From contig JAGWIG010000027.1 of the NCBI GenBank assembly GCA_028873515.1, positions 1-34,722 on the forward strand: a DNA stretch of 34,722 bases. The letters run 5' to 3'. Numbering within the stretch: the stretch's first letter is position 1; each line of letters opens with the position of its first letter. The notes under the pieces are model-generated. The model made no database searches. It was given only the letters and a program-made list of their open reading frames with translations, and was not told the origin of the DNA. The stretch comes from Pseudomonadota bacterium. Its GTDB lineage: Bacteria > Pseudomonadota > Gammaproteobacteria > Burkholderiales > REEB80. Both the position numbers and the translations under genes were made by a program. Positions 1 through 34,722 of this stretch are shown here, in pieces.

Positions 1-73
1 GCACAGGCACACTACCTTCAACCCGTTTTAGTGCTTCAATGACCTGGCTATCCGTAAATTTCGACTGCTTCAT
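1..73 (-). CDS. IS3-family transposase OrfA, N-terminal fragment
   Basis: The minus strand opens with ATG at 73 and encodes 24 residues beginning MKQSKFTDSQVIEALKRVE before the window ends. This matches the usual start of OrfA proteins of the IS3 family, which carry the helix-turn-helix that binds the element's ends. In intact elements OrfA is fused to the OrfB DDE integrase by programmed -1 frameshifting. Only the N-terminus is visible, so whether the element is intact is unknown. Confidence 0.75.
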   Translation of the reverse strand, partial: MKQSKFTDSQVIEALKRVEGSVPV

Positions 74-138
74 GTAGAACCCCCTCTTAGCAAGAAAATT
101 CTACTTCTAATCCCAACTTTTTGCAGGGGGGATTACCA
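1..138 (-). mobile_element. End of an IS3-family insertion sequence (partial)
   Basis: This is the 5' end of an insertion sequence that continues off the left edge. It holds the first codons of an IS3-type orfA and about 65 bases of untranslated leader. The outer boundary is probably near 138, where the minus strand reads TGGTAATCCCCCCTGC. IS3-family ends commonly begin with TG, but the partner inverted repeat lies outside the window, so neither the exact end nor a target duplication can be confirmed. Confidence 0.65.
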
Positions 139-284
139 CTCTGTGGCAGTGCCCCTAATACGATGCAGAATCAGGAAGTATCACCCATTCATGTCCTACA
201 ACCCAACCTGATATCGAAAGATGAGCCCATTCTATCATCACCCCTTCCATTACTCCGGATATTCATTCTCGCTATCAACAAAGA

Positions 285-746
285 TTAATGACAATAGGAA
301 ATTCCTCGTTTATCAAAATATTGCTGATGATAATCCTCTGCAACCCAAAATGTCTCTGCAACCTTGATTTCAGTAACAATTTTATCAGACAAAACAGTTT
401 GCCGTGCTGCCAGAGCAGCCTGGCAACGCATTAGCTGATCCTCGGTAGAGCAGAAAATCGCTGAACGGTATTGGCTACCAATATCGGGGCCTTGACGGTT
501 TGGGGTGGTCGGATCATGTATTTTCCAGAATACAGCAAGCAGATCTTCCAATGTAACCTTAAATGGATCATACATAACTTCAACAACTTCAATATGCCCG
601 GTATCATCACTGCAAACATCCCGATATGAAGGTTCTTCCAGTTCTCCGCCCATATAGCCTACGCGGGTATCCACAACACCTGCCACCATACGAAAAGCAG
701 CTTCCACTCCCCAGAAACAACCCGCACCAAACATGACTTTTTCCAT
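285..746 (-). CDS. msrA: Peptide methionine-S-sulfoxide reductase MsrA
   Basis: This enzyme reduces the S epimer of methionine sulfoxide in oxidised proteins and free methionine, using thioredoxin as the reductant in the cytoplasm. The catalytic motif GCFWG lies at residues 9-13, and family motifs such as the GHIEVVEV-type strand and the DPTTPNRQGPDIGSQYRSAI block follow in order. The length of 153 residues is normal for a single-domain MsrA, and a CH pair at the C-terminus could supply the resolving cysteine. I chose the ATG at 746 over one six codons upstream because GGGAG sits at good spacing before it and the family motif then starts at the usual distance. No operon partner is visible. 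The gene sits between an IS3 end and a gene-poor region. Family assignment is very secure. Confidence 0.95.
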   Translation of the reverse strand: MEKVMFGAGCFWGVEAAFRMVAGVVDTRVGYMGGELEEPSYRDVCSDDTGHIEVVEVMYDPFKVTLEDLLAVFWKIHDPTTPNRQGPDIGSQYRSAIFCSTEDQLMRCQAALAARQTVLSDKIVTEIKVAETFWVAEDYHQQYFDKRGISYCH

Positions 747-916
747 CACATCTCCCAGGAGCATATAAAAATATGCAGTATTTTTCTTTTCAGAAATAAA
801 GTCGAATGACAGTCTTATCTATCCTAACGCTGTAATCTTCAGAAAAAAAATGTTTTTATGCATGTACATTTCCAGAACTCTTAATTTACATAACATTACT
901 GCAGGTTTATTATTTA

Positions 917-943
917 TTACTTAAATACTTCGTATTTAAGTAA
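917..943. repeat. Perfect 12-bp AT-rich inverted repeat (hairpin)
   Basis: TTACTTAAATAC is followed by a TTC loop and its exact complement GTATTTAAGTAA. The stem is 12 base pairs with no mismatch. There is no T-run after it on either strand, so it is not a standard intrinsic terminator. It lies about 170 bases upstream of msrA on the msrA side of the gene-poor region. It could be a regulator site, a cruciform or part of a small repeat family. Confidence 0.6.
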
Positions 944-1687
944 CTGTAGGCTTGGGAAGAATAGCTTTAATGAAGTCAAACTTTCACATCCTAATCAGAT
1001 ATAGAGCCAAGCCCAAGTAAAACTTGATTCATTGAAAATCAAGCACGTAGTTTATCGCCGTTCGGCAGACCCGCTTTTTAAATCTTCATGCTCGTCCAAT
1101 GTCACCTACAAGAAAATCAGCCGAATCAAGTTCATGATAGGCCATTGCGTTTCTTTCAAAAGGTAAAAGCAGTATATGAAGTTTAAAATTCTGCATTCAT
1201 GAACCATCATGCCAGGCTACCCTTTTGCTGACAGGATTTTATTTCGACGATTAATACGGAACTTCTGTTCTTTTAAAGAGACTGAATGTTTCAGAAACAT
1301 GATCCAGTCTTTCCACATGAAACACTAAAAAATTATGACAACCAGCATAGAAATGGCTTCGCTGTCATGCCTAAAATTTTATCCAACAAAATTTAGCCAG
1401 ATAACCTGCGGATTATAACCCATGGCTATTCTAATGGTTACAGAAAAGCCAGGTGGAAACAGGTGAAAAACGGATGCATTGTTTCAACCCCATTACTAAT
1501 ATAAAAACAAATGCCCTTATTATTTTAAATACAGCACTTGTTCTATTAAGGCAACCCAAAGTGTTGCGCAAAAGCCACGACTTTGCTCAGCAGGAAGAAA
1601 CTCTCCTAAAATAAGATTGACAAAATACTCAAAGAAATTGAATCTTGCACATAAGCCGAAAGAGGGGGGATAAAAACTACGGCGAAA

Positions 1688-1744
1688 GGCGCATGCCAGG
1701 GAGGCGCCACTTTTAAAGCCGGATGCGGAATACCCGCATCCGGC
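1688..1744 (+). promoter_or_regulatory. Structured leader candidate upstream of MFS gene (two GC-rich hairpins)
   Basis: A first stem pairs GGCGC (1688-1692) with GCGCC (1704-1708). A second and stronger one pairs GCCGGATGCGG (1718-1728) with its exact complement at 1734-1744 across an AATAC loop. The second stem is followed by ATTTTCATTTT, a weak T-rich tail. It could therefore be a terminator or attenuator 86 bases before the MFS start, or a terminator for an unseen upstream transcript. No known riboswitch class was matched by eye. Confidence 0.45.
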
Positions 1745-1830
1745 ATTTTCATTTTCAGACTCACCTGATTTGCAACACAAAGAACACTCGTTAAAATACG
1801 CTTCCTTAAACAGGATCTCTGGCAAAATTC

Positions 1831-2994
1831 GTGAAAACCTCAATCGTATGGATCATGGCAGCTTCCTGCGGGCTTATTGTAGCCAACAATTACTACAACC
1901 AGCCTTTACTGGCAGAAATTGCAAGAAACTTCTCAGTCAACGATGCTGCAGCGGGTGAAGTATCAGTACTCACCCAGACCGGCTACACCTTAGGAATGCT
2001 GTTATTTCTCCCGTTAGGAGATATGCTGGAAAGACGCAGGCTCATCTCTGTCTTGTTACTTGTCGCTGCAGCAAGCCTTTCAGGAATGGCACTAGCACCC
2101 AGTCTCACCCTATTACAGACATTTGCCTTCCTGGTTGGCTTTTCAAGCGTTGTTCCGCAACTACTTGTACCCTTTTCAGCTCAGCTTTCATCCCCGAATC
2201 AACGTGGACATATCGTTGGCAGACTTATGAGCGGCCTTTTCATCGGAATCCTGGTTTCAAGAACCATCAGTGGATTTGTTGGAGCCAACTTTGGCTGGAG
2301 AGACATGTTCTGGCTAGGATCCATACTTATGATTGCCACTAACGTCATGCTGTATTTTGCATTGCCTCAATCAAAACCTGTTTACAAAGGGCAATGGAAA
2401 GGCCTTATGGCTTCGCTTCTAATCCTTGCCAAGAAACATCCTGAACTACGCCAGTCTGCCTGGATTGGCGCTCTCCACTTTGGTGCATTTAGTGCATTCT
2501 GGACTACCCTTTCCTTCTGCCTCACAACTCCGCCTTACCACTATGGTCCTGCTGTTGCAGGGCTATTTGGTCTTGTTGGTGTTGTTGGTGCCCTGGCGGC
2601 CCCTCAGGCAGGAAAATTTTCAGACAGGCAACATCCTACCCGGATCATCTGGCTTGGCAGCCTTTTGATTCTAATAGCCTTTGGATTTTTGTTTATTGGT
2701 AGCCAATATCTGTTCGGAATTATCCTCGGTGTCGTACTGCTTGATTTAGGGATGCAAAGTGCACATGTTTCCAATATAACACGAATCTATAGCCTGCAAT
2801 CTGAAGCCTACAGCCGACTCAACACCGTCTATATGGTAACGCGTTTTGCAGGTGGCGCCATTGGCTCAAGTCTTGGCACTTATGCCTGGGATCTTGCCCA
2901 TTGGCCTGGGGTCTGCATGGTTGGAACTTCGCTCGCCCTAATCTCACTATTAATCCAGAAACAAAAATTTAATAAATCTCACGATAATCGATAA
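1831..2994 (+). CDS. Major facilitator superfamily transporter (drug/metabolite exporter type)
   Basis: This is an inner-membrane secondary transporter of 387 residues, predicted to have 12 membrane helices and to export small molecules using the proton gradient. The loop between helices 2 and 3 carries GDMLERRR (residues 63-70), the MFS signature A position, and the N-terminus has the ANNYYNQPLL motif typical of a widespread subgroup of AraJ-like or YnfM-like exporters. The start is GTG at 1831. An in-frame stop at 1807 prevents a longer frame, and ATG at 1855 is a possible shorter start, but the first helix begins right after the GTG. There is no strong ribosome-binding site. The 3' end overlaps the convergent DUF6701 gene by 26 bases. 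The substrate cannot be inferred. Confidence 0.85.
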   Translation: MKTSIVWIMAASCGLIVANNYYNQPLLAEIARNFSVNDAAAGEVSVLTQTGYTLGMLLFLPLGDMLERRRLISVLLLVAAASLSGMALAPSLTLLQTFAFLVGFSSVVPQLLVPFSAQLSSPNQRGHIVGRLMSGLFIGILVSRTISGFVGANFGWRDMFWLGSILMIATNVMLYFALPQSKPVYKGQWKGLMASLLILAKKHPELRQSAWIGALHFGAFSAFWTTLSFCLTTPPYHYGPAVAGLFGLVGVVGALAAPQAGKFSDRQHPTRIIWLGSLLILIAFGFLFIGSQYLFGIILGVVLLDLGMQSAHVSNITRIYSLQSEAYSRLNTVYMVTRFAGGAIGSSLGTYAWDLAHWPGVCMVGTSLALISLLIQKQKFNKSHDNR

Positions 2995-5479
2995 ATCTTG
3001 AATTTCCCTTGTAGACTCCAAAAAGCGCTCTGGCTCGAGGGTTTTCCGCATAAAAATCTCCTACCCCTGAACGATCTATCCCATCCCAGTTCGCCTGAAG
3101 CCATAGGGGTGCTGCAGTTACTATATCAAGATAACCATAATGCCCAGCCCCAGGAGCAGACAGTAAAAGATTTGAAGAGCCTGAAATAAATGGGGGATTA
3201 GAAACAACAGAAGTGTCGCCCGAACCAAGTTGATTTGTTGCAGTCAATGGATAAAAGGTCAACCCAGGAGAAAGTGGGGTGGCCTGTATCACCGTTGCAG
3301 GAGTTGGAACACTGCTACAGCTGTCATCCGTATTAACCTGGTATCCTGTGCCATTCCAATACTGGGTTATCATTCCAACTGGCAAAGGTAACAGTTCAGA
3401 ACCTACTGCACTTTGCAAATCCAGTCGGCCAAAACGCATGTTGGCTGAAGCCGGTGTAAAGCCCATGCCCGTGAGGGTATAGACATCAGAATTGTTCGAA
3501 GGATTGACATAAGCCACACCATCTGCGTCCGTAACGGGAAACGAAAGGCTTAATGTAGGAACAAATGGGGCTGGAATAGGTACAGGACTAAGAGGTTGAG
3601 GACTGCGAGTCAATAATCTGAAAGTACTAAGAAATGGCCCAGAAAAAGTGATACTGACATTTCCGGCAGAACCCAGTGCAGCAGAAGGTGAATGAGTTGC
3701 TCCTGTCGAATCCAGTCCAGTACCTGAAGGGTTTCCGGTAATGGCATAACTTTCTGATATATCTCCGAGGAGCCAGATATTCCCTGTATAGTCATTCACC
3801 TGCTGACCAAATGCATTTTGCGCACTAATATCGATAATCGGCGGGATAGAAAACCCAAAAGGTTGATCAAGATAGGTAAACACTCCACAGGCTGGTCCAA
3901 GGACAGGCTGCTGCATCAAGGTTACGTTAAAATGATCTGGAACAAAGCGTCCTATGGTAACCGGTGATGATGGGATTTCTCTTTGCGATAGCGGAGTATC
4001 AGATGCATCAATTGTTGCAAAATTATCATCCACCAGTTCAACTGAAATCGAACCCGCTTCTGAATAAAGAGCCTGATTGGTACTAATGGTTCCATTATTT
4101 CCAGTAAAAATTGGTGTGGTAAGCGAGCCAGTCGTACACGAAATACAACCTGAAGGCAAAACAATGGATTTCACTACAACTGTAGGTGAACCCTGGTAAT
4201 TGGTTGTAACTTGTGGCGATGAAGCCCCATTATATGCTGTTGCTGTTATTGTAAACGGACGCCCTGCTTTATGTGTAGGCCCGCTTGTAGCGGAAGTGCC
4301 ATTCAAGGTGCGCGTCGTTCCCGCATTCAGCCAGTCACTGTCGGTGACAGTAAATACAAAAAAAGCAGGTCGCACTGCAAATGCATCAGTGGAACAAGCC
4401 TGATTACCTGTTGGATTTCCCTGCCGATTCAACTCAGTCATGCGAAGCCTTAAATCCTGCCAGCTGTTTGGAATAGTCATGGATAAGGTCTTACGATCAT
4501 TGCCAGGAGTAAACCCTGTATCTCCAAGTTGTTGAATGGCAGTCATATTCGCACAGGTGCTGCTGCTCATGGCATTCACGATTTCTACTCGAGCTGTGCC
4601 CCTATAACTGGTATTGAGTGTACCATCTGTATGGGTAGCCAGCACATCAAGACTGAAATTTTTACCAGCAATTTTGGTATAGATAGGCGTGCCCGGATTA
4701 GCACCTGTTTCTACAGCATCAAATATCCCAGGCGTAATCGGTGCCTCATCATTGATGATAAAACTCTGGGAAGCCACGTTAAGATTGCAACTCGTCGAGA
4801 ATACTGCCGTATAAAGTCCAGGCTGATTGTAAGTATGGGATACGGCATCCCCATTAAAATCAGGAGTACCATCACCGAAACTCCATTGATCCACAGGGGT
4901 TAGATTGACACTACCGGGCAAATTACCATTTGGATCGTAAAAATTCACCTGAATGGAATCTGAAGTGCCACCAATCGGAAAAATGAAAAAAAGCTGCATT
5001 TGTGCATTGCCACCTGCTGGAATTACATAAGGATTGACAACAGGCTGGTTACTCGTTGGGTTACCGCTTTGATTAAAATAATAATCATAATTAGTTGTAT
5101 TGGATGAATAAGACTGAGGCACTGCCGCATCTGCCGTTCTACCGCCGAGAGTCAAGGTACCCCACGATGTATTAGCCTGCGCCAATACTACATTTACCCG
5201 CCATATGGTCAGGGGGGTTGAAAGATTATTCTGGATAGTTAATGTGACAGTGTTGAAAAATCCCCCAAAAAACGGGATACCGGAAACCTGTACGGTTGCA
5301 GAATTACTGATTCCACAACCCGATGAAGTACCAGAAAAGGCAACAGTCAAAGGATTTAGGCCAGTGGTCGGAGATGCCGTAGCCGAAACACTCAGGTTGT
5401 CCGCAACCCCCTTACCCATCATGAATACAAAAAGAAACAGGGCAAACACCAGACTGGTAAAATTAATACATTTAGGCAT
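2969..5479 (-). CDS. Secreted PKD / DUF6701 (MshQ-like) protein
   Basis: This is a large exported protein of 836 residues. A hydrophobic signal peptide covers residues 1 to about 26 and probably ends after GKGVA. A PKD-like fold lies around residues 190-230, with WSFGDGTPDFNGD and SHTYNQPGLYTAVF in the usual PKD order. The C-terminal half has the features of the DUF6701 region of MSHA pilus protein MshQ: GRFVPDHF, MRFGRLDL, an AGHYGYLDI strand and the closing RARALFGVYKG...REIY. MshQ proteins are normally found in type IV pilus (MSHA) clusters, but no pilin or assembly gene is nearby. A surface or pilus-tip adhesin role is inference. I took ATG at 5479 instead of the TTG one codon earlier. 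A LexA-like palindrome sits 59 bases upstream. Confidence 0.8.
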   Translation of the reverse strand: MPKCINFTSLVFALFLFVFMMGKGVADNLSVSATASPTTGLNPLTVAFSGTSSGCGISNSATVQVSGIPFFGGFFNTVTLTIQNNLSTPLTIWRVNVVLAQANTSWGTLTLGGRTADAAVPQSYSSNTTNYDYYFNQSGNPTSNQPVVNPYVIPAGGNAQMQLFFIFPIGGTSDSIQVNFYDPNGNLPGSVNLTPVDQWSFGDGTPDFNGDAVSHTYNQPGLYTAVFSTSCNLNVASQSFIINDEAPITPGIFDAVETGANPGTPIYTKIAGKNFSLDVLATHTDGTLNTSYRGTARVEIVNAMSSSTCANMTAIQQLGDTGFTPGNDRKTLSMTIPNSWQDLRLRMTELNRQGNPTGNQACSTDAFAVRPAFFVFTVTDSDWLNAGTTRTLNGTSATSGPTHKAGRPFTITATAYNGASSPQVTTNYQGSPTVVVKSIVLPSGCISCTTGSLTTPIFTGNNGTISTNQALYSEAGSISVELVDDNFATIDASDTPLSQREIPSSPVTIGRFVPDHFNVTLMQQPVLGPACGVFTYLDQPFGFSIPPIIDISAQNAFGQQVNDYTGNIWLLGDISESYAITGNPSGTGLDSTGATHSPSAALGSAGNVSITFSGPFLSTFRLLTRSPQPLSPVPIPAPFVPTLSLSFPVTDADGVAYVNPSNNSDVYTLTGMGFTPASANMRFGRLDLQSAVGSELLPLPVGMITQYWNGTGYQVNTDDSCSSVPTPATVIQATPLSPGLTFYPLTATNQLGSGDTSVVSNPPFISGSSNLLLSAPGAGHYGYLDIVTAAPLWLQANWDGIDRSGVGDFYAENPRARALFGVYKGNSRFIDYREIY

Positions 5480-5537
5480 CAAGGTTCATTCATTAAATAT
5501 AATAGAAGCAGGCAAGAATATCTCTACGTGTTATGAT

Positions 5538-5553
5538 CTGTGTTATAACACAG
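5538..5553. promoter_or_regulatory. Perfect 16-bp palindrome CTGT-N8-ACAG (LexA-box format)
   Basis: CTGTGTTATAACACAG reads identically on both strands and matches the CTGT-N8-ACAG layout of proteobacterial SOS boxes. It lies 59 bases upstream of the DUF6701 start and 196 bases upstream of kup. It may instead be the operator of another dimeric regulator. Chance is possible, but a perfect 16-base palindrome in a divergent promoter region is unlikely to be neutral. Confidence 0.5.
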
Positions 5554-5748
5554 CTTCATCAAAACCACTTATCCAGGAAAAGATTAAACCTATCGCGCAG
5601 CAAACCGTCAAGAAGCGCGTACAAGAAAATACGAGGCGAAACATTTTGTGATATCATCTGCGCCCAGTTGAACAAACTCGAATTAAAAAATATTTCCATA
5701 ATGCAAAACAATTGAATCTATCAAGACCATCAGGATCAAGAGGACGCA

Positions 5749-7644
5749 ATGCAACATCCTGGTAACAAGACAATAACCCGTAAAGAACTGGGCAGTCTCA
5801 CCCTTGGGGCACTGGGTGTTGTATTTGGTGATGTTGGCACAAGCCCGCTTTACACACTTCGTGAATGTTTGACAAGCATCAACGGTATGCCATTGTCTGA
5901 ACCAAATGTATTCGGAATCCTGTCTCTTATCTTTTGGTCTCTCGCCATTGTTATTTCACTAAAATACGCATTATTCATCATGCGCCTGGACAACCGGGGT
6001 GAAGGGGGCATACTCGCATTGCTTGCCTTGACTATCAATTCACCTAGAAATTCTACCCATCGACGTGCGTTATTTGTCCTTCTCGGTATTTTCGGTGCAG
6101 CACTTTTTTTTGGTGATGGCATGATTACGCCGGCCATTTCAGTTCTATCTGCAGTAGAAGGACTCAAGATTGCCGAACCCACCCTGCAGCCATGGGTCAT
6201 ACCTTTAACCATCCTTATCCTGATTGCATTATTTATATTCCAGCAGGTTGGCACCACCAAGGTCGGGGTTCTATTCGGACCGTTAATTGGTCTTTGGTTC
6301 CTGACAATAGGGGGTCTAGGATTAATCAGCATCATGCGCACTCCTACCATCCTGGCTGCACTCAATCCGCTCTATGCAGCTGATTTCTTCATGGCTCATG
6401 GCATCGAATCATTCGTAACTCTTGGCGCCGTTGTACTTGCTGTCACTGGGGCTGAAGCCCTTTATGCAGATATGGGCCATTTTGGTCGAAAACCCATTCA
6501 CCTGGCATGGTTCTGGTTTGTACTGCCAGCGCTTATTCTTAATTATTTCGGACAAGGAGCTCTTATTCTTCGCAACCCAGCAGCGATTGCCAATCCTTTT
6601 TACAAATTAGCCCCACATGGGGGGCTCTATGTCCTCATCCTGATAGCCGCAATTGCAACTATCATTGCTTCACAAGCCGTTATCTCTGGCGCATTCTCAC
6701 TTAGTCGCCAAGCTATCCAGCTCGGCTTTCTCCCTCGCATGGACATTCGCCATACTTCAGCCAAAGCCATAGGACAAATCTACGTTCCCTTCATTAACTG
6801 GTCACTTTTGGCAGCTATAATTACGCTCGTCATTGGTTTCAAATCTTCAGATAATCTGGCTTCGGCCTATGGGATTGCCGTAACTGGTACGATGATCTGC
6901 ACTACTTTACTAGCCCTTGCCGTTGCGCGTATACGCTGGAAATGGGGATGGCCAGCGACCATTTTCACAGGTGCGCTATTTTTAAGTGTGGATACTGCCT
7001 TCTTTGGTGCCAATACACTAAAAATTGTTGATGGAGGATGGTTTCCCTTAGCAACTGGCTTCATTGTATTTACTTTAATGACTACCTGGAGAAGAGGAAG
7101 AGCCATTCTTCTTGATAAACTTAACCGGGATGCAATGCCACTTGACGTATTCATGTCCAGTCTTGCTATCAGTGAATCCCTGACACGGGTACCCGGTACA
7201 GCTGTATTCCTGACCGGAAACCAGGAAGTTGTTCCCCAGGCTCTATTGCATAATCTTAAGCACAATAAAATCCTGCATGAACGTAATGTATTTATTACCA
7301 CCCTATCACGCGATATACCACATATTGATCCAGAAGAGCGGGCAGAAATAAGCAACCTGGGGCATGAATTCTACAGAATCCACGCCTGGTATGGCTTTCA
7401 GGAAAGTCCGGATATTCCTGAGCTATTGGATTCCTGCAGAGCTATGGGATTAAATTTCAATATGATGGAAACTTCCTTCTTTTTGTCCAGGGAAATTCTT
7501 ATTCCTACAAAGCGCCAGAAAAGCATGGCCTTATGGCGCGAACGCATTTTCATCAGCATGATGCGCAACGCAGTCAGTGCAGCGAAATTTTTTAACTTGC
7601 CCATGAACCGGGTCATAGAACTTGGTGCACAAATCGAAATCTGA
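5749..7644 (+). CDS. kup: Kup-type low-affinity potassium transporter
   Basis: This protein takes up potassium across the inner membrane, probably with proton symport. The 631-residue length fits the KUP/HAK/KT family (E. coli Kup has 622). The family signature GVVFGDVGTSPLYTL occupies residues 23-37, then about 12 membrane helices run to about residue 450, including GDGMITPAISVLSAVEG. A hydrophilic cytoplasmic domain of roughly 180 residues follows. An AGAGGA ribosome-binding site stands about five bases before the ATG. It is a single gene, divergent from the DUF6701 gene and convergent with usp. The upstream region contains the CTGT-N8-ACAG palindrome, though far from the start codon. Confidence 0.96.
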   Translation: MQHPGNKTITRKELGSLTLGALGVVFGDVGTSPLYTLRECLTSINGMPLSEPNVFGILSLIFWSLAIVISLKYALFIMRLDNRGEGGILALLALTINSPRNSTHRRALFVLLGIFGAALFFGDGMITPAISVLSAVEGLKIAEPTLQPWVIPLTILILIALFIFQQVGTTKVGVLFGPLIGLWFLTIGGLGLISIMRTPTILAALNPLYAADFFMAHGIESFVTLGAVVLAVTGAEALYADMGHFGRKPIHLAWFWFVLPALILNYFGQGALILRNPAAIANPFYKLAPHGGLYVLILIAAIATIIASQAVISGAFSLSRQAIQLGFLPRMDIRHTSAKAIGQIYVPFINWSLLAAIITLVIGFKSSDNLASAYGIAVTGTMICTTLLALAVARIRWKWGWPATIFTGALFLSVDTAFFGANTLKIVDGGWFPLATGFIVFTLMTTWRRGRAILLDKLNRDAMPLDVFMSSLAISESLTRVPGTAVFLTGNQEVVPQALLHNLKHNKILHERNVFITTLSRDIPHIDPEERAEISNLGHEFYRIHAWYGFQESPDIPELLDSCRAMGLNFNMMETSFFLSREILIPTKRQKSMALWRERIFISMMRNAVSAAKFFNLPMNRVIELGAQIEI

Positions 7645-7795
7645 ATTTCTTAATCCGATCTGTTTAGTTACATTTTTAATTACCTGGCAGACAATAGATT
7701 AGGGCATTTTTTAAACTAGCAGCAAGCCTAAAGATAATCACTCCCCAGTCGGTACGCTTTGAAAAAATCAAGGGATTAACCAGCTATCCAGCAAT

Positions 7796-8230
7796 TCAGA
7801 TGTGCAAAGGAATCACTTCAACAGGCAGACTTGCCCCTTTGGCAACATTCCTGGCGACAGCGCTCATAAGTTCACCAACCCTGGGTGACAAGTTACGGCT
7901 TCCGATAACAATACGATCCATATGGTTCGCTTGCGCAAAATCAATAATGGTTTGAACAGGATTACCCGCAACTATATGGCACGCATAGGGCAGTCCTGCC
8001 CTATCCAGTAAAGCACATACCGAAGACAATTCCCTCTCACCCCGCTCCTGCTGTGGATTATCAACACTAAGACCAGAAAGATTTGTTTCCAGATCATAAT
8101 TCATCGGGAGCTGGACATTAAGTAAATGAAGTTCAATCTTTTCACTACCTGTCAACATACGTTCTATCAAAACAATGGCAGCATGCTCACTGCTGGGCGA
8201 TCCATCCACTGGAAGAAGAAAACGTTTCAT
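7796..8230 (-). CDS. Universal stress protein (UspA family), degenerate nucleotide loop
   Basis: A 144-residue single-domain Usp protein, cytoplasmic and likely dimeric. It starts MKRFLLPVDGSPSSEHA, the usual first strand and loop. The C-terminal nucleotide-binding segment reads IGSRNLSPRVGELMSAVARN. The canonical G-2x-G-9x-G-(S/T) pattern is broken: the second glycine is asparagine and the terminal GS is SA. It may therefore not bind ATP, unlike the divergent usp at 8809. It lies 14 bases behind the hsp20 gene on the same strand, so the two probably form one operon driven by the FNR-type promoter upstream of hsp20. The exact role is unknown. Usp proteins support survival in energy or oxygen limitation. 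Confidence 0.9.
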   Translation of the reverse strand: MKRFLLPVDGSPSSEHAAIVLIERMLTGSEKIELHLLNVQLPMNYDLETNLSGLSVDNPQQERGERELSSVCALLDRAGLPYACHIVAGNPVQTIIDFAQANHMDRIVIGSRNLSPRVGELMSAVARNVAKGASLPVEVIPLHI

Positions 8231-8244
8231 TCATTCTCGATGAT

Positions 8245-8637
8245 CTAGACAATATCGATTGGCGTGGAATTCCCCAGGAATTTTGGCAAGGTCAGATTCA
8301 GCACATCGCGATCATAATGTGCCCTGGCATGGACAAGATCAATTTCAACCGGAAGGCTGAATCTGCGTGAAACACAAAAAGCTTTCGCATCAGCACCATC
8401 CGTCTGACACAGGCCAATAAAAACGGAAGGGTTGATACATATTGTAACTTCATGCCCTTTAACGCTGATCTGTATATCTTCACGTTTAACACCTGGAATA
8501 TTCACACAAACATGATAAGCATCTGCACTTTCATCAATTTCCAGACGGCTTTTGATATAATCCATATCAATCAGATTTAAGGCATCTTCACCTTCACTCC
8601 CTGATTTCAGCTGCTTATCAGTACGCTTAATCTTCAT
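8245..8637 (-). CDS. Small heat-shock protein (Hsp20 / alpha-crystallin family)
   Basis: An ATP-independent holdase chaperone that binds unfolding proteins. From ATG at 8637 the protein has 130 residues. The alpha-crystallin domain covers about residues 38-120, with VNIPGVKREDIQISVKGHEV and the closing LNLTLPKF strand. The C-terminus ends in IDIV, the I-x-I/V motif used for oligomer assembly. The reading frame is open for another 26 codons upstream. I chose the internal ATG because GAGGAA lies six bases before it, and because the longer version would place the start right on top of an FNR box and promoter. It heads an operon with the usp gene 14 bases downstream. A TATAATAT -10 region and a perfect FNR box (8702-8715) precede it. 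Confidence 0.9.
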   Translation of the reverse strand: MKIKRTDKQLKSGSEGEDALNLIDMDYIKSRLEIDESADAYHVCVNIPGVKREDIQISVKGHEVTICINPSVFIGLCQTDGADAKAFCVSRRFSLPVEIDLVHARAHYDRDVLNLTLPKFLGNSTPIDIV

Positions 8638-8701
8638 TAATGATTCCTCACTTAAACCCTCAACTATTACTGCTATATTATAATCAGAAAAAAAGATTCT
8701 T

Positions 8702-8715
8702 TTGATCTTCATCAA
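8702..8715 (-). promoter_or_regulatory. FNR box and promoter of hsp20-usp operon
   Basis: TTGATCTTCATCAA is a perfect match to the FNR consensus TTGAT-N4-ATCAA. On the minus strand a TATAATAT stretch (8682 to 8675) follows and predicts a transcript start near 8668. The box centre then lies about 40-41 bases upstream of that start, the class II activator position. The hsp20 ATG is at 8637, leaving a leader of about 30 bases. Confidence 0.75.
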
Positions 8716-8738
8716 TTCAAGGGTTTTATATATCCCGA

Positions 8739-8752
8739 TTGATACAGATCAA
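8739..8752 (+). promoter_or_regulatory. FNR box and promoter of divergent usp gene
   Basis: TTGATACAGATCAA is a second perfect FNR consensus, 37 bases centre to centre from the first. A TAATAT -10 hexamer at 8774-8779 predicts a start near 8786, about 41 bases from the box centre and 23 bases before the usp ATG. This is again class II spacing. Confidence 0.75.
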
Positions 8753-8808
8753 TTATCCTGATTCTAAACAAATTAATATTCAATCAAGCTCATCCAAAAG
8801 GCGTCATC

Positions 8809-9255
8809 ATGTTTAAACGTATTCTTGTTCCAACCGACGGTAGTAAATCTGCGAACCAGGCACTAAAAATGGCTATTGGATTTGCCGTAGATCAAGGAGC
8901 AAAACTCCGTGTTGTACACATCCTGGAAGATTTACCTTGGCAGTTTAATGTCAGTCCGATGGCTATTGACATGACCCCGCTATTAAAAAGCTGGCGTAAA
9001 TCTGGTGAGGATATCCTGAAAAAAGCCATGCTTCAGGCTAAAAAAGCCGGACTTATTCCAGAAGAGTCCCTGATTGAAGCAATCGGGGAAACCCCTTCAA
9101 ATTTAATCAGTAATGAAGCTCAAGCATGGAATGCTGATCTTATAATCGTTGGCACTCATGGTCGTCACGGGATTGAAAGGCTTTTTCTCGGAAGCGTTGC
9201 GGAAGGAATCGCTCGCACCAGTCCCATTCCAGTCATGCTGGTGCATAAAAAATAA
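8809..9255 (+). CDS. Universal stress protein (UspA family), ATP-binding type
   Basis: A 148-residue single-domain Usp protein. It begins MFKRILVPTDGSKSANQA, and the C-terminal loop reads GTHGRHGIERLFLGS, an intact G-2x-G-9x-G-S nucleotide-binding motif. It is therefore expected to bind ATP, in contrast to the other usp gene in this cluster. AAAGG sits eight bases before the ATG. The gene diverges from hsp20-usp and converges with fnr, leaving only 34 bases to the fnr stop. The class II FNR-type promoter upstream predicts induction when oxygen is low. The physiological target is not known. Confidence 0.93.
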   Translation: MFKRILVPTDGSKSANQALKMAIGFAVDQGAKLRVVHILEDLPWQFNVSPMAIDMTPLLKSWRKSGEDILKKAMLQAKKAGLIPEESLIEAIGETPSNLISNEAQAWNADLIIVGTHGRHGIERLFLGSVAEGIARTSPIPVMLVHKK

Positions 9256-9289
9256 AATGACCAAAACCTTAAGGGTATTATAACCGGGC

Positions 9290-10027
9290 CTAATCCTGGC
9301 TAATTAATGTTTCTAATTTTCCCATATCTTTGATTATTATATGCTTTTGATGAACTTCGATGTAACCATCAAACTGAAATGATGAAAATATCCTCGAAAT
9401 CGTTTCAATCTTAAGTCCAAGATAGCTTGCGATTTCAGATCGGGACATCCGCAAATAAAACTCGTGTCTGGAAAAACCTCTTGCCGCATATCGCTGTGAT
9501 AAATTTAAAAGGAAAGCTGCAAGCCGCTCATCAGCTCGCATTGAGCCTAATAACATCATGACATTCTGATCACGCATAATTTCACGACTCATAAGCTTAT
9601 GAAAATGGTGCTGGAGAGAGTTACATGATTGCAAAACAGACTCAAGGTGATGGTACTGAATCAGACAAATTTCTGAGTCCTCAAGCGCTACCGCATCGCA
9701 AATATAGACATCCGATGCTATACCATCCATGCCGATAATTTCACCGCTCATATGAAAACCGGTCACCTGCTCACGACCATCCTGATTACTGAGAGTGCTC
9801 TTGAAAAAGCCGCTTCGCACAGCGTAAATCGCATGAAAATCATCACCTGCCCTGTATAAGGATTCTCCAACCCGTAAACGACGCTTGGTCTGAATCAACT
9901 CATCAAGCTGATCCAGATCCTCAGTGGATAAACCCATTGGTAGACATAACGTATGTAGGCTACACGATGCGCAGGTATTTTTTAGCTGATTAACATTGAA
10001 AGAAATAGGGGATGTTGTATAAGCCAT
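9290..10027 (-). CDS. fnr: FNR-type oxygen-sensing transcription regulator
   Basis: A 245-residue CRP/FNR-family regulator. The N-terminus carries C-x2-C-x5-C (C19, C22, C28) and a fourth cysteine at C121 (in SEICLIQ), the same arrangement as the four ligands of the [4Fe-4S] cluster in E. coli FNR. An extra C110 is nearby. The cyclic-nucleotide-like beta roll spans about residues 30-140, followed by the dimer helix and a helix-turn-helix. The recognition helix reads LKIETISRIFSSFQ and keeps the E-x2-S-R pattern that reads TTGAT half-sites. GGGAAG lies nine bases before the start. Two perfect FNR boxes stand about 1.3 kb away, between the neighbouring hsp20 and usp genes, making this gene their obvious regulator. 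No FNR box was seen in its own promoter. Confidence 0.93.
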   Translation of the reverse strand: MAYTTSPISFNVNQLKNTCASCSLHTLCLPMGLSTEDLDQLDELIQTKRRLRVGESLYRAGDDFHAIYAVRSGFFKSTLSNQDGREQVTGFHMSGEIIGMDGIASDVYICDAVALEDSEICLIQYHHLESVLQSCNSLQHHFHKLMSREIMRDQNVMMLLGSMRADERLAAFLLNLSQRYAARGFSRHEFYLRMSRSEIASYLGLKIETISRIFSSFQFDGYIEVHQKHIIIKDMGKLETLISQD

Positions 10028-10412
10028 GAATCATAACTTCCCTTCAAATTAGCAGGCTTTAGAATTTCAAAGCTAGAACAACACAAGCACCTATAACATA
10101 AACCAACTATTGTCCCTGTGCTAAGAATTCATTTTAACATCTATCCAACTCAAGTGGGATAAACCCTATAACCTATTATAAATCCGTTTCTTTCCATCAA
10201 ACATGCATTACAGCTACAGAATAACACACATTGATTTCTGAAATGAATTTATTGCAAACTCAAGAAAACGATCCAACTACCCTTAAATCAAAATGCTACA
10301 ACCAACAATCACATTATTTCCTGCTGCCGCCCACTATAACCTGATAGCCCATACCTCATGAAAAAAATATAACAGCCATTCAATTTGAGCCAACTTACCT
10401 AAAAAACTAAAA
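10028..10412. other. Intergenic region upstream of fnr
   Basis: No gene was found in these 385 bases, which are strongly AT-rich. They hold the fnr promoter on the right-to-left strand and the downstream flank of the ABC ATPase gene. A weak inverted repeat TATAA-CCTA-TTATA lies at 10167-10180. No terminator with a clear T-run and no FNR box was seen. Confidence 0.6.
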
Positions 10413-11492
10413 TTATTTCAGAACATGCAGAAATTCTGCAGGCAAACGAATTTTAACGCGAGCTCCCGGTATCAGGTTCATCCCATTCTCACCTTGTTTA
10501 AAAACATAAGCGCAGATGGACAGGCCTGCTTCAAGCCTTACTTTATGAAGTGGCCCAAAGGGCGTAACAGACCGGATCGTTGCTTCCCATTCATTCGACA
10601 TGCGGTGACCTGAATTGGAACAAGCCCCCAGGGTAATATCTTCTGGACGAATTGCTATGTTAACTGGCTCTCCTAACAAAAATGAAAAATTCTGCTGTTT
10701 AATCAACAAATGACAATCACCCGTCTTGATTATGGCACCATCTGGCAATATCTGATGTACAGTTCCTTCATATATATTTTCCATACCGACAAAAGAAGCA
10801 ATAAAAGCATTGGCCGGGCGACTGAATACTTCAGTCACATTGCCTGATTGTATCAAGCTGCCATTATGAAGAACACCAAGTCTATCTGCCAAGACCTGTG
10901 CCTCTAGCTGATCATGCGTTACAAAAATTGCAGGAACCCCTGCATCTTTAAGCATTAGCCGGATTTCTTCACTAAGATTTAAACGAATTTGCGCATCCAT
11001 TGCCGCAAATGGCTCATCAAACAAAAACAGCGAAGGTTCTGTGGCCATTGCACGTGCAAGGGCAACCCGTTGCTTTTCACCTCCTGATAAATCCTGGGGA
11101 CGTCGCTTGGCAAGGGAGGTCAGTGCAAATCGCTCAAGAAGCAAATTAGCTTTATCTACCCCTTGTTTTCTTGATCTTTCTGAGTCCGGCAAAGCAAAAC
11201 GGATATTTTGCAACACGTCAAGATGTGGGAAAAGAGCGTAACTTTGAAATACAAAACCGATATGCCTCTGTTCTGGTGCAAGTTGCGCCAGATTTAGATC
11301 ACCAAGCCTAATCCCTCCCTGATGCAAACGATGAAAACCAGCGATCGTTTCCAGAAGCACTGATTTACCTGCCCCATTGGGGCCAAGAATCACCAGGATT
11401 TCTCCCGGTTCAACTGACAAGGAAATGTCATGAAGCTTAAATCCGCCTAGCTTCACCTGTAAGGCATCCAGAACCAAGCTTCCTTTACTCAT
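10413..11492 (-). CDS. ABC importer ATPase, molybdate/tungstate type (ModC/WtpC-like)
   Basis: The cytoplasmic ATPase that powers an ABC importer, 359 residues. Walker A GPNGAGKS is at 37-44, the Q-loop in VFQSYALFPH, the signature LSGGEKQ at 135-141 and Walker B LFLFDE at 155-160, followed by the H-loop THDQ. The C-terminal third (about 235-355) is a TOBE-like regulatory region typical of ModC, WtpC, PotA and sulfate ATPases. The start overlaps the permease stop by four bases (ATGA), so translation is coupled. Best match by motif feel is the molybdate/tungstate group. Sulfate, iron or spermidine cannot be excluded without a search. No substrate-binding protein gene is next to it. Confidence 0.8.
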   Translation of the reverse strand: MSKGSLVLDALQVKLGGFKLHDISLSVEPGEILVILGPNGAGKSVLLETIAGFHRLHQGGIRLGDLNLAQLAPEQRHIGFVFQSYALFPHLDVLQNIRFALPDSERSRKQGVDKANLLLERFALTSLAKRRPQDLSGGEKQRVALARAMATEPSLFLFDEPFAAMDAQIRLNLSEEIRLMLKDAGVPAIFVTHDQLEAQVLADRLGVLHNGSLIQSGNVTEVFSRPANAFIASFVGMENIYEGTVHQILPDGAIIKTGDCHLLIKQQNFSFLLGEPVNIAIRPEDITLGACSNSGHRMSNEWEATIRSVTPFGPLHKVRLEAGLSICAYVFKQGENGMNLIPGARVKIRLPAEFLHVLK

Positions 11493-12298
11493 CGCTCAAA
11501 TCCTGACGAAGCATTCCGGCCAAAAAGAAAATAACGAAAGAAAATAAAAATAAAAAGGGTTAAAACCAAAATGATCAATGACATAGCCGATGAATCTGAA
11601 AGTCCGAACTGCAAAAACAAATCATATATCTTGACCGGCGCTGTTTCAGGGTAATAAGCAAGGATCACTATGGAACCAAATTCACTCATGGAACGGGCAA
11701 GTGTCAAATTAAAACCTGTCATAAGCGATCGCCAGACAAGAGGTAAGGTTATCCTGATAAAAACTCGCCACGGACCCGCACCTAAAGTGCGAGCAACTTT
11801 TTCAATACGGAGATCTACATTATCAAAACCTATTCGGGCAGCATTGACAGTATAAGGAATACTTACAAACAGCATGCAAAGAACCACACCTGCAAAAGAA
11901 CTCCAGAAAGAAATGCCTGTCCAGTGAAGCACGGGCGCTCCGATAACGCCATTGCGTCCAAAGCTGATAAGAAGGGCAATACCCACAACAGTATGAGGAA
12001 TAGTCAAAGGAATATCGACTATCGCCTCAAGAATTTTAAGACCTGGGAACCGGGCACGCGAAAGAACATATGCCAGAGGAACACCTAATAACTGTGCGAT
12101 AAGGGAAGTTATAAATGCCGCTTCCAGTGTCAGGATAATCGCTTTCTGGACATCACTCATTACCATGACCCGGTGAATACTCTCAGGTGTCTGATTCGTC
12201 GCAAGACCGAAAAGCGGCACTAAAATAAAAGCAAGAAGTAGGCCACCAACAAGCCAGAAAACAAGGAAAAGAGTAGACGAATGCGTCACATTCTTCAT
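11489..12298 (-). CDS. ABC importer permease, molybdate/tungstate type (ModB/WtpB-like)
   Basis: Inner-membrane permease of 269 residues with about six helices. The BPD-type coupling motif that contacts the ATPase is seen as EKVARTLGAGPWRVFIRITLP, around residues 165-185. SLMTGFNLTLARSMSEFGSI follows, with the AxxxxEFG pattern typical of ModB, WtpB and CysT permeases. It ends in the four-base overlap with the ATPase gene, forming a two-gene operon. The 550 bases upstream contain no recognisable periplasmic binding-protein gene, which is the expected first gene of such an operon. The binding protein may be encoded elsewhere. Substrate assignment is inference from family resemblance. Confidence 0.82.
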   Translation of the reverse strand: MKNVTHSSTLFLVFWLVGGLLLAFILVPLFGLATNQTPESIHRVMVMSDVQKAIILTLEAAFITSLIAQLLGVPLAYVLSRARFPGLKILEAIVDIPLTIPHTVVGIALLISFGRNGVIGAPVLHWTGISFWSSFAGVVLCMLFVSIPYTVNAARIGFDNVDLRIEKVARTLGAGPWRVFIRITLPLVWRSLMTGFNLTLARSMSEFGSIVILAYYPETAPVKIYDLFLQFGLSDSSAMSLIILVLTLFIFIFFRYFLFGRNASSGFER

Positions 12299-12848
12299 TA
12301 TCAGTCCCTATTCTCTTGACAGAGTAAGATCATCCATTTATTTTTCAGGCCAGTTTTTGGCGGGATTTGCAGTATGTTTGGCATTCTATGGTGGTTCAGC
12401 ACATCGTCCAGATTAACCCAGGCAGCTAGTATTCTCACTTTTTAATGCCATTTCAAGAAAACCTGAATTAATAATCCCAAGGTAAGAAATGATCAGGATT
12501 CTAGCATCCCGCAGTGATGCACCAAATATGCAATTTATTGCCAAGGAAAAGGAGCGCAAAAAAAAAAGCACATCTATACCAAGAACCTGGCCAGTCAGGC
12601 CATATAAAATTTTCATGGCTTTTTATTCCAGAAATTTCTTGAAACAGCTAGTCACAAGCTATCTTATGCAAGATAAAAATTGATGTGATTGGCTTTGAAC
12701 AGCGGCTTAGCCATAAAATCTACATACAAAACAGAAAAATAATGCTGCCTGAAGTGGCAATCCCTAAACAAAACTATCTGAATATCTTACAGAAAGTAAA
12801 TCGGCAGCCAATACCTCGGTCATTTTTATATATCAACCCTGGAAAAGT
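12299..12848. other. Intergenic region upstream of ABC permease, expected binding-protein gene absent
   Basis: This 550-base AT-rich stretch separates the RND pump stop from the permease start, all on the minus strand. Short frames on both strands (about 65 codons at 12413-12616 and 12489-12683) show no family features. I translated the last 120 bases before the permease in three frames and found no binding-protein C-terminus. A promoter for the ABC operon must be here, but no molybdate-responsive ModE-like box was recognised. Confidence 0.55.
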
Positions 12849-15800
12849 TTAGGTGATATCCATATCAGGCTCAATTTCATCACGTATGACCTGGGCCTTA
12901 CGTTCAGCAATAAAGGTATACATGACAGGCACTACAAAAAGTGAAAACAAAGAACCAATAGAAAGCCCACTTGCAATAACAAGACCCATATCAAAACGGC
13001 TTACGGCGCCCGGGCCGCTTGCCATCAGGAGGGGAACCACTCCAAAAACCATTGCTGCAGTCGTCATCAATATCGGACGCAGCCGGATACTTGAAGATTT
13101 TTGTACGGCGGCCTGAATATCCAGCCCATCGTGTTCTTGAATCTGGTTAGCAAACTGGACAATAAGAATACCCTGTTTGGTAATTAACCCTATCAGGGTT
13201 ACCAGACCCACTTCGGTATAAATATTGAGCGAGGCAAAGCCCGAATAAAGAAATAGCAAAGCCCCACAAACGGACATCGGGACTGTAATCAGGACTATGA
13301 GTGGATCCCGAAAGCTTTCAAATTGCGCTGCCAAAAGCAGGTAAACAAGCATGATCGATAGCAGGAAAGTAAAAACTACCGAATTACCTTGAGCGATAAA
13401 TTGACGGGACTGGCTCGCATAATCATAACTGTAATCAGTTGGGAGAACTTTTCCTACCTCTGCCGTAAGATAGCTTAAGGCTTGGCCCAATGAAACTCCT
13501 GGTGCCATAACTCCTTGAATTGTCACAGCATTAAGCTGATTAAACTGAGGTAAGTAAGGAGGAACCACATGAGTTTTAAGCTGCACTATAGTTGATAAGG
13601 GCACCAATGAGCCTGCACTGGTCCTCACATAGTAGTTATTTAGCATTGCAGCATTCGCACGCAGCGTATCAGGAACCTGTGGAATAATTTCATAGCTATG
13701 CCCCTGCATATCGAAGCGCCCCACATAATTTTCACTCAATAATGGAGACAGTGCCTTCGATATATCTGACATGGATAACCCAAGCGTTGCTGCAAGATGC
13801 CTGTCAATATTCAGCTCGATTTGCGGATCATCATATCGCAGATCTTTAGTCAGAAAAGCAAATTTTCCGCTCTTCATGGCTGTTGCGATAAAATTTGTTG
13901 CAGCCTTATCCATGTTCTTGAATGATTCCGGTGAGGTCAGAACAAACTGAACAGGTAATCCACCGGCAGAACCGGGTAATGGTGGCCTCTCAAAAGCCAC
14001 AGCCTGCAACCCGGTAATCCGCTGTAGTTTCTGCTGTACAAGAGGTAGAATCTGCATCTGGGTACGGTGACGCTGACTCCAGTCCTTGAGCACGGTGCCT
14101 GCAATAATAGCGTAATTTCCAGCTCCTCCAGGGGGAGCAATCCCGCTTATCTGAAATACATGCCCGGTCTCTGGAAACTCATCAAATATTTTGCGCACCT
14201 GATTATTGTAGACATTAAGATAATGAAGAGTGGCAGTGGAAGGGGCCGTACCTAAAACAAAAATGATTCCCTGATCCTCTGTCGGTGCCAACTCGCCTTT
14301 GGTGCCCAAAAAAAGAAAAGGGATAAGGATAAAAACAACCAAAGCCAATACAAGAGTCACTACACGAAAACGAAGCACATACCCGAGCACATTGTCATAA
14401 GTTTTGCGCACTCTCTCAAACGTTGTGTCCAAAAAATGTACAAACCCTTTAGCAGGAGTTCGCCGAAGAATACGGGAACTCAACATGGGAGTAAGAGTCA
14501 GTGCAACAATCATGGATACCGTGACAGAGAATACCAGGGTAAAGGCAAATTGCGTAAACAGGCTTCCTGTCAATCCACCCATAAATCCGATAGGGGCAAA
14601 TACGGCCACAAGCGTTGTGGTCATGACAATAAGGGGACTCGCAAGCTCACGTGCACCAGTCATGGCTGCAACCCGTGAAGACATCCCTTCCTCGATATGC
14701 CGGTGCACATTTTCCACAACAATAATCGCATCATCCACAACAAGCCCAATGGCAAGGACCACGGCAAGAAGTGTCAGAAGATTGATGGAAAAACCCGAGG
14801 CCAACATAAAAAGACCAGCACCCACTATTGATAGCGGAATGGCAATCGCCGGCATAAGCAGCGATCGTAATGAACCCAGAAACAGGAAAATAACTACAAC
14901 CACCACTCCAAGTGTAATCAATGTAGTTATCAAAACTTCATGAATGGAACGGATGATATAGGTACTAGAATCATAAGCTACCATTGCAGAAATTCCGGGA
15001 GGAAGATTGTGCTCAATCTCTGCAAATGCCTTGTGCACGCCATTTGCGACATCAAGATCATTTGCATCTGGCGTTGGCTGCACACCGATAAACACTGCAG
15101 GTCGACCATTGCTGAAAACCGCCTGGTTATAATTCTCGGCACCAAGCGTTACCCGGGCAACATCCTTAAGTCTGATTTCTGTTCCATTTACATCCTTGAC
15201 AACCAGATTACCAAAAGCCTTTGGGTCATCAAGCGAAGTATTCGCAGTAATATTGATCTGCCGATTCTTGTCCCTTGTCATCCCAATCGCTGAAATAGAA
15301 TTATTGGCCTGAAGAGCAGCCGAGACATCGTCAGGTGTAATGCCCAATGCAGCCATTCGCACCGGATCAAGCCAGGCACGAAGCGCGAACGCATTACCAC
15401 TAGGATCAGTGCCTGCAGGCAAAAGCTGGGCCTGGCTTACTCCATTCACGGCCTGAATTTTAGGCTGCACCACCCTAAGCAGGTAATCATCTATTTGCTG
15501 CTGGCTAATACCTGGCCCACCAGAAAAAGCAAGGTACATGAGTGCCGTCGTATCCCCAACGGTTTCGTTGATAAGTGGGGCTTGCGACTGAGGGGGTAAA
15601 ACACTGCGGACCTGATCCACTTTTGACATGATCTGCGAAATTGCAGCGTTCGGATCAAAATTTAACGTCATATTTACGGTGATCGTTGACAGGCCTTCAG
15701 CACTTGAAGCCGTCATGTAATCAATACCGGGAGCAGCAGCAATGGCCTGCTCCAAAGGACCAGTAATAAATGCTTTCACTGTTTCCGGATCAGCACCGGG

Positions 15801-15953
15801 GTAAGCGGTTGTCACGGTAACTGTCGTGCTGGTTACTGTTGGGTACTCCCGCACTGTCATGCCCAGCCAAGAACGCACACCAAGCAATAAAATAATCAGG
15901 CTAATCGAAGCGGAAAGAACCGGTCGACGAATGAATAGATCGGTAAACTTCAT
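12849..15953 (-). CDS. RND multidrug efflux pump inner-membrane subunit (AcrB-like, HAE-1 group)
   Basis: Proton-driven trimeric exporter of 1034 residues, the usual length for the hydrophobe/amphiphile efflux group. Residues 1-30 form the first helix (MKFTDLFIRRPVLSASI). The relay aspartates D407 and D408 are present in AIGLVVDDAIIVVEN, at the same numbers as in AcrB, and the matching lysine in GLITKQGILIVQFAN and arginine in SIRLRPILMTT are conserved. Two large periplasmic loops complete the fold. AGGAC lies six bases before the ATG. It is the last gene of an outer-membrane factor, fusion protein, pump operon, 13 bases behind the fusion protein. Substrates cannot be told from sequence. Confidence 0.95.
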   Translation of the reverse strand: MKFTDLFIRRPVLSASISLIILLLGVRSWLGMTVREYPTVTSTTVTVTTAYPGADPETVKAFITGPLEQAIAAAPGIDYMTASSAEGLSTITVNMTLNFDPNAAISQIMSKVDQVRSVLPPQSQAPLINETVGDTTALMYLAFSGGPGISQQQIDDYLLRVVQPKIQAVNGVSQAQLLPAGTDPSGNAFALRAWLDPVRMAALGITPDDVSAALQANNSISAIGMTRDKNRQINITANTSLDDPKAFGNLVVKDVNGTEIRLKDVARVTLGAENYNQAVFSNGRPAVFIGVQPTPDANDLDVANGVHKAFAEIEHNLPPGISAMVAYDSSTYIIRSIHEVLITTLITLGVVVVVIFLFLGSLRSLLMPAIAIPLSIVGAGLFMLASGFSINLLTLLAVVLAIGLVVDDAIIVVENVHRHIEEGMSSRVAAMTGARELASPLIVMTTTLVAVFAPIGFMGGLTGSLFTQFAFTLVFSVTVSMIVALTLTPMLSSRILRRTPAKGFVHFLDTTFERVRKTYDNVLGYVLRFRVVTLVLALVVFILIPFLFLGTKGELAPTEDQGIIFVLGTAPSTATLHYLNVYNNQVRKIFDEFPETGHVFQISGIAPPGGAGNYAIIAGTVLKDWSQRHRTQMQILPLVQQKLQRITGLQAVAFERPPLPGSAGGLPVQFVLTSPESFKNMDKAATNFIATAMKSGKFAFLTKDLRYDDPQIELNIDRHLAATLGLSMSDISKALSPLLSENYVGRFDMQGHSYEIIPQVPDTLRANAAMLNNYYVRTSAGSLVPLSTIVQLKTHVVPPYLPQFNQLNAVTIQGVMAPGVSLGQALSYLTAEVGKVLPTDYSYDYASQSRQFIAQGNSVVFTFLLSIMLVYLLLAAQFESFRDPLIVLITVPMSVCGALLFLYSGFASLNIYTEVGLVTLIGLITKQGILIVQFANQIQEHDGLDIQAAVQKSSSIRLRPILMTTAAMVFGVVPLLMASGPGAVSRFDMGLVIASGLSIGSLFSLFVVPVMYTFIAERKAQVIRDEIEPDMDIT

Positions 15954-15966
15954 TTATTCGTCCTAA

Positions 15967-17043
15967 TCAGGGCAAGATTGAGTTATTTACGGCGATTTCA
16001 GCCCCATCATGAAGCTTGAGTTCCCCAGCTGAAACTACAGTTTGTCCAGCCTTAAGGCCAGACAGAATGGCTACTTTCCCATTTCTCTCGTCACCTGGCT
16101 TGACTGTCTGTTCATGAACGACAAGCTTCCCAGATGCCTTATCCTTTTCTACCACATAAACATAGTCACCATATGTGTTATAGCTTATGGCAGTGTTAGG
16201 AACCATAACCACTTGGGATCCTGGCTTGAGAAGAAGGGTCACATTGCCAAACATACCAGGACGTAGCAAATCATTGGGATTGGAAATCGTAGCCTCAACC
16301 ATGAGATTACGGGTAGAGGGTTCAATTCGGGAATCTAGCGCTGTAATTTTTCCTTGAAAAATCTTATCAGATAAGGCTTCAACTGTGAAATCCACACTCT
16401 GGCCATAATGAATTTTGTCCAAATCGTCCTGGGGTACCGTAAACTCGAGATGCAGCGGATTCCATGACTGAAGGCTAACAATGGGGGTTCCTGGGGCCAC
16501 ATATTGCCCAAGACTTACCAGTCTTATACCCGCCTCTCCCGCAAAGGGTGCCCGAATTGCCAATTTATCAAGAATTGAACGATCACTTTCAACCGCAGCT
16601 TTTGCGCTTTTCAGATTAGCTCCGGCGATATCCACATCCGATTTGGAGGATGCATGCCGGATATAAAGCGCCTCTGTACGTATGTACTGCGCATTCGCCA
16701 GATCAAGCTTGGCTCTGTCGGCATCAAGCTGTGCAAGTTCCGTACTATTATCAACCTGCACCAACAAGGCGCCTTTTCGTACCTTCTGGCCTGAATCAAA
16801 ACCAATGCCTGTCACGTTTCCACTCATTTCAGATGCAACAACAATTCCATTAATGGCCTGCAGGCTTCCCACTGCATGAATTTCAGGAGAAAATGGTTCA
16901 AGTTTTACTTCAGCTGTCGAAACAGTAATAGGAGGCATGGCATGAATTACACTTTTTCTGGTCATGTTTCCCAGATGAATACGCCAGGCTATCCCGGCAA
17001 TCACTATCACCAACAAACCTATCGCCACAAATCGCTTGTTCAT
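15967..17043 (-). CDS. RND periplasmic membrane-fusion protein (HlyD/AcrA family)
   Basis: This adaptor joins the inner-membrane pump to the outer-membrane channel. It has 358 residues. One N-terminal membrane anchor (residues about 5-22, FVAIGLLVIVIAGIAW) is present and there is no lipobox cysteine, so it is anchored by the helix and is not a lipoprotein. The biotinyl-lipoyl-like half motifs follow (VASEMSGNVTGIGFDSGQKVRKGALLVQVD region and its partner after the alpha-hairpin, IRAPFAGEAGIRLVSLGQYV). The hairpin between them is short, as in MexP- and TriA-like proteins. AAAGG lies eight bases before the ATG. It is the middle gene of the operon. Confidence 0.93.
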   Translation of the reverse strand: MNKRFVAIGLLVIVIAGIAWRIHLGNMTRKSVIHAMPPITVSTAEVKLEPFSPEIHAVGSLQAINGIVVASEMSGNVTGIGFDSGQKVRKGALLVQVDNSTELAQLDADRAKLDLANAQYIRTEALYIRHASSKSDVDIAGANLKSAKAAVESDRSILDKLAIRAPFAGEAGIRLVSLGQYVAPGTPIVSLQSWNPLHLEFTVPQDDLDKIHYGQSVDFTVEALSDKIFQGKITALDSRIEPSTRNLMVEATISNPNDLLRPGMFGNVTLLLKPGSQVVMVPNTAISYNTYGDYVYVVEKDKASGKLVVHEQTVKPGDERNGKVAILSGLKAGQTVVSAGELKLHDGAEIAVNNSILP

Positions 17044-17097
17044 GCCTGACCTTTCATCAATCCAGCCGGAATTACCTCTAGCCTTATTTTAATTATT

Positions 17098-18534
17098 TCA
17101 TTGAGCGCCATCACCACCACCCATTGCCACAAAATAGGCAACACTATCATCTAAACGATTCAGTTTGGCTGATACAAAGGTAAGTTTAGCAGTTTGATAT
17201 TGCGATTCTGAATTCAGAAGGGCAAGTTGATCAATTGAGCCTTGTTCATACTGTACCTTTGCCAGCAGGTAAACATTTTTTGCAGCCTCCAGAGCTGCTC
17301 TGTCTGCAGCCAATGTTTCAGCATCATGTTCCAGAGCCTGCAGTACATCAGCCACCTGTCTGAATGCTTCAAGCGAAATTGAACGATATTGATCAAATAC
17401 ACCTCGATATGCAGCCTGTGCCGCCCTTTTTTCAGCTAAAAGCGTCCCCCCTTCAAATATGGGTGCAGCCAAATTGGCAGCAAGAGACCATATCCGACCA
17501 GCCGGGTCAAATAAAGAAGGGATATTGGCACCTTTTCCCCCATAATCCGCGCTTAATGTAAAGTCTGGATACATGGATGCCACAGCAATTCCCACTTTTG
17601 CATTAGCTGCACGCAGGGAAGCCTCACCTGCACGGATATCAGGTCTCGCCCGAACCAGCATTGAGGGGACTCTCAATGGCAATCTGGTAGGAGGGTTCAA
17701 TAAATCGAGATTTGGAGTAGTAAAAAATTTGATTTCAGAAGGAAATTTACCCGTATAAATAGCCAAAAGATGCTCATCCACATCTTTTCTCTGCAGCAAT
17801 GAAGGCAATTGAGCTCGTGAATTTGCAAGAACAGCCTCTTGGGAGGCTACATCCAGGTCTGAAACAGAACCATATTTAAAACGGGTTTTGACAAGCTTCA
17901 GGATTGCGAGTTCTTCAGAAATCGTTTTCCGGATAATCTGGATTTTTTCCACTGTCGCTGCCAAATCAAAATAAGTTTGGGCAACATTCCCTTCAAGGGT
18001 AAGCCTTGCAGCATCAAGCTGATCACGTGCTATATCAACCTGTGCAATTCCTTCACTGGCTATAAGATGATTTAGACCGAATATGTCTGGTGAATAACTC
18101 ACACTGACAGTGCCAGTATACAAGGAATAAACTTTAGGTGAGCCTGTGCCCAGCCCTGCACCCGAATCCCGTGACCGCTCTGCACCAAGATTGCCACTAA
18201 CCTGTGGATAAAATATCCCTTCGGCCGCTTGAAGATTCTCCTGGGCAACTGCCAAGGCTTCCGAAGTAGCCGCAATGCTGGGATTGTGCCTTACAGCCAA
18301 TTGAATAAAACGATTCAATTCATTCGAATTAAACGTCTGCCACCATGCAGGCGGAATTTTTTTACCAGGCTCAGTTACAGGTGCTTTGTCATTGGGAACA
18401 GACAGTTTTTCATTGACAGGCAAATAGGATAAGACCTTCGGGGCTGCAGGTTTATGATAGGCTGGTGCAATAGCACATGAAGTTAGGGACAGAATAGCAG
18501 CCAGAGGCAAAAGTGTTCGTCTGAAAAGCATCAT
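17098..18534 (-). CDS. RND outer-membrane channel lipoprotein (NodT/OprM family)
   Basis: Outer-membrane factor of 478 residues that gives the efflux pump its exit duct. The signal peptide ends in the lipobox LTSC, with Cys around residue 20, so it is a lipoprotein. Two TolC-type repeats follow. Typical motifs are AYHKP near the N-terminus, PPAWWQTF, and RARPDIRAGEASLRAANAKVGIA, a hallmark of the NodT family. Being first in the operon it sits 54 bases ahead of the fusion protein gene. It is divergent from the HxlR-type regulator at 18711, with 176 bases between them, so both promoters lie there. The ribosome-binding site is weak. Confidence 0.93.
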   Translation of the reverse strand: MMLFRRTLLPLAAILSLTSCAIAPAYHKPAAPKVLSYLPVNEKLSVPNDKAPVTEPGKKIPPAWWQTFNSNELNRFIQLAVRHNPSIAATSEALAVAQENLQAAEGIFYPQVSGNLGAERSRDSGAGLGTGSPKVYSLYTGTVSVSYSPDIFGLNHLIASEGIAQVDIARDQLDAARLTLEGNVAQTYFDLAATVEKIQIIRKTISEELAILKLVKTRFKYGSVSDLDVASQEAVLANSRAQLPSLLQRKDVDEHLLAIYTGKFPSEIKFFTTPNLDLLNPPTRLPLRVPSMLVRARPDIRAGEASLRAANAKVGIAVASMYPDFTLSADYGGKGANIPSLFDPAGRIWSLAANLAAPIFEGGTLLAEKRAAQAAYRGVFDQYRSISLEAFRQVADVLQALEHDAETLAADRAALEAAKNVYLLAKVQYEQGSIDQLALLNSESQYQTAKLTFVSAKLNRLDDSVAYFVAMGGGDGAQ

Positions 18535-18673
18535 TTATTATTAACAGTATGGTAGGGTGTTCGCCCCAAGCCTAGGCTCGGGGATTAGGAAAAGAACGAT
18601 TCTGCCTTACATGAACCCGGCAAATCAAACGGGTTTTTATATAAGAACCAATTAGTATATTTTAGTGACTAAC

Positions 18674-18706
18674 TTTACACAGTCAAGTAGGTACTTTATA
18701 GTAACC
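18674..18706 (+). promoter_or_regulatory. Promoter and overlapping operator of the HxlR-type regulator gene
   Basis: A -35 like TTTACA (18674-18679), a 17-base spacer and a -10 like TATAGT (18697-18702) form a good sigma-70 promoter. The -10 lies inside an inverted repeat whose core is TACT-TTAT-AGTA (18692-18703), extendable to GGTACT/AGTAACC. HxlR-family proteins such as YodB bind repeats of the TACT...AGTA kind. A second small palindrome, TTAGTGACTAA, lies at 18662-18672. Confidence 0.5.
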
Positions 18707-18710
18707 GCTA

Positions 18711-19112
18711 ATGAATGATTGCAAAAAGCATCAACGAGGTGGGGATGTCTCAACACCCATGCACAGGCTGCTTGGAATCCTTGCCGGGCCGTGGACTCTT
18801 TATGTCATGTGGGTTTTACTCAACAATGGACCAACCCGGTTTGGAGAGCTCAAACGGCTTATAGAAGGTGTTTCATCAAAAATGTTAACTGAACGATTAC
18901 GACTTCTTGAGAAAGAAGGGTTTGTTTATCGCCATTACCAGCCCACGGTTCCTCCCCAGGTTACTTACAGTCCGACTGAACGGGTTGCAGAACTTTTACC
19001 TGTTCTTCGCCAATTATGTGAGCTGGCGACAAAATGGTACTCACCTATCGAATGCAATCAGCCAAAAACCACGCATACCCCAGCAAAGAATCACACTGAA
19101 AGTTTAGTATAA
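18711..19112 (+). CDS. HxlR-family (MarR-like winged-helix) transcription regulator
   Basis: A 133-residue DNA-binding protein with the HxlR winged helix over about residues 15-105: AGPWTLYVMWVLLNNGPTRFGELKRL, then VSSKMLTERLRLLEKEGFV and the wing VPPQVTYSPTE. Many family members sense electrophiles or disulfide stress through an N-terminal Cys in a C-P motif 13 residues before the conserved Trp. Here that position is Thr15-Pro16, while a different cysteine, C4, lies upstream. The first ATG is kept because a start at M17 would cut into the fold. The predicted transcript start falls almost on this ATG, suggesting a leaderless or near-leaderless mRNA. It is divergent from the efflux operon, which it likely controls. 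Its 3' end overlaps the convergent flavoprotein gene by 22 bases. Confidence 0.88.
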   Translation: MNDCKKHQRGGDVSTPMHRLLGILAGPWTLYVMWVLLNNGPTRFGELKRLIEGVSSKMLTERLRLLEKEGFVYRHYQPTVPPQVTYSPTERVAELLPVLRQLCELATKWYSPIECNQPKTTHTPAKNHTESLV

Positions 19113-20482
19113 GCGTCTCTTAAAGCTGTTCTCAATCCTTCTTCCACAACAGGATGATAAAAGGGTTTTTCCAATGCAGAAGACACAGTCATGCCATCCT
19201 GAACCGCCCAGGCGAGAAGATGACCAAGATGTTCGGCTGCAGGGCCAACCATTTCAGCTCCAAGAATCCTACCTTTTATCCTGTCTACGTAGACATTCAG
19301 TCGTCCCTGGTTTTTCAAGATAATGCGGCTTCTCCCCTGATCTTCAAACGAAACTGAACCAGTCACGAAACTTCGTTCGCATAAATCTGCATAGCGGGTT
19401 CCAACAACAGCAAGCCCAGGATCGGAAAAAACCACATTTAAGGGTGTCCTTCTAAAAAATTTAAGCACGTTTGGAAATCTGGCAGCATTCTCACCTGCAA
19501 TTCTGCCTTCATCGGCTGCTTCATGCAAAAGCGGCAATTCACCTGTTGCATCCCCTGCAATAAAAACATGGCTCTGGTTGCACTGTCCTGTCTGCAAATT
19601 AAAAAAAGGTACGCCCACTCCATCGAGTTTAAGTGATGTCTCCCTTAGACCCAGGCTATCAACATTGGGGCGTCTCCCCGTCGCGGCAAAAACATACTCA
19701 AACCGTTCTTCATGTTCAACCCCATGTGAATTCCTATAGTAAATAATGACATTATCTTCAGTGGATACAGCATTTTCAACAACGCAATCCTCTTCAATGG
19801 CTAATTCAGCCTTAAAGGCTTCCAGAGCAGCCTGGCGTATCTCAGGATCTGATAAATTACCAAATGTCGTTCCACGGCTAAAAAACCGTACCCTGACCCC
19901 CAATCTATGCAGTGCCTGCCCCAACTCAAGTCCAATCACACCTAACCCAAAAACTGCAACAGACCTGGGTAGCGTCTCCCATTCAAATATATCGTCATTC
20001 ACCACCAACCTATCCCCAAGATTCCTCAACAGGGGAGGAATATATGGGGAAGAACCGGTAGCAATGACAGCCTGATCAAATTCCACCCGAGCATGTTCTC
20101 CAACATTCAGGCAATGATCGTTCTCAAAAACTGCACGGCCCCTGAGAAGCTCCTCCTCGGGAATTCCACTGACTGAATCAAGTACAAAACCTACAAATCT
20201 GTCACGTTCACGACGCACACGTTCCATGACTGCATGTCCGTCTACTTTCAGCTTACCCTCCCATTTCAAGCCAAACCTATTCCAGCGGTTAATTTCATGC
20301 GCCGACTCGGCAGCTGCAATCAGAAGCTTGCTTGGCATACACCCGACTCTTGCACAGGTCGTGCCAAACACTCCTCCTTCAACAAGCACTACCTGCATTC
20401 CGGCAGTCTTTACAGCACGATAAGCTGCAAGTCCGGCAGTACCGGCTCCGATGATGACAACATTAACAGAGTGCTTCTTCAT
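19091..20482 (-). CDS. Dihydrolipoyl dehydrogenase-like FAD disulfide oxidoreductase
   Basis: Class I pyridine-nucleotide disulfide oxidoreductase of 463 residues. FAD-binding GAGTAG is at 12-17, the redox-active pair C43/C48 lies in GTTCARVGCMPSK, the NAD(P)-binding segment is VFGLGVIGLELGQAL and a second FAD motif is VFIAGDATGELPLLHEA. The C-terminal catalytic dyad is H443 and E448 in YHPVVEEG. The usual preceding HAH is FYH. The CARVGC active site marks a subgroup that stands apart from pyruvate dehydrogenase E3 and has an uncertain natural substrate. I chose the ATG at 20482 because GGGAA stands at good spacing, while the ATG at 20488 touches it. It lies 59 bases behind the peroxiredoxin-glutaredoxin gene, suggesting a role as a thiol reductase in peroxide defence. 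Confidence 0.85.
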   Translation of the reverse strand: MKKHSVNVVIIGAGTAGLAAYRAVKTAGMQVVLVEGGVFGTTCARVGCMPSKLLIAAAESAHEINRWNRFGLKWEGKLKVDGHAVMERVRRERDRFVGFVLDSVSGIPEEELLRGRAVFENDHCLNVGEHARVEFDQAVIATGSSPYIPPLLRNLGDRLVVNDDIFEWETLPRSVAVFGLGVIGLELGQALHRLGVRVRFFSRGTTFGNLSDPEIRQAALEAFKAELAIEEDCVVENAVSTEDNVIIYYRNSHGVEHEERFEYVFAATGRRPNVDSLGLRETSLKLDGVGVPFFNLQTGQCNQSHVFIAGDATGELPLLHEAADEGRIAGENAARFPNVLKFFRRTPLNVVFSDPGLAVVGTRYADLCERSFVTGSVSFEDQGRSRIILKNQGRLNVYVDRIKGRILGAEMVGPAAEHLGHLLAWAVQDGMTVSSALEKPFYHPVVEEGLRTALRDAYTKLSV

Positions 20483-20547
20483 GATCATTCCCAGGTTTAA
20501 CCATTCAGATTTAATCAGAAAACAAATAATCCAACCTTCAAAACTAC

Positions 20548-21285
20548 TCAGGCAACTTTCACTGCAAAATTTTCAAGCGCTTCAAGACCGCCAATACAGA
20601 TACCATTGATAAACACCTGTGGAACGGTTACGCTCTTCGCCAAAGCGCCAAGAACCTTACTACGAATTGCGCTTCTCAAAGGAATCTCTGCATAGTCATA
20701 ACCCATTTCATTAAGCAGATTCTTGGCTCTAGCGCAATATGAACACCCTTCACGTGTAAATATCACCACCTGATCTGGATAAGTGGCTTCAGGATTAAGA
20801 AAAGCCAGCATTGTGTCTGCATCAGAAACTTCAAATGGATCTCCTGGTTTCTGAGGCTCAATAAACATTTTCTCGATAACCCCATCACGTACCAGCATCG
20901 AATAACGCCAGGAACGACGGCCAAATCCCATCTCACTCTTGTCAACAAGTAATCCCATTGCATCTGTAAACTCTCCATTACCATCCGGTATAAGGACAAT
21001 ATTCCCGATTTCCTGATCCTTTGCCCATTCATTCATGACAAATGAATCATTAACTGAAATGCAGACTATCTTATCTACACCATTCTTAACGAATACAGGT
21101 GCTAACTCGTTATATCGCGGAAGATGGGAAGAAGAGCAGGTTGGAGTAAAAGCACCCGGCAAAGAAAACACGACCACCGTCTTTCCAGAAAAAAGATCAG
21201 ATGTGGTCACATTCTTCCACTCATTATTTGAGCGAACATGAAACGTTACATCTGGCACGGTCTTTCCTTCCTTATTCTCGAACAT
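20548..21285 (-). CDS. Peroxiredoxin-glutaredoxin hybrid (Prx5/Grx fusion)
   Basis: A 245-residue peroxidase that reduces H2O2 and organic peroxides using glutathione, like the H. influenzae hybrid PGdx. The N-terminal Prx5 domain (about 1-165) has the peroxidatic C50 in PGAFTPTCSSSHLPRY. The C-terminal glutaredoxin domain (about 170-245) has C181-x2-C184 in REGCSYCARAK, the cis-proline in TVPQVFING and the GG of IGGLEAL. The reading frame is open a further 31 codons upstream. I chose ATG at 21285, preceded by GGAGAG, because the family starts exactly there and the extension would run into the oxyR promoter. It is the first gene of an operon with the flavoprotein and is divergent from oxyR. 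Confidence 0.95.
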   Translation of the reverse strand: MFENKEGKTVPDVTFHVRSNNEWKNVTTSDLFSGKTVVVFSLPGAFTPTCSSSHLPRYNELAPVFVKNGVDKIVCISVNDSFVMNEWAKDQEIGNIVLIPDGNGEFTDAMGLLVDKSEMGFGRRSWRYSMLVRDGVIEKMFIEPQKPGDPFEVSDADTMLAFLNPEATYPDQVVIFTREGCSYCARAKNLLNEMGYDYAEIPLRSAIRSKVLGALAKSVTVPQVFINGICIGGLEALENFAVKVA

Positions 21286-21379
21286 ATCACTCTCCATAAT
21301 CACATTAAAATTCGTAACCCTTGCAATCAAGATAACGATACATATCGATTCAATCCAATACTTTGTCAAAATGCACATG

Positions 21380-21394
21380 ATAGGTTTATTCTAT
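21380..21394. promoter_or_regulatory. OxyR-type half of operator between oxyR and prx-grx
   Basis: ATAGGTTTATTCTAT fits the ATAG-N7-CTAT element of the OxyR consensus, with one mismatch at the inner A position. It lies 36 bases before the oxyR ATG and 95 bases before the divergent peroxiredoxin start. A short inverted repeat CGATA-CA-TATCG at 21336-21347 lies between it and the peroxidase gene. The second ATAG-N7-CTAT element of a full site was not clear by eye. Confidence 0.55.
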
Positions 21395-21430
21395 GAAGCC
21401 TAAATTAATCTTTAACACGGCAATCAAAAG

Positions 21431-22336
21431 ATGACCCTGACTGAATTCAAATATATTGTTGCTGTAGCCAATGAAGGACACTTTGGGCACGCTGCTGAAA
21501 AATGTTTTGTGAGCCAACCGAGCCTCAGCACAGCTATAAAAAATCTGGAAGATGAACTGGGTGTGCAGATTTTCGAACGTGGGAAACGGGAGGTAATCGT
21601 AACCCCTGCAGGAAATCTGGTCATTCAGCAGGCAAGAACCGTCCTACGTGAAGCTGAATGTGTCAGGCTTGTTGCAAACCAGGGAAAGGATCCTTTTCTC
21701 GGACCCTTCAAGCTTGGCATCATACATACTGTTGCCCCTTACCTCTTGCCAAGGCTAGTTGCCCTATTGGCTGAATCAGCCCCGGTAATGCCACTTGACA
21801 TTGAGGAGAACCAGACAGCAAACCTTGATCGGATGTTACGGGAAGGAAGTATTGAAGCAGCCATCCTTTCCCTGCCCTACGAAGCACCCGGTATCCAGGT
21901 TTCACCACTTTATTCAGAAGAATTCAAGGCAATCGTTCCAGCAAAACACTCCTGGGCCAAGCGGCGTAACATCGAGACAGGCGAACTTTCCCAGGAGAAC
22001 CTGCTCCTGTTGAGCATTGGTCACTGCTTCAGGGATCAAATACTTGACGTTTGCCACGAATTTATCCGGACAACCCCTGGTAAAGAAGGAAATTCCCTTG
22101 AAACTATCCGCAATATGGTTGCATCCGGGATGGGCATATCAGTTCTACCCGCATCAGCACTCACTCAGGCCTACTCCAACCCCTTCGTCAAAGCCATCCC
22201 GTTTTCATCTCCACGCCCTACCCGCCGCATCGCTATCGCTTGCCGCGAAACCTTTCCTAGACAGGCAGTAATTGAATGTATCCAGTCACTTGTGCCCAGA
22301 CTAAATCTCCCCGTCAAATCCTTGAAGCAGGATTAA
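21431..22336 (+). CDS. oxyR: Hydrogen peroxide-sensing LysR-family regulator OxyR
   Basis: A 301-residue LysR-type regulator with an N-terminal helix-turn-helix (about 1-60, HFGHAAEKCFVSQPSLSTAI) and a periplasmic-binding-protein-like sensor domain. The redox pair C199 and C208 is present in GHCFRDQILDVC, at the same numbers as the E. coli disulfide switch. Peroxide forms that disulfide and turns OxyR into an activator. It is divergent from the prx-grx/flavoprotein operon, with an ATAG-N7-CTAT element in the shared 145-base region. That geometry suggests OxyR represses itself and activates the peroxidase operon. The ribosome-binding site is weak. Confidence 0.94.
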   Translation: MTLTEFKYIVAVANEGHFGHAAEKCFVSQPSLSTAIKNLEDELGVQIFERGKREVIVTPAGNLVIQQARTVLREAECVRLVANQGKDPFLGPFKLGIIHTVAPYLLPRLVALLAESAPVMPLDIEENQTANLDRMLREGSIEAAILSLPYEAPGIQVSPLYSEEFKAIVPAKHSWAKRRNIETGELSQENLLLLSIGHCFRDQILDVCHEFIRTTPGKEGNSLETIRNMVASGMGISVLPASALTQAYSNPFVKAIPFSSPRPTRRIAIACRETFPRQAVIECIQSLVPRLNLPVKSLKQD

Positions 22337-22643
22337 AGCACAGATGAAATGGAAATGAATAAGAGCGAAACAATGGTCTGCATAACAAAAAATGGGTTTC
22401 CCCCTATCAACCCTCCAGAACGGTTCTGTAACACTCCGCCTTGTCTGTCTCAAAACTGATTCAGTGAATATTCAAGAACAGGATTTTACAACCCGGGCTA
22501 AAACGCCACATGATCAACATATGACTATCCCCTGGTCAGCAATTCAAGCTAAAACCAAATAAGCGCCCTATCGAGATTTTGATGCCGATCGCGTCAAACC
22601 AGCAAACAAATTAGTTGATATCTGATTTTTTTAACAACTTTGA
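22337..22643. other. Convergent intergenic region between oxyR and acetyltransferase gene
   Basis: These 307 bases lie between two 3' ends. A short hairpin pairs CAGAAC with GTTCTG around one G (22416-22428), without a T-run. No other gene, terminator or recognisable relic was found. Confidence 0.5.
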
Positions 22644-25325
22644 TTAATGCAATTTTTTCACCACCTTCATAACAGTCTGATCTTCCTCACTGGTAGTCAC
22701 ACTGAACCCAAGAGTCGTAATCAATCTTAACATTTCATGGTTGCTAGCCAGCACTTCTCCTTCCATTATTTTTAATCCCTTTTGACTTGCTGCATTGAGA
22801 AGACCAGCCATTAATTTGTGGCCAATTGCTTTATGCTGCCATTTATCACTCACTACGAGTGCAAATTCGCAGGACTCCCCATCAGGGTTGATAACATAAC
22901 GGGAGACACCAATTTCAATTTCTCTGCCATCTTGCTCGGTCACGGCTATCATTGCCATTTCGCGATCATAGTCAATCTGTGTAAAACGTGCCAGCATGGC
23001 TGGAGACAGTTCATTTATCGTATTCATGAAACGAAAATACCTGGTTTCTTGCGAAAGACAATGCACAAAATCCTTCTCAATCCCCGCATCTTCGGGCCTA
23101 ATCGGCCTAATAGTAATCAAGGTACCATCTGGCAGCTGCCAGTCGGTAATCAAATGGCTAGGGTAAGGATAGATTGCCATATGAGCGTAACGATCACCGG
23201 ATACAGGTACAAAATCAACTATTACACGTGCATCTGCAGCCAATGCTCCATCTTCATCAATTATGATTGGATTGATATCCATTTCCTTCAGCCAGGGTAG
23301 CTCACACACCATTTCAGAAACCCTGAGCAACAGGCTTTCCAGGACTTCCATCCTGATTGGCGGCATCTGTCGAAACCTACCCAGCAACCTGGCAATACGA
23401 GTACCACCAATTAATTCTCGCACCAGAAAACTATTAAGTGGCGGCAATGCTACCGCCCGATCGCCCATGACTTCAACAGAAGTTCCGCCAGCACCAAACG
23501 TGATTACCGGACCAAATACCGGATCTGTTGTCACTCCCAGCATCAATTCGCGTCCGTTGGGTTTGACCACCATCGGTTCAATCGAAACGCCATCAACATG
23601 AATATCAGGGAAATTCTTTTTCACATCGGCAATCACATCATTGTATGCAGCACGAACAGCTGGTGCGTTTGTCAAATTCAGCCTGACGCCTCTTACATCC
23701 GACTTATGGGTGATGTCTATTGAATTGATTTTAAGGGCTACCGGAAATCCCATCTCCTGCGCAACCAACAATGCCTCGCCAGGAGAGCGTGCGACAACGG
23801 TGCTAGCCACAGGAATGCGAAACGCTGCAAGTAATGCTTTAGATTCCATCTCTGTCAGAGTCTTGCGTCGCTCAGCAAGCACGGCCTCAATAACCATACG
23901 TGCCCCTGTCACATCAGGTACATCAAGATGTGACACAGGAGTCGGTGTTTGTGACAGTTGACGCTGGTTGCGATAATAATCGGTAATATAGGAAAATGCC
24001 TCAACCGCAGCCTCAGGCGTACGAAATGTTGGGATCCGCGCCTGTGCAGAAACAGTACGTGCCTCATTAACCTGAAGATTGCCCATCCAGCAGCTTAACA
24101 AAGGCTTGTCAAACTTCCCCGCTATTTCAACCAGAACACGCGCTACCTCCAGCGGTTTAGTCATGGCCTGTGGGGTCAATATGACCAGAACCGCATCCAC
24201 ACACACATCACTCATGCAAAGCATGATTGTGTCCCGATAGCGTTCTGCAGAGGCATCTCCAATTATGTCCACTGGATTATTATGCGACCAGGTGTTTGGC
24301 AACACTTGGTTCAGGCCTGTCAGGGTACCCTCAGATAACTCAGCAATTGCCACCCCCAAATCCACCGCGCGATCAATAGCCATCACACCAGGGCCTCCGC
24401 CATTGGTGATAATTGCCAGGCGGTTACCACTAAAATGACGATTTGAAGCCAGCGACTGTGCAGCAGAAAACAAACCGCCAATAGACATGACCCGCACTGC
24501 TCCGGAACGGCGCAGTGCGGCAGCAAATACATCATCAGATCCTACCAATGCGCCCGTATGGGACATGGCGGCCCGGGATCCTGCTTCATGACGCCCAACC
24601 TTGACAACAAATACCGGTTTACTGCGGGCTGCCATGCGTAAGGCGCTCATGAAATTGCGTGCCTTATGAATGCCTTCAATATAAATCAGGATGCTCTCGG
24701 TTCTCGAATCTGTAGCCAGATAATCAAGCACATCGCCAAAGTCTACATCTGCTGAAGTACCCATGGATACAACACATGAAAACCCGATATCATGTACTGG
24801 GGCATAGTCAAGAATGGCTGTACAGAGCGCTCCAGACTGAGATACCAATGCAAGGTTACCTGGTTTAACCATTCCTTTAAAAAAGGTGGCATTAAGTCCT
24901 ACACTCGTATGCATGATGCCGAGACAATTAGGCCCTACTATACGCAGGCCGTAAGCCTTGGCTTTTTCCAGCATGCTTATCTCAATTTCCCTGCCATGGC
25001 TACCGATCTCGCTAAAACCAGCTGATAATACAACTGCAATATGCACGCCATGTCTACCACACGCCTCAATAATATCCGGAACCGTCTCTGCCTTGGTACA
25101 GATAACCGCCAGTTCAACCATCTTCCCAATTTCCTCAATCGATGAATAGGCATGCACACCCTGTACATTGTCATGTGCAGGATTAACAGGAAACAACTCG
25201 CCCTTAAAATTATTTTCCAGCATATTTGCAAAGACTATCCCGCCCACGGAATCAATCTCGTTGCTGGCACCAATCACAGCTACCGATTTAGGTGAGAACA
25301 ACCTGCTAAGGTAATGTAATCCCAT
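22644..25325 (-). CDS. Acyl-CoA-synthetase-like/GNAT fusion, Pat-type protein lysine acetyltransferase
   Basis: A large fusion of 893 residues. The first about 700 residues resemble ADP-forming acyl-CoA synthetase: a CoA-binding Rossmann domain (SPKSVAVIGASNEIDSVGG near the N-terminus), a succinyl-CoA-ligase-like part (SQSGALCTAILDYA, SHTGALVGSDDVF) and an ATP-grasp part (GFPVALKINS...). The last about 165 residues form a GNAT acetyltransferase, with VHCLSQETRYFRFM and VVSDKWQHKAIGHKLM. This is the architecture of Salmonella Pat/E. coli PatZ, which acetylates acetyl-CoA synthetase and other proteins. ATG at 25325 is used because the upstream extension starts at TTG and has no family counterpart. 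Whether the synthetase half is catalytically active is unknown. It stands as a single gene. Confidence 0.9.
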   Translation of the reverse strand: MGLHYLSRLFSPKSVAVIGASNEIDSVGGIVFANMLENNFKGELFPVNPAHDNVQGVHAYSSIEEIGKMVELAVICTKAETVPDIIEACGRHGVHIAVVLSAGFSEIGSHGREIEISMLEKAKAYGLRIVGPNCLGIMHTSVGLNATFFKGMVKPGNLALVSQSGALCTAILDYAPVHDIGFSCVVSMGTSADVDFGDVLDYLATDSRTESILIYIEGIHKARNFMSALRMAARSKPVFVVKVGRHEAGSRAAMSHTGALVGSDDVFAAALRRSGAVRVMSIGGLFSAAQSLASNRHFSGNRLAIITNGGGPGVMAIDRAVDLGVAIAELSEGTLTGLNQVLPNTWSHNNPVDIIGDASAERYRDTIMLCMSDVCVDAVLVILTPQAMTKPLEVARVLVEIAGKFDKPLLSCWMGNLQVNEARTVSAQARIPTFRTPEAAVEAFSYITDYYRNQRQLSQTPTPVSHLDVPDVTGARMVIEAVLAERRKTLTEMESKALLAAFRIPVASTVVARSPGEALLVAQEMGFPVALKINSIDITHKSDVRGVRLNLTNAPAVRAAYNDVIADVKKNFPDIHVDGVSIEPMVVKPNGRELMLGVTTDPVFGPVITFGAGGTSVEVMGDRAVALPPLNSFLVRELIGGTRIARLLGRFRQMPPIRMEVLESLLLRVSEMVCELPWLKEMDINPIIIDEDGALAADARVIVDFVPVSGDRYAHMAIYPYPSHLITDWQLPDGTLITIRPIRPEDAGIEKDFVHCLSQETRYFRFMNTINELSPAMLARFTQIDYDREMAMIAVTEQDGREIEIGVSRYVINPDGESCEFALVVSDKWQHKAIGHKLMAGLLNAASQKGLKIMEGEVLASNHEMLRLITTLGFSVTTSEEDQTVMKVVKKLH

Positions 25326-25957
25326 AAATCCACTCTCGCTATTAAACAATAAGGACAGAATACCCCAAACCCATCTTAACCACTCTGCAATAAAAATGAT
25401 AATAGTACGACGTCATAAAATTTCCAGTTAACACAAACAAAAAACCATAATCATGATTCGCCTCATCCTGTCAATAAACTATCTGACATGCCATAAAAGA
25501 TGACTGCTTATTTCCGACACTTCGATCATTTAAAAAGTCTTGGTTTCTCATGTTTCGACTGATTAGCTATGGGAGTAATTCATACTTTATTTTCATATTG
25601 TTAATATAAAACCATCCTATCCATACTTCTTTGCCATCTGTAAAAACCCACCATAATTACCCAAAACGATATAACTCAAACACAAGGAAAATGAAGTTGG
25701 AGAAATAAGTTCTCTATTCATGGCATCTATCTGGATATAAGGCATCAGCTAAATGACGAAAACAGCGCGATATACGGTATACACGCATCAAGATTCTGTC
25801 CATGGGTGACGTCGACAAATGATTACAGGAAGAAAGCATCCTGCCAGCTCCACCCGGATACATAAAATCCACTAGTAATTGCTAGATACGGCATTCCGGT
25901 GAAAAAAGATGAGATGGGCAACTGAAACCTTGCAAGACTTACAGACATCAAAATCAT
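25326..25957. other. Intergenic region between umuC 3' end and acetyltransferase promoter
   Basis: This AT-rich stretch of 632 bases holds the acetyltransferase promoter near its left edge and the umuC downstream flank at its right. Both strands were read for short genes and nothing with a family feature or a good ribosome-binding site was found. No clear terminator was seen after umuC. Confidence 0.5.
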
Positions 25958-27250
25958 CTAAGCCCTTGCAACAGGTAATTCTTGCCAATTTGTGGTATAG
26001 CCAGGTGATTGGTGGCCACTTCGCACAGCCCAGTAACGACGTTTGTTTAAACCGGCCCAGCCCGGCTCCACTGTATGCTTTCCCCATCGGCGATTAATGT
26101 CATCCATAACCGTCATCAACCGATTTCGACGTTCTGAAGAAAACGTGCTATCACCAGTTTCAAAAAGCAGACCCTGCTGCTGGTTCTTCGGAGATAATTC
26201 CATCAACATCACCCCTGCCTTCACATAGTGATATCCCACACGATAAACCTGTCTGAGACCAGAAAATGCCGCACGCACCAATTGCAGGGTATCATCTGTG
26301 GGCACCGACAGGGGGAGAGTAACACCTCGACTGTATTGAGGCTCTCCTGATTTAAACGGGCTAGTGCGAATAAAAACCTGAATACCTCCCGCCACAGAAT
26401 GCTGCTGACGCAGCTTTTCTGCTGCACGTCCCATATAAAGCGCAATGGCTTCCTTTAATTCATCCAGACTGGCTACCGGATGGCCAAACGAACCAGAGCT
26501 GATAACCTGCTTTCTGACAGGAGCCATCTCCTCCAGCCCCAGGCAAGAAATACCATGGAGCTCTTTCACAGTGCGTTCCAATATCACCGAAAAGCGGTTG
26601 CGAAGCGTTACCGCATCTGTCTGGCGCAAATCTGCAACCGTATGGATATGCATCCTTCCCAGAGATTCAGTCAGATTTCGCCCAATACCCCAGACCTCCT
26701 TCACCGCAATAGAAGCAAACAATCCATCCAGTTGATCTGGAGAAAAAGATCCCAGATCACATACTCCCTGATAGACTGGATACTTCTTGGCAACATGGTT
26801 GGCAAGTTTGGCAAGTGTCTTGGTAGCGCCAAACCCCACACAGACAGGTAAGCCTGTCCATTGATGGACACGCTCCTGCATCATTCGCCCATACTGCTCC
26901 ATATCGACATGCATGCTAGTCAGATCCAGAAATGATTCATCTATCGAATAGATTTCCTGATGAGATGAAAATCGGGACAGCAGCGACATGACCCGATTGC
27001 TCAGGTTTGCATATAAAGCATAATTGGATGAAAAAACGATAATGCCATGTTTCTCAGCAAGCCACCGAACCCTGAACCAGGGTTCGCCCATAGGTACGCC
27101 AAGTACCTTGGCTTCCGCCGAACGCGCCACCACACAACCATCATTGCTCGATAACACCACAACTGGACGGCACGCCAAATCAGGACGAAACAGCCGTTCG
27201 CAGGAAACATAAAAGTTGTTCACATCCACCAAAGCGATACTACGCTCCAT
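25958..27250 (-). CDS. umuC: DNA polymerase V catalytic subunit UmuC (Y family)
   Basis: Error-prone translesion polymerase of 430 residues. The palm carries [13 protein letters not shown] with the first metal-binding Asp and [10 protein letters not shown] with the catalytic D-E pair. The thumb and little-finger regions follow, with [16 protein letters not shown] and the [12 protein letters not shown] HhH segment. The C-terminus has the UmuC-specific tail ([26 protein letters not shown]). I use ATG at 27250, with AAGG seven bases upstream, over a GTG at 27256 that overlaps the umuD stop as GTGA. It works with UmuD' and RecA to copy past DNA damage. It is translationally coupled to umuD. Confidence 0.95.
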
Positions 27251-27252
27251 GC

Positions 27253-27744
27253 TCACACCTTGTGCAAGACCCGGGTTACTACCCCCCAGATCATGAGTTC
27301 TTCGCCTTCCCGGAAAGTGATGTCTTCAAAATCCGGGTTAGCAGCTACCAGGCGGACACCATGTGGAGAAAGACTCAACCGCTTAACTGTCAGTTCGCCA
27401 TTGATCACAGCCACAACAATGTGGGCTTCCTTGGGTGTAATTGCCCGATCCACGATAATCTCATCCCCATCAAAAATACCAGCATCACGCATGGACCAGC
27501 CTGACACCCTCAGGATAAAGGTTGCTTCCGGATGCGTAATGAGATGTTCATTGAGATCTAGATGCTTCTCGACATAATCATCCGCTGGACTGGGAAAACC
27601 TGCGACTATATTAGAGCCTAGGAATGGAAACTGGCATCGGGGAATATCAAGGGACAACACCCGAATATCCGGCACAGAGATTACACCTGCCGATTCCGGT
27701 TTTCCGGGAAAAGAAAAACTCATTTTAAGTGGAGATAATTTCAC
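27253..27744 (-). CDS. umuD: UmuD, RecA-activated self-cleaving polymerase V subunit
   Basis: A 163-residue LexA-like S24 peptidase. The catalytic serine S84 is in SGWSMRD and the lysine K121 in GELTVKRL, 37 residues apart as in E. coli. The self-cleavage site reads A48-G49 ([13 protein letters not shown]), where E. coli has Cys-Gly, 36 residues before the serine in both. The N-terminus is about 24 residues longer than in E. coli UmuD. The start is GTG at 27744, with AGGA 11 bases upstream. An ATG seven codons further in lacks such a signal. No CTGT-N8-ACAG SOS box was found upstream, which is unusual for umuDC. Confidence 0.93.
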
Positions 27745-28140
27745 GATTGCAGTCCTGAGAAAGCCTATCTGAATTCATCGTATCATTCCCGCTGCAGATT
27801 TGTAACTACTTCCCTATTCGATATTCCAACCGTAAACAAGAAATTCCAATGAGTCTTAATCTTACAGTCAAACGTCTCCCCCATCACGTGACAAGTCAAT
27901 CAGTTAACACTTTTAATAGCTGATCCATTAAGGTGGGATTTACCTCCAGCTAACGAATTCACTGATTTGAAACCATAAAATCCCCATCAATCAACCCATA
28001 AACGTAACAACAAGGGTATTTGTCGCCATTCCGTCATATTCTGGCAATTTTTCCGTCACATATACCAAGTAGAATTCAACCGTGGATTATATTCCACACT
28101 CCTGCTTAAGTTTGGCCACGGTTCACCCGTGGCCCTTTTT
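27745..28140. other. Intergenic region between umuD and ETF-QO; possible plus-strand small RNA
   Basis: No protein gene was found in these 396 bases. The umuDC promoter lies at the left end on the minus strand. At the right end a hairpin (28082-28097) and a good intrinsic terminator (28114-28141) are oriented for the plus strand, although no plus-strand gene precedes them. A small RNA in the right half is therefore possible. Confidence 0.45.
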
Positions 28141-28141
28141 T
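28114..28141 (+). terminator. Intrinsic terminator on plus strand
   Basis: GGCCACGG (28114-28121) pairs exactly with CCGTGGCC (28127-28134) across TTCAC, then one C and six Ts follow. This is a textbook Rho-independent terminator for plus-strand transcription. On the minus strand the same stem is followed by AAACTTAAG, so it would be a poor terminator for ETF-QO. A copy of CCGTGG at 28080-28085 could pair with the left arm instead, giving an alternative fold. Confidence 0.65.
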
Positions 28142-29805
28142 CACATCTCCTGATAATTGGGTCCCCCACCCCCTTCTGGTGGGTTCCATACAATATTCTG
28201 GCATGGATCCTTGATATCACAGGCTTTACAATGGATACAGTTAGCTGCATTAATCTGTAAAACAGGAGTCTTGTTCTTCTCAATAATTTCATAAACTCCC
28301 GCGGGACAGTAACGCTGTTCCGGTGCATCATATTCTAAAAAATTAATCGAAACCGCCAAAGCAGGATTACGAAGCACAAGGTGACAGGGTTGATTTTCTT
28401 CATGTGCGACATTGGCAAGATAAACAGATGAAAGCCTGTCAAAGGTAATTTTTCCATCGGCCTTGGGATAACTGATTGGAGAGGCCACCGAAGCTTTTTC
28501 CAGACAGTCGGAATCAGCACTTCCATGCCTCATTGTCCAAGGTACACGCAAGCCCAAACATGACAGCCACATTTCTGCCCCACCATATAGTGTTCCCAGT
28601 TTCGTACCCAGTTTTGACAAGGCTGGCTTCACATTGCGCACCCGATCCAAATCATGCCAAACATGGCTTGATTTCAACCTTTGAGGATAGTCAAGCAACA
28701 CATCATGCATTCGTCCACAGACAATGGCATTGAATACCGCTTCACTTGCAAGCATACCGGATTTCATCGCATTATGAATGCCCTTGATACGAGGCACATT
28801 TACAAAACCCGCAGAACACCCTATCAACGCACCACCTGGAAATACAAGCTTCGGAAGCGATTGCAGACCCCCTTCATTAATTGCACGGGCTCCATAAGCC
28901 AAACGCTTTGCTCCTTCAAATATAGAACAAATTGCAGGGTGTGTTTTAAAACGCTGAAATTCCTCAAAAGGATCCAGATATGGATTTGAATAGTTGAGAT
29001 GAACAACAAAACCAACTGAAATCCGGCCACCTTCCAGATGATACATAAAAGAGCCGCCCCCAGTTTTATTATCGAGTGGCCAGCCCATGGAATGAATAAC
29101 TAATCCCTGCTCATAGGCCTCGGGTGTAAGTTGCCATAGCTCCTTGAAGCCAAGGCCGTATTTTTGCGGCTGCACACCACTTCTCAAATTGAACTGCGTC
29201 TCAAGAAGCTGTGAAAGTGAACCACGAGTGCCTTCTGCAAGAAGTGTATATTTGGCATGAATAGCCATCCCAGGAGAATAATCAGGCTTCTTCTCACCAT
29301 TCCTGTCCACACCGGTATCACCGGTAATCACACCACACAGGGCCCCTTTTTTATCCAGCACTGGCCCTACCGCTGCAAAACCAGAATAAACCTCGACCCC
29401 AAGCCCTTCTGCCTCACGTGCAAGCCACTGACAGAATTGACCAAGACTGATAATATAATTTCCATGGTTACGCATTATTGGAGGCAATAAACGTTGCGGG
29501 ATTTCAAAACTGCGGTTGGCGTCCAGCATCAGAAAACGCTCTTTCAGAACTCTTGTATTAAGGGGCGCACCCATACCCTGCCAATCAGGAAAAAGCTCAT
29601 CAAGTGAAACCGGATCCAGTATGGCTCCAGATAAAAGATGCGCACCTGTCTCGCTACCTTTTTCCAGCACACATACCCTAATTTCCCTACCCTTTTCTAT
29701 AGCAAGCTGTTTGATGCGTATAGCAGCTGAAAGTCCTGCCGGGCCTGCTCCAACCACAAGAACATCAAACTCCATGGATTCGCGTTCTATCATCATTTCA
29801 TCCAT
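28141..29805 (-). CDS. Electron transfer flavoprotein:ubiquinone oxidoreductase (ETF-QO)
   Basis: A 554-residue membrane-associated flavoprotein that passes electrons from reduced ETF to quinone. The FAD-binding GAGPAG is at 19-24, and family blocks follow: SGAILDPVSLDELFP, the YGLGFKELWQL segment and IGCSAGFVNVPRIKGIHNAMKSGM. The C-terminal ferredoxin-like domain holds four cysteines, C523, C526, C529 and C535, in CIHCKACDIKDPC for one [4Fe-4S] cluster. The start at 29805 is supported by GAGAA six bases before it. It is four bases behind the LysR gene, so regulator and enzyme share a transcript. The divergent etfBA operon supplies its partner. The stop codon touches the plus-strand terminator. 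Confidence 0.95.
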   Translation of the reverse strand: MDEMMIERESMEFDVLVVGAGPAGLSAAIRIKQLAIEKGREIRVCVLEKGSETGAHLLSGAILDPVSLDELFPDWQGMGAPLNTRVLKERFLMLDANRSFEIPQRLLPPIMRNHGNYIISLGQFCQWLAREAEGLGVEVYSGFAAVGPVLDKKGALCGVITGDTGVDRNGEKKPDYSPGMAIHAKYTLLAEGTRGSLSQLLETQFNLRSGVQPQKYGLGFKELWQLTPEAYEQGLVIHSMGWPLDNKTGGGSFMYHLEGGRISVGFVVHLNYSNPYLDPFEEFQRFKTHPAICSIFEGAKRLAYGARAINEGGLQSLPKLVFPGGALIGCSAGFVNVPRIKGIHNAMKSGMLASEAVFNAIVCGRMHDVLLDYPQRLKSSHVWHDLDRVRNVKPALSKLGTKLGTLYGGAEMWLSCLGLRVPWTMRHGSADSDCLEKASVASPISYPKADGKITFDRLSSVYLANVAHEENQPCHLVLRNPALAVSINFLEYDAPEQRYCPAGVYEIIEKNKTPVLQINAANCIHCKACDIKDPCQNIVWNPPEGGGGPNYQEM

Positions 29806-29809
29806 TACA

Positions 29810-30769
29810 TTAATTTCTCGTTATGTACTTTTTCATTTTTTGTCTATCATCCAGGTTTAAAAGGATATCATCACTTTTAACTGCCCCATGCGTGACGGTC
29901 TGACAGAGTTCAATAAAGGCCTGAATCCCAAGTGTATGGAATTTATGTCGATGCCAAATAAAGTGGAATTGTCGCCGCAAATCAAGCCCTTCAGTCTTCA
30001 CCTCGGCAAGACTGCCACGCCGAAATGCTTCACGCAAAGCCAACCGCGAAATACAGCTAATTCCCATACCCGCTTCTACCGCCCGCTTGATAGCCTCGGT
30101 ATGTTCAAGTTCCATTAGGATATTAAGTTTGGAAAGAACATGACGCATAGCATATTCAAATGTCTGGCGAGTGCCTGAACCGGCTTCACGTACGATCCAT
30201 GGCGTCCTTACCAACTCATCTAGAGACACAATCTCCTGCCGGACAAGAGGATGATCTGGTGCGGCAAAAATGACCAATTCATCATCTACCCACGGGACCA
30301 CAACAAGTTCTGCATGACTGCAGTTGCCTTCAATCAAACCAAAATCAAGTGAAAATTCCACTACTTTTTTTACTATACGGGCAGTATTATGTACTTCGAG
30401 AAGGATATTGCTAACTGGGTAAAGCACTCGGAATTCGCCCATCAACTGGATGGCAAGATAATTCCCGATGGTCAGTGAAGCCCCGATTCTCAATGGCCCA
30501 AAACCATTACGACCCTGTAGCAACGCTTCAATGTCTACCGCACGGTCAATAAGCTCCATGGCATGTGGTAAAAGCATCCGGCCGAGCTCATTGAGCTGAA
30601 GCTTCTTTCCAACACGATCAAAAAGACGCGTATCAAACTGGCGCTCAAATTCCGCCAGCGAAGTGCTTGTTGCAGACTGTGACATCCCCAACTGTTCAGC
30701 AGCCCGCGAAACACTTTCACTACGACCAACCGCGATAAAAACCTCAAGCTGGCGAATGCTATATTTCAT
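29810..30769 (-). CDS. LysR-family transcription regulator (YeiE/CbbR-like)
   Basis: A 319-residue LysR-type regulator. The helix-turn-helix is at about residues 1-60 (RQLEVFIAVGRSESVSRAAEQLGMSQSATSTSLAEFE, seen in part), followed by the substrate-binding fold. The segment FGPLRIGASLTIGNYLAIQLMGEF resembles YeiE and CbbR-type proteins, but the co-inducer cannot be inferred. It sits between etfB (divergent) and ETF-QO (same strand, four bases away), so the ETF genes are the likely targets. A T-N11-A box is present in the 101 bases shared with etfB. Having the regulator in front of a catalytic gene on one transcript gives it direct feedback on its own operon. Confidence 0.88.
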   Translation of the reverse strand: MKYSIRQLEVFIAVGRSESVSRAAEQLGMSQSATSTSLAEFERQFDTRLFDRVGKKLQLNELGRMLLPHAMELIDRAVDIEALLQGRNGFGPLRIGASLTIGNYLAIQLMGEFRVLYPVSNILLEVHNTARIVKKVVEFSLDFGLIEGNCSHAELVVVPWVDDELVIFAAPDHPLVRQEIVSLDELVRTPWIVREAGSGTRQTFEYAMRHVLSKLNILMELEHTEAIKRAVEAGMGISCISRLALREAFRRGSLAEVKTEGLDLRRQFHFIWHRHKFHTLGIQAFIELCQTVTHGAVKSDDILLNLDDRQKMKKYITRN

Positions 30770-30808
30770 TATCTTATATCTATAAAATAGAATGTTTTAC
30801 AACATAAA

Positions 30809-30823
30809 ATCTGCTTAACAGAT
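30809..30823. promoter_or_regulatory. LysR-type operator candidate (T-N11-A palindrome)
   Basis: ATCTG-CTTAA-CAGAT is a perfect five-base inverted repeat with the T-N11-A spacing typical of LysR-type binding sites. It lies 47 bases before the etfB ATG and 39 bases before the LysR start. A second inverted repeat, TCTAT-AAA-ATAGA, lies at 30779-30791. Together they look like recognition and activation sites for the divergent pair. Confidence 0.5.
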
Positions 30824-30870
30824 ATTCTACGCGCTGCTACAATATGCTGCAAATTAACGGAAGAATCTTT

Positions 30871-31623
30871 ATGAAAGCACTTGTCGCAATTAAACGGGCC
30901 CTGGATTACAACATCGTTCCCCGAATTCTTCACGATGGAACGGATGTAGATATCGCAGGTGCCAAAATGAGCATCAATCCCCTAGATGAAATCGCCCTAG
31001 AGGAGGCATTGCGTTTAAAGGAAAAAAACAGGATTCAGGAAATTATTGTGGCAAGTATTGGCACCTCTTCAGCCCAGGATGTGCTTCGTCACGGGCTCGC
31101 CATGGGGGCTGATCGGGCAATTCTTATTCAAACCGATAAACAGCCTGACCAGTTAGGTGTCGCAAAACTGCTTAATGCCCTTGTTTCTCGGGAGAAACCG
31201 GATATCGTACTGCTGGGAAAGCAATCCATTGATGAAGAAGCCTGCCAGACTGGCCAGATGCTGGCCGCCTTGATGAATGCTCCGCAGGGTACTTTTGCCT
31301 CAAAAATAAGTCTGGACGGAAATGAAATTAGCGTTACCAGGGAAACTGAAGGGGGAACCGAAACACTCGCTCTAACCTTACCTGCGGTTTTGACTGCCGA
31401 TCTGCGCCTTAACGAACCACGCTTTGTCAAACTTCCCAATCTCATGATGGCCAAAAGAAAGCTTGTTGAAACCCTTTCCGCCTCAGATCTCGGCATCAAT
31501 TTATCCGTTCATGTAAAACGCCTCAAGGTCAGCCAGCCCTCTATACGGCCTGCCGGGATCAAGGTTGGCAGCATTGAAGAACTTGTCAGTAAATTAAATG
31601 CGTCTGGAGTCCTTCACCCATGA
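30871..31623 (+). CDS. etfB: Electron transfer flavoprotein beta subunit
   Basis: Beta subunit (250 residues) of the soluble FAD/AMP heterodimer that carries electrons from flavin dehydrogenases to ETF-QO. It starts MKALVAIKRALDYNIVPRI, preceded by GGAAG at seven-base spacing. The frame is open nine codons further upstream, but that extension lacks a start signal. Typical blocks are KMSINPLDEIALEEALRL and LLGKQSIDEEACQTGQM, the latter part of the AMP-binding and dehydrogenase-docking side. The features look like those of classical, non-bifurcating ETFs. The stop overlaps etfA by four bases (ATGA). Confidence 0.95.
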   Translation: MKALVAIKRALDYNIVPRILHDGTDVDIAGAKMSINPLDEIALEEALRLKEKNRIQEIIVASIGTSSAQDVLRHGLAMGADRAILIQTDKQPDQLGVAKLLNALVSREKPDIVLLGKQSIDEEACQTGQMLAALMNAPQGTFASKISLDGNEISVTRETEGGTETLALTLPAVLTADLRLNEPRFVKLPNLMMAKRKLVETLSASDLGINLSVHVKRLKVSQPSIRPAGIKVGSIEELVSKLNASGVLHP

Positions 31624-32558
31624 GTATCCTGGTCCTTGCTGAACATGATGGTCAACACCTTCGTAAGTCAACACGCCAGGCTATTACTGCTGCGATGGCG
31701 TGGAATGCGCCGGTACATGTGCTTGTCTGCGGCAATAATATTGACGAAATAGCAGATGAAGTTAGACACATCAATGGAGTAAACCTTGTCCTTCATGCCA
31801 GCGCTCCCCACCTTGCTCACCCACTTGCAGAAGATGTAGCCTCGATTATCGTGAAATTATCAGGTAATCACACCGCAATTATCGCGGCACATACACCATT
31901 CTCACGTAACATTCTGCCTCGCGCTGCGGCCATTCTGGACGTCGGCATGATTTCTGACGCAATTGAAATCAAGGAACCACGAATCTATGTGCGGTCCATA
32001 TATGCAGGCAACATTCTTGCTACTGTACAAAGTGAAGACATCTTGCAAATCGTGACTTTTCGCGCTATTAATTTTAAAGCAGCTGATAGAAGTGAAAGTA
32101 TCACAGCCCCGATTGAACCGGTCAGGGTACCGGAACCTTTTAACCGTTCTCGGTTTATCAGTGAGGAACATCACGCATCAGACAGACCTGAGCTAACCTC
32201 GGCAAGAATCGTTGTATCTGGGGGACGACCATTAGGTGAAAAATTTGAGGCCCTTCTCACCCCCCTCGCAAACAAAATGAATGCTGCCCTGGGGGCAACA
32301 CGTGCAGCTGTTGATGCAGGGTTTGCACCAAACGAATGGCAAGTTGGTTCTACCGGGAGTGTCGTAGCACCAGATCTTTATCTCGCGGTTGGTATTTCCG
32401 GGGCCATTCAGCATCTTGCAGGAATGAAAGACAGCAAAGTCATTGTCGCTATCAACCATGATCCTGATGCGCCCATTTTCAAGGTAGCTGACTTCGGCCT
32501 TGTCGCTGATCTTTTTGAAGCGGTACCCGAGCTGACCCATACCCTTAATCATGTCTGA
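31620..32558 (+). CDS. etfA: Electron transfer flavoprotein alpha subunit
   Basis: Alpha subunit of ETF, 312 residues. The N-terminal domain (about 1-185) is followed by the FAD-binding domain, in which SGGRPLGEKFEALLTPLA, GATRAAVDAGF, VGSTGSVVAPDLYLAVGISG and AINHDPDAPIFKVADFGLV are all conserved. Translation is coupled to etfB through the ATGA overlap. The ferredoxin NADP reductase gene follows after 12 bases, so etfB-etfA-fpr form one operon. No acyl-CoA dehydrogenase or dimethylglycine dehydrogenase gene, the usual electron donors, is in the window. Confidence 0.95.
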   Translation: MSILVLAEHDGQHLRKSTRQAITAAMAWNAPVHVLVCGNNIDEIADEVRHINGVNLVLHASAPHLAHPLAEDVASIIVKLSGNHTAIIAAHTPFSRNILPRAAAILDVGMISDAIEIKEPRIYVRSIYAGNILATVQSEDILQIVTFRAINFKAADRSESITAPIEPVRVPEPFNRSRFISEEHHASDRPELTSARIVVSGGRPLGEKFEALLTPLANKMNAALGATRAAVDAGFAPNEWQVGSTGSVVAPDLYLAVGISGAIQHLAGMKDSKVIVAINHDPDAPIFKVADFGLVADLFEAVPELTHTLNHV

Positions 32559-32570
32559 AAGAAACATAGT

Positions 32571-33347
32571 ATGAGTGCCTTTTCTACTGAACAAGTGTTG
32601 AGCGTACATCACTGGAACAATACGCTGTTCAGCTTCAAGACTACGCGTAACGATGCCCTGCGGTTCGAAAATGGGCAATTTGTGATGATAGGTCTTGAAA
32701 TAGCAGGTAAACCGCTTATGCGTGCTTACAGTATTGCCAGCCCGAACTATGAGGAACATCTTGAATTTTTCAGTATCAAGGTGCCCCAAGGACCACTGAC
32801 ATCCCGCCTTCAGCATCTCAAAAAAGGAGATTCAGTGATGGTCGGACGAAAGCCAACAGGAACTTTGGTGTTGCACGATCTTTTACCAGGCAAACATCTT
32901 TACCTGTTTTCTACCGGCACAGGTCTTGCCCCGTTCATGAGTGTTATTCAGGATCCTGAAGCTTATGAACGATTTGAAAAAATCATTCTCATACATGGAG
33001 TCCGCCATATAAATGAATTGGCTTACGTAGACTTCATCAGCAAAAAACTGCCCGATAACGAGTTCTTCGGGGACATGGTGCGTGAAAAACTCATTTATTA
33101 TCCAACTGTCACGCGAGAGCCTTTTCGTCATCAAGGGCGCATAACCTCTCTTGTGGACTCAGGCAAGCTTTTTGATGATATTGGCCTCCCACCCCTCAAC
33201 CCTTTAGTTGATAGAAGCATGTTATGCGGTAGCCCAGCGATGCTTAAGGATGTATCACAAATGCTTGATCAACGAAATTTCAAGATTTCCCCGAGAATCG
33301 GTGAGCCTGGTGATTACGTAATCGAGCGTGCTTTCGTCGAAAAATAA
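32571..33347 (+). CDS. fpr: Ferredoxin--NADP+ reductase (Fpr type)
   Basis: FAD enzyme of 258 residues that moves electrons between NADPH and ferredoxin or flavodoxin. FAD-binding RAYSIASP is at 51-58, and the nucleotide-binding STGTGLAPFMSV at 114-125. The C-terminus follows the bacterial Fpr pattern (GEPGDYVIERAFVEK), with no plant-type Tyr end. Length matches E. coli Fpr (248). It is 12 bases behind etfA and so co-transcribed. No ferredoxin gene is adjacent. The pairing with ETF suggests a link between the flavoprotein and NADPH pools, but it might only reflect a shared response to redox stress. Confidence 0.94.
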   Translation: MSAFSTEQVLSVHHWNNTLFSFKTTRNDALRFENGQFVMIGLEIAGKPLMRAYSIASPNYEEHLEFFSIKVPQGPLTSRLQHLKKGDSVMVGRKPTGTLVLHDLLPGKHLYLFSTGTGLAPFMSVIQDPEAYERFEKIILIHGVRHINELAYVDFISKKLPDNEFFGDMVREKLIYYPTVTREPFRHQGRITSLVDSGKLFDDIGLPPLNPLVDRSMLCGSPAMLKDVSQMLDQRNFKISPRIGEPGDYVIERAFVEK

Positions 33348-33447
33348 TCAAATTACTGGTAGTGACACAGTTTGAATTTTATTTTCTGGAACGGAGATAA
33401 CCACTGACCAGTTTTTCTAAAAATCCATCCAGCATAACGGTATAGCC

Positions 33448-33978
33448 ATGCGTATACTTACGATTTCCGGTAGCCTTCGAACAAAATCTTCCAACACGGC
33501 CGTTCTCATAGCAGCGGCGCGCCTTGCACCTCCAGATTGGGAGGTTGTGCATTATGATGGGCTAGCAAACCTTCCGCATTTTAACCCAGATATGGATACT
33601 GACCGCCCACCCCCGCAGGTTCTCGCATTGAGAGAGCAAATTGGATTATGCCAAGGCTTACTCCTGTGCAGCCCCGAATACGCGCGTGGAGTTGCCGGCA
33701 CGTTGAAGAACGCGTTGGATTGGCTGGTTAGCAGCCTGGAGTTTCCTGACAAGCCGGTTGCCCTCATCAATGCGTCACAACGAGCCACCTCTGCTGATGC
33801 TCACCTCCGTCTGACGCTAACGACAATGTCAGCTCAGCTAATAGAAGCGGCTTCGATTACGCTTCCCCTTCTCGGGCGAAATTTGGATGCAGATGGTATA
33901 GTTTCAGACAATGTCCTGTCAGAACAACTACGCGCAGCTCTCGATTGCTTTGCGCACGCAATTGCTGTGAACAGATAG
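33448..33978 (+). CDS. NAD(P)H-dependent FMN reductase (flavodoxin-like fold)
   Basis: A 176-residue flavoprotein of the NADPH-dependent FMN reductase/ChrR group. The FMN phosphate loop is GSLRTKSSN (8-16), and the signature SPEYARGVAGTLKNALDW at 75-92 holds the flavin face. Such enzymes reduce quinones, chromate or azo dyes, or supply reduced FMN. It lies 100 bases behind fpr, so it may or may not share its transcript. There is no strong ribosome-binding site before ATG at 33448. Base composition is visibly richer in GC than its AT-rich flanks and its neighbours, a hint of recent acquisition. The true substrate is unknown. Confidence 0.9.
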   Translation: MRILTISGSLRTKSSNTAVLIAAARLAPPDWEVVHYDGLANLPHFNPDMDTDRPPPQVLALREQIGLCQGLLLCSPEYARGVAGTLKNALDWLVSSLEFPDKPVALINASQRATSADAHLRLTLTTMSAQLIEAASITLPLLGRNLDADGIVSDNVLSEQLRAALDCFAHAIAVNR

Positions 33979-34341
33979 GCAGGTTTCCACTCGACCCATA
34001 TAGCTAAATTGTTTCACTACCGATTTTTTAATTTCATTATAGATAAATGCATTTAACGTAGCACCTCCTGCACTAAATTCTAGATTTTTGATAAACACAG
34101 TTTTTTGCTCAAAAAAGACAAATCTTACAGTCAAAGGATTTAAATTCAATTCTTCGCCTATATATTAATTAAAGGAAATTTACATGCCCTAAGTTGGTGC
34201 CTTTTCAGGATTCTTAAATGTTCATAGTGATAATGCATATCGCTTTATATGTAAATAAATGTTAAATATCAATATATTATATATATTGGTATGATTTATG
34301 CTAAATGAAAAGCAAAACATTTTTAACTACAGGAGACTATC
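33979..34341. other. AT-rich intergenic region before microprotein gene
   Basis: No gene was found here except for implausible short frames such as one of 73 codons on the minus strand at 33928-34149, which runs back into the FMN reductase gene. The right half is extremely AT-rich and contains the palindrome at 34267-34291 that probably belongs to the promoter of the small gene at 34342. Confidence 0.5.
34267..34291. promoter_or_regulatory. 25-bp AT-rich imperfect palindrome upstream of microprotein gene
   Basis: The arms TATCAATATAT and ATATATTGGTA match in 10 of 11 positions around a TAT centre. A possible -10 hexamer TATGAT begins at 34290, at its right edge. The element lies 51 bases before the small gene's ATG, a good position for an operator. 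Its AT-richness makes a chance palindrome more likely than usual. Confidence 0.4.
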
Positions 34342-34455
34342 ATGTTCCCTTATCTTCTCTGCTACGCAGCAATAGCGGTTCAAGTCATCCTCCTTCAGCA
34401 AATTGGCACTGAATGGTTCAAACATGCCGATCCAGACCGGTTTTCTCCATTCTGA
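34342..34455 (+). CDS. Predicted 37-residue membrane microprotein, family unknown
   Basis: A short open frame starts with MFPYLLCYAAIAVQVILL and ends DPDRFSPF. It has one predicted membrane helix (about residues 3-20) followed by a polar tail with WFKHADPDRF. AGGAG lies six bases before the ATG, the best ribosome-binding site in this part of the window, and the frame carries no rare or odd codons. I do not recognise the family. Small single-helix proteins often act as accessory subunits of membrane enzymes such as cytochrome oxidases or transporters. That would be guessing here. It stands alone, 84 bases before an IS1595-type transposase. Confidence 0.6.
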   Translation: MFPYLLCYAAIAVQVILLQQIGTEWFKHADPDRFSPF

Positions 34456-34489
34456 TCGCAAACTTGAAATAGAGAAATTTCCTATAGAT

Positions 34490-34722
34490 TAAGGGTCTTA
34501 GGAAGTTAAGCACATTTTAAAGTGTGGCAACTTGCCGGATGGTTAATAAAGACAGATATTATTTCCGTTCCCAAATCAGCGGGACTCAATTTCGGCAGCC
34601 TGCAAGGTGCTTTTCCCTCGATTTTACAGCTACCAGGACTGCTGCACTGACTGGCATTTCGGTTCGATCTGTGAATAGCATTTATCTTAAAATTCGCCAG
34701 TGCATGACAAAAGCCTGCGAGG
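34490..34722 (+). mobile_element. IS1595-family insertion sequence, left part
   Basis: A transposase gene of IS1595 type begins at 34539 and continues past the window edge. The element's left end should lie a few dozen bases upstream, perhaps near GGGTCTTAGGAAGTTAAGC (from about 34494). I could not see the partner repeat or the target duplication, so the start is approximate. Confidence 0.6.
34539..34722 (+). CDS. IS1595-family transposase, N-terminal fragment
   Basis: Sixty-one codons are visible from ATG at 34539. The protein starts MVNKDRYYFRSQISGTQFR, continues with FSLDFTATRTAALTGIS and then VRSVNSIYLKIRQCMTKACE. This is the N-terminal helix-turn-helix region of IS1595-family transposases (consensus style KFRQLVRLFALDLTATQIAELTGLS...). 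The catalytic DDE domain lies outside the window. There is no visible frameshift in the part present. Confidence 0.8.
   Translation, partial: MVNKDRYYFRSQISGTQFRQPARCFSLDFTATRTAALTGISVRSVNSIYLKIRQCMTKACE

Follow-up and report, generated by a model that had tools for sequence, protein, structure and literature searches.

The window, by which we mean the whole 34,722-nucleotide stretch of DNA that was analyzed, contains two divergently oriented stress genes next to a gene for an FNR-type regulator. On the minus strand, hsp20 (8245–8637) encodes a small heat shock protein (sHSP) of 130 amino acids (Pfam HSP20, E 2.3e-9, over the cutoff), and its ATG start agrees with that of hsp20 in a sister species. 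Downstream on the same strand, at a distance of 14 bases, follows the universal stress protein gene usp1 (7796–8230, minus; Pfam Usp, E 1.4e-18, over the cutoff), an arrangement that is consistent with an operon of the two genes. The divergent neighbor usp2 (8809–9255, plus) encodes another universal stress protein (Pfam Usp, E 4.1e-33, over the cutoff), which as a query against the genome contigs returned three remote matches only. Beyond usp2 lies the gene of the regulator FNR-A (9290–10027, minus).

The stretch between hsp20 and usp2 (8638–8808) comprises 171 bases with a GC content of 29.8%, compared with 44.8% for the whole window, and holds two exact copies of the palindrome TTGAT-N4-ATCAA: box 1 (TTGATCTTCATCAA, 8702–8715), assigned by prediction to the hsp20 promoter on the minus strand, and box 2 (TTGATACAGATCAA, 8739–8752), likewise assigned to the usp2 promoter on the plus strand. 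A scan of the window revealed no further exact copy. According to a first-order Markov model, 0.119 exact boxes are expected per window and 0.0024 in the 171-base gap. When up to two mismatches are allowed, the window yields 32 matches against 31.07 expected: loose matches thus occur at chance level, and only the exact match carries weight.

Each box faces a candidate −10 element of the sequence TAATAT, at 8675–8680 on the minus strand for hsp20, where it forms part of TATAATAT (8682–8675), and at 8774–8779 on the plus strand for usp2. The positions of both boxes and both −10 regions, as well as the length of the gap, are those that an initial annotation of this DNA had given. The usp2 hexamer is separated from box 2 by 21 bases, and since the minus-strand element read as TAATAT is likewise 21 bases off box 1, the layout is symmetric. 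Assuming transcription starts 7 bases past the hexamer, both box centers would fall arithmetically at −40.5, where class II sites are centered near −41.5 and overlap the −35 place, and each box would lie at −77.5 relative to the predicted start of the opposite promoter; if the minus hexamer is alternatively read as TATAAT (8682–8677), the same arithmetic places the center of box 1 at −38.5. A sigma-70 hexamer pair was sought at the hsp20 and usp2 promoters and not found, as is expected where promoters depend on an activator. The sigma-32 heat-shock promoter consensus is CTTGAAA-N11-16-CCCCATNT; the best sigma-32-like site before hsp20 has 4 mismatches to it and was equalled in 75 of 200 shuffles.

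Exact boxes and −10 spacing across the genome

The genome (3.42 Mb) contains 19 exact boxes, compared with one occurrence of a reversed control pattern, and the sister genome contains 15, compared with none. Considering these 19 boxes on both strands, a TANNNT hexamer follows at a gap of 21 bases in 8 of 38 orientations; at the other gaps in the range of 10–40 it occurs at most three times at any one and 18 times in total over 30 gaps. Because the two boxes of the window had themselves suggested the 21-base gap, they were removed from the repeat count, which leaves the hexamer at gap 21 in 6 of 34 orientations and at most three times at every other gap. A looser search for TTGA-N6-TCAA followed by the 21-base gap and TANNNT returned 10 cases, versus 4 for its control. 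Since eight of the 19 exact boxes fall within an open reading frame or straddle its end, exactness by itself is no proof of function.

The boxes with the 21-base gap precede hsp20, usp2, ppsA (phosphoenolpyruvate synthase), a narG-like gene, a gene for a copper-type P-type ATPase, one whose resemblance to Tdt transporters is weak (69.9 bits, below the cutoff), a gene at C146 for which NCBIfam gave no match, and a regulator-like gene at C123, which was named by eye. The ppsA, narG and P-type ATPase sequences run off the fetched stretch and are incomplete; the narG-like gene (L043:2-1768), which has an exact box at class II spacing, reaches 1021.8 bits in this truncated form against a cutoff of 1084.15. 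Judging from this gene, the species may be capable of nitrate respiration.

Conservation in a sister species and recurrence in the order

For conservation we rely on one comparison, namely with one other species of the family. Its corresponding locus keeps the gene order of kup, divergent hsp20 and usp, the FNR-type gene, and transport genes; over the full alignment usp2 is 70% and hsp20 49% identical to its counterpart, and FNR-A, kept in place, is 80% identical. A lack of the boxes in close relatives had been named in the initial annotation as an outcome that would speak against it; the one relative compared passes this check, since both boxes are kept as exact palindromes, again at a pitch of 37 bases: They are identical at 12/14 and 13/14 positions, including all ten palindrome letters in each. 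In an ungapped alignment anchored on the boxes, the 23-base spacer between them (8716–8738) retains its length and only 5/23 of its sequence, the flanks are identical at 22/64 and 26/54 positions, and the intergenic gap of the sister measures 167 bases versus 171 here. At the places 21 bases from the boxes, the sister carries TAACAT on the usp side and TAGACT on the hsp20 side, the latter being a weak −10. A counterpart of usp1 is absent from the sister locus, and a search of the whole sister genome (E ≤ 1e-5) gave no match to it. Consequently, the proposed joint control of two different Usps is narrower than initially annotated and would hold for this species only.

We fetched the flanks of the exact boxes in both genomes and compared the encoded proteins. 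Pairs emerged only for this region and for one at C146, making these two the only exact-box targets found to be common to the two species compared; most exact boxes are therefore not shared. The same comparison gave one extra match, between hsp20 of the window and a second hsp20 of the sister. This second hsp20, located elsewhere in the sister genome, has an exact box within its reading frame (L073:1501-1514), which is probably a chance or coding match.

The hsp20 products of the window and the sister locus share three cysteines (44, 67, 88); cysteines are uncommon in small heat shock proteins. In a search of 399 genomes of the order, these two proteins scored about 258 bits versus 62.6 for the next best, a gap that overstates their isolation because the hsp20 model was built from the same two genus members, which match it by construction.

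To place the locus in a wider context, we surveyed 116 hsp20 and usp loci in other genomes of the order, the sister locus having been left out of the main counts (117 loci before its removal). The sample outside the genus covers 48 of 53 hsp20 matches and 68 among the usp matches listed, mostly best scores first. Boxes with at most one mismatch occur within 300 bases before 10 of 51 hsp20 and 13 of 70 usp genes, among them exact boxes before 3 hsp20 and 6 usp genes, and the reversed control pattern was found in 0/121. A variant count from −300 to +10 that includes the sister gives 12/52 and 14/71, respectively. These boxes, too, show the spacing: in 7/25, TANNNT follows at a gap of 21 or 22 bases, and the other 24 gaps together account for six. 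The gene starts of the survey were extrapolated from alignments, which is why several hsp20 boxes seemed to lie less than 40 bases from the start. In 9 of 11 hsp20 loci checked, a stop codon separates the box from the alignment and candidate starts lie about 80–210 bases past the box, supporting an upstream box, and in the other two (L084 and L129) its placement relative to the start is ambiguous. One locus omitted from the main count (L100) probably belongs with the true cases and would raise the hsp20 figure to 11/51; two loci (L117 and L123) come from one genus and are not independent.

Exact boxes paired at a distance of 10–40 bases occur in 8 of the 399 genomes. Two of these are the members of this genus, with hsp20 and usp next to the pair; in the other six, no hsp20 or usp was found in the fetched flanks of the pair. 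The double symmetric layout is thus particular to this genus within the 399-genome sample. Another family of the order has a divergent hsp20/usp pair with a single exact box that faces usp and is followed 21 bases on by TATAGT (L116:1538-2560); this layout is perhaps an independent or ancestral form.

Candidate regulators and competing readings

ExxSR is the recognition-helix motif of FNR, and its recognition Glu matters for the reading of TTGAT. The initial annotation had pointed to an FNR protein with four cluster cysteines beside the locus; it is borne out by FNR-A, whose Cys 19, 22, 28 and 121 we take to be the binders of the cluster. With 240.9 bits, FNR-A exceeds the NCBIfam Fnr cutoff of 228, and its alignment with a solved FNR-type regulator (PDB 5cvr/5e44) has E 1.6e-55; its four cysteines are aligned with cysteines of the solved regulator, and its recognition helix reads ETISR, as does that of the solved FNR.

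The genome encodes three FNR-type proteins. FNR-B, located beside a hemN-like gene (L044:789-1589 here and L080:1006-1749 in the sister), keeps the four cysteines and scores 191.4 bits, under the NCBIfam Fnr cutoff. In both species its helix reads NATISR; the Ala at the position of the recognition Glu suggests that the DNA target has changed. FNR-C (L033:4232-5104), which shares 59% identity with FNR-A, has no N-terminal cysteine triplet and keeps ExxSR as ETVSR. A family search in the sister retrieved the counterparts of FNR-A and FNR-B plus a weak third match under the cutoff, by eye another kind of regulator, and no counterpart of FNR-C. In view of the two further FNR-type proteins, the identity of the binder has to be deduced: we infer that FNR-A is the likeliest reader of both boxes.

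The divergent arrangement with two FNR boxes is very probably real. The best explanation, to which we assign a probability of roughly 0.82, would be a pair of class II FNR promoters, divergent and dependent on an activator, on which FNR-A acts at low oxygen; that two such promoters stand back to back, as initially annotated, is supported by the conservation in the sister and by the recurrence of the −10 spacing at further exact boxes in the genome. At low oxygen, the 4Fe-4S dimer of FNR-A would bind each box, stand in for the −35 element and recruit RNA polymerase to the −10 located 21 bases past the box, with one polymerase facing hsp20 (together with usp1) and the other facing usp2. The outcome would be a set of proteins for low-oxygen protein protection and dormancy. 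That FNR binds here, in which direction it regulates, how the genes respond to oxygen, what their products do and which FNR paralogue acts are all inferred from the sequence.

As an addition to this explanation, the two boxes might constitute one coupled unit with mutually exclusive or balanced promoters. The two dimers, 37 bases or about 3.5 turns apart, would then either have to share the 23-base spacer, the site expected for the alpha subunits of the polymerases, or compete for it. What speaks for such coupling is the exact 37-base pitch in both species despite the divergence of the spacer sequence and the change in gap length; this is one species pair, however, a 23-base stretch may escape insertions and deletions by chance, and in the 399 genomes searched, exact boxes paired at 10–40 bases were not found beside hsp20 or usp outside the genus. 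We therefore regard coupling as rather unlikely. Somewhat less likely again is its fullest form, a symmetric switch whose two class II polymerases have the fixed-length spacer in common, thereby coupling a cysteine-bearing sHSP to a Usp; if it were true, the ratio of chaperone to Usp would be set by spacing and not by box strength.

A different reading accepts the boxes as real FNR-family sites and has them read mainly by FNR-B or FNR-C. In its favor are the presence of three FNR-type proteins and the recognition motif kept in FNR-C, which, without the N-terminal cysteine triplet, may answer another signal. Both boxes persist, however, in the sister, where FNR-C was not found, FNR-B has Ala instead of the recognition Glu in both species, and it is FNR-A that adjoins the locus in both; we consider this reading improbable. 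That the palindromes are chance occurrences and hsp20 is driven by a heat-shock promoter, a view that could draw on the chance level of loose matches in the window and on those exact boxes of the genome that fall within reading frames or straddle their ends, is highly implausible given the exact pair, its conservation, the −10 phasing, and the failure of any sigma-32-like site to clearly beat the shuffles.

Comparison with known low-oxygen systems

The mycobacterial DosR hypoxia regulon resembles the locus in that it unites Usps with an alpha-crystallin chaperone, HspX; DosR itself is a response regulator of an unrelated family with another binding site than FNR. The Usps of this regulon are covered in the accessible part of a review (PMC8509486). 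From the same part we learn that UspK and other Usps of Pseudomonas aeruginosa are Anr-dependent and induced upon oxygen loss: As predicted here, Usps are placed under an FNR homologue, and the accessible text describes no hsp20 paired with them. In Burkholderia cenocepacia, the low-oxygen-activated lxa locus likewise brings together Usps, six in number, and a heat shock protein; it differs in its size of 50 genes and in that an Anr-like regulator is only proposed, as far as the available portions of the sources go (PMC6127331, PMC8509486). According to the excerpted text of a further study, both small heat shock proteins and Usps increase under micro-oxic conditions in B. cenocepacia H111 (PMC3759415).

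The closest precedent for the chaperone is the sHSP gene RLV_1399 of Rhizobium leguminosarum, which has two anaeroboxes and is induced about 50-fold under microaerobic conditions via FnrN (PMC11784457, accessible part). In both cases an sHSP gene is equipped with FNR-family boxes; in RLV_1399, however, the two boxes precede one gene, at −87.5 and −143.5 relative to its start codon, and the portion of the article at hand mentions no divergent usp. The published FnrN-dependent sHSP, the reviewed Anr-dependent Usps and our survey of the order together contradict the initial assertion that it is unusual for FNR to drive a heat-shock chaperone, at least on the basis of the accessible text of PMC11784457 and the other sources. 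A paper describing a divergent FNR-controlled hsp20/usp pair of this kind was not found in the open-licence literature. Low-oxygen control of sHSP and Usp genes was already known, as far as the cited sources could be consulted, and the locus, well supported as a predicted pair of class II FNR promoters, adds a new instance: a clear, conserved case of bacteria placing sHSPs and Usps under an oxygen sensor. The survey of the order suggests that hsp20 and usp come under FNR repeatedly, which would make protein protection at low oxygen a general and testable output of FNR.
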